Shown: one piece after another, positions 1 to 64,000 of the stretch
How the letters are laid out: each line of letters begins with the position of its first letter
How positions within the stretch are numbered: the first letter of the stretch is position 1
Source of the DNA: Dokdonella koreensis DS-123
Lineage (GTDB): Bacteria > Pseudomonadota > Gammaproteobacteria > Xanthomonadales > Rhodanobacteraceae
Assembly: GCF_001632775.1 (NCBI RefSeq)
Contig: NZ_CP015249.1
Coordinates: forward strand, 3,018,686-3,082,685
DNA: 64,000 nt
Reading direction: 5' to 3'
Made by a program: the position numbers and the translations under genes
Notes under the pieces: generated by a model
What the model was told of the DNA's origin: nothing
What the model saw: only the letters and a program-made list of their open reading frames with translations
Database searches by the model: none

Positions 1-3808
<3,808 letters not shown>

Positions 3809-3986
3809 GATCGGGTACCGCCTCGGGTCGGGATTGCATGCCGGCACGGATCGCACCGGCGAAGGAGAAACTCAAAGGGTTTGGCGGATGGGGACTGTCT
3901 TCCGGGGACAACGTGACGATGCCGTGAGCATCGCCGGTTCCCACCGGCAGTCGCCAATCGCCACGCCCCGGCGCTGCAACGGACAA

Positions 3987-4012
3987 AGCCCGGGGGCTTT
4001 CGCCCCCAGGCT
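3987..4012 (-). terminator. rplL-rpoB intergenic hairpin (attenuator or processing site)
   Basis: Read on the minus strand this is an 11-bp stem, all Watson-Crick except one U-G pair, closed by a GAAA tetraloop and followed by TTTGT. It lies 38 bp after the rplL stop and before rpoB. In many gammaproteobacteria a partial terminator here lowers beta-subunit output relative to L7/L12. The weak U-tract fits partial rather than full termination. The rest of 3809-4050 shows no gene. Confidence 0.6.
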
Positions 4013-4050
4013 TCGGGTATCGCCAGCCGAGACCAGCGACGCAACGTCGA

Positions 4051-4428
<378 letters not shown>

Positions 4429-4488
4429 GAATTTGCTCCTGAAACGGTTCTAACTGAATGGAAAGGTGTGACGAATCGGCGAATGCGC

Positions 4489-5013
4489 TCAGGCGGACTT
4501 CTGCTGGCCGACCGCGTTGATCGCGCGGGCAACCTGCGAGGCCGGCTCGGCCAGGACGCGCACGAGCATCGTGGCGGGCTGGACGAGAACGCTGAGCAGC
4601 ATGCTGAGCGCCTGTTCGCGGGTCGGCAGCGAGGCCAGCACGTCGACGTGCGTCCCCGGATATGCCTTGCCGCCAATGGCGACCAGCTTTGGCTGCAACT
4701 TGTCGTTGGCTTTCGCGAATTCCTTGATCAGACGTCCGGCAGCACCGGGATCTTCGGTCGAGAAGGCGTACAGCAGCGGACCGGTGAGCGTGTCCTTGAC
4801 ACACGCATAGTCCGTGCCGTCCACGGCGCGCGATACGAGGGTGTTCTTGGCCACTCGCAGATACACGCCGCCCTGACGGGCCTTCTTGCGCAGCTCGGTG
4901 AGCTGCTCGACGGTAAGACCGATGTACTCGGACGCGACCAGGGAATGCGCTTTGGCAGCGACATCCGCCAGTTCGGCAACGACCTCTTTCTTTTGCGCAA
5001 GATTGAGCGCCAT
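4489..5013 (-). CDS. rplJ: 50S ribosomal protein L10
   Basis: L10 anchors the L7/L12 dimers to 23S rRNA and represses its own mRNA when in excess. I start it at [15 protein letters not shown] (174 residues), which has a GGAG site 5 nt upstream and matches the family N-terminus. An in-frame ATG 24 codons earlier (5085) would run through the leader RNA and has no ribosome binding site. The globular domain is followed by the C-terminal helix (about 135-170) that binds L7/L12. Upstream leader structure (5085-5155) indicates autogenous control. Confidence 0.97.
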
Positions 5014-5084
5014 TGTTGTCTCCGAACCGGGCTCCGGTGCGCTCCTGCGTTCCGGCTCCCAAACGGTCACGGGCCGCGGTTCCA

Positions 5085-5155
5085 TCGCAGACCCGTCGGC
5101 GCTTTCGCGCCATTAGGTGGCCGTTCCAGGTAAACCTGTCGGGCTGCACCATCTA
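5085..5155 (-). promoter_or_regulatory. L10 leader RNA (autoregulatory three-way junction)
   Basis: On the minus transcript a closing stem pairs 5140-5147 with 5087-5095 (8 bp plus one bulged U). It encloses two hairpins: 5098-5111, a 5-bp stem with a GAAA loop, and 5127-5138, a CAGGU/ACCUG stem. The junction and spacing before rplJ resemble the known L10(L7/L12)4 binding leader of gammaproteobacteria. I built the fold by eye, not with a covariance model. The rest of 5014-5342 has no gene. Confidence 0.7.
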
Positions 5156-5299
5156 CGCAGGCTGGTCGTTTTAAGGACTCGACGACGCTCGCCCCGGCGT
5201 TTCCTTCGCAAGTTCCGCTTCCTTGCCGCCGGGAGCGTGCCGTCTTGGCCGCCTGCGGTCTTTGACGGCTCCCTTGCGGGAGGCCCTCAAAATTTCTCG

Positions 5300-5322
5300 G
5301 CCCGCCGGTGCGAACGGCGGGC
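5300..5322 (-). terminator. Hairpin after rplA (attenuator-like)
   Basis: An 8-bp perfect GC stem (GCCCGCCG with CGGCGGGC) around a 7-nt loop lies 20 bp downstream of the rplA stop and is followed on the minus strand by a short A/T stretch (GAAATTTTGA). It separates rplKA from rplJL and may give partial termination or an RNA processing point ahead of the L10 leader. Confidence 0.45.
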
Positions 5323-5342
5323 TTGCCTCATTTCGAATCCGG

Positions 5343-6041
5343 TCAGGTGCTGAGGCTCGACGGATCGACGCTGACGCCGACGCCCATCGTGCTCGACACC
5401 GAGACCTTCTGCAGGAACACGCCCTTGGCGGTGGACGGCTTGGCCTTGACCAGATCGGCCAGCAGCGCGTTCAGGTTGTCCTTGAGCGCGTCGATCTCGA
5501 AGCTGGACTTGCCGATCGTCGCGTGGATGATGCCGGCCTTGTCGTTGCGGAACTTGACCTGCCCCGCCTTGGCGTTCTTGACCGCCGTGGCGACGTCGGC
5601 CGTGACCGAGCCGTCCTTCGGGTTCGGCATCAGGCCGCGCGGACCGAGCAGCTGGCCGAGCTTGCCGACGACGCGCATCGCGTCCGGCGTGGCGATGACG
5701 CGGCCATAGTCGAGATCACCGGCCTGCATCTTCTCGGCCAGGTCCTCCATGCCGACGGCATCGGCGCCGGCGGCCTTGGCCGCTTCAGCCTTCTCGCCGG
5801 CCGGCACGAACACGGCGACCTTGACGGTCTTGCCGGTGCCGTGCGGCAGCAGCGACGAGCCGCGCACGCCCTGGTCGGACTTCTTCGCATCGATGCCGAG
5901 GCGGACGGCGACGTCGACCGACTCGACGAACTTGGCCTTGGCGCCCTCCTTGACCAGCTTGAGTGCGTCCTCGATCCCGTAGGCCTTGCCCGGAACGACC
6001 TTGTCCCGCAGCGACTTGTAGCGCTTTCCGATATTCGCCAT
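5343..6041 (-). CDS. rplA: 50S ribosomal protein L1
   Basis: L1 forms the mobile stalk near the E site, binds 23S rRNA, and in excess binds the rplK leader to repress L11-L1 synthesis. At 232 residues it is full length. It contains the [16 protein letters not shown]-type segment and a [10 protein letters not shown] motif at about residues 133-142, both family hallmarks. The start [10 protein letters not shown] lies 4 bp beyond the rplK stop, with a GGAGG site inside the end of rplK, so the pair is translationally coupled. Confidence 0.98.
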
Positions 6042-6045
6042 GACC

Positions 6046-6474
6046 TCAGCCCTCCACCGTCAGACCCATGCTGCGGGCGCTGCCCGCAATCGTACGAACC
6101 GCCGCGTCGACACTGGCCGCGGTCAGGTCGGGTTCCTTCGCCTTGGCGATCTCCTCGAGCTGCTTGCGCGTGACCTTGCCGACCTTGACGGTATTGGGGG
6201 TCTTCGAGCCGGACTGGATACCGGCGGCCTTCTTCAGCAGGATCGTCGCCGGCGGCGTCTTGGTGATGAAGGTGAACGTGCGATCGGAATAGGCGGTGAT
6301 GACGACCGGGATCGGCAGGCCCGGCTCGAGCTTCTGCGTGGCCGCGTTGAACGCCTTGCAGAACTCCATGATGTTGAGGCCACGCTGACCGAGCGCCGGA
6401 CCGACCGGCGGCGACGGGTTGGCCTGGCCGGCCTTGACCTGCAGCTTGATGTAACCGACGACTTTCTTAGCCAT
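6046..6474 (-). CDS. rplK: 50S ribosomal protein L11
   Basis: L11 forms part of the GTPase-associated centre with 23S rRNA and is needed for RelA-type sensing of uncharged tRNA. It has 142 residues. The N-terminal proline-rich switch region ([20 protein letters not shown]) and the C-terminal rRNA-binding domain ([15 protein letters not shown]-like) are intact. The ATG is preceded by GGAGAGAGAA. The gene is first of the rplKA pair, and the 176-bp gap to nusG leaves room for an internal promoter and the L1-responsive leader, which I could not delimit. Confidence 0.98.
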
Positions 6475-6650
6475 TTCTCTCTCCGGGTGCTAGCGCCTTT
6501 GGATTCAAGGCTCCCCATCGGACCGGGAAATCACGTGTCCCGGCGTCACGTTGTTCATTTTCGATCGGCCGACATGCCGACGGCCGCCATGCGGCGGCCG
6601 GAACTTCGGCCCGCCTTCATGACGGCGAGCCGGCAAGTATAGCAGGGATT

Positions 6651-7211
6651 TTAGGCCTTTTCGACCTGGCCGAATTCCAGCTCGACCGGCGTCGAGCGCC
6701 CGAAGATCAGAACCGCCACGCGCAGGCGGCTCTTCTCGTAGTTGACTTCCTCGACGACACCGTTGAAATCGTTGAAGGGGCCGTCGATGACGCGGACCAT
6801 TTCACCCGGCTCGAACAGCACCTTCGGCTTGGGCTTGTCCACGCCTTCCTGAACCCGGCGCAGGATCACGTCCGCCTCGCTGTCGCGGATCGGCAGCGGC
6901 CGGTCGGCCGTACCGCCGATGAAGCCGAGCACCTTCGGCGTCTCCTTGACCAGATGCCAGGCTTCGTCGTCGATCTTCAGGGCCTTGCCCTGATCGTCGG
7001 TCTCGATCTGGACCAGCACGTAACCGGGGAAGAACTTGCGCTCGCTGCGGCGCTTCTGGCCGCCGCGCATCTCGATGACTTCCTCGGTCGGCACCAGCAC
7101 TTCGCCGAAGCTCGCCTCCATGCCGGCGCGGGCGATGCGATCCTTCAGCGACCGCTCGACCTGGTGCTCGAAACCCGAATAGGCGTGAACCACGTACCAG
7201 CGTTTGGACAT
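6651..7211 (-). CDS. nusG: Transcription termination/antitermination factor NusG
   Basis: NusG binds the RNA polymerase clamp, suppresses pausing and links polymerase to Rho or to ribosomal S10. The 186-residue protein has an NGN domain ([18 protein letters not shown] start, [10 protein letters not shown] core) over residues 4-120 and a KOW domain at about 132-183 ([19 protein letters not shown]). It starts 13 bp after the secE stop in the conserved secE-nusG pair. Confidence 0.98.
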
Positions 7212-7224
7212 CGGCCCGCCTCCG

Positions 7225-7614
7225 TCAGTGGCCCAGCTTCAGCAGCCAGTCCAGCACGATCCACTTCAGGATCAGGTCCATCAAGCCCAGCAGCAAGCTC
7301 AGGATGATGACGACGACGATGATGACGCCGGTCGTCTTGAGGGTCTCGTCGCGGGTCGGCCAGACCACCTTGCGCAGCTCGAACTGCGACTCGCCCAGGA
7401 ACTCGCGCGCCGAGCGGCCCGTCCGCGTGAACGCCGCGATGAGCAGGGCGAGCACGAACGCACCGACCAGAATACCCAGGCGCGGCAGCGACCCCAGGGT
7501 TCCGGCGTAGTAGTAGTAGCCAACGATGCCGGCGACGGCGAGTACCGCGGCCAGCGCCAGCTTGGCGATCTCCACGGCACCGGCGCCGGAATGTTGTTCG
7601 ACTTTAGCGTTCAT
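7225..7614 (-). CDS. secE: Preprotein translocase subunit SecE
   Basis: Inner-membrane subunit of the SecYEG channel that clamps SecY. I take the start [14 protein letters not shown] (129 residues). A start 14 codons upstream would run into the tRNA-Trp gene. Two hydrophobic helices lie at about residues 17-58, followed by the amphipathic cytosolic segment with the conserved [13 protein letters not shown] motif and a last membrane helix rich in V, I and L. This three-helix layout is the enterobacterial type. It is the partner of nusG in one transcript. Confidence 0.97.
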
Positions 7615-7626
7615 GTTCTCGGGTGG

Positions 7627-7702
<76 letters not shown>

Positions 7703-7730
7703 TCATGTGTGCCGTCCTCCGTGACGGCCA

Positions 7731-7763
7731 AGAATAGTCCGGCCATTCCGACCGGACTATTCT
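7731..7763 (-). terminator. 12-bp perfect hairpin downstream of tuf
   Basis: AGAATAGTCCGG and its exact complement flank a 9-nt loop, 33 bp after the tuf stop and just before tRNA-Trp. There is no real U-run after the stem. It may therefore be a 3' stabiliser, an RNA processing signal or a partial terminator that lets some transcription pass into tRNA-Trp and secE. Confidence 0.55.
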
Positions 7764-7796
7764 GGACAGCTCAAGACAAAAGCAGTTGCTTTGAGT

Positions 7797-8987
<1,191 letters not shown>

Positions 8988-9023
8988 GGCAGTGCTCTTC
9001 TACCGAGTGTGAGAGTGAAGAAA

Positions 9024-9099
9024 TGGTGCTCACGAATGGAATCGAACCATCGACCTCCTCCTTACCAAGGAGGTGCTCTACCGACTGAGCTACGTGAGC
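9024..9099 (-). tRNA. tRNA-Thr (anticodon GGT)
   Basis: A 76-nt cloverleaf with acceptor GCTCACG/CGTGAGC, D arm TAGCTCAGTCGGTAGAGCA, anticodon GGT in the loop CTTGGTAA, T loop GGTTCGATTCC and an encoded CCA. It is the last tRNA before tuf, equivalent to E. coli thrT. Confidence 0.97.
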
Positions 9100-9163
9100 A
9101 CACTGAAAAAGGTGTGCAGCTTTGCTTCTAGGGAAACGTGTCCGGACGGGCGGTGGACGTCAA

Positions 9164-9237
<74 letters not shown>

Positions 9238-9346
9238 ACGGGACCTAAACACACTTCCAGTTGCATTCTCGTCTTGCTGTCCGGACCCGCTGCCGAAGCA
9301 GCCGGACCGTCCTCTCCAGCACCCCGCGCTTGAACAGCAGCCGGAC

Positions 9347-9366
9347 GCTGGTGGAGGGAGGTGGAT
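9347..9366 (-). repeat. Copy of the tRNA-Tyr 3' end in the tRNA spacer
   Basis: These 20 bp are identical to 9531-9550, the 3' end of tRNA-Tyr with its CCA plus two further bases. Similarity continues with mismatches for about 40 bp downstream on the minus strand: both copies read on through TCCGGC, GCTG and CTGGAGAG. The two copies are 184 bp apart. The layout recalls the roughly 178-bp repeats after E. coli tyrT, each of which contains the last 19 nt of tRNA-Tyr. The rest of the 9238-9532 spacer holds no gene. Confidence 0.7.
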
Positions 9367-9532
9367 GACTCCGGGCATCCTGCCCTCCACCCTCCGGGCC
9401 GTATCGCTACGCGATACGTTCAGGGCCGCTCCTGCGTCCCTGTCGAACCACGACGGCGGTTCTCAATCCACCTCCGCCGCGCTTCGAACTTGCATTCTCT
9501 CCAGAACCCGGCGGCGTGCAGCGGCCGGAAGC

Positions 9533-9618
9533 TGGTGGAGGGAGGTGGATTCGAACCACCGAAGGCGTTAGCCAGCAGATTTACAGTCTGCCCCCGTTGG
9601 CCGCTTGGGTATCCCTCC
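9533..9618 (-). tRNA. tRNA-Tyr (anticodon GTA)
   Basis: An 86-nt class II tRNA with acceptor GGAGGGA/TCCCTCC, anticodon GTA in CTGTAAA, a long variable arm (GCTGGCTAACGCCTTC), T loop GGTTCGAATCC and an encoded CCA. It is the first gene of the tRNA-tuf operon, about 60 nt after the predicted transcription start. Its 3' end is duplicated 184 bp downstream. Confidence 0.97.
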
Positions 9619-9685
9619 GGATCTCGCTTCGGGACTTTCGTGCCCGAACCTGTGCCACGAAGCAGCTCGTGTCACGGAGCCGCTT

Positions 9686-9715
9686 ATTGTCCTTTCGCTG
9701 CCGAGGCACTGTCAA
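9686..9715 (-). promoter_or_regulatory. Strong sigma-70 promoter of the tRNA-tuf-ribosomal operon
   Basis: On the minus strand a perfect -35 box TTGACA (9715-9710) is followed after 18 bp by the -10 box GACAAT (9691-9686), then a G/C-rich discriminator (AAGCGGCTCCG). Transcription would start near 9679, about 60 nt before mature tRNA-Tyr. A GC-rich discriminator is a hallmark of promoters under negative ppGpp control. Confidence 0.8.
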
Positions 9716-10235
9716 GGTCCGCAAGCGGAAAAGTTACGCCTCGCCACGTGCGGACACTCCGGCTGCCGGTGCCGGGCGCGCCGCCCCCGCGGCGCCTGCG
9801 CGCTCCGGATCGCTCCGGGGCGGCAACCGACCGTCGCCGGGCGGCGCATCCTACCGGCAATGACTGCCGAAGGTCTCGTTATTTTTCCATGTCCGTGCTT
9901 CTCGCCCCGCCTTGGCCGCGGTCGCTGCGCAGCGCCGCTCTTCGCTCTCGGCCGGAAGCGGAGGCCGGCCGCGACAACTGGCGTGATGCGGCCGGAAGAG
10001 GCATGCTCGCCGGCTGCTGGGCGCGTGTTCATGCCCATGGGGAAGATCGAGGCGGAAGCGCCCTCGACGAGGTCAGCCGCCGCACGTCCGCAGTTTCGAG
10101 CATGCCACCGCCGTTTTCGCCCCGCCGATCCGCCACGCCCGCCGCCAGCCTTCCCGACGCCGCCCGGTGTGCGTCGACGCAGCGCACCCGCGCCGCACCC
10201 GATGACGGAAACCGCACCCCGGCAAGGCATACGGC
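9716..10235. other. Divergent intergenic region without a gene
   Basis: These 520 bp separate the tRNA operon promoter from the winged-helix regulator. No frame here has family-like content or a ribosome binding site. One AT-rich patch (about 9886-9898, TCGTTATTTTTCC) stands out against the GC background and may belong to the promoter of the downstream regulator, but I cannot define boxes. Confidence 0.5.
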
Positions 10236-12665
10236 ATGAGCAGCAACGCGGTCTACCAGTTCGACGGCTATCGCGTCGACCCGGCCAAGCGCGAGCTCTG
10301 GTACGAAGGCCGGCTGGTTCCGTTGCAGCCGAAGGCGTTCGATTGCCTGGTCTACCTGCTGGAGCATCGCGACCGGGTGGTCGGGCACGACGAGATCATC
10401 GCGACGGTCTGGGGCAAGGTCGAGATCGGCGACAGCGTGCTCGGCCAGATCATCAGCCGCATCCGCGGCGTCCTCGGCGACAACGCCAACCGGCAGATCA
10501 CGATCCGCACGATCACGCGTGTCGGCTACAGCTGGGTCATGCCGGTCCGGGTCCTCGCGGCCGATCCGGCGGAGGCCGACGCCCCGCCCGAGCCCGCCGG
10601 CCAGCCAGGCGCGGCCGCCGATACCGGTTTCCTCGCCCAGGCGCCTGCCGGTGCCCTGCCGGCCGCCGCGGCCCCTGCGTCCAAGCGCCGGAAGGCACTG
10701 CCGTGGCGCCTCGGGCTGGCTGCGGTCGCGCTCGCCGCACTGATCGGCTTGTGGGGCGTGATGCCGACCTTCATGGCCCCCGCGGTCGACGCCAAGGCCG
10801 ACACCGCGATCGTGCTGCCGGTACGGGCGCCACAGGCGCCGGGCAACGCCTGGATCCGTCTCGGCGTCATGGACCTGATCGGCGAGCGCCTGCGCGCGGC
10901 CGGCCAGACCGTGGTGCCGAGCGACAACGTGGTCGCCCTGGCCCGCAGACTGCCGGCGGAACCGACCGCGGCCGACATCGAGGCGCTCGCCGACGCCACG
11001 GCCGCCAGCCTCGTGCTGCGCGCCTCCGCCGAGCCGAACGGCGACGGCTGGCGGGTCGAGCTGAGAACCGCGCACGGCCGCGAGCACGCGCTGGCGGCCC
11101 ATGGGGACGGCGCCGACGTCATCGAAGCGGCGCGCGCCGCCACCGATCGCATGGCGATCCTGCTCGACCTCGCCGTCGCCGCCCCCGACCCGGGTACCGC
11201 CCACGGCGACGCGCTGGACTACCTGCTGCAGCAGGTGAAGGCGGCGACCCTCGTGGACCGCCTCGACGAGGCGCGCCACCTGCTGGAGAAATCCGGGCCG
11301 CACAACGAGCCGCGCATCCTCTACCAGCGCGGCGACATAGAGCTGCGGGCCGGCAACTACGCGCTGGCGCAGCAGATCCTGCTGGATCTGCTGGACCGGG
11401 TTCCCGCCGAGCGAGACCCGATACTGCGCGCGCAGGTCCTGCACGGCCTGGCCTATACGCACATCCGCCAGGTGCAGAACCCGCAGGCGCTTCCCTATGT
11501 CGAGGAGGCCATCGCCCTGCTGGAGACGCGCGAGCCGTTCCGCAACGCGCACGACACGCTCGGCTTCGCGATCTCCGCACGGGCGTTCCTGCGCCGCGTG
11601 ATCGACAGCGACTACGCGGGCGCCGAGGCCGACTACGGCCGCGCGCGCGTGCTGTTCGAGAGCAGCGGCGACCAGCTCGCGCTGGCGCGCCTGGACGCCA
11701 ATCTCTCGATGCTGCTCGGCGACGCGCATCGCATCGCCGAGGCGCAGTCGCTGGGGCGCGCGGCACTCGAACGGCTGGCCCTGTTCGGTGACGTGCAATC
11801 GGAGCTGCGCCTGCGCATCACTCTGGCCGAGCTTCACAGCGACCAGCTGGAGACCGCCGCCGCGCTCGAGGATGCGCGCCAGTTCGAGCGGCCCGGCGCC
11901 CAGGTGGACAATCCCGCGCTGATCGAACTGGCCCGCCTGAACGAAGCCTACATGCTCGCCGATGCCGGACGGCTCGCCGAGGCACGCGAACGGCTGCGGC
12001 ACCTGCTGGAACCGGCGTCGCCGCCCGGCCCCGACGATGTCCGCAAGGGCCTGTGGCCCCAGTACGTCGCCGCGTGGCTGGCGCAGGAGACCGGCGATGC
12101 CGCGGGCGCCGTCGCGGCTGCCGGCGAGGCGCTGGCGCGGCATGCCGGCAAGCCCACCGGGGCACCGTGGAACATCGCCCGCACCTGGGCGACACTGTCC
12201 CGCGCCCAGCGCGCGCGCGCCGAGGCGGACGCCGCCGCGGCGACGCTGGCAGCTGCACGCCATTGGGCGGAGCCCTATCAGGAGGCACCGCTGGTCGTCC
12301 ACTGGATCACGCTGATGCGTGCCGAGGACGCCGCCGCACGGGGCGATGCGGACGCGGCCAGGCAGCTGTACGAAGCCGCCTGGTCGCAGGCCGTGCGCCG
12401 GGCCGTGCCGCGGGAAATGCTCAACGTGGCCCAGTCGTACTGCGATTTCCTGTTCGCGACCGGGCAGGTCCAGGACGCCACGCGAATCGCGGGCCACATG
12501 GCGCGCTGGGGCCAGAGCAACTACGACGCCGCCCTGCTGCAGGTCCGCCTGCACCACGCGCTCGGGCAGACCAGCGCCTGGCGGCGCACCCTCGATCGCG
12601 CCCGGCAGTTGGCTGGCGAGCGCGACCTGCCGCCCGCCCTGCTCGTCCCGCCGACCCCGCCCTGA
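10236..12665 (+). CDS. Membrane-anchored winged-helix (CadC/ToxR-type) regulator with TPR-rich C-terminus
   Basis: Predicted transcription regulator of 809 residues. Residues 5-105 form an OmpR/PhoB-type winged helix (YQFDGYRVDPAKRELWYEGR, LQPKAFDCLVYLLEHRDRVV, TITRVGYSW). An Ala/Pro-rich linker follows, then a positively charged SKRRK and one membrane helix at about 158-180. This is the CadC/ToxR topology, with the DNA-binding domain in the cytosol. The remaining 620 residues are helical and TPR-like, and would lie in the periplasm as a sensor or scaffold. The same-strand neighbour 390 bp downstream is the giant secreted protease, a plausible target, though nothing proves it. The ligand is unknown. 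Confidence 0.75.
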   Translation: MSSNAVYQFDGYRVDPAKRELWYEGRLVPLQPKAFDCLVYLLEHRDRVVGHDEIIATVWGKVEIGDSVLGQIISRIRGVLGDNANRQITIRTITRVGYSWVMPVRVLAADPAEADAPPEPAGQPGAAADTGFLAQAPAGALPAAAAPASKRRKALPWRLGLAAVALAALIGLWGVMPTFMAPAVDAKADTAIVLPVRAPQAPGNAWIRLGVMDLIGERLRAAGQTVVPSDNVVALARRLPAEPTAADIEALADATAASLVLRASAEPNGDGWRVELRTAHGREHALAAHGDGADVIEAARAATDRMAILLDLAVAAPDPGTAHGDALDYLLQQVKAATLVDRLDEARHLLEKSGPHNEPRILYQRGDIELRAGNYALAQQILLDLLDRVPAERDPILRAQVLHGLAYTHIRQVQNPQALPYVEEAIALLETREPFRNAHDTLGFAISARAFLRRVIDSDYAGAEADYGRARVLFESSGDQLALARLDANLSMLLGDAHRIAEAQSLGRAALERLALFGDVQSELRLRITLAELHSDQLETAAALEDARQFERPGAQVDNPALIELARLNEAYMLADAGRLAEARERLRHLLEPASPPGPDDVRKGLWPQYVAAWLAQETGDAAGAVAAAGEALARHAGKPTGAPWNIARTWATLSRAQRARAEADAAAATLAAARHWAEPYQEAPLVVHWITLMRAEDAAARGDADAARQLYEAAWSQAVRRAVPREMLNVAQSYCDFLFATGQVQDATRIAGHMARWGQSNYDAALLQVRLHHALGQTSAWRRTLDRARQLAGERDLPPALLVPPTPP

Positions 12666-13055
12666 CCGCGACGGCGGCACGACCGCAATCCGCTGCCGGC
12701 TCGATGCACCGGGGCATGGCCGCCGGCGGGTCCGCTCCGCGGGACGCACTCCCCGAGGCGAGCCGCGCGCACGCGCCCTCCGGGAGCGGCGGCGGCCGAT
12801 CGCGCCACCGCATCCATGCCACGACTGCCCGTCCGGACGCTGCGGCGCAGCAATGCCGCCGCCCCCGGATGCGGCCAAAAACCCCGGTGGATGAACACGT
12901 TGGAATGTCCAATGGCAGGGTTTTGGAAGGCTTCGCAGGGGCTTTCGCAAGGCCGGCGCCGCGCGTTGCCGCGAGACTCGCAGGCGGACCCCGAGTCGAT
13001 GGCAGGCGCCATCCGATTCGGCCGCTCTTCGTCGATGTCCGTTAAGGAGACCCCG
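12666..13055 (+). other. Leader region of the subtilase gene
   Basis: These 390 bp hold no convincing gene. An open frame continues upstream of the subtilase to 12816, but it lacks signal-peptide character and a ribosome binding site. Small inverted repeats occur at 12900-12912 (TTGGA-ATG-TCCAA) and 12975-12997 (GACTCG/CGAGTC, 11-bp spacer) and are candidate operators. AAGGAGA at 13044-13050 is a strong ribosome binding site for the ATG at 13056. Confidence 0.5.
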
Positions 13056-16000
13056 ATGTCCGTTGTCCCACGTCGCGGCCGGCTCAACCCGCGCCCGCTA
13101 CTGATGTCGCTGGCGATAGGCTTCGCCGGCAGCGTATCCGTGCCGATCACGGCCGGTACGCCGTCAGCCGTTCCCGCTCCATCCGCCACGCAGGCGGCCC
13201 CGTTCCATATCGACCAGGCCCTGGCCGGCCGCCTCAGTGGCGGCGGCAAGTCCGACATGTTCGTCTACCTGGGACGCCGCGCCGACCTCTCAGCCGCGTT
13301 CGGCATGGACTGGAACGCACGCGGCCACTACGTCCAGCAGGCGCTGCAGGCGGTGGCCGAGGAATCGCAGCGCGAGCTGCGCGCCCTGCTCGACCAGCAG
13401 GGCGTCCAGTACCAGGCGTTCTGGATCGACAACGTCATCCACGTTCGCGACGCCGATCTCGCCGTGCTCGACACGCTGGCCAGCCGCGCGGCCTCCGCCG
13501 GCATCGATCGGATCATCGGCGAGCCGGACGTGCGCCTGATCGAGCCGGAAAAGACCGAGCCGGTGCTGCTGCCGGAGCTGGCCGCCGCGATCAGCAACAT
13601 CGAGCACGTCAACGCGCCCGACGTCTGGAATCTCGGCTTCACCGGGCGCGGCATCACCGTCGCCAACATCGACACCGGCGCGCGCTACAGCCACGACGCC
13701 CTGGTGCACCGGTACCGTGGCACGATCGGTCCCGACCAATACGATCACAACTACAACTGGTGGAGCCCGTACGACCACTCGGCCGCCCCCACCGACCCGC
13801 ACAACCACGGCTCGCACACGATCGGCACGATGGTCGGCGACGGCGGCTCGGACCGCCTGATCGGCATGGCGCCGGGCGCGAAATGGATGGCCTGCCAGGG
13901 CTTCAATCCGTCCTCGACCGCGTCGGCCCTGTTCGAATGCGGCCAGTTCATGCTCGCGCCATGGAACCTGGCCCAGCAGAACCCCGATCCGAACCGCCGT
14001 CCGCACGTCGTCAACAACTCCTGGACCGACTGCAACCGCCAGGTCGACACCTGGTACGAGGGCGTCGTCGACGCGTGGATCGCCGCCGGCATCGTGCCGG
14101 TGTTCTCCAACGGCAACGCCAGCAACTGCAACTATTCGCGCCCGCCCGGCCTGAACACCGTCGGCAACCCGGCACGCTACGGCAAGGTGCTTTCGGTCGG
14201 CTCCACCGGCACCGACAACGGCCTGTACGCGGCCCACTCGAACTGGGGACCGACCGACTACCCCACCGCCGGCCTGCCGAACTATCCGGATCACCAGGGC
14301 TTCCCGAGCATCAAGCCGAACATCGTCGCGCCCGGCGTGTCGGTTCTTTCGGCCGGCAAGGACTCCGACGATCACTACTACCTCAGCAACGGCACCTCGA
14401 TGTCGGCTCCGCACGTGGCCGGCCTGGTGGCGCTGATGTGGGAAGCGGCACCTTGCCTGGTCGGCGACTACGCCGGCACCGGCACGATCATCATGAAGAC
14501 CGCGCGGCCGGTGCCGTACGCCTCCGGCGGAACGCCAGCACCGGGGCCGGGCAACGTGCCGAACTACGCCACCGGCTGGGGCGAGATCGATGCGCTGGCC
14601 GCCGTCGACGCGGCGATGGAGGAATGCGGCGGCTTCACGATTGCCGGCGCACCGGCCGAGCTGCACGTCTGCGCGGCCAACCCGGCCAGCTACGCTCTCG
14701 AACTGCGCAGCCACGGCGGCTTCCACGACCCGGTCACGCTGTCGATCGCCTCGGGCCTGCCCGCCGGCGTCACCGCGAGCTTCTCGCAGAACCCGCTGGT
14801 GCCGGCCGACCCGGCCTCGACCTCCACGCTCGGCCTCGGCAACACCGCCGGCCAGCCCAGCGCCAGCTACAGGCTGACGGTCAAGGCGCAATCCTCCGGA
14901 CCGGCCTTCGCCGCCCTCGAACGCAGCGTGGACCTGGATCTGCACATCGACGCCGCCGCGCTCGCCGCGCCGACGCTGAGCGCGCCGGCCAATGGCGAGA
15001 CGAACGTCGTCGTGCGACCGAACTTCGAATGGAACGGCGTCGCCGGCGAGACCTATCACGTGCAGGTCGCCACCGACGCCGCGTTCGCCGCGCCGTCGAT
15101 CGACCAGACCGTCGCCGCGACCAGCTTCCGGCCGACCAGCCTGCTCGCCACCGGCAAGACCTACTACTGGCGCGTGCGCGGCGAGAACACCTGCGGCGGC
15201 GGCAACTGGTCGGCGACCGGAACCTTCAGCACCCGCTTCGACCCGGTCGCCAGCATCACGCCCGGCTCGCTCGCGTTCACCCTGGCGGCCGACGCCACCG
15301 ACAGCCGCAGCCTCAACATCGCCAACACCGGTTCGGCCGAGCTGGTCTGGACCGCCGCCGAGGCCGGCGTCAGCGCGACGGCGCCGAGCGCGGATGCCGC
15401 CTGGCAACCGATCGGCCCGCTCGGCGGCGACGTCGAGGCGATCGCGATCTCGCCGATCAATCCCGACCTGATCCTGCTCGGCACCGCGCCCGCCGTCGGC
15501 GCCGGCAACCTGTACCGCTCCATCGACGGCGGCGCGAGCTGGACCCAGGTCATCAGCGGCGCGAACATCTACAGCATCGTGTACGCCGGCGACGGCACGG
15601 CCTATGCCGGAACGATGGCCGGTGTACGCAAGAGCACCGACGACGGCGTCACGTGGTCCACGCCGAACCTCAACATCGGCGCCAACCGCCAGACCTTCGG
15701 CGTCGCGGTCGCGCCGAGCAACTCGTCGATCGTCTGGGCGGCGGTCGCGGCCGCGAACGGCGTGCAGACCAAGAACCTGCTGCGCAGCACGGACGCCGGC
15801 GTGACCTGGCAGAACGTGACGCCGACCCTCGGCGCCACCTTGAACGGCCGCGCGATCGCGGTGCATCCGACCAATCCGAACACGGTCGTCGCGCTGTTCG
15901 ACGGCGGCTTCGGCGGCGGCCAGGTCTGGGTCAGCACGAACGGCGGCGCGAGCTGGACGAACCGCTCCGCCGGCCTGCCCGGCAATCCGCCGCGCTCGGT

Positions 16001-19000
16001 GCATTTCGACGGTACGCGGCTGCTGGTCGGCGGCGGCCAGGCCTACAACAACCAGTATTTCGGCCTGTACCAATCGCTCGATCTCGGCGTCACCTGGGCC
16101 GCGCTGCACACGTCGACGCCGACGCCGCACGTGGAAGCCATTGCCGTCGATCCGCAGGATTCCGACACGATCTACCTCGCCACCAGCAACAGCGGCATCC
16201 ATCGCAGCCGTGACGGCGGCGTCACCTGGCAGACCGGACTCGGCGGCACCTCGCGCGTCGGCATGATGGACCTCGCCCTGGTGCCGGGCAGCCCGGGCGA
16301 GATCCTCGCCGGCGCGATGTCGCAAGGCCTGTTCCGCAGCCTCGACGGCGGCGACAGCTTCGCCGCGTACGGCACCGGCATCGCCGAGGCGCGCCTGTAT
16401 TCGGTGACGACCAACCCGCTCAACCCGCAGGAGATCGCCGTCGCGTTCCAGGCCGCCAATGCCGGCGGCATCTACTCGACCGCCGACGGCGGCGCACACT
16501 GGATCGTCGAGTCGGCGCCGCCGACGCGCTACGTCACGGTGCGCTTCGCGCCGGACGGCACCCTGTACGGCATCTCGACCGGCCCGACCACGATCGCCAG
16601 GGAAGCGGTGTACCGCCGCGAAACCGACGGCACCTGGACGCACCTCGGCCCGAACCAGGGCGCGAACTTCCTGGTCGACCTGGAGGCCATCGCGTTCGGC
16701 TGGAACGACCCGAACCTGATCGTCGTCGGCGGCAAGGACAACGGCGTCGCCGGCTCCGAGGCCACGATCTGGCGCTCGACCGACCGCGGCCAGACCTGGA
16801 CCAAGGTGCACGAGGCCACCGCCGGCTACAAGGTCACGGCGATCGAGATCATCCAGGACGGCACCGACCTGAACATGGTCGCCACTGCCGGCTCGGCCTC
16901 GCTCGGCGGTGTCCTGCGCTCGACCGACGGCGGCGCCAGCTGGCAACCCTCATCGGCCGGCATCGAGCCGGTCGGCTACTGGGCCACTGCGCGCATGTGC
17001 ACGCATCCGGCCACGCCGCAGCGCGTATTCGCGGTCAAGGGCAATCCGAGCGCGCTGTACCGGAGCGACGACGGCGGCGCCAACTGGCAGGCCACCGGCT
17101 CCACCTTCCCGGTCCTGGTGGTCTCGCTCGCTTGCGATCCCGTCGACGAGAACGTGATCTACGCCGGGCAGTCCTCCACCCTCGCCGGCACGATCCGCGT
17201 GCTGCGTTCGGGCGACGCCGGCGCCAGCTTCGAGCGCTTCGACAGCGGCATCCCCGTCGCCGGGCCGGTTCCGCAGGGCTTCGCCTTCAAGGGGACCTCG
17301 AGCCTGCTGGCCGCCACCAACGGCGGCGGCACCTTCGAGACCAGCCTCGGCGGCGAAGCACGCGCCTGCATGAGCCCGCACGACGTTCCGTGGCTGACGC
17401 TCGGCTCGACCGGCGGCACCGTCGCGCCGGGCGCCGGCTCCGTGGTGACCGTGGGTGCCGACGCGAACAGCCTGGCGCTCGGTCAGTACCGCGCCCAGCT
17501 GTGCTTCAGCACCAACGATCCGAACGCGGAGCTGATCCGCGTTCCGGTGCAGCTGACCGTGGCCGACTCCAGCGCCGGCACGCTCGCCGGCAACGTCTCC
17601 GCGCTCGGTTACTGCGGCCGCCAGACGACGGCCGCGGCGAATGCGCAGGTCACCATCACCGGCCAGCACAACAGCTTCACGATGACGACCGACTCCGCCG
17701 GCCGCTTCAGCAGGGAGATCAGCCTCGACGAGAGTCCGCTGTCCGTTCTCGTGCGCAAGGCGGGACATGTCGACGTCTCGCTGGACGACATCGTGCTGGC
17801 GTCCACGCAGACCACCACGGTGGACCTGCAGGTCAAGCTCGACGCCCCCTGCCTGGAGACCGCGCCCTCCGCGTTCGACGTCGCCCTCGAAGCCGGTGGC
17901 AACACCACGCAGACCTTCACGCTGCACAACACGGACGGCGCCGGAACGCTGGACTGGAACGCCCGCGGCGCGACGCCGACCGCTTCGCCGGCACCCGAGG
18001 TGCTCGCTCCCGCCGGCGGTTCCGGGGCCGGCGGCTTCGAGCTGGCCGGCCATTTCGGCCAGCCGCTGCCCGGCCTCGCCACGATCGGCACGGCCGGCCA
18101 GCTCGACTGCAACAACGCGCCCGGGCTGATCCGGCACGACGACGGCAGCGTCGAGAGCGGCTACGGCGCCGATCCCAGCCTCGTGCAGCGCATCACGATG
18201 GTCGACTACTTCGTGCCGCGCACGTACCCGACCATGCTCGACGCCGCCTGCATCGTGTTCGTCAGCATCGGGCCGAGCTCGCTCGACTTCGACCTGGTCG
18301 TCTACGACGACGACGGTCCGGGCGGCTCGCCGGGTACCGAGCTCGGCTCGCTCGCGCTCAGCGCGACCGATCTGCCGATCCCGCCGCTGCCGCCGGCACT
18401 GCCGTGGAAGAGCTTCGACCTGTCGAGCCTGAACCTGCGCATCTTCTCGGGCGGCGTCTACATCGGCGTGCGCTGGTTCGCCACCGATCCGCCGGTGACG
18501 CTCGGCGCCGATACTTCGGCTGGCCAGCCGGCCAACGTCGGCCACGGCTACAAGAAGTTCGACCAGGGCGCGTGGGAATCGCTGGTTGCCGCGTGGCCGG
18601 CGTATCGCTCGCTGTTCATCCGCGCGGCCACGCACGACGTGTCCGGTTGCGAAGCCGCGAGCAGCGTGTCGTGGCTGACGCTGACGCCGTCCAGCGGCAG
18701 CGTCGCGCCCGGCGCCAGCACCGACGTCGCGGTGCGCATCGACAGCAGCGGACTCGCCACCGGCGAGCACCATGCCAGCCTCTGCCTCGACAGCAACGAT
18801 CCGGAACAGCCGCGCGTGATCGTTCCGGTCCGGCTGACCGTCGAAGCCGGCGCAAACGATCCCGCCACGCTGAGCGCACTCGGCGGCTCGGGCCAGAGCG
18901 CGGCGCTGAACGCGGCCTTCCCGGTGCCGCTGTCGGTGCAGGTGCTCAACAGCCAGGGCCAGCCGCTGGCCGGCGCGAACGTCGACTTCACCGCGCCCGC

Positions 19001-20015
19001 CACCGGCGCGTCGACCGCGCTGTCGCAAGCACGCGTCACCACCGACGCCAATGGCTACGCCGCCGTGCAGGCCGTCGCCAATGCAAGCGCCGGCACCTAC
19101 GCGGTGACGGCGAGCGTCAGCGGCGTGACGCCGGCGCAGTTCGTGCTGACCAACCTCGCGGCCAGCACCGACCTCGCGATCGAGGTGCGCAGCCTGCGCG
19201 GCTACGCGCAGCGCGGTGATCTGCTCGACTACCTGGTGACCGTGCGCAACCTCGGACGCGATGCGGTCGCGAACGGGACCGTCAGCGGCCAGCTGTCGCC
19301 ACAGCTCGATGCCACGTTCGCGAGCTGGCAGTGCCTGGCGGCCGATAGCAGCCACTGCACCGGCAGCGGCACCGGCGACCTGCAGGACGCGAGCCTGGCG
19401 GTGCCGGCCGGCAGCAGCCTGAGCTACCTGGTCAGCGCCCCGGTGCGCTGGAACGCCGACGGCCTCGCCGCGCTCGCCGGCCGGACGACGCACGCCGCCG
19501 ACGCGAACCCCGCCAACGACCAGCACACGGCCGGCGCGCCGATCGTCATCTACCGCGACGGCTTCGAGCACTTCGGCCAGACGGCCGGCCTGCAGCCGGG
19601 ACAGGAGCGGCTGGACATGCAGGCCGCGATCGCGTTCACGCCGGACGCGCCGGCACGGGAACTGGTCGATACCGTGCTCGTCGCGATGCCGGAGGGGACT
19701 TCGGACGCGCTCGAGGCCGCCGCCTTCCGCATCGAACGCCTCAACGGCGCCGGGACGACCTGGCTGCGCATCGTCGCCCGCGACGAGAGCGGCCAGGCTT
19801 TCGCCACCGACTGGACGCGAGCGAACCCGGCGGGCGAAGCGGTACTCGCCCTGGTCGAGCTCGAACCTGGATCGGAAGAAGGCGAGGCGCGCCGGCAGTA
19901 CGTGCTGAACCTGGGCATCGGCTCGGACGTGCTCACCGTGCCGCTGGCGGATCCGGCCGGCAGCTACGTGCTGTGGTCATTCACCCCCGTGCGCCGCGTT
20001 GCCGAAGCGAACTAG
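13056..20015 (+). CDS. Giant secreted S8 (subtilisin-family) serine protease with Asp-box propeller
   Basis: Predicted exported endopeptidase of 2319 residues. A signal peptide spans about residues 1-33, followed by a propeptide-like region to about 190. The S8 domain (about 195-510) has Asp206 (IDTG), His251 (NHGSH), oxyanion Asn354 and Ser448 (GTSMSAPHVAG), so the triad is complete. A fibronectin-like module (about 635-728) precedes about 12 Asp-box (SxDxGxTW) repeats at about 815-1390, which suggest a beta-propeller. Then come BACON-like modules (about 1442 and 1869), a carboxypeptidase-regulatory-like module, an Ig-like Big_1-type module (about 1938) and a DUF11-like module (about 2040). 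VIYRDGFEHF at about 2165 is followed by a 150-residue tail. The start was chosen for its AAGGAGA site. Substrates are unknown. Confidence 0.85.
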   Translation: MSVVPRRGRLNPRPLLMSLAIGFAGSVSVPITAGTPSAVPAPSATQAAPFHIDQALAGRLSGGGKSDMFVYLGRRADLSAAFGMDWNARGHYVQQALQAVAEESQRELRALLDQQGVQYQAFWIDNVIHVRDADLAVLDTLASRAASAGIDRIIGEPDVRLIEPEKTEPVLLPELAAAISNIEHVNAPDVWNLGFTGRGITVANIDTGARYSHDALVHRYRGTIGPDQYDHNYNWWSPYDHSAAPTDPHNHGSHTIGTMVGDGGSDRLIGMAPGAKWMACQGFNPSSTASALFECGQFMLAPWNLAQQNPDPNRRPHVVNNSWTDCNRQVDTWYEGVVDAWIAAGIVPVFSNGNASNCNYSRPPGLNTVGNPARYGKVLSVGSTGTDNGLYAAHSNWGPTDYPTAGLPNYPDHQGFPSIKPNIVAPGVSVLSAGKDSDDHYYLSNGTSMSAPHVAGLVALMWEAAPCLVGDYAGTGTIIMKTARPVPYASGGTPAPGPGNVPNYATGWGEIDALAAVDAAMEECGGFTIAGAPAELHVCAANPASYALELRSHGGFHDPVTLSIASGLPAGVTASFSQNPLVPADPASTSTLGLGNTAGQPSASYRLTVKAQSSGPAFAALERSVDLDLHIDAAALAAPTLSAPANGETNVVVRPNFEWNGVAGETYHVQVATDAAFAAPSIDQTVAATSFRPTSLLATGKTYYWRVRGENTCGGGNWSATGTFSTRFDPVASITPGSLAFTLAADATDSRSLNIANTGSAELVWTAAEAGVSATAPSADAAWQPIGPLGGDVEAIAISPINPDLILLGTAPAVGAGNLYRSIDGGASWTQVISGANIYSIVYAGDGTAYAGTMAGVRKSTDDGVTWSTPNLNIGANRQTFGVAVAPSNSSIVWAAVAAANGVQTKNLLRSTDAGVTWQNVTPTLGATLNGRAIAVHPTNPNTVVALFDGGFGGGQVWVSTNGGASWTNRSAGLPGNPPRSVHFDGTRLLVGGGQAYNNQYFGLYQSLDLGVTWAALHTSTPTPHVEAIAVDPQDSDTIYLATSNSGIHRSRDGGVTWQTGLGGTSRVGMMDLALVPGSPGEILAGAMSQGLFRSLDGGDSFAAYGTGIAEARLYSVTTNPLNPQEIAVAFQAANAGGIYSTADGGAHWIVESAPPTRYVTVRFAPDGTLYGISTGPTTIAREAVYRRETDGTWTHLGPNQGANFLVDLEAIAFGWNDPNLIVVGGKDNGVAGSEATIWRSTDRGQTWTKVHEATAGYKVTAIEIIQDGTDLNMVATAGSASLGGVLRSTDGGASWQPSSAGIEPVGYWATARMCTHPATPQRVFAVKGNPSALYRSDDGGANWQATGSTFPVLVVSLACDPVDENVIYAGQSSTLAGTIRVLRSGDAGASFERFDSGIPVAGPVPQGFAFKGTSSLLAATNGGGTFETSLGGEARACMSPHDVPWLTLGSTGGTVAPGAGSVVTVGADANSLALGQYRAQLCFSTNDPNAELIRVPVQLTVADSSAGTLAGNVSALGYCGRQTTAAANAQVTITGQHNSFTMTTDSAGRFSREISLDESPLSVLVRKAGHVDVSLDDIVLASTQTTTVDLQVKLDAPCLETAPSAFDVALEAGGNTTQTFTLHNTDGAGTLDWNARGATPTASPAPEVLAPAGGSGAGGFELAGHFGQPLPGLATIGTAGQLDCNNAPGLIRHDDGSVESGYGADPSLVQRITMVDYFVPRTYPTMLDAACIVFVSIGPSSLDFDLVVYDDDGPGGSPGTELGSLALSATDLPIPPLPPALPWKSFDLSSLNLRIFSGGVYIGVRWFATDPPVTLGADTSAGQPANVGHGYKKFDQGAWESLVAAWPAYRSLFIRAATHDVSGCEAASSVSWLTLTPSSGSVAPGASTDVAVRIDSSGLATGEHHASLCLDSNDPEQPRVIVPVRLTVEAGANDPATLSALGGSGQSAALNAAFPVPLSVQVLNSQGQPLAGANVDFTAPATGASTALSQARVTTDANGYAAVQAVANASAGTYAVTASVSGVTPAQFVLTNLAASTDLAIEVRSLRGYAQRGDLLDYLVTVRNLGRDAVANGTVSGQLSPQLDATFASWQCLAADSSHCTGSGTGDLQDASLAVPAGSSLSYLVSAPVRWNADGLAALAGRTTHAADANPANDQHTAGAPIVIYRDGFEHFGQTAGLQPGQERLDMQAAIAFTPDAPARELVDTVLVAMPEGTSDALEAAAFRIERLNGAGTTWLRIVARDESGQAFATDWTRANPAGEAVLALVELEPGSEEGEARRQYVLNLGIGSDVLTVPLADPAGSYVLWSFTPVRRVAEAN

Positions 20016-20039
20016 ACCGGCAAGGCCGCGTGACTTGCG

Positions 20040-20071
20040 CCCCCCATCCTTGTGATGGGGGGTTTTTTTTT
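20040..20071 (+). terminator. Rho-independent terminator of the subtilase gene
   Basis: A perfect 9-bp stem CCCCCCATC/GATGGGGGG with a 5-nt loop is followed directly by nine T residues (20063-20071). It lies 24 bp after the subtilase stop and is the clearest intrinsic terminator in the window. Confidence 0.95.
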
Positions 20072-20191
20072 GGTTCTTCGCCCCTTCGCGGGAATCAATC
20101 AGCTGCCGCTTCCGTCGCAACCACTGCTGCTCTCGCTCTCGCTGTTGCTGTCGCTGTTGCCGTTGCCGTGCTCTCGCTCTTGCTGTTGGCG

Positions 20192-20469
20192 CCTAAAGCG
20201 AACCGAGCATCGCAGGTCGGCCAGGCCGAAGAGCTGCCCCGTGTCTGAGCGAAGCGAGTTGGGGCAGCGTGCCTGGCCGACCGAGAAGCGCAGGGGACCG
20301 GCGCGGCGCAGCCGTGCCGGCTCGCGCCGGCGCAGGCGGTTTTGGTTACTTCTGCCAAGACAAAGAATTTCCTGGAGAAATTCTTGACGTCGCGCAGCGA
20401 CGGCCCGAAGGGCGGCCGCCAGGGATGGCGGGCCGCAAAAGTGACCCGCGCGCGCAGCGTGCGGAAGCT
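20192..20469 (+). repeat. Structured extragenic repeat, copy A
   Basis: About 278 nt, related to copy B at 20542-20793 on the other strand. Predicted stems: P1 20215-20226 with 20271-20282 (12 bp, perfect), P2 20234-20240 with 20261-20267 (7 bp), a 9-bp hairpin 20363-20385, GTCGC/GCGAC at about 20388-20400, then further GC hairpins. The P2 loop sequence (GTGTCTGAGCGAAGCGAGTT) is identical in both copies. A low-complexity stretch rich in CTGTTGC and CTCTCG units precedes it (about 20120-20190). There is no credible coding frame. The function is unknown. Confidence 0.8.
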
Positions 20470-20541
20470 GCTGCTCTGATCTTCTGCCGTGGTTATCTGG
20501 TGAGGATTGCTGGCACAGAAAAGAACAACAGCAACATCAAG

Positions 20542-20793
20542 AGCTTTCGTCCGCTGCGCGGCCGAGTCCCTTTTGCGGCAGCCATCCCTGGCCGCCGCCC
20601 TCCGGGCCATCGCTGACGCGATGTCAAAAATGTCTCCCGGACATTTTTTGACGGGCCAAAAGGAACCAAAAGCCCTCTCGCCCGGCGTCCCCTGCGCTTC
20701 TCGGACGACCAGGCACGGCGCCCCAACTCGCTTCGCTCAGACACGGGGCGCCTCTGCGGCCTCCTCGCCCTGCGATGCTCGGCTTGCTTTAGG
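20542..20793 (-). repeat. Structured extragenic repeat, copy B (inverted)
   Basis: About 252 nt in opposite orientation to copy A, with 72 bp between them. Equivalent stems are P1 20759-20770 with 20703-20714 (10 of 12 pairs, including one G-U), P2 20745-20751 with 20718-20724 (7 bp), the 9-bp hairpin 20626-20648, and ATCGC/GCGAT. Several pairs differ from copy A on both sides of the stem, so pairing is kept while sequence changes. A simple-sequence stretch of CCAAAG-type units (about 20797-20835) flanks its 5' end, mirroring copy A. Confidence 0.8.
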
Positions 20794-21032
20794 GCGAAAA
20801 AGCCAAGAGCCAAAGCCAAAGCAGGAGCAAGGCCAAATGTCCCCGCACATGGGCGAAGAACTTTTCTGGGAGGGCTGCCTATGCGATCCGTCCGGGATCG
20901 CCACCGTCGGGATAGGTCGCCGCGAATGTGCGACGCATTCGGATCAGTGACTCGCGGCCATCCATGGCCGCAGCTTTCGTCGGGATAACGAGCAGGCACC
21001 CGCCCGGGCACGCGGTCGCGCGCGACGAGGGC
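20794..21032. other. Gene-free region next to ychF with one palindrome
   Basis: No gene is visible. It contains the simple-sequence flank of repeat copy B and, at 20954-20971, an 8-bp palindrome (GCGGCCAT/ATGGCCGC with 2 bases between). The palindrome is about 60 bp beyond the ychF stop and lacks a U-tract, so I do not call it a terminator. Confidence 0.4.
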
Positions 21033-22124
21033 TCAGACGTTGAAGCGGAAATGCAGGATGTCGCCTTCTTTTACGAGGTAGTCCTTGCCTTCCAGGCGCA
21101 GCCGGCCCACCTCCTTGGCCCCCGCCTCGCCGCGGTACTTGATGTAGTCGTCGTAGGCGATGGTTTCGGCGCGGATGAAGCCGCGCTCGAAATCGGTATG
21201 GATGACGCCGGCGGCCTGCGGCGCCGTCGCCCCCTTGCGGACCGTCCAGGCGCGCACTTCCTTCTCGCCGGCGGTGAAGTAGGTCTGCAGGCCCAGCAGG
21301 CGATAGCCGGCACGGATGACGCGATTGAGGCCCGGCTCGTCCAGGCCCATGTCGGCCAGGAACGTGTCGCGATCGGCGTCGTCGAGCTGCGAGAGCTCCT
21401 CCTCGATCGCCGCGCAGACCGGCACGACCTCGGCACCCTCGCCTTGCGCGCGCTGGCGCACGGCCTCCAGGTGCGGGTTGTCGACGAAGCCGTCTTCCTT
21501 GACGTTGGCGATGTACATCAGCGGCTTGAGCGTCAGCAGGAACAGGTCGCGGACCAGCGCCTTCTCCTCCTCGTCCAGCCCGGCGGCGCGAGCTGGCCGC
21601 CCTTCGTTGAGCGCCTCGGCCAGCTTGCGCAGCACCGGACGGCGGGCCAGCGCATCCTTGTCATTGGCCTTGGCCGCGCGCTCGACCCGGTTGAGCGCCT
21701 TCTCGACCGATTCGAGATCGGCCAGCGCCAGTTCGGTGTCGATGGTCTCGATGTCCGAGATCGGATCGATCCGGCCGGCGACGTGGACGATGTCCGGATG
21801 CTCGAAGCAGCGCACCACGTGGGCGATCGCATCCACCTCGCGGATGTGCGCCAGGAACTTGTTGCCGAGCCCTTCGCCCTTGGAGGCGCCGGCGACCAGG
21901 CCGGCGATGTCGACGAACTCGATCGAGGTCGGGATGACCTTCAACGGCCTGGCGATGCCGGCGATCGCGACCAGCCGCGGATCGGGCACCGGCACCACGC
22001 CGACGTTGGGATCGATCGTGCAGAACGGGAAATTGGCCGCCGCGATGCCGGCCTTGGTCAAGGCATTGAACAGCGTGGACTTGCCCACGTTGGGCAGGCC
22101 GACGATGCCGCATTTGATACCCAT
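21033..22124 (-). CDS. ychF: Redox-regulated ATPase YchF (OBG/TRAFAC family)
   Basis: Ribosome-associated P-loop protein of the OBG family that hydrolyses ATP rather than GTP and is linked to translation and oxidative-stress responses. With the start [17 protein letters not shown] it has 363 residues, the length I recall for E. coli YchF. P-loop GLPNVGKST is at about residues 8-16 and G3 is [18 protein letters not shown] replaces the GTP-specific NKxD, which explains ATP preference. The C-terminal TGS domain ends [13 protein letters not shown] lies 6 nt upstream of the ATG. It follows pth by 46 bp, as in Pseudomonas. Confidence 0.97.
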
Positions 22125-22170
22125 CTGGAACTCCGCAATGGTGGATTCGGACCGGCACCCGCCGGCCTGG

Positions 22171-22761
22171 CTATGCGCCGGCCGCGCGCGGCGTATGCAG
22201 GGACTGCATGGCCTTCTCGAACTCGCCGCGGACGGCGAGCGGAAGCACGTCGAACGCCTCGCCGATGGCGGCAAGGATGGCATTCTCGTCGGCCACCGAC
22301 GGCCGGCCGAGCACCCAGGGCGTCACCTTGTCGCGATGGCCGGGATGGCCGATCCCGAGCCGCAGCCGATGGAAGCGGCCGTGCCCGAGGTGGGCGAAGA
22401 TGTCACGCAGGCCGTTCTGGCCGCCGTGGCCGCCGTCGAACTTCAACCGCACCGCGCCGGGAGGAAGATCCAGGTCGTCGTGGACGACGAGCATCTCCTC
22501 CGGCTCGATCTTCCAGTAGCGCAGCGCCGCCGCGACGGCGACGCCGCTCTTGTTCATGTAGGTGGTCGGCTTCTGCAGCCAGACCGTGCCGCCCTCGACG
22601 GCCAGCTTGGCCGTCTCGGCGCTCAGCTTCGTCTCGAAGCCGAAACGGGCGCCCTCGCGCTGGGCGAGGGCATCGGCGAACCAGAACCCGGCGTTGTGCC
22701 GGGTCCTGAGATGCTCGGCCCCGGGATTCCCGAGGCCGACGATGAGCCGCAGGCCGGCCAT
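22171..22761 (-). CDS. pth: Peptidyl-tRNA hydrolase
   Basis: Releases tRNA from peptidyl-tRNAs that drop off the ribosome. It has 196 residues. The N-terminus [11 protein letters not shown] is the family signature. Catalytic His22 sits in RHNAGFW, with Asn70 (TYMNKSG), Asp95 (HDDLDLPPG) and Asn116 (GGQNGLRDI) in the expected places. It starts 24 bp after the rplY stop without an obvious ribosome binding site, suggesting translational coupling. Confidence 0.98.
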
Positions 22762-22785
22762 CGGGAAGCCGAAGCGCCCAGGCGC

Positions 22786-23436
22786 TTACTTCTTCTCGTC
22801 CTTCTTCGCATCCGCCGCAGGCGCGGCGGCGGCATCGGCCGGCACCGGCTCGACCTCTTCCTTGGCCATCTTGGCGATCACGACGGCGATGTCGTGTTCC
22901 TTGCCCAGGCGCAGCTCCGGAATCTCCACGCCCTCGGGCAGGGTGATCTCGGACAGGTGGATGATGTCGCCCAGCGTGATCTGGCCCAGGTCGATCTCGA
23001 TGAACTCCGGCAGGTTGCGCGGCAGGCACGAGACTTCGATTTCGGTCAGCTCGTGCATGACGATCACGCCGCTGGTCTTGCCGGCCGGCGAGGTTTCCTG
23101 GTTCAGGAAGTGCAGCGGCACGCGGGCACGGATCGCCTCGTTCTCGTTGACGCGCTGGAAGTCCAGGTGCAGCAGCTGCTGCTTGAACGGATGGCGCTGC
23201 AGGTCGCGCAGCAGCACCCGCTGCACGTCGCCGCCCAGGCTGAGATCGAGGATCGAGGAGTAGAACCACTCGTTCTGGCTGGCCGCCATGACGTCCTTGT
23301 GGATGATCTGGATGCTGACCGGCTTGAGGTCGCCGCCATAGACGATGGCCGGCACCATGCCGGAACGACGCAGGCGGCGGCTCGCACCCTTGCCCTCGTC
23401 GTTGCGGCGTTCGACATTGATTACGTGAGTTGCCAT
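22786..23436 (-). CDS. rplY: 50S ribosomal protein L25 (long Ctc form)
   Basis: 5S rRNA-binding ribosomal protein. At 216 residues it is the long form: the L25 domain (about residues 1-95, starting MATHVINVERRNDEGKGASRR) is followed by the TL5/Ctc C-terminal beta domain and an Ala/Lys-rich tail (DAKKDEKK). E. coli L25 has only the first domain. The ATG at 23436 follows GAGG by about 9 nt. It lies between prs and pth, the usual gammaproteobacterial order. Confidence 0.97.
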   Translation of the reverse strand: MATHVINVERRNDEGKGASRRLRRSGMVPAIVYGGDLKPVSIQIIHKDVMAASQNEWFYSSILDLSLGGDVQRVLLRDLQRHPFKQQLLHLDFQRVNENEAIRARVPLHFLNQETSPAGKTSGVIVMHELTEIEVSCLPRNLPEFIEIDLGQITLGDIIHLSEITLPEGVEIPELRLGKEHDIAVVIAKMAKEEVEPVPADAAAAPAADAKKDEKK

Positions 23437-23456
23437 TTTTGTTGCCTCTGGAGTTG

Positions 23457-23499
23457 GCCGCCTCGCGGCGGCGTCGGGCTCTCCCGCGACCAGGAGAGC
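23457..23499 (-). terminator. Tandem hairpins in the prs-rplY spacer
   Basis: On the minus transcript a 7-bp stem (GCTCTCC/GGAGAGC, 23478-23499) is followed by a 6-bp GC stem with a GCGA loop (23457-23472), just upstream of rplY. No U-run follows. They may attenuate transcription from prs into rplY or form an L25 leader; neither is shown. Confidence 0.4.
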
Positions 23500-23537
23500 G
23501 GATGAAGTGAAGCGATGAGGATTCCCGGCCGAGGCCG

Positions 23538-24506
23538 TCAATCCACGTACAACGAGCTGACCGATTCGCCGTAGGCGATGCGCCGGATCGTCTCGGCGAG
23601 CAGCTCGGCCACCGACAGCTGCCGGATCTTGCTGACCGCACGCGCCGCCTCGGAAAGCGGAATCGTGTCGGTCACCACCAGCTCGTCGAGCTGCGACCCG
23701 GCCAGGTTCTGCAGCGCCGGACCGGACAGGACCGGGTGCGTGCAGTAGGCGACGACCTTCGCCGCACCGTGCTTCTTGAGCGCGGCGGCCGCGGCGCACA
23801 GCGTGCCGGCGGTATCGACGATGTCGTCGACCAGCACGCAGGTCTTGCCGCTGACGTCGCCGATGATGTTCATGACCGTCGCCTCGTTCGGGCGCGGACG
23901 GCGCTTGTCGATGATCGCCAGGTCCGCGTCGTCGAGGCGCTTGGCGATCGCCCGCGCCCGCACCACGCCGCCGACGTCCGGCGACACCACGATCAGGTTG
24001 TCGCGGCCGTAGCCGCGCCAGATGTCCGCCAGCATCACCGGCGAGGAATAGACGTTGTCCAGCGGGATGTCGAAGAATCCCTGGATCTGGTCCGCGTGCA
24101 GGTCCACGGTCAGCACGTGGTCGGTGCCGACCGCGCCGATCGCCATCGCCGCGACCTTGGCGGTGATCGGCACGCGCGCCGACCGCAGGCGCCGGTCCTG
24201 GCGCGAGTAGCCGAAATACGGCAGCACCGCGGTGATGCTGGACGCCGAGGCGCGCTTGAGCGCGTCGATCAGGGCCAGCAGCTCCATGAAATTGTCGGCG
24301 GTCGGCGCGCAGGTCGGCTGGATCACGAAGACGCGCTGGTTGCGCACGTTCTCCTCGATCTCCACCTGCACTTCGCCGTCGCTGAAGCGCCCGACCTGGG
24401 CCTTGCCCAGCGGCAGCCCCAGGTCCTCGCAGATCGCCGTCGCCAGCGCGCGGTTGGCGTTGCCGGTGAAGACCAGAATCCCGGCCGTATTCGCCATGCT
24501 GTTCAC
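23538..24506 (-). CDS. prs: Ribose-phosphate pyrophosphokinase
   Basis: Makes PRPP from ribose 5-phosphate and ATP for nucleotide, histidine, tryptophan and NAD synthesis. It has 322 residues. Motifs seen: the [10 protein letters not shown] start region, RQDRR with SARVPITAK (ATP/catalytic loop), [11 protein letters not shown] (metal binding) and [12 protein letters not shown] (PRPP-binding loop). I choose the GTG at 24506, six bases after GAGGG. The ATG three codons later would place that site too far away. It is downstream of tRNA-Gln and ispE in the same direction. Confidence 0.97.
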
Positions 24507-24555
24507 GTGTCGCCCTCGTCAGCTGCCACACAGGCCACGCCGGAACCGGTCGAAG

Positions 24556-24630
24556 TGGCTGGGGCGGCAGGATTCGAACCTGCGAATGCCGGGATCAAAA
24601 CCCGGTGCCTTACCACTTGGCGACGCCCCA
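24556..24630 (-). tRNA. tRNA-Gln (anticodon TTG)
   Basis: A 75-nt cloverleaf with acceptor TGGGGCG/CGCCCCA, D arm TCGCCAAGTGGTAAGGCA, anticodon TTG in the loop TTTTGAT, T loop GGTTCGAATCC and an encoded CCA. It lies between ispE and prs, the same position as in Pseudomonas. Confidence 0.97.
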
Positions 24631-24700
24631 GCAAACCGATGCGATTCCCGGCAAGGCCGGCGCCGCCCGTTTCCCCGCGGGAAACGACCACCGTCCGGTG

Positions 24701-25594
24701 TCAGGAATCGCTGTTGTCTTCCCCCTCCCGGCGCTCCAGCATCGCGTGCAGCGGCGAACGGTCCAGGCCCTGCGCGACGAAGGCCGTCATGCCCGCCGGT
24801 CGATCGCCCGCCAACCGATACCCGTCCTCCGCACTCGCGACCGGCACGAACACTGCCGATCCCGAGCCGCTCAGCCGCGCGACGCCATGCGGCTCGAGCC
24901 ATTCGAACGCCCGCGCCACCGCCGGATAGCGCCGGCGCACGAGCGGCTCGAAGGCGTTGAACGCCGTTTCGCCCGAAAGGAAACGTGAAATTGTCGTAGC
25001 TGGCGTATCGCGTGTCAATTCCGGTGCCCGAAACAGGTCGGCGGTGGGCACGTGCACGCCGGGATGGACCACCAGGTACCACTGCGGCGCCAGCGCCAGC
25101 GGTGTCAGGCGCTCGCCGATGCCCTCGGCGAAGGCGGACCGGCCCTGCACGAACACCGGCACGTCGGCCCCCAGGCGCAGTCCCAGCTCGGCCAGGTCGT
25201 CCATCGCCAGGCCGCATCCCCACAGCCGGTTCAGCGCCACCAGCACCGTGGCCGCGTCGGAACTCCCGCCGCCCAGCCCGGCGCCGAGCGGGATGTGCTT
25301 CTCGACCAGGATGTCCGCGCCGGCACCGGTCCCGCAGGCGGCCTGCAGCGCAGCGGCGGCGCGGACCGCCAGGTCGTCCTCCGGCGGAACGCCGGCCGGG
25401 CCGTCGTGACGGACGATGCGGCCGTCGGCGCGCGGCCGCAGGCGGATGCGATCGCCCCAGTCGAGCAGGTGGAACACCGTCTGCAGCTGGTGATAGCCGT
25501 CCGCGCGACGGCCGACGATGTGCAGGAACAGGTTCAGCTTGGCCGGCGCCGGCCAGGACGACCAGCCCGGACCGGCCGGCGCCGGTGCGGTCAT
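24701..25594 (-). CDS. ispE: 4-diphosphocytidyl-2-C-methyl-D-erythritol kinase
   Basis: GHMP kinase that phosphorylates CDP-methylerythritol in the MEP pathway to isoprenoids. It has 297 residues. The substrate motif PAKLNLFLHIVGRRADGYH is at about residues 16-34, the glycine-rich ATP loop PLGAGLGGGSSDAATVL at about 102-118, and the third GHMP motif ARLSGSGSAVF near 243. Its ATG overlaps the lolB stop (ATGA), so the two are translationally coupled. Confidence 0.97.
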   Translation of the reverse strand: MTAPAPAGPGWSSWPAPAKLNLFLHIVGRRADGYHQLQTVFHLLDWGDRIRLRPRADGRIVRHDGPAGVPPEDDLAVRAAAALQAACGTGAGADILVEKHIPLGAGLGGGSSDAATVLVALNRLWGCGLAMDDLAELGLRLGADVPVFVQGRSAFAEGIGERLTPLALAPQWYLVVHPGVHVPTADLFRAPELTRDTPATTISRFLSGETAFNAFEPLVRRRYPAVARAFEWLEPHGVARLSGSGSAVFVPVASAEDGYRLAGDRPAGMTAFVAQGLDRSPLHAMLERREGEDNSDS

Positions 25595-26181
25595 CGGGAC
25601 TGCCAGCGCTGGATCGCCAGCCGGATGCGGTAGTCGCCCTGCTCGGCGAACAGCTTGCGGGGCAGCGGCGGGGCCGCGTCGTCGTAGTCCAGGTAGCGCA
25701 CGACCCAGCCGCCTTCGCGGATCTCCTGCGGCAGGCCGTCTTCGCGGAAGCGGATGTCGGCATCGCTGCGCGAGCGCAGCGCGCGCACCCAGTCCGCCAG
25801 CTCGGCGACCGGCACGCGCCAGCCCAGCTCGCGGCGCAGCAGGTCCTCGGCGCTGGCGTCCGCCACCGCGCCGGCACGCAGGCCCTCGAGCACGGCATGC
25901 GTGCCGTCCCCGCTCAAGATCCAGGTCTTGCCGGTGACCGGGGCATGCACCTGGAAGCGGAACCGGTCGCCGTCCTGCGTCCAGTTGAGCGTGCCGCTGC
26001 CGCTGTCGCGGCCGTCGGAAACACCGATGCGCGCCGTCAACGCCCAGTTGCGCGTACCCGCCAAGACGGCCTCGCGCTCGGCCTGGGCCGCCATCCGCCC
26101 GGCGTCGGGCCGGATGCCGGTGCTGACGCAGCCGGCCGCCAGCAGCATCAGCCCGAGCAGGCCGCAGAACCGCCACCGCAT
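25591..26181 (-). CDS. lolB: Outer-membrane lipoprotein receptor LolB
   Basis: Accepts lipoproteins from LolA and inserts them into the inner leaflet of the outer membrane. It has 196 residues. The N-terminal signal ends in the lipobox LLAAGC, giving Cys18, and the mature part has the LolB fold with NWALTARIGVSDG and GSGTLNWTQDGDRF. It lies 8 bp after the TPR lipoprotein stop and overlaps ispE. The order lolB-ispE-prs is conserved and supports a protein that is poorly conserved in sequence. Confidence 0.93.
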   Translation of the reverse strand: MRWRFCGLLGLMLLAAGCVSTGIRPDAGRMAAQAEREAVLAGTRNWALTARIGVSDGRDSGSGTLNWTQDGDRFRFQVHAPVTGKTWILSGDGTHAVLEGLRAGAVADASAEDLLRRELGWRVPVAELADWVRALRSRSDADIRFREDGLPQEIREGGWVVRYLDYDDAAPPLPRKLFAEQGDYRIRLAIQRWQSR

Positions 26182-26189
26182 CGACCGGC

Positions 26190-27935
26190 TCACGAATCGA
26201 GCCGCCGGATCGTTTCGACCAGGGTCGCGTTGTCCGGATCGGCCCGGCGGCCCTCGTTCCAGACTCGCCGCGCCTCCTCGCGCTGGCCGCTGACCCACAG
26301 GACCTCGCCCAGGTGCGCGGCGATTTCCGGGTCGGGCATCTTCTCGTAGGCGCGCCGCAGCGTCGCCACGGCCTCGTCGACGCGGCCGAGGCGGTACTGC
26401 ACCCAGCCCAGGCTGTCGATGATCGTCGGCTCGTCGGGCTTCAGGGCGATCGCCCGCTCGATCAGGTCGAGCGCCTCGGCCCAGCGGTCGGTCATGTCGG
26501 CCAGCGTGTAGCCGAGCGCGTTGAGCGCGGTCGGGTCGTCCGGGTCGAGTGCGATCATCCGGCGCAGGTCCGCCTCGGCCGCGCCGATGTCCTTGAGCTC
26601 GATCGCCAGCATCGCCCGCGCGTACAGCAGGCGGGCATCGTCGGGCAGGCTGTTGAGGCCGCGCTGATAGACGGCCACGGCCTCGGTCTTGCGGCCGTGG
26701 CGCTTGAGCAGGTCGCCCTGGACGAGGAAGACGGTGCCGAGCTGCTCGCCGTCGTCGGCGGCATCCGGCTCCAGCGAGCGCAGCAGCGCCAGCGCCTCGT
26801 CGGTACGTCCGCCATCGTCGAGCAGGACCGCCTGGCGGGTCTGGGCCTCGAACCAGCGTTCGTCGTCGCGGGGAACGTCGCGGTACCAGGCGCGCGCCTG
26901 GGCCGGCTGTTCCACCAGCTCGGCCAGCTGACCGAGCAGATACAGACGGGTGCCGCTGCGCGGCGAGGTATCGGCCTGGACCTCGCGATACAGCGCGGCG
27001 AGCGTCGCCTTGTCCTCGGCGCGCGCGGCATAGGCGGCGCGGGCGGCGAAGATCGTGTCGTCCTGCGGGCCGGTCGAGAGCACGCGTGCAGCGGCGGCGT
27101 TGTCGCCCGACTCGGCCAGCAGGGCCGCATAGCCGCCACGCAGCCGGGCATCGCCCGGGCGGCGCCGGACGCCTTCGGCGAAGATGTCGCGCGCCCGGCC
27201 GCGATCGCCGCGATCGAGCGCCAGCCGTGCCTTCCAGCCGTAGGCATCGGCGCTGTGGAAGCGCGTGACCGCCTCGTCGGCGAGGCGATCGGCCAAGGGG
27301 CGGTTCTCCAGCTTGTAGGCCAGCTGGCTCACCGCCAGCCAGGCCGCCGGCTTGTCGCCGAGCCGCGCGGGACTGGCCAGGCGATCGAGCACGCCGGCCG
27401 CGACCGCCTTGTCGTTCGAGGCCAGCAGCACCTGGGCAGCCAGGCGCCAGGCCTGCTCGTCGGCGGTGTCGACCAGGGCCGTCAGCAGCCGGGTCGCCGC
27501 CGCCACGTCGCCCTCGCCGAGCGCGATCCAGGCCTCCGCCTGACGTGTGCCGAGGGCTGCCGGCGCCAGCTGCCGCCAGCGCGCCAGCGCGGTCCGCGCC
27601 AGCGCCCAGTCGCGCACCGCGAGCGCCAGCTGCGTGGACTGCTCGGCGATGGCGGGATCGGCCGAAAGCCGGGCCGCCTCGACGAACCGGCCGGCGGCGG
27701 CGGCAAGGTCGCCATCCTGCACGGCGAACTGGCCGGCGATCAGCTGGAGCAGCAGGTCGTCGTGCGCATCGACCGGCGCGATCGTGACCGCGCCGGGGGG
27801 CCGGGCGGGTGCGCTCGACGGCCGCGGCACCGTCGCACAGGCGGTCAGCAGCACGACCAGGCCCGACGCGGCAAGATGCCGCAAGCGATGCCTGCCTGCT
27901 GCGGCCAGTCGGGCGGGACGGAATGAGAATCGCAT
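26190..27935 (-). CDS. TPR-repeat outer-membrane lipoprotein, LbcA-like
   Basis: Predicted lipoprotein of 581 residues. The signal peptide ends in LLTAC (Cys33, from the start MRFSFRPARLAAAG). Almost all the rest is tetratricopeptide repeats, clearest at about residues 420-570 (DPDDPTALNALGYTLAD, KPDEPTIIDSLGWVQYRLGR). It occupies the position, between hemA and lolB, of the P. aeruginosa gene for LbcA, which activates the C-terminal processing protease CtpA. That role is inferred from synteny and architecture. An ATG 21 codons upstream (27998) would destroy the signal peptide. Confidence 0.8.
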   Translation of the reverse strand: MRFSFRPARLAAAGRHRLRHLAASGLVVLLTACATVPRPSSAPARPPGAVTIAPVDAHDDLLLQLIAGQFAVQDGDLAAAAGRFVEAARLSADPAIAEQSTQLALAVRDWALARTALARWRQLAPAALGTRQAEAWIALGEGDVAAATRLLTALVDTADEQAWRLAAQVLLASNDKAVAAGVLDRLASPARLGDKPAAWLAVSQLAYKLENRPLADRLADEAVTRFHSADAYGWKARLALDRGDRGRARDIFAEGVRRRPGDARLRGGYAALLAESGDNAAAARVLSTGPQDDTIFAARAAYAARAEDKATLAALYREVQADTSPRSGTRLYLLGQLAELVEQPAQARAWYRDVPRDDERWFEAQTRQAVLLDDGGRTDEALALLRSLEPDAADDGEQLGTVFLVQGDLLKRHGRKTEAVAVYQRGLNSLPDDARLLYARAMLAIELKDIGAAEADLRRMIALDPDDPTALNALGYTLADMTDRWAEALDLIERAIALKPDEPTIIDSLGWVQYRLGRVDEAVATLRRAYEKMPDPEIAAHLGEVLWVSGQREEARRVWNEGRRADPDNATLVETIRRLDS

Positions 27936-28465
27936 GCAAGGCCTTGTCGGAACTGGAATACCGGCTTGAAGTGACAGCGCGGCGCCCGCACAATTCACGC
28001 CGGTCGCAGGTCCGCTCCGCGCGAGCCGCCTTGCGAGTCCGCGCCTGCGGTGCCGGGTCAGACGACGTGTGCGGAATCGTCGGATCTAAGCTTAGCTGAT
28101 TGCTGCCTACGTGATCGTTAGCGGATTGTGCAAGTGAATGCCGTCGCCCGTGTCCTTCCCGTTCCGGCGCCGCCTCGGCCGGCGATCGTGCGGGCGATTC
28201 GTTCCGCCGATCTGGCTCCGCCTCTCAACATCGTGGACTATGCGCGTGTGAACAACGCTCCGGCCCCCCATCGCCGGGCCGGCAACCGCTTGCCGGCTCC
28301 TGTCTCGCCTCCGGTCGCCGGCGACGCATCGCCGCGGCGGGCGCGTGCGGGCATGGAACGGGTGCTCGCACCGATCCCCGCACCCGCCGTGATCCCCGTG
28401 CGGGCCGCGGCCGGAACCGGCCGGCTCCAGCCGGCCGCCCGCACATGGCCGCCGCGTTCGCATCG
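27936..28465. other. Divergent promoter region between the TPR lipoprotein and hemA
   Basis: These 530 bp carry no gene. The segment 28075-28135 is much richer in A/T than its surroundings and contains the 10-bp palindrome CTAAGCTTAG (28086-28095). It probably holds the divergent promoters for hemA-prfA and for the lipoprotein-lolB-ispE operon. I cannot assign -35/-10 boxes with confidence. Confidence 0.5.
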
Positions 28466-29731
28466 ATGGCGCTGATCGCCCTCGGGCTGAACCACCTGAC
28501 GGCACCGGTCGCCCTGCGCGAGCGGATCGCCTTCGCGCCCGAGGCCACGCCCGAGGCGCTGGCCGGCCTCTCGTCGCTGCCCGGCGTGCGCGAGGCGGCG
28601 ATCCTTTCGACCTGCAACCGGACCGAGCTCTACTGCACGGTCGAGCCCGGCGCCGAGAGCCTGCCCGGGGAATGGCTGCACCAGCACCACCGCCTGCACG
28701 GCCACCGGCTCGACGAATTCCTCTACCGGCACGACGATGCCGAGGCGGTCCGGCACATCTTCCGCGTCGCGACCGGCCTGGAATCCCTGGTCCTCGGCGA
28801 GCCGCAGATCCTGGGCCAGGTCAAGGACGCCTATCAGATCGCGCGGTCGTCGCAGACGCTCAAGGCGCCGCTGGACCGGTTGTTCCAGAACACGTTCGCG
28901 GTGGCCAAGCGCGTGCGCAGCGACACGCGCATCGGCGCGCACCCGGTCTCGGTCGCCTATACGGCGGTGCGCATGGTCGAGCGCCTGTTCGCCGACCTGT
29001 CCAAGGCCTGCGTGCTGCTGATCGGCGCCGGCGAGACGATCGAGCTGACCGCGCGGCACCTGGCCGAGGCGCAGGTCCGGCGCACGATCGTCGCCAACCG
29101 CACCCTGGAGCATGCCCAGACACTGGCGGCCAGTGTCGGCGGCTACGCGATCGCGCTGGACGACCTGCCGCGGCACCTGCCGGAAGCGGACATCGTCATC
29201 AGCTCGACCGCCGCGCGCGAGCCGATCCTCGATCGCTCCGGGGTCGCCGCCGCATTGGCGAGCCGCCGGCATCGCCCGATGTTCCTGGTCGACATCGCGG
29301 TCCCGCGCGACATCGCGCCGGACGTGGCCGAGCTCGACGACGTGTTCCTGTACACGATCGATGACCTGCGCTCGGTCATCGACGAGAGCCTGCGCAGCCG
29401 CCAGGCGGCCGCCAAGGAGGCCGAAGCGTTGATCGAGCTGCAGGTCGAGCATTTCATGGGCTGGTGGCGCGCGCTGGAGCTGCGCAACCCGGTCGGCGAG
29501 CTGCGCCGCAGCGCCGAGGCCCATCGCGACGAAGTCCTGGAGAAGGCGCGTGCCCTGCTCGCCCGCGGCCGCCCGGCCGACGAGGCGCTCGCCTTCCTCG
29601 CCAATACCCTCACCAACAAGCTGCTGCATGCGCCGAGCGCGAACCTGCGCAGCGCGGCGTTGCGCGGCGACGTCGACCTGCTCACGGCTGCCGAGCGCCT
29701 GTTCGACGCCCCGTCCGATACCACCGAATGA
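28466..29731 (+). CDS. hemA: Glutamyl-tRNA reductase
   Basis: Reduces glutamyl-tRNA to glutamate-1-semialdehyde with NADPH, the first step of C5 haem biosynthesis. From the start [20 protein letters not shown] it has 421 residues and places the catalytic cysteine at position 50 (STCNRTE), as in enterobacteria. An ATG seven codons earlier would shift this. [16 protein letters not shown] and the NADP-binding [16 protein letters not shown] (about residues 181-196) are intact. It overlaps prfA by four bases. There is no clear ribosome binding site. Confidence 0.97.
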
Positions 29732-30810
29732 CACCCTCGATACGCCGCAAACTCGAACAGCTGGCCGAACGCCACCAGGAACTCGAACACCTGCTCGCCA
29801 CGCCGGAGGTGCTGGCCGATGCGCGCCGGCTGCGCGAGATCTCGCGTGAGCACGCGCAGCTGGGGCCGCTCGCCGCCGGACTGGCGGACTACGACCGCAC
29901 GACCGCCGCGATCGGCGCCGCGCAGGCGATGCTGCAGGACCCGGAGCTGCGCGAGCTGGCCGACGAGGAAATCGCCGGTCTGGAGCGGCGGCTCGGCGAG
30001 CTGGACGACGAGCTGAACCTGCACCTGATCCCGAAGGATCCGCGCGACGAGGCCAACCTGTTCCTCGAAGTCCGCGCCGGCACCGGCGGCGACGAAGCGG
30101 CGATCTTCGCCGGCGACCTGCTGCGCATGTACGCGCGCTATGCCGAAAACCGCGGCTGGCGCGTGGAGGTGCTGTCGACCAGTCCCGGCGAGCACGGCGG
30201 CTACAAGGAAGCCATTGCGCGCATCGAGGGCCAGGGGGCCTATTCCCGTCTCAAGTACGAGTCGGGCACCCACCGCGTGCAGCGCGTACCGGAGACCGAG
30301 GCGCAGGGACGCATCCACACCTCCGCGGCGACGGTGGCGATCCTGCCCGAGCTCGACGAGATCGACGAGATCGAGATCCGCGACGCGGACCTCAAGGTCG
30401 ACACCTTCCGCGCGTCCGGCGCCGGCGGCCAGCACGTCAACAAGACCGACTCGGCGATCCGCATGACCCACCTGCCGAGCGGCATCGTGGTCGAATGCCA
30501 GGACGAGCGCAGCCAGCACAAGAACCGCGCCCGTGCGCTGTCGCTGCTGAAGGCGCGCCTGCTCGACGATGAGCGCGCCAAGCAGAACGCCGCCCAGGCC
30601 GAGTCGCGCCGGCTGCAGGTCGGCTCCGGCGACCGCAGCCAACGCATCCGCACCTACAACTTCCCGCAGGGGCGCGTGACCGACCACCGCGTCAACCTGA
30701 CGCTGTACCGCCTGCCCGAGATCGTCGCCGGCGACCTGGACGAGCTGGTCGACACGCTCACGCGCGAGGACCAGGCCGACCAGCTCCAGCAGCTGGCCGG
30801 GAACGCCTGA
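29728..30810 (+). CDS. prfA: Peptide chain release factor 1
   Basis: Recognises UAA and UAG stop codons and triggers peptide release. It has 360 residues. The anticodon-like PxT motif reads P-E-T in [16 protein letters not shown]. The catalytic GGQ lies in [18 protein letters not shown] at about residues 228-245, and the C-terminal [14 protein letters not shown] is typical. ATGA overlap with hemA indicates coupling. The missing neighbour is prmC, which often follows prfA; here a glycosyltransferase-like gene follows instead. Confidence 0.98.
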
Positions 30811-30919
30811 GCGGCGGCGGCCACCGGCGGGCGGCGACCGTTCTGCGGGTGCCGGCCGGAGCCGGCATGCCGGTAGCGACAGGCTGGCGCCGGCGACCGG
30901 GGTGGTTTAGCGTGGCGGC

Positions 30920-33010
30920 ATGAATGCCGACCCCACTTCCGTTGCACACGCTCCTCTCACGCAGATCGCCGAACTGCTCGAAGCCGGCCAGGATGCGCGC
31001 GCCGAAGCGCGCGCCGCCGAGCTGCGCCGCGCCCAGCCCGACGCCGCCGAAGCCGCGCGGCTGCACGGCATCGCACTGCTGCGCCTGGCGCGTACCGCCG
31101 ACGCCATCGCCGCCTTCGAGCGCGCGGTCGAGCTGGCGCCCCTGTCGGTCGCCGCGCACTGCAATCTCGGCAGCGCCCGGACGGCCGCCGGTGACGCCGA
31201 TACCGCCGTCGAGGACCTGCGCGCCGCGCTGCGGCAGCATCCCGGGCACGCCGCCATCCTGATGACGCTCGGCAATGCCCTGATGGCCGCCGGCCGCTAC
31301 CTGGAAGCCCAGCGCTCGTTCGCGACCGCCACCTTCGGCGCACCGCGCCATCCGACGATCCTGGTCAACCTGGCCGCCGCCGAGCTCAAGCTCGGCCGCC
31401 TGGTCGAAGCCGAGGCCTGCCTGCGCGATGCACTCAGCGTCGACGGCGCCAACCTCGAAGCCTACCGGCTGTACGGCGAGGTCCTGGTCGCGCAGAGCCG
31501 CCACCGCGACGCCCTGGTCGCCTACGGGCATGCCGAGAAACTTGCACCGGATGCGGCCGGGCTGGCGTTCCAGCGCGGCCTGGCGCTGGACGCGCTCGGC
31601 GAGCTCGAAGAAGCCGCTGCCGCCTATGCCCGTGCGGTCGATCGCGATCCCCTGCTCCATCCCGCGCTCAGCCAGTTGCTGTTCGCCAAGCGCCGGCTCT
31701 GCGACTGGGACGGGCTGGACGCCTGGGCGGCGCGCCTGCTCAAGAGCGTGCGCGAGGACGCCGCCGGCATCACGCCGTTCGCGTTCCTCGCCGAGGACGC
31801 ATCGGCCGCCGACCAGCTGCGCTGCGCGCGCACCTTCGCCGCCGGCGTCGAGGCCGAAATGCAGCGCGTGCGGCAGCGCCTGGACTATCCGCCCGCCGCG
31901 GCGCCGGGGCCGGCGCCGCGGATCGGCTTCGTCTCGAACGGCTTCGGCGAGCACCCGACCGGCCTGCTGACGGTGGCGCTGTTCGAGGCGCTGCGCACGC
32001 AGCCGATCGAGGCCCACCTGTTCGCGACCGGTGGCGGCGACGGCCCGATCCGCGAGCGCCTGCGCGCGGCGGCCGGCCAGTGGCACGATGTCGCCGGCCT
32101 GACGCCGGAAGCGACCGCGCAGGCCATCCGCGCCGCCGGCATCGACCTGCTGGTGGACCTGCGCGGCTACGGCGAGGGCGGGACCAGCGAGGTCTTCGCA
32201 CTGCGGCCGGCACCGGTCCAGGTCAACTGGCTGGCCTACCCGGGCACCTCGGGCGCGCCCTGGATGGACTACGTGATCGCCGACGCGGTGGTGCTGCCCG
32301 AGTCGCTGCAGGCGCACTACGCCGAGCGCGTCGCCTACCTGCCGCGCTGCTTCCAGCCATCCGACACGCGCCGCGTGGTGGCCCCGCCGCCGGATCGCGC
32401 GGCCTGCGGCCTGCCCGCCGACGGCGTGGTGTTCGCCTGCTTCAACAACAGCTACAAGATCAACCCGGCCAGCTTCGGGCGGATGATGGCCGTGCTGCGC
32501 GAGGTACCCGGCGCGGTGCTGTGGCTGCTGGCCGGCCCCGGCGACGCCGAGCAGCGGCTGCGCGCGGCGGCCCGCCGCCACGACGTCGAGCCGGAACGCC
32601 TGGTGTTCATGGCCCCGCTGCCGCACGCCGACTACCTCGCGCGATTCGGCCACGTGGACCTGTTCCTCGACACCGCGCCGTACAACGCCCATACGACGGC
32701 ATCCGATGCGATCTGGGCCGGCTGTCCGGTGCTGACCCTGCCCGGCGAGACCTTCGCTTCGCGGGTCGCCGCCAGCCTCAATGCCCACCTGGACCTGGCG
32801 CAGCTCAACGCCGGCGACGAAGCCGGCTTCATCGCCACCGCCGTCGCGCTGGGCCGCGACGCCGATGCGCGCGCCGAGCTGCGGCGGGAACTCGAGCGCC
32901 GGCGCGCCACCAGCCCGCTGTTCGACATGGACGGCTTCGCTGCCGACCTCTCCGCGCTGCTCGCCGGCCTGGCGCGTGGCGCCCCATCGCAACCGCAGGA
33001 CGTCCGATGA
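30920..33010 (+). CDS. TPR protein with O-GlcNAc transferase (GT41) catalytic domain
   Basis: Predicted cytosolic protein glycosyltransferase of 696 residues. Residues 1-300 are TPRs (DAIAAFERAVELAPLSVAAH and similar). Residues 325-690 match the SPINDLY/OGT catalytic region: GFGEHPTG holds the His corresponding to His498 of human OGT, QVNWLAYPGTSGAPWMDY and FNNSYKINPASF hold the Lys that binds UDP (human Lys842), and DTAPYNAHTTASDAIWAG with LPGETFASRVAAS completes the UDP-sugar site. All key positions are present. Targets and sugar donor are unknown. Its stop overlaps the moaB start. Confidence 0.85.
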   Translation: MNADPTSVAHAPLTQIAELLEAGQDARAEARAAELRRAQPDAAEAARLHGIALLRLARTADAIAAFERAVELAPLSVAAHCNLGSARTAAGDADTAVEDLRAALRQHPGHAAILMTLGNALMAAGRYLEAQRSFATATFGAPRHPTILVNLAAAELKLGRLVEAEACLRDALSVDGANLEAYRLYGEVLVAQSRHRDALVAYGHAEKLAPDAAGLAFQRGLALDALGELEEAAAAYARAVDRDPLLHPALSQLLFAKRRLCDWDGLDAWAARLLKSVREDAAGITPFAFLAEDASAADQLRCARTFAAGVEAEMQRVRQRLDYPPAAAPGPAPRIGFVSNGFGEHPTGLLTVALFEALRTQPIEAHLFATGGGDGPIRERLRAAAGQWHDVAGLTPEATAQAIRAAGIDLLVDLRGYGEGGTSEVFALRPAPVQVNWLAYPGTSGAPWMDYVIADAVVLPESLQAHYAERVAYLPRCFQPSDTRRVVAPPPDRAACGLPADGVVFACFNNSYKINPASFGRMMAVLREVPGAVLWLLAGPGDAEQRLRAAARRHDVEPERLVFMAPLPHADYLARFGHVDLFLDTAPYNAHTTASDAIWAGCPVLTLPGETFASRVAASLNAHLDLAQLNAGDEAGFIATAVALGRDADARAELRRELERRRATSPLFDMDGFAADLSALLAGLARGAPSQPQDVR

Positions 33011-33528
33011 CCGCGCAAGCCGACTTCGTGCCGCTCCACCTGTGCGTGCTGACCGTATCGGACACGCGCGGTCCCGACGAGGACACCTCCGGCGACTACC
33101 TCGTGCTGTCGCTCGGCCAGGCCGGGCACCGCCTGCACGAGCGCAGGATCTGCCGCGACGACCGCTACCTCGTGCGCGCGATCGTCGCCGCCTGGATCGC
33201 CGAGCCGCAGGTCAACGGCGTGATCGTCACCGGCGGCACCGGCTTCACCGGTCGCGACTCGACGCCCGAAGCGGTACGCCCATTGCTCGACAAGGAAATG
33301 CCCGGCTTCGGCGAGGTCTTCCGCGCACTCAGCTACGAGGACATCGGCACCTCGACGATGCAGTCGCGCGCGTTCGCCGGCCTGTCCAACGAGACCTTCG
33401 TGTTCTGCCTGCCCGGCTCCACCTCGGCCTGCCGGCTGGCCTGGGAGAAGCTGTTGCGCGACCAGCTCGACGCGCGGACCCGGCCGTGCAACCTCCCTGG
33501 ACTGATTCCGCGCCTGCGCGAACGCTGA
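33007..33528 (+). CDS. moaB: Molybdenum cofactor biosynthesis protein MoaB family
   Basis: MoaB/Mog-fold protein of 173 residues that in related proteins adenylylates molybdopterin. Visible motifs are VLTVSDTRGPDEDTSGDYL at about residues 14-32, VIVTGGTGFTGRDSTPEAV (the pterin-binding GGTG loop) and FCLPGSTSACRLAWEKL. The start overlaps the previous stop (ATGA). No other molybdopterin gene is nearby, although the distant MOSC protein may handle the same cofactor. Confidence 0.9.
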   Translation: MTAQADFVPLHLCVLTVSDTRGPDEDTSGDYLVLSLGQAGHRLHERRICRDDRYLVRAIVAAWIAEPQVNGVIVTGGTGFTGRDSTPEAVRPLLDKEMPGFGEVFRALSYEDIGTSTMQSRAFAGLSNETFVFCLPGSTSACRLAWEKLLRDQLDARTRPCNLPGLIPRLRER

Positions 33529-33539
33529 CCGAGGCCGCC

Positions 33540-34307
33540 ATGAAGAAGAAGAAATACGAAGAACAGCTGGAAGGGCTCTACGACGAGCTGGTCGATCTCC
33601 AGCACTGGATGATCCAGACCGGCCAGCGGGTGGTCGTGCTGCTGGAGGGACGCGACGCGGCCGGCAAGGGCGGCGTCATCAAGGCGATCGAGGCGCCGCT
33701 CAACAACCGCTACGTGCGCACGGTATCGCTGCCCAAGCCGTCCGAGCGCGAGGCGACGCAGTGGTACTTCCAGCGCTATGCCGCGCACCTGCCGGCGGCG
33801 GGCGAGCTGGTCCTGTTCGACCGCAGCTGGTACAACCGCGCCGGCGTCGAGCACGTGATGGGCTACTGCAGCCCGGATCAGTACCAGCGCTTCCTGGTCG
33901 ACTGCCCGGTCTTCGAGGACCTGCTGGCCGCCGACGGCATCGTGCTGTTCAAGTACTGGCTGACCGTGGACCAGGCCCAGCAGGAGGAACGCTTCGCCGA
34001 GCGCGCCAGCGATCCGCGCAAGCGCTGGAAGCTCTCGCCGATCGACCTGGAGGCGCGCAAGCGCTACGAGGACTACGGCCGGGCGCGCGATGCGATGCTG
34101 AAAGCCACGCACCGCCCGCGGGCGCCGTGGTCGCTGGTGGATTTCAACGACCAGCGGCGCGGCCGGCTCAACCTGATCCACGACCTCGTGCGTCGCCTGC
34201 CCGAGCGCACGCCGCCGGACAAGCCGCTCAAGCTGCCGAAGCTGGCACGCAAGCCGGCGCGCGAAACGCCGGCCGACGCGAGCCTGTGGGTGCCCGAGAC
34301 GTTCTGA
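33540..34307 (+). CDS. ppk2: Polyphosphate kinase 2 (class I, single domain)
   Basis: Transfers phosphate between polyphosphate and nucleoside diphosphates, mostly regenerating nucleotides from polyphosphate. It has 255 residues. Walker A is EGRDAAGKGGVIK (about residues 37-49), the PPK2 lid region includes EATQWYFQRY, and Walker B is VLFDRSWYNRAGVEHVMGY. GAGG lies 5 nt before the ATG. It starts 11 bp after moaB, so the transferase, MoaB and PPK2 look like one operon. Confidence 0.93.
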   Translation: MKKKKYEEQLEGLYDELVDLQHWMIQTGQRVVVLLEGRDAAGKGGVIKAIEAPLNNRYVRTVSLPKPSEREATQWYFQRYAAHLPAAGELVLFDRSWYNRAGVEHVMGYCSPDQYQRFLVDCPVFEDLLAADGIVLFKYWLTVDQAQQEERFAERASDPRKRWKLSPIDLEARKRYEDYGRARDAMLKATHRPRAPWSLVDFNDQRRGRLNLIHDLVRRLPERTPPDKPLKLPKLARKPARETPADASLWVPETF

Positions 34308-34388
34308 CCGGCCGGCCCGGGCGCGCCTCGGACACGCGCACCTCGAGCGCGCCTGCCTTGAACCCATGCGCCGAGGACGAACCGGCCG

Positions 34389-34655
34389 TCAGCGGATGAC
34401 GAAGCCGTCCGGCGCCGGCGTGTCGCAGTCCTCGCGCTGCACCGCGTCCACGCGCGCGGCCGGCGGCCCGCGCTGCAGCCAGGCTTCCAGCGCCGCCAGC
34501 GCCGCGTCCGGGCCGGCGGCCAGCACCTCGACCCGGCCGTCGGCCCGGTTGCGGGCGTAGCCGTCGAGCCGCAGGCGCAGGGCCTGCGCGCGCGTGGCGG
34601 CGCGGAAGCCGACACCCTGGACGCGGCCGGAAACCAGGTAGCGAACGACCGGCAT
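34389..34655 (-). CDS. acyP: Acylphosphatase
   Basis: Small enzyme of 88 residues that hydrolyses acyl phosphates. The catalytic Arg18 lies in SGRVQGVGFRAATRAQA and Asn36 in GYARNRADGRVEV, both exactly in the family spacing. It starts 7 bp after the stop of the thioredoxin-like gene and ends 81 bp from ppk2, which is convergent. Confidence 0.96.
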   Translation of the reverse strand: MPVVRYLVSGRVQGVGFRAATRAQALRLRLDGYARNRADGRVEVLAAGPDAALAALEAWLQRGPPAARVDAVQREDCDTPAPDGFVIR

Positions 34656-34662
34656 GCGCCGC

Positions 34663-37414
<2,752 letters not shown>

Positions 37415-38383
37415 CTAACGGGACGCCGGCCTCGAATGCGACGCCTCCACGCAGCGCGTGGCCAGGAGCTGCGCGTTCTTCGGCAACACATCCGTCAGGT
37501 AGTCGATCAGCGCACGCACGCCCGGCAGGAGACCGCGCCGGCCGGTGTAGACGAAGTGCACCGTTCCCTGCGGCGTGTCCCATTCCGGCAGGAGCCGTTC
37601 GAGCTCGCCGCGGGCGACGGCGGGGGCGCAGACGAAATCCGGCAGCATCGCCACGCCGACGCCACGCCGCGCCGCCTCGTGCAGGACGACGAAGTCGCCG
37701 CAGACCAGCGGCGCCCGCATCTCGATCTCGACCGGCCGCCCGGCAGCGTCGAACAGCCGTAGCCATTGCGGGCCTTCGTGCTCGTCCATCGACAGCAGCG
37801 GATAGCGCGCCAGGTCCGCCGGTACGCGCGGGCGTCCCTGCGCGTCGAGAAAGGCCGGACTCGCCACCAGCACCGCACGCGCCTCGCCGACGCTGCGCAG
37901 CACCAGCGCGGCCTCGGCATCCTGGCGCTCGCGCACCCGCACGGCGATGTCGATGCCTTCGCCGATCAGGTCGATGCGGCGGTTGGTGGCGACCAGGCGG
38001 ACCTGCACCTTCGGATGCTGCAGCAGGAAGTCGGGCAGGACCCAGGCCACCAGCGTCTGTGCCAGCCCGACCGGGCAGCTGACGCGGACCACGCCGCTGG
38101 GCTCGGCGCGCAGCACCTCGACCGCCTCCTGCGCCGCCTGCGCCTGTTCGAGCATGGCCCGGCAGTGACCGTGGAAACGCTCGCCGACCTCGGTCAGCGC
38201 GAGGCGCCGCGTGGTCCGCCGCAGCAGCCGGACGCCGAGCCGCTCCTCCAGCAGGGCCACCCGCTTGCTGAGCCGGGACTTGGGCACCCCCAGTGCCCGG
38301 CCGGCCGCCGAGAACCCGCCGTGATCGACCACCGCCGCGAAGAAGCGCAGGTCGTTCAGATCCGCCAGGCCGTCGCCAGCCAT
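37415..38383 (-). CDS. LysR-family transcriptional regulator
   Basis: Predicted regulator of 322 residues. The winged helix-turn-helix lies at about residues 8-66 (LRFFAAVVDHGGFSAAGRALG, SRLSKRVALLEERLGVRLL) and the periplasmic-binding-like effector domain at about 90-300 (VRVSCPVGLAQTLV, PSGVVRV). I start at the ATG at 38383, six bases after GGAG. A GTG at 38395 would put that site inside the gene. It is divergent from azoR with a 114-bp control region that contains a clear LysR box, so it probably regulates azoR and itself. Confidence 0.92.
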   Translation of the reverse strand: MAGDGLADLNDLRFFAAVVDHGGFSAAGRALGVPKSRLSKRVALLEERLGVRLLRRTTRRLALTEVGERFHGHCRAMLEQAQAAQEAVEVLRAEPSGVVRVSCPVGLAQTLVAWVLPDFLLQHPKVQVRLVATNRRIDLIGEGIDIAVRVRERQDAEAALVLRSVGEARAVLVASPAFLDAQGRPRVPADLARYPLLSMDEHEGPQWLRLFDAAGRPVEIEMRAPLVCGDFVVLHEAARRGVGVAMLPDFVCAPAVARGELERLLPEWDTPQGTVHFVYTGRRGLLPGVRALIDYLTDVLPKNAQLLATRCVEASHSRPASR

Positions 38384-38411
38384 CATTGTCTCCACACGCG
38401 AACGATGAGTC

Positions 38412-38432
38412 TCGATATTGCCCTCTTATCGA
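38412..38432. promoter_or_regulatory. LysR-type operator between lysR and azoR
   Basis: TCGATA-N9-TATCGA is a perfect inverted repeat containing the T-N11-A core of LysR binding sites. An outer pair, ACGAT (38402-38406) and ATCGT (38436-38440), encloses it. It lies 66 bp upstream of azoR and 28 bp upstream of lysR. Confidence 0.75.
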
Positions 38433-38497
38433 CCTATCGTCCACGCCATAGCTTTGGTTTCGCCGGATCGCCGGCCTGACCTGCCAGAGAACCCCCA

Positions 38498-39058
38498 ATG
38501 AAGCTGCTGCATATCGACTCGAGCGCCCTCGGCGCCCATTCGGTCTCGCGCGATCTCACTGCCTCGATCGTCGAGGCGTTCCGCGAGCGCCACCCCGGCC
38601 TCGATGTCGCCTACCGCGACCTCGCCGCCGCGCCGCTCGGCGACTGGTCGCCGGCGGCCGCCGCCGACGGCGACGCGCTCGACCAGTTCCTGTCCAGCGA
38701 CGTGATCGTCGTCGGCGCCCCGATGTACAACTTCGCGATCCCGTCGCAGCTCAAGGCCTGGATCGACCGGGTCTGCGTGGCCGGACGGACGTTCCGCTAC
38801 GAGGCCACCGGACCGGTCGGGCTGGCCGGCGGCAAGCGCGTGGTGATCGCCTCCACCCGGGGCGGCCTCTACACCGAAGGTCCGACCGCCGCCCTCGATT
38901 TCCAGGAGCCGTACCTGCGCCGCATGTTCGCGTTCCTCGGCATCGACGACGTCCGCGTGGTGCGGGCCGAAGGGCTCAACCTCGACGAGGGTCATCGCCG
39001 CCAGGCGCTGGCGGCGGCGCAGGAGAGCATCGACGGGCTGCGCGCCAGGGCGGCCTGA
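38498..39058 (+). CDS. azoR: FMN-dependent NADH-azoreductase
   Basis: Flavodoxin-fold NADH:quinone/azo oxidoreductase of 186 residues, usually a stress enzyme acting on quinones and electrophiles. It begins MKLLHIDSSALGAHSVSR (phosphate-binding loop), carries APMYNFAIPSQLKAWIDRV at about residues 75-93 and ASTRGGLY (FMN contact). It is divergent from a LysR regulator, the usual arrangement, suggesting induction by a quinone-like effector. It is the second small flavoprotein quinone reductase within 2 kb after wrbA. Confidence 0.94.
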   Translation: MKLLHIDSSALGAHSVSRDLTASIVEAFRERHPGLDVAYRDLAAAPLGDWSPAAAADGDALDQFLSSDVIVVGAPMYNFAIPSQLKAWIDRVCVAGRTFRYEATGPVGLAGGKRVVIASTRGGLYTEGPTAALDFQEPYLRRMFAFLGIDDVRVVRAEGLNLDEGHRRQALAAAQESIDGLRARAA

Positions 39059-39110
39059 AGCGGGCCCGGTCGTGTGAGGGACCGGCGCGCGCGAGGACGC
39101 GCGCCGGCGC

Positions 39111-39116
39111 TACAAT
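39111..39116 (+). promoter_or_regulatory. -10 box of the asparaginase-domain gene
   Basis: TACAAT sits 32 bp before the ATG in the context GCTACAATGCGCGGCTC. Nearly the same string surrounds the rpmE2 -10 box (GCTATCATGCGCGGCTC). No good -35 box is visible at the usual spacing. Confidence 0.5.
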
Positions 39117-39148
39117 GCGCGGCTCCGCCCCGCTCATTCTTCCACGGC

Positions 39149-39637
39149 ATGCAGCACCTCACGATCCTCACCACCGGCGGCACGATCGACAAGATCTACT
39201 TCGACGACAAGTCGACCTACCAGATCGGCGACCCGCAGATCGGCGAGATCCTGACCTCGCTCGGCGTGGCGTTCGCGTTCGACGTGCGCTCGCTGATGCG
39301 CAAGGACAGCCTGCACATGGACGACGCCGATCGCGCGCTGATCCGCGAGGCGATCGAGCAGCAGTCACACCGGCACGTGCTGGTGACCCACGGCACCGAC
39401 ACCATGGTCGAGACCGCCCGTGCCCTGGAAGGCCTGACCGGCAAGGTGGTGGTGCTGACCGGCGCGCTGAACCCGGCGCTGTTCGACCGGTCCGATGCGG
39501 TGTTCAACATCGGCTGCGCCGTCGGCGCGGTGCAATCCCTGCCGGACGGCGTCTACATCGCGATGAACGGGCGCGTCTGGCACCCGGGCCAGGTTCGCAA
39601 GAACCGCGAAGCCAATCGCTTCGAAACCGCCGGCTGA
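39149..39637 (+). CDS. Short asparaginase-domain protein
   Basis: A 162-residue protein matching only the N-terminal domain of L-asparaginases. It has the first catalytic-threonine motif TTGGTIDK (about residues 8-15) and the second motif VTHGTDTMVETA (about 79-90) with its Thr and Asp. The C-terminal domain of normal 330-residue enzymes is absent, and a clean stop follows NREANRFETAG with no downstream remnant. This is therefore a naturally short family rather than a broken gene. Whether it hydrolyses asparagine is unknown. Confidence 0.8.
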   Translation: MQHLTILTTGGTIDKIYFDDKSTYQIGDPQIGEILTSLGVAFAFDVRSLMRKDSLHMDDADRALIREAIEQQSHRHVLVTHGTDTMVETARALEGLTGKVVVLTGALNPALFDRSDAVFNIGCAVGAVQSLPDGVYIAMNGRVWHPGQVRKNREANRFETAG

Positions 39638-39684
39638 TCCGCCGCCCGGGCGAACGGGCGGCTGGGTGCCTTTGCGTGTGCGGA

Positions 39685-39743
39685 CCGGCGGCCAGCCGCC
39701 GCCCTTGCGCTCGTGGACGGGCGGCTAACCGCCGCCTTTGCGC
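39685..39743. repeat. Duplicated GC hairpin at the mlaA 3' end
   Basis: Two similar units, GGCGGCCAGCCGCCGCCCTTGCGC (read as GGCGGC plus CCAGCCGCCGCC) at about 39685-39708 and a second at about 39720-39743, each form a GGCGG/CCGCC hairpin. The second contains the mlaA stop codon. They may terminate the convergent asparaginase and mlaA transcripts, although U-tracts are lacking. Confidence 0.45.
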
Positions 39744-40537
39744 TGCTCGTACTGCTGCTGCTCCTCGAGCAACTGGTCGACGTCCACGTCGTCGGTGCCC
39801 TGCAGCTTCTCGATGACGTCGACCGGCGGCTCGCCGTCGTAGACGTCGTAGAGCCGTCGCTGGCGATAGGCGTCGCGGAAGAAGACGTAGGGGTCGTAGA
39901 CGCCTTCGAGCAACCCCTCCGCGTCGATCCCCGACGAACGCAGCGTGACCAGGTAGACGAACTGCGGCAGGTACTCGGTGTTGTGGGTGAGGTCGTGCTC
40001 GCGCGCGTACCAGCTCAACGGGTCGAAGTAGTAGCTGTCCACCGGCGTGCGCCAGACGTCGCGCGTGGTGGTCGGGCCGAGCAGCGGCAGCACCAGGTAC
40101 GGACCATCCGGGACGCCCCACTTCGCCAGCGTGATGCCGAAATCGTTCGAGTTCGGCGGCAGGTTCATCTCGCTGGCGGGGTCGAACAACCCGAGGAAGC
40201 CCAGGGTGGTATTGATCACGAAGCGGCCGGTGTTGCGCCCGGCCTGGCCGGGCTTGCCCTGCAGCAGGTCGTTGGCGATCGTGATCGGCATCCGGATGTT
40301 CGCGAAGAAATTGCTGACCACCCGGCGCATGTTCGGCGTGGTGATCTTGCGATAGCCCACGGCCACCGGCCGGATCGCGACGCGATCCACCGTGTCGTTG
40401 AACGTGTACATCTTCCGGTTGAACCGCTCGTACGGGTCGTCCGTACGCGGCGGCGCGATGGTGCAGGCGGACAGGAGGACGAGGCCGAGCGCGAGGGCGA
40501 ACGGGCGCAGGCTGTTCAGGAGCGGGCTTTTCGGCAT
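39725..40537 (-). CDS. mlaA: MlaA (VacJ) family outer-membrane lipoprotein
   Basis: Outer-membrane component of the Mla pathway, which removes misplaced phospholipids from the outer leaflet. It has 270 residues. The signal peptide ends in the lipobox LLSAC (Cys25). Mature features are DPYERFNRKMYTFNDTVD, the NFFANIRMPITIANDLLQGK helix and FGITLAKWGVPDGPYLVLP, all family hallmarks. A Gln/Glu-rich tail ends at the stop. The other Mla genes (mlaBCDEF) are not in the window, which is common. Confidence 0.95.
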   Translation of the reverse strand: MPKSPLLNSLRPFALALGLVLLSACTIAPPRTDDPYERFNRKMYTFNDTVDRVAIRPVAVGYRKITTPNMRRVVSNFFANIRMPITIANDLLQGKPGQAGRNTGRFVINTTLGFLGLFDPASEMNLPPNSNDFGITLAKWGVPDGPYLVLPLLGPTTTRDVWRTPVDSYYFDPLSWYAREHDLTHNTEYLPQFVYLVTLRSSGIDAEGLLEGVYDPYVFFRDAYRQRRLYDVYDGEPPVDVIEKLQGTDDVDVDQLLEEQQQYEQRKGGG

Positions 40538-40796
40538 TGGACGACGGCTTCCCTGGCGCTGCAGGTGCGCCGGACGATTCCCCAGGCCCCGCCAAGGCGC
40601 GAGCGGGCGGAGCAAGGTACACGAAATACTGGACGGTTCCTTAACGAATCGCGACCGCAGGACGGCCGGGCAGCGCCGTCCCCCGCTCCCCGTCGCAGAA
40701 TGGGTGTGCCGGGCGCGACAATCAAGATGGGCGCACCCCGTGGCCACCCTCGCGGCAGCGCAGCACCCGCCGCAGGCCGGCAGGCGGCCCGATAGT

Positions 40797-40826
40797 TTGC
40801 GCCGCACAATCGTGGCCCGCTACAAT
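40797..40826 (+). promoter_or_regulatory. rpoZ-spoT promoter
   Basis: TTGCGC (40797-40802), an 18-bp spacer and TACAAT (40821-40826) lie 51 bp upstream of rpoZ. The -35 box matches that of the rpmE2 promoter. This is the only credible signal in the 339-bp divergent gap 40538-40876; I could not locate an mlaA promoter there. Confidence 0.65.
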
Positions 40827-40876
40827 GCCGAGGCATAACGCCATGAATTGGCTTTGGTTTTGATCGAGGATATCCG

Positions 40877-41170
40877 ATGGCCCGTATTACCGTTGAAGAT
40901 TGCCTCGAAGTGGTCGACAACCGCTTCGAACTGGTTCTGATGGCCACCAAGCGCGCACGCCAGCTGGCCAAGGGTGCCGACAGCGTCGTGGACAGCAACA
41001 ACGACAAGCCCACCGTGGTCGCACTGCGCGAGATCGCCGAGCGCAAGGTGGACCAGCCGATGATCGACGAGATCGACCGTCTGGCGCGCGAGAAGGCCGA
41101 GCGCGAGGCGCTGGAATGGGCCGCGGCCGAGGTCGACGACGACCTGTCCAAGGGCGGGGACGACCTGTGA
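40877..41170 (+). CDS. rpoZ: RNA polymerase omega subunit
   Basis: Omega assists folding of beta' and forms part of a ppGpp-binding site on polymerase. It has 97 residues. [20 protein letters not shown] and the [14 protein letters not shown] helix (about 23-36) are conserved, as is [17 protein letters not shown] precedes the ATG. It is cotranscribed with spoT 57 bp downstream, placing a ppGpp-responsive subunit next to the ppGpp enzyme. Confidence 0.98.
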
Positions 41171-41227
41171 CGCCGCGCCGCCGCCCGCCGTGTAGCGCCA
41201 AACGCTGAACACCGGCGGGCGACGGCC

Positions 41228-43387
41228 GTGGACGCTGCAGTGAAAGTCCAGCCTACCGGGACCGACGCCCTTCCCCCCGACGTGGTCGCGCTCGAGCAGC
41301 GGCTGGCCACGTACCTGCCTGCCGACCAGGTCGCCCGGGTCCGCCAGGCCTACGCGATCGGCGACCGCGCGCATGCGGGGCAGACCCGCAAGAGCGGCGA
41401 GCCCTACATCACCCATCCGGTCGCGGTCGCCACGATCCTGGCCGACCTCGGCCTCGACGCCGAGACGATCATCTCGGCGATCCTGCACGACACGCTCGAA
41501 GACACGCCGCTGACGCGCGAGGAACTGGTCGCCACGTTCGGCGAGACCGTCGCCGAGCTGGTCGACGGCGTCACCAAGCTCGACAACGTGCGTTTCCGCA
41601 CGCGCCAGGAGGCGGCCGCCGAGAGCTTCCGCAAGATGCTGCTGGCGATGGCGCGCGACCTGCGCGTCATCCTGATCAAGCTGGCCGACCGGCTGCACAA
41701 CATGCGCACGCTCGGCTCGATGGCGCCCGAGTCGCGCCGCCGCATCGCGCGCGAGACGCTCGACATCTACGCGCCGATCGCCCAGCGGCTGGGCATGAAC
41801 AAGTTCAAGTCCGAGCTGCAGGATCTCGGCTTCCGGGCGCTCTACCCGGACCGCCACCGCATCATCGGCGCCCGCGTGCGCGCATCGGCGGGCAACCGGC
41901 GCGAAGCGATGAAGCGGATCGAGGCGGAGCTGGAGACCCGGCTGTCGGCCGAGAAGATCCAGCACCGGATCGTCAGCCGCATCAAGTCGCCGTACAGCGT
42001 CTACATGAAGATGCGCAACGACAACAAGTCCTTCGCGCAGGTCATGGACGTGTTCGGCTTCCGTGTCGTCGTGGACAGCGTGATGGAGTGCTACCACGCG
42101 CTCGGTACGATCCACGCGCTCTACAAGCCGCTCGACGGCCGCTTCAAGGACTTCATCGCGATCCCGAAGGCGAACGGCTACCAGTCGCTGCACACGGTGC
42201 TGTTCGGGCCGTTCGGCATGCCGATCGAGATCCAGATCCGCACCGAGGACATGAACAGCGTGGCCGAGCGCGGCATCGCCGCGCACTGGGCCTACAAGAA
42301 CGAATCGGGCGCGTCGAACAACGCCCAGAACCGCGCGCGCGAGTGGCTGTCGAACCTGGTCGACGAGCAGCGCGTGATCCCGTCCTCGATCGAGTTCATC
42401 GAGAACGTCAAGGTGGACCTGTTCCCCGACGAGGTCTACCTGTTCACCCCCAAGGGACGCATCCTCGCGCTGCCGCGCAACGCGACCGCACTGGACTTCG
42501 CCTATGCGGTGCACACCAACGTCGGCGACCACGCCGTCGCCGCGCGCATCGACGACCGGCTGGTGCCGCTGCGCACGCGCCTGGCCAGCGGCCAGACCGT
42601 CGAGATCATCACCGCGCCATCGGCGGCGCCGAGCCCGCAGTGGCTGGAGTGGGTCGTGTCGGGCAAGGCACGCACGGCGATCCGCCACCACCTCAAGCGC
42701 CTGCAGCACGAGGACGCGGTCGATTTCGGCCATCGCATGCTCGACCGCGCGCTCGACGGCCTCGGTGCCTCGCTCGACCTCGTGCGCCGGCCGGTGCTCG
42801 AGCGCTACCTGGCCGACAACCGCTTCAAGCGCCTGGAAGAACTGCTCTCGGACATCGCGCTGGGCAACCGCATGCCCGACACCGTCGCGCGCAGCCTGCT
42901 GATGCTGCAGGGACATCCCGCCGTCACCGCGCACACGGTCAGCGAGAAGATCCTGATCACCGGCAGCGAACGCGGCGTGCTGAGCTTCGGCAACTGCTGC
43001 CATCCGGTGCCGGGCGATCCGATCATGGGCTACCTGTCGGCCGGCAAGGGCGTGGTCGTGCACCGGCTCGAATGCCCGAACGTGCCCGAGTTCCGCAAGT
43101 CGCCCGAGCGCTGCGTCGAGATCGACTGGGATCGCGAGGTCGAGGGCGACTACCGCGTCGAGCTGCGCGTGAGCGCGCACAACCGTCCCGGCGTCCTGGC
43201 CCAGGTCGCGACCGCGATCGCCGACTCGGCCTCGAACATCGAGAACGTCGAGTACCAGGAACGCGACCTCATGAATGCGATGCTGGTGTTCACGATCGAG
43301 GTCAAGAACCGCAAGCACCTGGCCGACGTCATGCGCCACGTGCGCCGCCTGGGCGTCGTCAACTCGGTACACCGCCACCCGGTCTGA
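41228..43387 (+). CDS. spoT: Bifunctional (p)ppGpp synthetase/hydrolase SpoT
   Basis: Makes and degrades (p)ppGpp. It has 719 residues. The HD hydrolase domain carries HDTLEDT near residue 88, with [13 protein letters not shown] before it. The synthetase domain (about 235-345) has [12 protein letters not shown] and [19 protein letters not shown]. The RxKD signature marks SpoT/Rel-type bifunctional enzymes rather than RelA (ExDD). TGS (about 390-450), helical and ACT (about 650-719, [17 protein letters not shown]) domains follow. The start is GTG. A separate relA may exist elsewhere. Confidence 0.97.
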
Positions 43388-43481
43388 CCGGCACGGGTCG
43401 GCGCGCGACCGCCCGATGCGGGATAATCGGACCGCCGTCGCGATCGCGCCGGCGTCCCATTTCCTCTCCGTGACGGACACC

Positions 43482-43862
43482 ATGCGAACGATCATCCAGA
43501 CCGACGCCGCGCCCCAGGCCATCGGCCCCTATTCCCAGGCCGTACGGGCCGGCGATACCGTCTATCTCTCCGGGCAGATCCCGCTCGACCCGGCCACCGG
43601 CGCACTGGTGGAAGGCGACATCGGCCTGCAGGCGCGGCGGGTGTTCGACAACCTGCGCGCGGTCTGCGAGGCGGCCGGCGGCTCGCTCGCCGGCCTCGTG
43701 CGCATCGGCATCTACCTGACCGACCTGGGCGACTTCGCGACCGTCAACGAGGTCATGAAGGACTACTTCGCCGCGCCGTATCCGGCCCGCTCCACGATCC
43801 AGGTCAGCGGCCTGCCGCGCGGCGCCGCGGTCGAAGTGGACGCGATCCTCGTACTGGGCTGA
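43482..43862 (+). CDS. ridA: RidA-family enamine/imine deaminase
   Basis: Hydrolyses reactive 2-aminoacrylate-type enamines formed by PLP enzymes. It has 126 residues. The start [36 protein letters not shown] and the C-terminal [19 protein letters not shown] with the catalytic Arg are all present. It lies between spoT and recG, an order common in xanthomonads and pseudomonads. A GATAAT at 43422-43427 may be its own -10 box. Confidence 0.96.
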
Positions 43863-43881
43863 TCCGGCCACCGCCTGACCG

Positions 43882-45984
43882 ATGACGGCCGACGCCCCGA
43901 TCGCGGCCTTCGACGCCGGCCTGGCACCGGTCACCGACCTCGCCGGCGTCGGTCCGGCCCTGGCGCAGGCGCTGGAGCGCCTGGGCCTGGTGCGCATCCA
44001 GGACCTGTGGTTCCACCTGCCGCTGCGCTACGAGGACCGCACGCACGTCACCGCGATCCGCGACCTGCGCATCGGCAGCAACGCCCTGGTCGAGGGACGC
44101 GTCGAGGCGGTCGAGCGCGGCTTCCGCTACCGGCCGCAGCTGCGCGTGGCGATCAGCGACGACACGCGTGCCACGCTGATCCTGCGCTTCTTCCACTTTC
44201 GCGGAACCCAGGTCGCGCAACTGGTGCCCGGCACGCGGCTGCGCTGCTACGGCGAGATCCGCCACGGTAGCCAGGGACTGGAGATCGTCCATCCGCAGTA
44301 CCAGCGCCTCGCCGAGGACGAGGTCGGCGTGGTCGAGGATCGCCTGACGCCGGTCTACCCGACCACCGAGGGCCTCGGCCAGAAGCGGCTGGCCGGCGTG
44401 ATCGCCCGCGCGCTGGACCGCCTTCCGCCCGCCGCGGCGCTCGAACTGATCCCGCCGCGGCTGCTCGAACCGCTCGGCCTGGCGGACCTGCGCCAGGCGC
44501 TGCTGACGGTCCACCGGCCGCCGCCCGACGTCGACCAGGCCGCGCTCGCCGCCGGCACCCATCCGGCGCAACGCCGCCTGGCGTTCGAGGAACTGCTGAC
44601 CCACCATCTCGTGCTCAAGCGGCTGCGTGCCCAGATCCGGCGCCACGCCTCGCCGCGGCTCGCCGGCGGCGGCACCCTGCCCGCCACGCTGCTGGCGCGG
44701 CTGCCGTTCCAGCTGACGCGTGCCCAGCGGCGCGTCGTCGACGAGGTCGGCGCGGACCTGGCCCAGGCCCAGCCGATGCTGCGCCTGGTCCAGGGCGATG
44801 TCGGCTCCGGCAAGACGATCGTCGCCGCGCTGGCCGCGCTGGTCGCGATCGAGGCCGGGCACCAGGCGGCCGTGATGGCGCCGACCGAGCTGCTGGCCGA
44901 GCAGCACCTGCGCGCGTTTCGCGGCTGGCTGGCGCCGCTCGGCATCGAGCCGGTCTGGCTCGGCGGCAAGGTGCTGGGCAAGGCCCGCGCGGTGGCGCTG
45001 GACGCCGTGGCCGGCGGCGCACCGCTGGTGATCGGCACGCACGCGCTGATGCAGGAAGCAGTGCGCTTCGCACGCCTCGGCCTGGCGGTCATCGACGAAC
45101 AGCACCGCTTCGGCGTCCACCAGCGCCTCGCGCTGCGCGACAAGGGCCTGGCCGAAGGCCGCGTGCCGCACCAACTGGTGATGACCGCCACGCCGATCCC
45201 GCGCACGCTGGCGATGACCGCCTACGCGGACCTGGACGTCTCGGTCATCGACGAGCTGCCGCCCGGACGCACGCCGGTGCAGACGGTGGTCATCTCCAAC
45301 GCGCGCCGCCACGAGGTGATCGAGCGCATCCGCGCCGCCTGCCTGGCCGGACGCCAGGCCTACTGGGTCTGCACGCTGATCGAGGAATCCGAGCAGCTCG
45401 AGGCGCGCGCGGCCGAGGTCGCCCACGCCGAGCTGACCGCGGCACTGCCCGAGCTGAAGGTCGGCCTCGTGCACGGCCGCCTCAAGCCGAAGGAAAAGGC
45501 GCAGGCGATGCAGGCCTTCGCCGACGGCGACCTCCACGTGCTGGTCGCGACCACGGTCATCGAGGTCGGCGTGGACGTGCCCAATGCCAGCCTGATGGTC
45601 ATCGAGAATGCCGAGCGGCTCGGCCTGGCGCAGCTGCACCAGCTGCGCGGGCGCGTCGGGCGCGGGCGCACCGCGTCCAGCTGCGTGCTGCTGTACCGCC
45701 CGCCGCTGGGCGGCCTGGCACGCGCGCGCCTGGACGTGATGCGCGAGACGACGGACGGTTTCCGCATCGCCGAGAAGGACCTGGAGCTGCGCGGACCGGG
45801 CGAGGTGCTCGGCACGCGCCAGACCGGCCAGATCGCGTTCCGGGTGGCCGACCTCGTGCGCGACGCGAGCCTGCTGCCGGCCGTGCAGCGGATCGCAGCG
45901 GACCTGGCCGCCGACACGCCCGAGCGCGTCGAGCGGCTGATCGAGCGCTGGGTCGGCGGCGCCGCCCGCTATGCCGGTGCCTGA
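43882..45984 (+). CDS. recG: ATP-dependent DNA helicase RecG
   Basis: Branch-migration helicase that regresses stalled forks and remodels R-loops and Holliday junctions. It has 700 residues. The N-terminal wedge domain (about 1-170) binds DNA junctions. The helicase core shows Walker A GDVGSGKT at about residues 312-319, the DEQH box in VIDEQHRFGVHQR, motif III VMTATPIPRTLAM, and the C-terminal QLRGRVGRG with the TRG-like region. It starts 19 bp after ridA. Confidence 0.98.
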   Translation: MTADAPIAAFDAGLAPVTDLAGVGPALAQALERLGLVRIQDLWFHLPLRYEDRTHVTAIRDLRIGSNALVEGRVEAVERGFRYRPQLRVAISDDTRATLILRFFHFRGTQVAQLVPGTRLRCYGEIRHGSQGLEIVHPQYQRLAEDEVGVVEDRLTPVYPTTEGLGQKRLAGVIARALDRLPPAAALELIPPRLLEPLGLADLRQALLTVHRPPPDVDQAALAAGTHPAQRRLAFEELLTHHLVLKRLRAQIRRHASPRLAGGGTLPATLLARLPFQLTRAQRRVVDEVGADLAQAQPMLRLVQGDVGSGKTIVAALAALVAIEAGHQAAVMAPTELLAEQHLRAFRGWLAPLGIEPVWLGGKVLGKARAVALDAVAGGAPLVIGTHALMQEAVRFARLGLAVIDEQHRFGVHQRLALRDKGLAEGRVPHQLVMTATPIPRTLAMTAYADLDVSVIDELPPGRTPVQTVVISNARRHEVIERIRAACLAGRQAYWVCTLIEESEQLEARAAEVAHAELTAALPELKVGLVHGRLKPKEKAQAMQAFADGDLHVLVATTVIEVGVDVPNASLMVIENAERLGLAQLHQLRGRVGRGRTASSCVLLYRPPLGGLARARLDVMRETTDGFRIAEKDLELRGPGEVLGTRQTGQIAFRVADLVRDASLLPAVQRIAADLAADTPERVERLIERWVGGAARYAGA

Positions 45985-46031
45985 CGCGGCGTCCCTGCGA
46001 CAATGACCGCCCCCTTCCGCGACGAGCGACG

Positions 46032-46955
46032 ATGATCCCGGACCTGCTGATCGATACCGATCCCGGCGTGGACGATGCGCTGGCGATCCTGATGGCGCAC
46101 CACCATGCGCGCGTCCACGGGCTGACGATCGCCGCCGGCAATGTCGGGCTCGGCCACACGGTGCGCAACGCGCTGAAGCTGGTCGACCTGCTGCAGGCGG
46201 ACACGCCGGTGTTTCCGGGTTGCCCGGTCCCGCTGGTGCTGCCGGCGGCCGATGCCGCCTTCGTGCACGGCCTCGACGGCTTCGGCGACACCGGCTACGC
46301 CCCGGCCGCGCGCGCGCCCGAAGCCGAGCACGCCGCCCTGGCCCTGGTGCGGCTGGCACGCCGGCAGCCGGGCCGGCTCACCCTGGTCGCGCTCGGCCCG
46401 CTGACGAACCTGGCCCTGGCGCTGCGCCTGGACCCGGATCTTCCGCGGCACGTGCAGCGCCTGGTGGTCATGGGCGGCGCGGTGACCGGCACCGGCAATA
46501 CCGAGCGGCTGCCGGCCGAGTTCAACATCGGCTTCGATCCCGAAGCGGCGCACGTCGTGTTCACCGAGTGGCCCCGCTTCGACCTGGTGGACTGGGAAGC
46601 GACCCAGCGCCACGCCATCGCCCTGGACCGCTTCGAGCGCGTGCTCGCCGCCGGCGACCGGCGCGCCCGCTTCTACGCCGCTCTTTCGCGCAAGACCCGC
46701 GACTTCAGCCAGGCGCGCGGCCGGCGCGGCCTGATGGCCGCCGACGCCCTGGCAATGGCGGTCGCGCTGCAGCCGGACATCGTCAGCGACGCCGCGGAGC
46801 GCCGCGTCGAGGTCGAGCTGACCGGCGCCCTGACACGCGGCGCGACCCTCGTCGACTGGCAGGCGCGGTCCGGCCGGCCGGCCAATGCCCGCATCGTGCT
46901 GGAGGTGGACCAGGCCCGTTTCGAGGCGTTGATCGCCGCCGCCCTGGGCGCCTGA
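46032..46955 (+). CDS. Nucleoside hydrolase (IUNH family)
   Basis: Predicted N-ribohydrolase of 307 residues that splits nucleosides to base and ribose for salvage. The calcium-binding [12 protein letters not shown] motif is at about residues 8-19. The mid-region [13 protein letters not shown] and [16 protein letters not shown] line the active site. The usual catalytic His near the C-terminus is not obvious, so the substrate class (purine-specific, pyrimidine-specific or broad) cannot be assigned. It follows recG by 47 bp and may be cotranscribed. Confidence 0.9.
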
Positions 46956-46987
46956 CGCGGGCCGGCACGACGACCCAACGGCGGCGA

Positions 46988-47016
46988 TTGCGCAGCAGGC
47001 GGGCAGCGGCTATCAT
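46988..47016 (+). promoter_or_regulatory. rpmE2 promoter
   Basis: TTGCGC (46988-46993), a 17-bp spacer and TATCAT (47011-47016) lie 40 bp upstream of the start codon. The sequence after the -10 box, ATGCGCGGCTC, is shared with the asparaginase-domain gene. Confidence 0.6.
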
Positions 47017-47056
47017 GCGCGGCTCTTTTTCCACCGGTCCGTCCTGGAGCCGTACG

Positions 47057-47305
47057 ATGAAACCCGACGTCCATCCCAAGTACCAGTCCGTGGTCTTCCA
47101 GGACCTGGCCAGCGACTTCTCGTTCCTGACCCGGTCGACGATGACCAGCAAGGAAACGATCAAGTGGCAAGACGGCGAGGAGTATCCGCTGATCAAGGTG
47201 GAAATCTCCAGCCACTCGCACCCGTTCTACACCGGCAAGCAGAAGGTTGCCGACGTCGGCGGTCGCGTCGACAAGTTCCGCAAGCGCTACGCCGGCAAGG
47301 CCTGA
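47057..47305 (+). CDS. rpmE2: 50S ribosomal protein L31 type B
   Basis: Bridges the ribosomal subunits. It has 82 residues. It lacks the CxxC zinc ligands of type A L31 and has the type-B sequence [18 protein letters not shown] and [13 protein letters not shown]. In many bacteria type B replaces the zinc form during zinc limitation under Zur. No clear Zur box is visible upstream, only a standard promoter, so it may be the main L31 here. A strong terminator follows. Confidence 0.95.
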
Positions 47306-47373
47306 CAACCCCGGCTCGCGCGCCGGCCGTTCGCGCCGGCGCAGGGCCGCCCGTATCGCCTTCCAGCCTCGGA

Positions 47374-47402
47374 CCCGGACGTTGCCGCAACGTCCGGGTT
47401 TT
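47374..47402 (+). terminator. Rho-independent terminator of rpmE2
   Basis: A perfect 11-bp stem CCCGGACGTTG/CAACGTCCGGG with a 3-nt loop is followed by TTTT, 69 bp after the rpmE2 stop. It insulates rpmE2 from gltA. Confidence 0.9.
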
Positions 47403-47472
47403 CGTATGCGTGTCGTTCGCGCCGGGCAGCCGATGTGGCTGCGCACCATCAATCTGTAACACCAAGCTGTGA

Positions 47473-47478
47473 GATAAT
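47473..47478 (+). promoter_or_regulatory. Candidate -10 box of gltA
   Basis: GATAAT lies in the AT-rich patch 47450-47480, about 145 bp before the gltA start, leaving a long leader. No consensus -35 box is at the right distance. The rest of 47403-47622 shows nothing further. Confidence 0.4.
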
Positions 47479-47622
47479 CCCGCCTCGCGATCGGCCTCCG
47501 CCGCGCAATAGCGGGCGTGGCCGACCGGCGCCAGGGTTGCCGATCGTGCAGCCGCCCGTCTTACCGGGTCCGCTTGTTTGCGTCGCAACACGCTCGCGGA
47601 CCTTCAGCAGCGAGGTACTCCC

Positions 47623-48915
47623 GTGTCCGAACCTTCCGTCACGCTCACCGATGCCGCCACCAGCAAGAGCGTCGTGCTTCCGGTCGTCTCCGGAACCCTG
47701 GGCGATCCCGCGCTCGACATCGGCAAGCTGAACAAGGAAACCGGCTACTTCACCTACGACCCGGGCTTCGTCTCGACCGCCAGCACGCGCAGCGCGATCA
47801 CCTACATCGACGGCGACCAGGGCATCCTGCTGTACCGCGGCTACCCGATCGAGCAGTTGGCCAAGCAGTCGAGCTTCCTCGAGGTGGCCTATCTGCTGAT
47901 CAACGGCGAGCTGCCCAGCGGCGAGCAGTTCCGCGCCTTCGAGCACGAAGTCGCCCACCACACGATGATGCACGAGTCGTTGAAGAACTTTCTCAACGGC
48001 TTCCACTACGACGCACATCCGATGGCGATGCTGTGCGGCTCGGTGGCGTCGCTGTCGGCGTTCTACCACGACACGCTCGACATGAACGACCCGGAGCAGC
48101 GGCGCCTGGCGGCGATCCGCCTGATCGCCAAGGTGCCGACCATCGCCGCCGCCGCCTACCGCTACGGCATCGGCTGGCCGTTCCGCTATCCGCGCAACAA
48201 CCTCGAGTACGTCACGCGCTTCCTGCACATGATGTTCGAGGTGCCGAGCGAGCCGCTGGAACTCAATCCGGTGGTGGCCAAGGCGCTGGACCTGCTGTTC
48301 ATCCTGCACGCCGACCACGAGCAGAACGCGTCGACCTCGACCGTGCGCCTGGTCGGCTCGACCGGTGCCAACCCGTATGCCTGCGTCTCGGCCGGCATCG
48401 CCGCGCTGTGGGGACCGGCGCACGGCGGCGCCAACGAGGCCGTGCTGAAGATGCTGGAGGAGATCGGCGATGCCAAGAACGTCGCCAGCGCGGTCGCCAA
48501 GGCCAAGGACAAGAACTCCGGCTTCCGCCTGATGGGCTTCGGCCACCGCGTCTACAAGAACTTCGATCCGCGCGCGACGATCATCCGCGAGATGACGCAC
48601 AAGGTCCTGGCCGACCTCAACGTCAGCGACCCGCTGCTCGACGTCGCGGTCGCGCTGGAGGAAGTCGCGCTCAAGGATCCGTACTTCATCGAGCGCAAGC
48701 TGTACCCGAACGTCGATTTCTACTCGGGCATCATCTACAAGGCCCTGAAGATCCCGACCGAGATGTTCACGGTGATGTTCGCGATCGCGCGCACGGCCGG
48801 CTGGGTCGCGCACTGGCTCGAGCAGCACGTCACGCCGGACGCCAAGATCGGTCGTCCGCGGCAGATCTACACCGGCGCGGCCGAGCGCGCCTACGTCCCG
48901 GTCGACAAGCGCTGA
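47623..48915 (+). CDS. gltA: Citrate synthase (type II, hexameric)
   Basis: Condenses oxaloacetate and acetyl-CoA in the TCA cycle. It has 430 residues. The start is GTG, seven bases after GAGG, giving [16 protein letters not shown]; an upstream in-frame ATG at 47578 lacks such a site. Active-site regions are [15 protein letters not shown] (first His), [14 protein letters not shown] (second His) and [13 protein letters not shown] (Asp). The N-terminal domain typical of NADH-inhibited Gram-negative enzymes is present. Confidence 0.97.
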
Positions 48916-48921
48916 GACCTC

Positions 48922-48945
48922 GCGGGAGCGCGCTCGCGCTCCCGC
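48922..48945 (+). terminator. Hairpin downstream of gltA
   Basis: A 9-bp stem GCGGGAGCG/CGCTCCCGC with a 6-nt loop starts 7 bp after the gltA stop and is followed by CTCTTCT. A second GC inverted repeat (about 48953-48983) sits before the convergent MOSC gene. Together they probably serve both genes. Confidence 0.65.
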
Positions 48946-48984
48946 CTCTTCTGCGGGCCGTTCGCTCTCGCGCCGGCCCGCTCC

Positions 48985-49782
48985 TCAGTCCAGCACGTCC
49001 ACGCGGTCGCCCACGCGCACGCCGCCGCCGGTGAGCGGGATCAGGTTCTGGCCGAACGTGACGCCGTCGGCGCCGCGTCGATAGGTCAGCAAGGTCCGCA
49101 GCGGCTCGCCGTCCGGATCGCGCACGCCGCGCTCGAAATCCACCGTCGTGAAGACGCAGCGCGTGCACGGCTTGACCACCTCGAACACCAGGTCGCCGAT
49201 GCGCACGCGCTTCCATCGGTCCTCGGCATGCGCCTCGGTGCCGGCGACGATCAGGTTGGGCCGGAACCGCAATGGCGAGACCGGCCGTGCCAGCCTGGTG
49301 TTGAGCAGGTCCACGGCCGCGGCCGACAGCAGCAGCAGCGGGAATCCGTCCGCGAAGCTGACTTCGCCGGCCTCCGAATAGCGCCCGTCGATGCGGCGCG
49401 TCGCGGCCGGGTCCATGTGGACGAAGCGCGCCGGTTGCCCGAGAAAGCCGCTGATCCACGCATCCGCGGCCGGCTCGGCGGGCAGCGCGAGCACGCGGCT
49501 GCCCCATACGGTCACCGCGGTCCGCTCGGCCGCCGCCGGCGCCAGCCGCAGCGTCGGCAGGTCCGGCGCATCGAGCCGCAGCGCGTCCGGACCATCCGGG
49601 CAGGCGCGGACCAGCGTCAGGCGCGGCTGCTGCCGCCCGGTGACGAAACGGCCGTCGGCATCCACGACCATCCAGCGCCGGTCGCCGGCCAGGCCGCGCG
49701 GATCGACTTCGGCCGCCGGCTGCGGCAACGGCGCGCACGACTTCAACGGATACACGTACAAGCCGGAGAGCGTGATCGTCAT
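48985..49782 (-). CDS. MOSC-domain protein, YcbX/mARC-like
   Basis: Predicted molybdenum-cofactor sulfido/cysteine-ligand protein of 265 residues. The MOSC N-terminal beta-barrel (about 1-115: LSGLYVYPLKSCAPLPQPAAEV, GLAGDRRWMVVDADGRFVT) precedes the MOSC domain, with FRPNLIVAG and KPCTRCVFTTVD holding the conserved Cys that would bind molybdenum at about residues 207-210. Such proteins reduce N-hydroxylated compounds in E. coli (YcbX), usually with a ferredoxin domain that is absent here. An unlinked redox partner may be needed. Confidence 0.85.
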   Translation of the reverse strand: MTITLSGLYVYPLKSCAPLPQPAAEVDPRGLAGDRRWMVVDADGRFVTGRQQPRLTLVRACPDGPDALRLDAPDLPTLRLAPAAAERTAVTVWGSRVLALPAEPAADAWISGFLGQPARFVHMDPAATRRIDGRYSEAGEVSFADGFPLLLLSAAAVDLLNTRLARPVSPLRFRPNLIVAGTEAHAEDRWKRVRIGDLVFEVVKPCTRCVFTTVDFERGVRDPDGEPLRTLLTYRRGADGVTFGQNLIPLTGGGVRVGDRVDVLD

Positions 49783-49884
49783 GCGCGGTCGAGTCTGGCC
49801 GAGGCGGAAATACAATGTTAGCGTGCGCGGCGCAACATGCTTCGGCCCCGGCCTCCGCCGGTCGCGAAAGCCAGGGGATTGCAG

Positions 49885-51201
49885 ATGGCGGCAGCCGATT
49901 CCACGCACAGGCAGGGCTGGCAGGCGCTGATCGCCGGCGCCGACCGGCACGAGCGCGTGGCGCTCTTCTGGTCGTTCGCCTTCTTCTTCTCGCAGCTGTT
50001 CGGCTATTACATCCTGCGCTCGGTGCGCGAGGCGCTGATCAGCGCCGACGGCGCGCGGCTGATCCCGGCCGTGTTCACCTCGGTCTTCGTCTGCATGCTG
50101 CTGCTGACGCCGCTCTACGGCGCCCTCGTGGCACGGGTCGCCCGGCGCCATTTCATGCCGGCGATCTACCTGTTCGTGATCGCGATGCTGCTGCTGTTCG
50201 CGTTCCTGGTCGGCCGCGGCATGAGCAGCGGCGTGGCGGTCGCGTTCTCGATCTTCCTGTCGGTCATCAACCTGTTCACCGATGCGGTGTTCTGGAGCTT
50301 CATGGCCGACATCTTCGTCAACCAGCAGGCCAAGCGCTTCTACGCGGTGATCGCGGCCGGCGGCACGATGGGCGCGATCCTCGGCCCGGTCGCCTCGCTG
50401 GGGCTGGTCGCGCACGTGAACGCCTCCGGCCTGATGCTGATTTCCGCGGCGTTCTACGCGATCTGCCTCGGCTGCCTGTTGCGCCTGATCCCGTGGGCGC
50501 GGCAGCAGGAGCGGGACCACGGCCGCGAGGACGGCGACCGCCTGATCGGCGGATCGATCGTCGCCGGCGCCAGGATGGTGTTCCGCAGCCCGATCCTGTT
50601 CGCCCTCGTGCTGCACATGTTCTTCGGCGTCAGCATCGGCGTGCTGCTCTACAGCTCCCAGGCCGACACCGTGCAGGCACTGGGACTGAGCTACGCCGAA
50701 CGCAACCGCTACTTCGCGACGATCGACCTGACGATGAACCTCGTCGTCCTGCTGGTCCAGGTGCTGGTGACGCGGGTCCTGCTGGCGCGCTACGGCGTGG
50801 GTCCGCTGCTGCTGATACCGGCGATGCTGGTCGGCATCGGGCTCGGCAGCCTGGCGCTGGCGCACGGCGCCCTGCTGCTGGCGGTCGTGCAGGTCGGCAC
50901 GCGCGGATTCTCGTTCGCCTTCGTCAAGCCGGCGCGTGAAACGCTGTTCACGCTGGTCGATCGCGAGGCGCGCTACAAGGCCAAGAACTTCATCGACACC
51001 GTGGTCTACCGCGGCGGCGACATGGCTTCGAGCTGGGCCTACATCGGACTGGGTGCGATCGGCCTGAGTCTGGCCGCGCGCGCAGGCGTGTGGATCGCGG
51101 TAGCCGTGGCCTGGCTGGCGGTCGCGATCTGGCTCACGCGCCTGCAGCGGCGCCTGCGCGACACGCGGCAAATGGACGCACCGCCGGCCGGGGACGCGTA
51201 G
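49885..51201 (+). CDS. Twelve-helix transporter, Npt/ATP-ADP-translocase-like or MFS
   Basis: Predicted inner-membrane carrier of 438 residues with about 12 hydrophobic helices and a cytosolic loop near residue 210 ([16 protein letters not shown]). [14 protein letters not shown] in helix 1, [20 protein letters not shown] and the late [21 protein letters not shown] resemble the Npt/TLC nucleotide-carrier-like branch, known from intracellular bacteria but also found in free-living ones. AGGGG precedes the ATG. The substrate cannot be told from sequence. A general MFS role is the alternative. Confidence 0.65.
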
Positions 51202-51205
51202 CGCG

Positions 51206-51532
51206 ATGCTCAGGACCGCGGGCCTGTTCGTCCTCACCGCGCTGGCCGAGATCGTCGGCTGCTACCTGCCCTGGCTGTGGCTGCGCAAGGGAAAACCGGC
51301 CTGGCTGCTGGTTCCGGCCGCGCTGGCGCTGGCGCTTTTCGTCTGGTTGCTGACCCTGCACCCGACCGCGACCGGCCGCGTCTATGCCGCCTACGGCGGC
51401 GTCTATGTTGCGGTGGCACTTGCATGGCTGTGGCTGGTCGATAGCGTTCGACCATCCGCATGGGACATCGTGGGCGCGGTGGTCGCGCTCACCGGCATGG
51501 CTATCATCGTGCTCGGTCCCCGCCACGTTTGA
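51206..51532 (+). CDS. ynfA: YnfA/UPF0060 small membrane protein
   Basis: Inner-membrane protein of 108 residues with four helices (about 4-24, 32-50, 60-78, 86-105). [40 protein letters not shown] and [17 protein letters not shown] are UPF0060 signatures. The fold resembles small multidrug-resistance exporters, but transport has not been generally established. It starts 4 bp after the transporter stop, so the two may be coexpressed. Confidence 0.93.
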
Positions 51533-51555
51533 TCCATCGCCTTCCAGGAACCGAC

Positions 51556-52401
51556 ATGACATTCGAGACGATCTCCGAGCAGCGCTGCTTCGGCGGCATC
51601 CAGGGCTTCTATTCGCACGCCTCTTCCGAGACCGGCGGCACGATGAAGTTCGCGGTCTACCACCCGCCGCAGGCGGCGACCGGCAAGGTGCCGGTGCTGT
51701 ACTACCTGGCAGGACTGACCTGCACCGAGGAGACCTTCATCATCAAGGCCGGCGCCCAGCGCCTGGCGGCGGAACTGGGCCTGATGCTGGTCGCGCCGGA
51801 CACCAGCCCGCGCAACACCGGCATCGAGGGCGCCACCGGCGACTGGGAGTTCGGCGAGGCTGCCGGCTTCTATCTCGATGCGACCACGCCGGCGTTCGCC
51901 GCGCGTTTCCGCATGTACAGCTACGTCACGCGCGAACTGCCGGCGCTGATCGCCGCCGGGTTCGCGGCGGCCGACACCGCGCGCAGCGGCATCTTCGGGC
52001 ATTCGATGGGCGGCCACGGCGCGCTGACGATCGCGCTGAAGAATCCCGGCGCCTACCGCTCGGTCTCGGCGTTCGCGCCGATCGTCGCACCGTCGCAGGT
52101 GCCCTGGGGCCTGAAGGCGCTGCCGCGCTACCTGGGCGAGGACCGCGTGGCGTGGCAGCCGTACGACACGGTGGCCCTGCTGCGCAGCGGCCACCGCTTC
52201 GACGGCACGCTGCTGGTCGATCAGGGCGACGCGGACAAGTTCCTCGAACCGCAGCTCAAGCCCGAGCTGCTGGCCGCCGCCGCGAAGGACGCCGGCCAGG
52301 CGCTCACCCTGCGCCTGCAGCCCGGCTACGACCACAGCTACTACTTCATCCAGACCTTCATCGAGGACCACCTGCGCCATCACGCGCGGGCGCTGGCCTG
52401 A
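51556..52401 (+). CDS. fghA: S-formylglutathione hydrolase
   Basis: Esterase-fold enzyme of 281 residues that hydrolyses S-formylglutathione to formate and glutathione, the last step of glutathione-dependent formaldehyde oxidation. The catalytic Ser150 lies in FGHSMGGHGAL, Asp in DQGDADKF and His in YDHSYYF. LAGLTCTEETF is the oxyanion and cysteine-rich family segment. AGGA precedes the ATG. The partner S-(hydroxymethyl)glutathione dehydrogenase is not adjacent. Confidence 0.96.
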   Translation: MTFETISEQRCFGGIQGFYSHASSETGGTMKFAVYHPPQAATGKVPVLYYLAGLTCTEETFIIKAGAQRLAAELGLMLVAPDTSPRNTGIEGATGDWEFGEAAGFYLDATTPAFAARFRMYSYVTRELPALIAAGFAAADTARSGIFGHSMGGHGALTIALKNPGAYRSVSAFAPIVAPSQVPWGLKALPRYLGEDRVAWQPYDTVALLRSGHRFDGTLLVDQGDADKFLEPQLKPELLAAAAKDAGQALTLRLQPGYDHSYYFIQTFIEDHLRHHARALA

Positions 52402-52412
52402 CAGGCACCCCA

Positions 52413-52442
52413 CCGGCGTCCGCCGCATCGCGGCGGCGCCGG
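52413..52442. terminator. GC-rich hairpin between fghA and a convergent gene
   Basis: A 13-bp stem (CCGGCG plus CCGCCGC with GCGGCGG plus CGCCGG) with one bulged T and a 3-nt loop, 11 bp after the fghA stop. No U-run follows in either direction. Confidence 0.5.
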
Positions 52443-52455
52443 GCACGGTCGCCGG

Positions 52456-53076
52456 CTACTCGTAGCCCCACGGCGGGGGCGGCGCCTCGACCGGCTGCGA
52501 CAGGTCGAATTCCACCCGGAAGTGGCGATCGGGCCGTCGCAGCTCGTAGGCGAAGCGCGAGCCGGGCTCGACCTCCAGCGACCAGACGTTGTCGACCGAC
52601 GCGTTCAATCCGCCCTTCAGGAACATCGCCTTGGATTCGGCGTCCGCCGGAAACGACTGGCGTATCGCGGTACCGGCGCCGGCCGCGGCACTGTCGCCGC
52701 CGTACTGCGTGAGGTCGTCCTCGCTGCCGTCGCGATGACGGTGGTCGTGCTTGAGGCGCAGGCCGCCGTCGACGCGGCTGACGATCCAGGTCCGCGAGCG
52801 ATCGTCGCCGACGTGGAACGGAATGCGGATCTCCTGCTCGGAGCAGGTGCGCACGTGCATCACCGACGGACCGCCGAAGCTTTCGCGGTCGCGCTCGTCG
52901 AAGGCGACCAGGCGGCCCGCGAAGGCCTTGCCGCAGAGTGCGCCGAGCTGCGCGAAGAAGGCATCGGCTGGCTTCGCCGAGGCGGCGGTCGGACTCGAGG
53001 CCGCGGACGAAGGGGTCGGGCGGTCGCAGCCCGGCAGCAGGATCAGCAAGGCGATCGGCAGGAGGAAGGTACGCAT
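52456..53076 (-). CDS. Putative lipoprotein of unknown function
   Basis: I do not recognise this protein. It has 206 residues with a signal peptide and lipobox LLPGC (Cys17), then an Ala/Ser/Thr/Pro linker to about 35 and a soluble domain with two cysteines (LCGKAFAGR, RTCSEQEIRIPFHVG) and a histidine-rich stretch (KHDHRHRDGSEDD). The C-terminus is Pro-rich. The GKAFAGR and RTWIVSR segments suggest a small exported beta-rich domain. It lies 70 bp downstream of the DUF1684 gene on the same strand and may share its transcript. Confidence 0.75.
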   Translation of the reverse strand: MRTFLLPIALLILLPGCDRPTPSSAASSPTAASAKPADAFFAQLGALCGKAFAGRLVAFDERDRESFGGPSVMHVRTCSEQEIRIPFHVGDDRSRTWIVSRVDGGLRLKHDHRHRDGSEDDLTQYGGDSAAAGAGTAIRQSFPADAESKAMFLKGGLNASVDNVWSLEVEPGSRFAYELRRPDRHFRVEFDLSQPVEAPPPPWGYE

Positions 53077-53146
53077 GCGCCAACCCTAACGGGCCGGAGC
53101 CACCGCCGCAAGGCGACGCACCCGCCCGTGCCGGATCGCCGCCGCG

Positions 53147-54043
53147 TCAGTGATCGCTGCCGCGGTACTTCTTCTCGCCGGCCGTCACCGCCACGCCCAA
53201 CCGGTTCTCCGGCGGCGCCAGCGGACAGGTCGCGTACGGCGTGAACGCGCACGGCGGGTTGTAGGCCTTGTTGAAGTCGAGCACCACGACACCGTCCTTG
53301 GCCACGTCGGCATAGAGGAACCGCGCGGCGCCGTAGGTCTCCTTGCCGCTGGTCCGGTCGGCGAGGATGAAGAACAGCTGCGTCGCGTCCGGCGACTCGA
53401 TCACCGGCAGCAGCTCGTAGCTGCGGCCTTCGCGCTCGAACACCGCCTTGCCGGGCACCGTCATCGCATCGACGGTGCCGATGATGTTGGGGATGTCCAG
53501 CGTCCGGGGTGGATCGAACGCGACCCACTGGGCCTCGATCCGCCAGGACGGATCGATCGGGTACCGGTCCAGGCCGAGGAAGTGCGTGCGCGTGGGCGCC
53601 TCGCTGTCGCGCACGCGCAGCGCGTAGCGGTCGCCGCGCTTGATGACGATGAAGCTCGCGGTGCCGAAGCGGACCACGCTCGGCTCGGCCTGGGCATCGT
53701 CGCGCAGCGCGGCCTTGGACACGCGCTGGCCGTCGATGGTCGCCTCGGCGGCCGGATCGAGTTCCAGCGTCACGCCGCCGCCGTCGAGCACCGCGACGCC
53801 GAGCTTCGCCGGCCCGGCCTTCAGCACGATGTCGTTGCCGTCGGCGCTGCCGATCGTGTTGCGCCCGGCCTGCAGCCAGTCCAGCCCGATCAGGCTGAGC
53901 CAGCCTTCGGGTGCCTGCAGGCGCTCCAGACGCTTGGCCTGCCAGGCCTGGATCTGCTGGGTGTAGTCCGATGGTGCGGCGGTGGCGGGGACGGTCATGG
54001 CGAAGATCACGGCGAGGATCGCGACGAACGGGCTGCGGGTCAT
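53147..54043 (-). CDS. DUF1684 exported protein
   Basis: A 298-residue protein with a signal peptide (about 1-22, ending VPATA). The FHA-like beta half (WLSLIGLDWLQAGRNTIGS, about 45-63) and the C-terminal signature (VVVLDFNKAYNPPCAFTPYA, then CPLAPPENRLGVAV) define DUF1684. Family members are exported and of unknown role; the paired CAF and TCP cysteines could form a disulfide. It follows mutL by 110 bp on the same strand. Confidence 0.88.
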   Translation of the reverse strand: MTRSPFVAILAVIFAMTVPATAAPSDYTQQIQAWQAKRLERLQAPEGWLSLIGLDWLQAGRNTIGSADGNDIVLKAGPAKLGVAVLDGGGVTLELDPAAEATIDGQRVSKAALRDDAQAEPSVVRFGTASFIVIKRGDRYALRVRDSEAPTRTHFLGLDRYPIDPSWRIEAQWVAFDPPRTLDIPNIIGTVDAMTVPGKAVFEREGRSYELLPVIESPDATQLFFILADRTSGKETYGAARFLYADVAKDGVVVLDFNKAYNPPCAFTPYATCPLAPPENRLGVAVTAGEKKYRGSDH

Positions 54044-54153
54044 GGCATCGATTCCGGAACGGCGGGACGCGCCGGCAGGGGCATCAGCGTACCACCGGAG
54101 CGGACGCGGCCCGGTCGCCCGGCAGCATGAGGATATGAGCGATCGGCCGATTC

Positions 54154-55968
54154 TCAACGGCCGCGCAGGAACAGGCGGTCCAGTTCGGCCATGCCGAGCT
54201 GGACCGTGGTCGGCCGGCCGTGGTTGCACTGCCCGGACCGCTCGGTGCGCTCCATCTCGCGCAGCAGCGCATTCATCTCCGGCAGGCTCAGGCGGCGGTT
54301 CGCGCGCACGGAGCCGTGGCAGGCCATCGTCGCCAGCAGTTCGTTGCCGGCTTCCTCGATCCGGCGCGAACTGCCCTGCGCGACGAAGTCGGCGATCACG
54401 TCGCGGACCAGCTGCTGGACGTCCGAGCCTTCGAGTAGCATCGGTACGCGTCGCACCACCGCGCCTTGCGGGCCGCTGCGCACGACGTCGAAGCCGAGCA
54501 CGGCGAAACGCTCGGCGTGCTCCTCGACGGCAGCGGCCTCGCGCTCGCTCAGCGCCAGCGTCAGCGGCACCAGCAGCTGCTGCGCACGAATGCCCTCCCC
54601 GGCCTGCGCCAGCTTGAGCTTCTCGTAGGTGATGCGCTCGTGCGCAGCGTGCATGTCGACCAGGACCAGGCCCTGGGCGTTCTCGGCCAGGATGTAGACG
54701 CCGTGCAGCTGCGCCAGCGCGAAGCCGAGCGGGGGCACCTCGCCGGCTTCCTGCGGTGCCGTGCCCTCGGCACGGTACTCGCCCGCCGCGTCGGTGCCCG
54801 GTGCGATCGCCGGCGCCATGCTGCCACGGGCCGGCGCGCCCAGCAGGGCCGCGTAGTCCGCCAGCGGTTCGCGCGTGCCGAGTCCCAGTCCGCCCTGCTG
54901 GCGGTAGACCGGCCAGGCCGGCAGCGCGGCAGGCGCGGCGGCCGGAGCCGCGGCGACGGCGGAGCCGGCGCGCGTTCCCGACAACGCCTCGTCGAGCGTG
55001 CGGTACAGGAAGTCGTGCACCAGCCGCGACTCGCGGAAGCGCACCTCGTGCTTGGCCGGATGCACGTTGACGTCGACCAGGGCCGGATCGAGCTCGAGGA
55101 ACAGCACGAAGGCCGGATGACGGCCGTGGAACAGCACGTCGGCGTAGGCCTGGCGCACGGCATGGGCGACCAGGCGGTCGCGTACCAGGCGCCCGTTGAC
55201 GTGGAAGTACTGCTGGTCGGCCTGGCTGCGCGAGGCGGTCGGCAGGCCGACCCAGCCGTGCAGGCGTAAGCCGGCGCCGGCATGGTCCACGCGCAGGCTG
55301 CGCTCGACGAAATCACCGCCGAGCACGTCGCCGATGCGGCGCTGGATGTCGGCCTCGCCGTGCGCGGGCCGCAACAGGCGCAGAGGCTTGCCGTTGTTGG
55401 CGAGGCGGAACTCGACCTCGGCACGGGCCAGCGCGATCGACTTGATCAGCTCGTCGATATAGCCGAACTCGGTGCGCTCGGCGCGCAGGAACTTGCGGCG
55501 TGCCGGCACGTTGTAGAAGAGGTCGCGCACCTCGACCACGGTGCCGACCGGATGCTGGGCCGGCTTCGGCAGCAGCGGCCGGCCGCCGTCCACCTCGATG
55601 CGCCAGGCGGCGTCGCCGCCGGCGGTGCGCGACATCAGCGCGAAGCGCGAGACCGACGCGATCGACGGCAGCGCCTCGCCGCGGAACCCGAGCGTGCCGA
55701 CCCGTTCGAGGTCGTCGAAGCTGGCGATCTTGCTGGTCGCATGCGAGGTGATCGCCAGCGGCAGGTCGTCCGGCTCGATGCCGCCGCCGTCGTCGCGCAC
55801 GCGGATCAGGCGGGCGCCGCCGTCCTCGATGTCGACCTCGACGCGGCGCGCGCCGGCGTCGATGCTGTTCTCGACCAGTTCCTTGACGACCGAGGCCGGG
55901 CGCTCGATCACCTCGCCGGCGGCGATCTGGTTGACCAGTTCGGGAGGAAGCGCGTGGATGCGTCGCAT
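54154..55968 (-). CDS. mutL: DNA mismatch repair protein MutL (endonuclease-type)
   Basis: Couples MutS mismatch recognition to strand removal. It has 604 residues. The GHKL ATPase (about 1-330) shows [24 protein letters not shown] and [11 protein letters not shown] Pro/Ala linker leads to the C-terminal dimerisation domain with [12 protein letters not shown] (residues 438-449), the DQHA(x)2E(x)4E-type metal site, plus CNHGRP near 579. These mark a nicking MutL, used by bacteria without MutH. I start at the ATG giving [18 protein letters not shown]; a TTG five codons earlier is less likely. Confidence 0.97.
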
Positions 55969-56135
55969 GAGCGGAAACGGCAAGACGTCACCGCATCATA
56001 GCCGAACGCCTGCGCCGGCACGTTGTCGCGAAAGGGGGGGGCCGCGCCGCCGGTCCCACGGGGCGACGGCGTGCGCCTTGGTCCCGGAGGCGGCCCTGCC
56101 CGGATCGCGCCGGCAGGCGGTTTCCCGATGGCGCG

Positions 56136-57464
56136 CTAGCCGGCCGGAATGTCCAGCACGTCGCCGACGCGCAGCGCGTCGCTGGCCAGCTTGTTGGCGC
56201 TGCGCAGCTTGCCGGCGGTGGTCCCGTGGCGCTCGGCGATGATCGCCAGCGTCTCGCCCCGGCCGACGACATGGCGCGACGGACGGAACTTGTCGGCGTT
56301 GGCGGCGAACCAGGTCCCCTGCGGCGGCATCATGCGGAAGTAGTTGCGCGCACCGTCGAGGATCGCGCCGGCCAGCTTCTCGCGATGGACCGCATCGTTG
56401 AGGCGCTTCTCCTCGGCGGGGTTGCTGATGAAGGCCGTCTCGACCAGGATCGAGGGCACGTCCGGCGAGCGCAGCACGACGAAGTTGGCACGCTCGACCT
56501 GGCGCCGGTGGGTCGGGCCGATCTGCCGCAGCGCGACCAGCACGTGATCGGCCACCGCGTTGCTGGCGTCCATCGTCGCGCCCTGCTGGAGGTCGAGCAG
56601 CACCGCCGCGAGGCTGTCCTCCTTGTCGTCCAGCGACACGCCGCCGATCAGGTCGGCGCGGTTCTCGCGATCGGCCAGCCGCCGTGCCGCCTCGCTCGAT
56701 GCGCCGCGCGTGGACAGCACCCATACCGACGATCCGCGCGCCGTCTCGCACGAACCCGGACAGGCGTCGGCGTGGATCGACACGAACAGGTCCGCGCGCG
56801 CCTCGCGCGCCTTGCGGTAGCGGTCCTCGCGCTTGACGTAGTAGTCGCCGTCGCGGGTCAGGATGGCGGTCATGCCCGGTTCGCGGTCGATCTGCCGCTT
56901 GAGCTCGCGCGCGACCTGAAGCGTGATGTTCTTCTCGTGGGTGCCGGTGGCGCCGCGCGCGCCCGGGTCCTCGCCGCCGTGGCCGGCGTCGATCGCGATC
57001 ACCACCGGGCGCGGCTCGCCGGGCAGCACCTGCTTGACCGTCTTGACCGGTGCCGGCTTCTGCTTGGGGTACAGATCGACCACCAGCCGATAGCCGAGCT
57101 TCTCGGCCGGCGGCAGCAGGAAGCTCTTGGGCCGCACCTCGGCGCCCAGGTCCAGGACGATGCGCGCGTCGCTCTTGCCCTGCTTGCCGATGCGGACGGC
57201 CTTGAGCATGCCCTTGGCGGCCGGCGCCCCCAGCCCCTCGACGATGCGTCCGTCCTTGACGTCGATGACGATGCGCCCGGGGTCGGAAAGCTCGAACAGC
57301 TTGTAGTCGAGCGGGCCGCTGACGTCGAACACCGCGCGCGTGTAGTCCGGACCTTCCCAGATGCGCAGCGCCTTGATGTCGGCCGCTCCGGCGGGCACGG
57401 CGGCGCCGAGCAGCAGGGCCGCCCAGGGAGCGAGGATGCGCGCTGGAAGTTTCCCCAATCGCAT
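56136..57464 (-). CDS. amiB: N-acetylmuramoyl-L-alanine amidase AmiB
   Basis: Periplasmic zinc amidase that cuts septal peptidoglycan so daughter cells separate. It has 442 residues from MRLGKLPARILAPW. The signal peptide spans about 1-27 (VPAGA cleavage), followed by an AMIN domain (about 30-130), an Amidase_3 domain with IAIDAGHGGEDPGARG (zinc His) and the ligands HEKNITL and VSIHADA, and a C-terminal LysM (HVVGRGETLAIIAERHGTT). An ATG ten codons upstream (57494) is possible. Position between tsaE and mutL identifies AmiB. A G8 run lies in the gap to mutL. Confidence 0.94.
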   Translation of the reverse strand: MRLGKLPARILAPWAALLLGAAVPAGAADIKALRIWEGPDYTRAVFDVSGPLDYKLFELSDPGRIVIDVKDGRIVEGLGAPAAKGMLKAVRIGKQGKSDARIVLDLGAEVRPKSFLLPPAEKLGYRLVVDLYPKQKPAPVKTVKQVLPGEPRPVVIAIDAGHGGEDPGARGATGTHEKNITLQVARELKRQIDREPGMTAILTRDGDYYVKREDRYRKAREARADLFVSIHADACPGSCETARGSSVWVLSTRGASSEAARRLADRENRADLIGGVSLDDKEDSLAAVLLDLQQGATMDASNAVADHVLVALRQIGPTHRRQVERANFVVLRSPDVPSILVETAFISNPAEEKRLNDAVHREKLAGAILDGARNYFRMMPPQGTWFAANADKFRPSRHVVGRGETLAIIAERHGTTAGKLRSANKLASDALRVGDVLDIPAG

Positions 57465-57552
57465 AGGCCGCGATTGAACCGCAGCCATACGCAAATTTCA
57501 AGATTTTTTTCGTTCTAAATCCACAAGCTGCAGGACATTCCTGACCAACTAT

Positions 57553-58035
57553 TCAGGTTTGTCCTGATTCCGCCGCCGCGCGCAGCCGGTCGAGCATCGC
57601 CCGCCCCTGGGCGCTGACGGCCTCGATCGCCAGGTCGCGCACCGCGCCGGCATGTGCCAGCCGGACCGCCAGATCGACCGGCGGCAGCGCATCGCCGCCG
57701 CGCTCGGGCCATTCGATCAGCAGCACCGCGCCGGGGTCGGCCAGGTCGGCCAGGCCCAGCCACTCCAGCTCGCCGGGGTCCGCGATCCGGTACAGGTCCA
57801 GATGATGCAGCGCACGCCCATCGGCGCGGTAGGACTCGATCAGGCTGTAGGTCGGGCTCTTGATCCGCGCGCCGGCCCCCAGCGTACGCAGCAGCGCGCG
57901 CGCGAACGTGGTCTTGCCGGCGCCGAGGTCGCCGTGCAGATGAATCACGCCGCCATCGGCGAGCGCCGGCGCGAGCGCCGCGGCCAGCGCGGTCAGGCCC
58001 GCCTCGTCGACCACGCGACGCAGGGCGCCGCTCAT
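57553..58035 (-). CDS. tsaE: tRNA threonylcarbamoyladenosine synthesis ATPase TsaE
   Basis: ATPase that works with TsaB and TsaD to install t6A37 on ANN-decoding tRNAs. It has 160 residues. Walker A GDLGAGKTTFARALLR is at about residues 35-50, SPTYSLIESY is the family second motif, and the HHLDLYRIADPGELEWLG and LLIEWPERGG segments follow. Its ATG overlaps the nnr stop, as in the E. coli nnr-tsaE pair. About 60 bp of unusually AT-rich DNA before amiB may hold an internal promoter. Confidence 0.96.
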   Translation of the reverse strand: MSGALRRVVDEAGLTALAAALAPALADGGVIHLHGDLGAGKTTFARALLRTLGAGARIKSPTYSLIESYRADGRALHHLDLYRIADPGELEWLGLADLADPGAVLLIEWPERGGDALPPVDLAVRLAHAGAVRDLAIEAVSAQGRAMLDRLRAAAESGQT

Positions 58036-59513
58036 GCCGTGAACCGGTTGGCCAGCGTCCGCAGCGGCGCGAACAGGTCCGAGGCGAGCAGCCCGCGCGG
58101 CGATCCGCCGGCGGCGAGGTCGCCGGCGCGCGCATGCAGCGCAACGCCGAGCCGGGCCGCGTCCCAGGCACTCAACCCTTGCGCCAGCAGGGCGCCGATC
58201 ACACCGGTCAGCACGTCGCCCATACCGGCCGTCGCCATGCCCGGATTGCCCCAGGGACATACCGCCACGTGGCCGTCCGGATCGGCGATCAGGCTGCCGG
58301 CACCCTTGAGCACGACCACCGCACGGTGGCGCTGCGCCAGCGCGCGCGCGGCCGCGTAGCGGTCGGCCTGGACCGCCGCGACGTCACTGCCGAGCAGGCG
58401 CGCCGCCTCGCCCGGGTGCGGTGTCAGCACACTGCCGGCGGGCACCGGCTGCGCCTGGCGTGCCAGCAGGTTCAGCGCATCGGCATCGACCACGCACGGC
58501 CTGCCGGCCGCCAGCGCGCGGTCCCAGAGCGCATGCGACCAGGCGCCCTGGCCCAGGCCCGGTCCGAGCGCGACCACGTCGGCGCGTTCGAGCAAGACCT
58601 GCAAGGCCGGCGCACCGTCGACGCCACGCACCATCAGCTCGGGGCGCGCGGCGAGAACGGCACCGACGTGGTCCTCGCGCGTGGCGATGCCGACCAGTCC
58701 GGCACCGCAGCGCAGCGCCGCTTCGCCGGCCAGCCGGATCGCACCGCCCATGCCGTGGTCGCCGCCGACCGCGAGCAGATGGCCGAACCGCCCCTTGTTG
58801 ACGTCGGCATCGCGGGTCGGCAGCACGCAGCCGATGCCCGCATCGAGCAGGCGCGCATCGGGCACGATGCCGCTGCGCGCCATCGCGGGGACGTCGAGCA
58901 GTGCCAGCTCGCGCTCGCCGCAGCAGTCGGCCGCCGCCGCCGTGAACAGGCCGCGCTTCCAGCCGACGAAGCAGATCGTCGCCGCGGCACGGACGGCAAC
59001 GCCGAGCGGCATGCCGGTATCGGCGGCGAGTCCCGACGGGACGTCGAGGGCGAGCACCGGCCGCCCGCATGCGTTCAGCTGCGCGATCAAGGCCGCGGCG
59101 ACACCCTGCGGCGCACGCGCCAGGCCGGTTCCGAACAAGCCATCGACGTAGACGTCCGCCAGCGGCAGTCCATCATCGGCGTTCCCCAGCCCGCCGCCGG
59201 CGTCGGCATAGGCGGCGAGCGCCGCCCGCGCGTCATCGCCGCCCGGGCGCTCCGGCAGCAGGGCCGTCACGGCCAGGCCCGCGTGCAGCGCCCGTTCGCC
59301 GACCAGCAGCGCATCGCCGCCGTTGTTGCCGGATCCGGCCAGCAGGCACAGGCGGCGGGCCTCGGGCCAGCGCCGCCGCAGCGTGTCGAATGCCGCGGCG
59401 GCGGCACGCCGCATCAGCTCCAGGCCCGGAACGCCGCAACGATCGATCGTCGCGCGATCGATCCGGCGGACCTGGTCGGCGGTGTACAGCGCGGTGGCGG
59501 GATCGGCCGGCAT
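58032..59513 (-). CDS. nnr: Bifunctional NAD(P)H-hydrate epimerase/dehydratase
   Basis: Repairs NAD(P)H damaged by hydration. It has 493 residues. The N-terminal YjeF epimerase (about 1-210) has LCLLAGSGNNGGDALLVG and LALDVPSGLAADTG. The C-terminal ADP- or ATP-dependent dehydratase (about 225-490) has NKGRFGHLLAVGGDHGMGGA, VVLKGAGSLIADPDG and GNPGMATAGMGDVLTGVIGA, the nucleotide-binding motif. The two halves are separate proteins in some organisms. It is divergent from queG by 21 bp and overlaps tsaE. Confidence 0.96.
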   Translation of the reverse strand: MPADPATALYTADQVRRIDRATIDRCGVPGLELMRRAAAAAFDTLRRRWPEARRLCLLAGSGNNGGDALLVGERALHAGLAVTALLPERPGGDDARAALAAYADAGGGLGNADDGLPLADVYVDGLFGTGLARAPQGVAAALIAQLNACGRPVLALDVPSGLAADTGMPLGVAVRAAATICFVGWKRGLFTAAAADCCGERELALLDVPAMARSGIVPDARLLDAGIGCVLPTRDADVNKGRFGHLLAVGGDHGMGGAIRLAGEAALRCGAGLVGIATREDHVGAVLAARPELMVRGVDGAPALQVLLERADVVALGPGLGQGAWSHALWDRALAAGRPCVVDADALNLLARQAQPVPAGSVLTPHPGEAARLLGSDVAAVQADRYAAARALAQRHRAVVVLKGAGSLIADPDGHVAVCPWGNPGMATAGMGDVLTGVIGALLAQGLSAWDAARLGVALHARAGDLAAGGSPRGLLASDLFAPLRTLANRFTA

Positions 59514-59534
59514 CCGACCGATTATAGTGACCCG

Positions 59535-60659
59535 ATGCCAGCCGCCGCATGCCGGAACACCATCGACTTCGCCGCCCTCGCCGCGGAGATCCGGCAGTGG
59601 GCGGCGGAGCTGGGCTTCCGCGACATCGGCATCGCCGGCACCGAGCTGGGCGAGGACGAGACGCACCTGCTCAACTGGCTGGCGGCCGGCCGCCACGGCG
59701 AGATGGACTACATGGCCAACCATGGCGTCAAGCGCAGCCGCCCGGCCGAGCTGCAGCCCGGCACGCTGCGCGTGATCTCGGTGCGCATGGACTACCTGCC
59801 GGCCGGCGCGCGCGACGGCTGGGACGTGCTCGGGGATCCGGACGCAGCCTACGTCGCGCGCTATGCACTGGGACGCGACTACCACAAGCTGATGCGCAAC
59901 CGCCTGCAGAAGCTGGCCGATCGCATCGCTGCCCGGACCGGGCCGTTCGGCTATCGCGCCTTCGTCGATTCGGCGCCGGTGCTCGAGCGCGCGCTGGCAC
60001 GCGATGCCGGCATCGGCTGGATCGGCAAGCACACCTGCCTGATCGACAGCCGCGGCGGCTCGTGGTTCTTCCTCGGCGAGTTGTTCACCGACCTGCCGCT
60101 GCCGCTCGGCGCCGCGGCCACCGCGCACTGCGGCACCTGTACGCGCTGCATCGAGATCTGCCCGACCCGGGCCATCCTCGCGCCCTACCAGCTCGACGCG
60201 CGCCGCTGCATCGCCTACCTGACGATCGAATCGCGCGGGCCGATCCCGGTCGAACTGCGTCCGCTGATCGGCAACCGCATCTTCGGTTGCGACGACTGCC
60301 AGCTGGTCTGCCCGTGGAACAAGTTCGCCACGCCGACCACCGAGCCGGACTTCGCGCCGCGCCACCGGCTCGACGACAGCCGCCTGGTCGACCTGTTCGC
60401 CTGGACCGAGGCCGAGTTCCTGCAACGCACGGAAGGCTCGCCGATCCGCCGCACCGGCTATCCGGGCTGGCTGCGCAACATCGCCGTGGCGCTCGGCAAT
60501 GCGCCCTATGCCGAACCGACGATGCAGGCGCTCGCGGCGCGCCAGGACGATCCTTCCGAGCTCGTGCGCGAGCACGTCGCCTGGGCGCTGGCCGAGCAGC
60601 GGCGCAAGCAGGCAGCGCACGCGTCCGTCTCGGCAGGGCCGGCGCCGGGCGCCGGCTGA
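59535..60659 (+). CDS. queG: Epoxyqueuosine reductase QueG
   Basis: Cobalamin-dependent iron-sulfur enzyme that reduces epoxyqueuosine to queuosine in tRNA. It has 374 residues. The two 4Fe-4S motifs are CGTCTRCIEICPT and CDDCQLVCPWNKF. RDYHKLMRNRLQKLADRI and GWIGKHTCLI are family signatures, and a HEAT-like C-terminus follows. TATAGT (59523-59528) lies only 6 bp before the ATG, which would give a leaderless mRNA. A terminator overlaps its stop. Confidence 0.97.
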   Translation: MPAAACRNTIDFAALAAEIRQWAAELGFRDIGIAGTELGEDETHLLNWLAAGRHGEMDYMANHGVKRSRPAELQPGTLRVISVRMDYLPAGARDGWDVLGDPDAAYVARYALGRDYHKLMRNRLQKLADRIAARTGPFGYRAFVDSAPVLERALARDAGIGWIGKHTCLIDSRGGSWFFLGELFTDLPLPLGAAATAHCGTCTRCIEICPTRAILAPYQLDARRCIAYLTIESRGPIPVELRPLIGNRIFGCDDCQLVCPWNKFATPTTEPDFAPRHRLDDSRLVDLFAWTEAEFLQRTEGSPIRRTGYPGWLRNIAVALGNAPYAEPTMQALAARQDDPSELVREHVAWALAEQRRKQAAHASVSAGPAPGAG

Positions 60660-60682
60660 AGGGCCGCCCGAGGGCGGCCCTT
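60659..60682. terminator. Bidirectional terminator between queG and the kelch gene
   Basis: A perfect 10-bp stem AAGGGCCGCC/GGCGGCCCTT with a CGAG loop starts at the last base of the queG stop and lies 27 bp beyond the convergent kelch gene stop. Short T-runs flank it on both strands only weakly. Confidence 0.7.
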
Positions 60683-60708
60683 GGCCTTCATGGAACGGTG
60701 CGGCGCGC

Positions 60709-63700
60709 CTACGGCGCGTCGAAGCCGTAGCGGAAGATCACGTCGCCCGGTGTGTCCTCGACGATCGCGAAACGGCGCGCGACGCTGGCGATGCCGTTGA
60801 CGGTGACCGTCACGTCGTACTCGCCCAGCGGCAAGCCGCCGAGCTCGCGCGAGCGGAACGTCGCATCGGTCCACGGTGCCGCCGGATCCGGAGCGACGAA
60901 GAACTGCCGCCCGCTCTCGCGGTGGCGCAGCTGCACCAGCGGAAAATTGGTCGCCGACGTGCTGGCGCCGTTGGCCGTTCCGCCCGATGCTTCCGCGCCG
61001 ACCACCGCCGTCGCCGAGACGCGGCTCGATCCCCGGAACCCGTGGCCGGTGAGGTCCAGCACGAACGGCTGCACGACGAATGCCGACGCCGGCGCATCGA
61101 GTTGCGGACGCCCGGCCGCGCCGCGGCCCGGATCGTAGACCAGGGTGCTCGCCAACGCGGAACCGGCCGTTTCGCCGCCCGCCAGCAGCACCCTGCCGTC
61201 AGCGAGCAGCGCCGCGGCGAAGCGCGACCGGTCGGCGGCCGGACCGCCGGCCGCCGGACCGAACTGGCCGGTCACGGGGTCGTAGAGGGCCGCCGGCGCA
61301 CCGCCGCCCACCACCAGTACGCGCCCATCGCCGAGCATCGTCGCGGCATGCGCCGAACGCGCCGCGTCGTCGCGGCCGGCGGCGGCGAAGGTGCCGCTGT
61401 CCGGGTCGTACAGCTCGGCACTGCCGCGCGCGCCGCCGAGCACCAGCACGTGGCCACTGCCGAGCACGGTGGCGGTCGGCGTCGCATGCGCGTTGACCGG
61501 TGCACCGGTGGCGATGAAGGCGCGCTGCGCCGGATCGTAGAGCTCCGCCGTCGCCGGCCCGCCGCCGACCAGCAGCACCCGGCCGCCCGGCAGCAGGCGT
61601 GCGGCATGGCCCGACCGCGGCGCCTGCAGCGCGGCGACCGGTGCGAACGCGCCGGAGGCGGGATCGAACACCGATGCGCCGGCCAGCGGCCCCTGCGTGC
61701 CGGTTCCGCCGGCCACCAGCACCTTGCCGTCCGCCAGCAGCGTGGCGGTATGGTCGCGACGATCCTGGTCGAGCGCGGCGATCGCCGTGAACGCTCCCGT
61801 TTCCGGGTCGAACAGCTCGGCGACCGCCGAACCGCCGCCGGTGATCAGCACGCGGCCGTCCGCCAGCGTGGTCGCGACGTGGCCGGTACGTGCGTGGACC
61901 AGGCTCGCGGCCGCGACGACCGTGCCGCCGTCGGCGGCGACGAGCTCGGCCGTGGCCGACGGCCCTGCCGCATCCTCGCCGCCCGCGATCAGCACGCGGC
62001 CGTCGGCCAGCACGCTGGCCGTCGCACCCCGCCGCGCCCGCTGCAGCGCCGGTCCGGCGGCCAGCGTGTCGACCAGCGGGTTGTACACCTCCGCCGAAGG
62101 CAGGAACCGGCCCGACTCCTGCGTGAAGCCGGTGGTGAACAGGACGCGGCCGTCCGGCAGCAGGATCGTCGACGCGTAGTCGCGTGCCTCGGTCAGGCGC
62201 TCGATCATCGAGAACGTGCCGGTCGCCGGATCGTAGAGTTCGGCGACGTCGCTGGCGACACCACCGCCGGCGGCGTTCGGCGAGACGCTGGCCGCCATCA
62301 GCACGCGGCCGTCCGGCAGCAGCTTGGCCGTCCCGGAATAGCGCGGAATCGTCATGTCGCCGGTGCGCGTGAACGTGCCGGTCGCAGGATCGTACAGCTC
62401 GGCACTGCGCTGGTGACGGCCGGCGCCGGCGTTGAAGCCGCCGGCGACCAGCACGCGGCCGTCTGCCAGCATGACTGCGGTCGCGCCCTCGCGCCCGATG
62501 CTCAGCGCGCCGGTCGGCGTCGTCGTTCCCGTGGCCGGGTCGTAGAGCTCGGCGCTGGCGTCGGCCCCGAAGAAGGCGTTGTAGCCGCCGACGATCAGCA
62601 CACGGCCATCGGCCAGCAGCGTCGCGGTGTGCCCCGAGCGCGACGATTGCAGGTCAGGCAGCGCCTCGAACGATCCGGTGGCCGGATCGAACCGGTCCAC
62701 GTACGGCAGCACCAGGTCCTCGTCGTTCTCGTCGTAGTCGAAGCCGCCGGTGACCAGCACGCTGCCGTCCGCCAGCAGCGTCGTCGTGAAACCGTTGCCC
62801 ACGCGCGGCTGCGCCAGCCCGGGGCCGGGCGTGAAGGTTCCGGTCAGCGGATCGTAGAACTCGGCGGCGGCGTGATACGGACCGCCGATCAACAGGACGC
62901 GACCATCGGCCAGCGGCGTCGCCGTCGCGGCGAAGCGGCCGAGGGTCAGGTTGCCGGTCGGGCTGTAGCGGCCGGTCGCCGGGTCGAACAGCTCGGCGCT
63001 GCCGGCGACGGCGCCGTCGAAGAAGCTGTACCCGCCCGCGATCAGCACCTTGCCGTCGGGCAGGAGGGCGGTGGCCGGATTCTGGCGTGCCCGCAACGGC
63101 CGCATGGCGGTGGGGACGAAGCTGCCCGGCTCGCTGGCGAGACGGCGCACGTCCAGGCGGACCCGGTAGAACGCCACGGTCGGCTTCAGATACTGGCTGG
63201 CGACGCGCTGCGGGCGTGCGTACAGGCGGATGCCGAGGTCGCCCGCAGGCGGATCGGCCTGGGTCGTGTAGCGCAGGAGCAGCCGGAACGTCGATGACGA
63301 ACCGGCGATGTAGCCGAAGACGAAATCGTCCGGACCGGCCGTCTGCGAGGACACCAGCACCTCGTGGCCGCCGGTCAGCGCGATGCCGCCGTTGCCCTGC
63401 GGGAAATAGTCATTGGAGAAGGCGCCGCCGGTGTCGAACTGCACCTCCAGCTCGTAGCGCGTGAACGGCTGCAGCGGCACGTCGCTGGCCACCAGATCGA
63501 AGGCGCCACCGTTGTTGACCACGTCCTCGCCGCTGCCGGCGGCGACCAGGCCCGAGATGACCGCCATGCCACCGCCGATCGTCAGCGTCGGCGGCGGCAG
63601 CTGGCCGGCGACGCCGCTGAAGCTGGCCAGCCAGGGCCCGTCGCCGATCGCGATCAGGTTCCCCTCGTCGCCGATCGCGCCGCCGCCGATGCTGCCGGCG

Positions 63701-63852
63701 TTGGCCGTCTCGGAGAACGATCCGTTCGGCACCGGGATGTCCAGCGCCGCAACCGGGTACGCGATCAGCGCCAGCATCAGCAGCCAGGCACGTGACGGTG
63801 CCCGTCGGCCGGTCGGCGCGGATAGGCGGGAAGGCGTTTGCAATCGAATCAT
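60709..63852 (-). CDS. Secreted kelch-repeat protein
   Basis: Predicted exported protein of 1047 residues. The signal peptide spans about 1-36 (AYPVAA). A beta-rich domain of about 200 residues resembles a carbohydrate-binding or discoidin-like module. It is followed by 14 kelch motifs from about residue 258 to 900, each of the form TATLLADGRVLIVGG followed by AELYDPATGTF. Fourteen blades would form two seven-bladed propellers. An Ig-like domain and the tail GDVIFRYGFDAP finish it. GGAG lies 8 nt before the ATG. No catalytic residues are recognised; binding or adhesion at the cell surface is plausible. Confidence 0.8.
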   Translation of the reverse strand: MIRLQTPSRLSAPTGRRAPSRAWLLMLALIAYPVAALDIPVPNGSFSETANAGSIGGGAIGDEGNLIAIGDGPWLASFSGVAGQLPPPTLTIGGGMAVISGLVAAGSGEDVVNNGGAFDLVASDVPLQPFTRYELEVQFDTGGAFSNDYFPQGNGGIALTGGHEVLVSSQTAGPDDFVFGYIAGSSSTFRLLLRYTTQADPPAGDLGIRLYARPQRVASQYLKPTVAFYRVRLDVRRLASEPGSFVPTAMRPLRARQNPATALLPDGKVLIAGGYSFFDGAVAGSAELFDPATGRYSPTGNLTLGRFAATATPLADGRVLLIGGPYHAAAEFYDPLTGTFTPGPGLAQPRVGNGFTTTLLADGSVLVTGGFDYDENDEDLVLPYVDRFDPATGSFEALPDLQSSRSGHTATLLADGRVLIVGGYNAFFGADASAELYDPATGTTTPTGALSIGREGATAVMLADGRVLVAGGFNAGAGRHQRSAELYDPATGTFTRTGDMTIPRYSGTAKLLPDGRVLMAASVSPNAAGGGVASDVAELYDPATGTFSMIERLTEARDYASTILLPDGRVLFTTGFTQESGRFLPSAEVYNPLVDTLAAGPALQRARRGATASVLADGRVLIAGGEDAAGPSATAELVAADGGTVVAAASLVHARTGHVATTLADGRVLITGGGSAVAELFDPETGAFTAIAALDQDRRDHTATLLADGKVLVAGGTGTQGPLAGASVFDPASGAFAPVAALQAPRSGHAARLLPGGRVLLVGGGPATAELYDPAQRAFIATGAPVNAHATPTATVLGSGHVLVLGGARGSAELYDPDSGTFAAAGRDDAARSAHAATMLGDGRVLVVGGGAPAALYDPVTGQFGPAAGGPAADRSRFAAALLADGRVLLAGGETAGSALASTLVYDPGRGAAGRPQLDAPASAFVVQPFVLDLTGHGFRGSSRVSATAVVGAEASGGTANGASTSATNFPLVQLRHRESGRQFFVAPDPAAPWTDATFRSRELGGLPLGEYDVTVTVNGIASVARRFAIVEDTPGDVIFRYGFDAP

Positions 63853-63958
63853 GATGGAGCTCCCGGAGCGAAAGGCGTGGCGGGGAATGCCTGCACCGGC
63901 GTTCCACCGCCCCAGGCCACCGGACTATCGGCCGCGGCGGCGGCAACCGTCATCCCCG

Positions 63959-63991
63959 ATCCGGCTCCAATCCGGCTCCAATCCGGCTCCA
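63959..63991. repeat. Three tandem copies of an 11-bp unit
   Basis: ATCCGGCTCCA is repeated three times without interruption, one unit per helical turn, 107 bp upstream of the kelch gene start. It continues towards the window edge and may act as a binding array or be simple slippage. Confidence 0.8.
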
Positions 63992-64000
63992 AGGCGGGAA

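Follow-up and report, generated by a model that had tools for sequence, protein, structure and literature searches.

Many bacteria change lifestyle under the control of the protein CsrA/RsmA. In the accessible parts of the reports cited here, the Rsm motif is given as CANGGANG, with A/U-CANGGANG-U/A for the RsmE consensus (PMC6849547), RsmU of Xanthomonas is described as an RsmA-binding sRNA that is processed from a 3' UTR and whose RsmA binding was not abolished when all four predicted GGA motifs were changed (PMC7694677), and RrA/B/F of Escherichia coli are produced by first-terminator read-through and interact with CsrA (PMC8144298). Among repeats, the nearest kind to the element studied here is the TIR/TIRYT families, as far as the available text describes them (PMC3733652). 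No description of this repeat was recognised in the literature that we searched, which mostly leaves out subscription journals, and it may still be published.

The window, meaning the whole stretch of DNA analysed, comprises 64,000 nucleotides of the Dokdonella koreensis DS-123 genome, in which the original prediction placed an inverted pair of structured copies at 20192-20793. The sequence agrees with its description: two gene-free copies face each other and share an identical 20-nt loop, P2 reads CTGCCCC/GGGGCAG in copy A and GCGCCCC/GGGGCGC in copy B, the description also holds for the 9-bp hairpin and for the third stem, and P1 pairs at 12 of 12 positions in A and 10 of 12 in B. These limits are correct for the core, but the full element, with its hexamer arrays and outer inverted repeats, occupies about 20072-20861, and copies A and B are the halves of this single gene-free element (Table 1). 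Its arms (20192-20298 and 20687-20793, 107 nt) are 88% complementary, and the T tract on its left is mirrored by TTTT past its right end. Half A folds far better than its shuffles (z -4.75), and half B shows a weaker signal (z -1.97, with 7 of 200 shuffles equally good). Each unit displays GGA in two hairpin loops, and folding of the two cassettes reproduces the drawn structure (z -3.99 and -4.45). To the right of the element, before the 3' end of a ychF-like gene (21033-22283, minus strand) is reached, comes the separate hairpin, which is sense to that gene.

Table 1. Features of the element and its borders in the window.
Feature	Position	Strand	Remarks
Terminator-like hairpin and T tract	20039..20071	+	3' of a large protease gene; the element starts directly past the T tract
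Left outer inverted repeat	20072..20096	+	GGTTCTTCGCCC...GGGAATC; from inverted-repeat and flank comparison of copies
Left hexamer array	20122..20187	+	GCTNTT-like, from outer repeat to core; differs among copies; limits by eye
Unit A (sense on +)	20192..20480	+	P1/P2 domain, then P3 stem around the GGA cassette
P1/P2 of unit A	20215..20282	+	P1 arms 20215-20226 / 20271-20282; P2 arms 20234-20240 / 20261-20267
Constant loop of unit A P1/P2	20241-20260	+	Contains GCGNAGC
P3 of unit A	20344..20446	+	GGTTACTTCTG (20344-20354) pairs with CAAAAGTGACC (20436-20446); loop = cassette
GGA cassette, unit A	20363..20434	+	H1 20363-20385, loop CTGGA 20372-20376; H2 20389-20401; H3 20403-20413
H4 of unit A cassette	20414-20434	+	CAGGGATG at 20420-20427
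Unit B (sense on -)	20506..20793	-	Inverted partner of unit A
P1/P2 domain, unit B	20690..20781	-	P2 arms 20745-20751 / 20718-20724; loop 20725-20744
GGA cassette, unit B	20576..20648	-	H1 20626-20648, loop CGGGA; H4 with CAGGGATG 20583-20590
Right hexamer array	20800..20836	-	GCCAAA-like on +; limits by eye
Right outer inverted repeat	20851..20861	-	GGGCGAAGAAC, then TTTT 20862-20865
Separate hairpin	20954..20971	-	GCGGCCATGGATGGCCGC (CANGGANG type); exact pattern match G000:C1:3039641-3039654:-

Simple consensus scans of 19950-21100 found no promoter-like site, and the sole terminator match was the hairpin of the upstream gene, with none inside the element. A scan of the window with a simple GacA-box pattern gave no match near the element; an sRNA transcribed from its own promoter was rejected on these scans. 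None of the Rfam covariance models reached its gathering score on the element, and a known Rfam family was rejected because sX7 and RsmW matched far below their cut-offs (RsmW on unit B: 29.3 bits against 52; Rfam clan CL00106). Elsewhere in the window, two tRNA genes at 9027-9488 (minus strand) adjoin an RtT RNA match of 46.8 bits (cut-off 45).

The element is dispersed through its genome. With 20150-20800 as the BLAST query, at least 85 pieces at no fewer than 27 loci, grouped by hand, were found in the single contig of 4,446,619 bases, both counts being lower bounds, as scoring covered 40 of the 275 candidates. The family is not limited to the two copies of the window. These pieces, together with structural covariation in other families, contradict the view that the region is a decayed coding sequence or a chance likeness of two GC-rich palindromes, which mechanical open reading frames crossing the region might suggest and to which we assign a negligible probability. 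Nine further near-full copies are 89-95% identical. In 18 copies aligned with their flanks, the parts follow in the order GGTTCTTCGCCC outer repeat, GCTNTT array, inner end GCGCCTAAAGCGAGCCGAGCATCGCAGG, P1/P2, CCGAGAAGCGCAGGGGAC, GC-rich hairpin and P3 stem, and then the mirror image. Within this set the A half lacks the cassette in L027, L029, L031, L033 and L034, and the B half lacks it in L028, L031 and L033; in such halves P3 is a plain hairpin whose junction reads CAAA, and L026, L032 and L034 show bigger losses or an interruption. Extra sequence, probably insertion sequences, splits the copies L025, L030, L034 and L035 and measures about 1.26-1.28 kb in all of these but L034. It was also seen that 10 of the 27 loci lie within 250 kb outside the window (G000:C1, 1.23-1.48 Mb), which was equalled by 2 of 20000 random placements. 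Plasmid and phage collections, which may omit records near the genome, gave no match to the element, and an origin from either was rejected on this absence.

Pairing in the P1/P2 domain (about 93 nt, loop TGTYTGAGCGNAGCGAGTT) is retained well beyond the window. Across 39 sequences (31 from this genome and 8 from genome G056) read at fixed anchors, 700 of 741 cells (94.5%) are paired, a figure lowered by three G056 rows whose P2 is misread by one base, compared with 37-61% when the register is slid by up to 4 bases. The P1/P2 model R3 matched in 23 of 233 family genomes and 47 of 250 order genomes, with at most 17-18 candidates scored per genome, so that copy numbers are lower bounds. When 45 distinct sequences of relatives, taken from 38 loci, were fitted to the model, 96.4% of cells were paired against 37-52% in slid controls, and double changes were present at 18 of the 19 pairs. 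The cassette gave a similar picture: in 91 distinct rows, also fitted to their model, 93.2% of cells are paired (slid controls 37-54%) and double changes occur at 21 of 25 pairs. Selection on RNA or single-stranded DNA structure, which had been proposed from the two window copies, is thus demonstrated, the covariation persisting in the larger alignments.

The P1/P2 loop occurs in alternative states. Among the 45 units, GCGNAGC fills it in 23 cases, a CANGGANG hairpin (for example GCAC-AGGGAT-GTGC) in 20 and other content in 2, and because R3 contains no GGA-loop hairpin, the CANGGANG hairpins are no artefact of the search. Both states are found within the window's genus, the hairpin in G003 and G004 (L181, L183) and GCGAAGC in G000. 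Judged by eye, the P3 of these P1/P2 relatives mostly lacks a cassette of the window type, so the cassette resembles a stem-loop insertion or a deletable module. In one pair of family f2 (L196), GGCGCACATGGATGTGCGCC lies antisense in the P3 loops of both units, a GGA hairpin captured on the other strand.

The cassette itself, 73 nt with four hairpins (H1-H4), occupies the P3 loop. Its covariance model R1 matched in 113 of the 233 genomes searched in the family and in 86 of the 250 searched in the order, and an exact pattern scan located cassettes in Rhodanobacter, Luteimonas, Rudaea and Alloalcanivorax, with four copies 76 bases apart at one Luteimonas locus. The P1/P2 model found no match in 77 cassette loci of relatives, which indicates that the cassettes of relatives stand alone. 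For an unbiased reading of the loops, their letters were masked as N in model R2, which matched in 27 of 233 family genomes (94 places in 68 loci, 91 distinct); excluding seven antisense matches and duplicates left 85 distinct forward matches. In this set GGA is present in the H1 loop of 69, the H4 loop of 70 and both loops of 59, and in 55 the H4 loop conforms fully to CANGGANG; every one of the four letters occurs at its first N, and T, C or G at its second. Six-base H4 loops closed by C-G (n = 68) read A (63), N (A 26, T 25, G 11, C 6), G (63), G (63), A (63) and then T 55, C 7, G 5, A 1, while five-base H1 loops (n = 78) read C (72), N (T 26, G 25, C 16, A 11), G (74), G (73) and A (70). 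The loop consensus is therefore C-N-GGA and A-N-GGA-T with N free, and at the level of sequence these loops match the Rsm-binding motif as given in the accessible text (PMC6849547). In one subfamily (L145, L147, L149, L152, L154 and L157) the same loops sit on unrelated stems. GGA hairpins on the opposite strand (e.g. GCGGCCAAGGATGGCCGC) come after the Rhodanobacter cassettes at L044, L080, L084, L094 and L095, giving a mixed-strand repeat. Genome G038 carries five GGCCATGGATGGCC hairpins at an exact spacing of 127 bases (C1:62690-63211), and has 112 matches in all against 1 control match.

G-U pairs exceed A-C mismatches by 25:2 in the cassette and 35:7 in P1/P2 (cells, not events, from alignments that were not fitted to a structure), suggesting that a single strand folds, more probably as RNA, and that it is the one reading P1-P2-P3, which the original prediction used. 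This excess weighs against a transposable hairpin element whose folds would act as single-stranded DNA in its own mobilisation and whose GGA and GCGNAGC loops would be recognised by a transposase, unrelated to CsrA. Several features of the element do fit that explanation: it has outer inverted repeats, its outer ends frequently adjoin A or T tracts, the same A/T homopolymer, considered as a candidate target-site duplication, stands on both sides at 6 of the 12 copies with both ends called (a loose match, some calls looking spurious), and its units occur as inverted pairs in both arrangements. GCGNAGC, present with a free N in 23 of the 45 units, is an unusually stable DNA mini-hairpin, and a DNA-level role of this loop in mobility is possible. 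Nevertheless, the GGA loops vary and stay constant at the positions where the Rsm motif does, as far as its published account was accessible (PMC6849547), and GGA hairpins accompany 0 of 17 units in csrA-less genomes, though the repeat is common there. The own genome contains two Y1 (IS200/IS605-type) transposase genes (L207, L208; G000:C1:1426018-1428470) with GGGGTCAG-type flanking repeats, a TIRYT-like arrangement, and the GGGGWSAS motif of the TIR/TIRYT families, in the available part of their description (PMC3733652), fits these GGGGTCAG ends and not the element. Mobilisation by these two genes was rejected, as they carry those other ends and their best similarity to the element does not go below E 0.03, which also speaks against the single-stranded DNA explanation; we regard the latter as rather unlikely. 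Among the identities first proposed, a structured RNA and a transposable hairpin element both keep their standing, since no Rfam family reaches threshold and the element is MITE-like; a REP-like family is unsupported, because the unit is much bigger than a REP, lacks a constant GTAG/CGTC tag and differs from the end repeats borne by the Y1 genes.

The cassette is associated with csrA. The own genome has one CsrA with the stretch VHREEIYQRI, which we take to be the usual RNA-binding stretch of CsrA. csrA was detected in 194 of 250 order genomes, and cassette matches occur in 79 of these 194 versus 7 of the 56 genomes lacking it (Fisher p 5e-5), or 64 of 167 versus 2 of 28 among genomes at least 90% complete; the csrA-less set contains many incomplete genomes and consists largely of two genera of family f10, so these tests are phylogenetically non-independent and confounded. 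Seven csrA-less genomes have a cassette match, and the cassette-rich genome G087 (86% complete) shows no csrA. The pattern GGCCANGGANGGCC gave 1510 matches versus 329 for its reversed control in csrA-bearing genomes and 147 versus 74 in the others, the control not being neutral for coding DNA, and all 17 genomes with at least 20 matches carry csrA. In contrast, the P1/P2 repeat (R3) has the opposite bias, with matches in 25 of 194 genomes with csrA versus 22 of 56 without.

A sense-strand GGA hairpin follows within 300 bases of the unit in 19 of 21 cases in family f1, 17 of 31 in the own genome, 1 of 30 in f2 and 0 of 17 in f10, where a crude shuffle expectation is below 0.01 per unit. An opposite-strand hairpin follows in 1 of 21, 18 of 31, 2 of 30 and 0 of 17, respectively; in the own genome these opposite-strand hairpins come from the facing half, whose cassette they form. 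csrA is present in f2, absent from f10, and present in 6 of the 6 genomes checked among the 19 of f1. Because f2 keeps both csrA and the repeat, yet 29 of its 30 units have no hairpin, CsrA binding is unlikely to have been the founding function of the P1/P2 unit.

By our own codon-usage gene caller, the genes on either side of the 19 own copies are convergent at 11, tandem at 7 and divergent at 1. P1/P2 units of f1 include 2 divergent placements among 14 classifiable, and lone cassettes include none among 73 classifiable (n = 87, of which 8 called inside genes and 6 left as queries may be gene-caller errors). An A tract lies within 5 nt of the right end in 52 of the 87 lone cassettes, with a hairpin next in 32 of these. 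Such placements favour a role between convergent genes as a terminator for both directions or as a stabiliser of mRNA 3' ends, in which pairing would be kept for hairpin strength only; that role leaves the loop letters kept around the free N positions unexplained, and a terminator-like hairpin already stands upstream of the window element with none found inside it, and we consider it improbable. Between tandem genes, lone cassettes are antisense to both genes in 33 cases and sense in 15 (copies not independent), and this antisense excess runs counter to a sense 3'-UTR role, from which the reverse would be expected. Also weighing against the reading favoured below is the RsmA binding that RsmU keeps when all four of its predicted GGA motifs are changed (PMC7694677).

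The reading that we favour, with moderate confidence, is a non-autonomous MITE-like element near gene 3' ends, whose halves are structured units with CsrA/RsmA-type GGA loops that bind RsmA/CsrA. In this reading the element sits beside gene 3' ends, often at the T/A tract of a terminator, and each half forms a structured unit selected on the P1-P2-P3 strand, its P3-loop cassette (in related genera, a P2-loop hairpin) presenting GGA in loops of CsrA/RsmA type. Read-through transcripts of neighbouring genes would carry the units in sense, for which RsmU and RrA/B/F offer precedents, and with the order A> <B between convergent genes, read-through from either gene would meet a sense unit first. 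Sense units would then most likely bind RsmA/CsrA dimers through H1 and H4, leading to titration by a distributed decoy or to docking on mRNA 3' ends, so that the repeats may be mobile decoys or docking sites for CsrA/RsmA, to judge from their loop sequences. A broader and more tentative proposal, which we would not yet call probable, is that a mobile family repeatedly captured CsrA/RsmA-binding hairpins (in the P3 loop here, in the P2 loop in related genera, and as lone cassettes and tandem arrays elsewhere), that such transposon-borne RNA sites tune a global regulator genome-wide, and that their copy number re-sets the Csr system. If the favoured reading is true, dispersed repeats skipped by annotation would be a reservoir of CsrA/RsmA binding sites, predicted to compete with mRNAs for CsrA, and selfish repeats would be linked to global post-transcriptional control. 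Even without the CsrA part, an order-wide covarying RNA-like family with no Rfam match here deserves curation.

Compared with known systems, the element resembles the CsrA-sequestering sRNAs of the CsrB/RsmX/Y/Z type in having several hairpins with GGA loops that match CANGGANG, but differs from them in its many scattered copies, inverted pairs and common P1/P2 scaffold, with no GacA box or promoter-like site found and no single dedicated gene. Like RsmU and RrA/B/F it follows a gene or terminator (PMC7694677, PMC8144298), whereas RsmU comes from one locus and RrA/B/F from three rRNA operons, and the accessible text of these reports describes no scattered repeat. With REP/REPIN and the TIR families that have RAYT/TIRYT, it shares an intergenic, structured nature and frequent inverted pairs near gene ends; the TIR families include the self-complementary family '1152' of Stenotrophomonas maltophilia (PMC3733652). 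Unlike REPs, which are palindromes of 20-40 nt with a GTAG/CGTC tag, its units are about 290 nt long with no constant tag (among 94 cassette matches, GTAG lies near the ends of 7 and CGTC of 21). MITEs are also short (less than about 1 kb), gene-free and numerous, with terminal inverted repeats and flanking A/T tracts; they differ in that here a conserved fold makes up most of the element length, and a search of the own genome with the 25-base outer end found 6 places and no parental transposon. Taken together, these comparisons place the presumably mobile element as a MITE-like repeat family that carries RNA modules apparently of the CsrA type.
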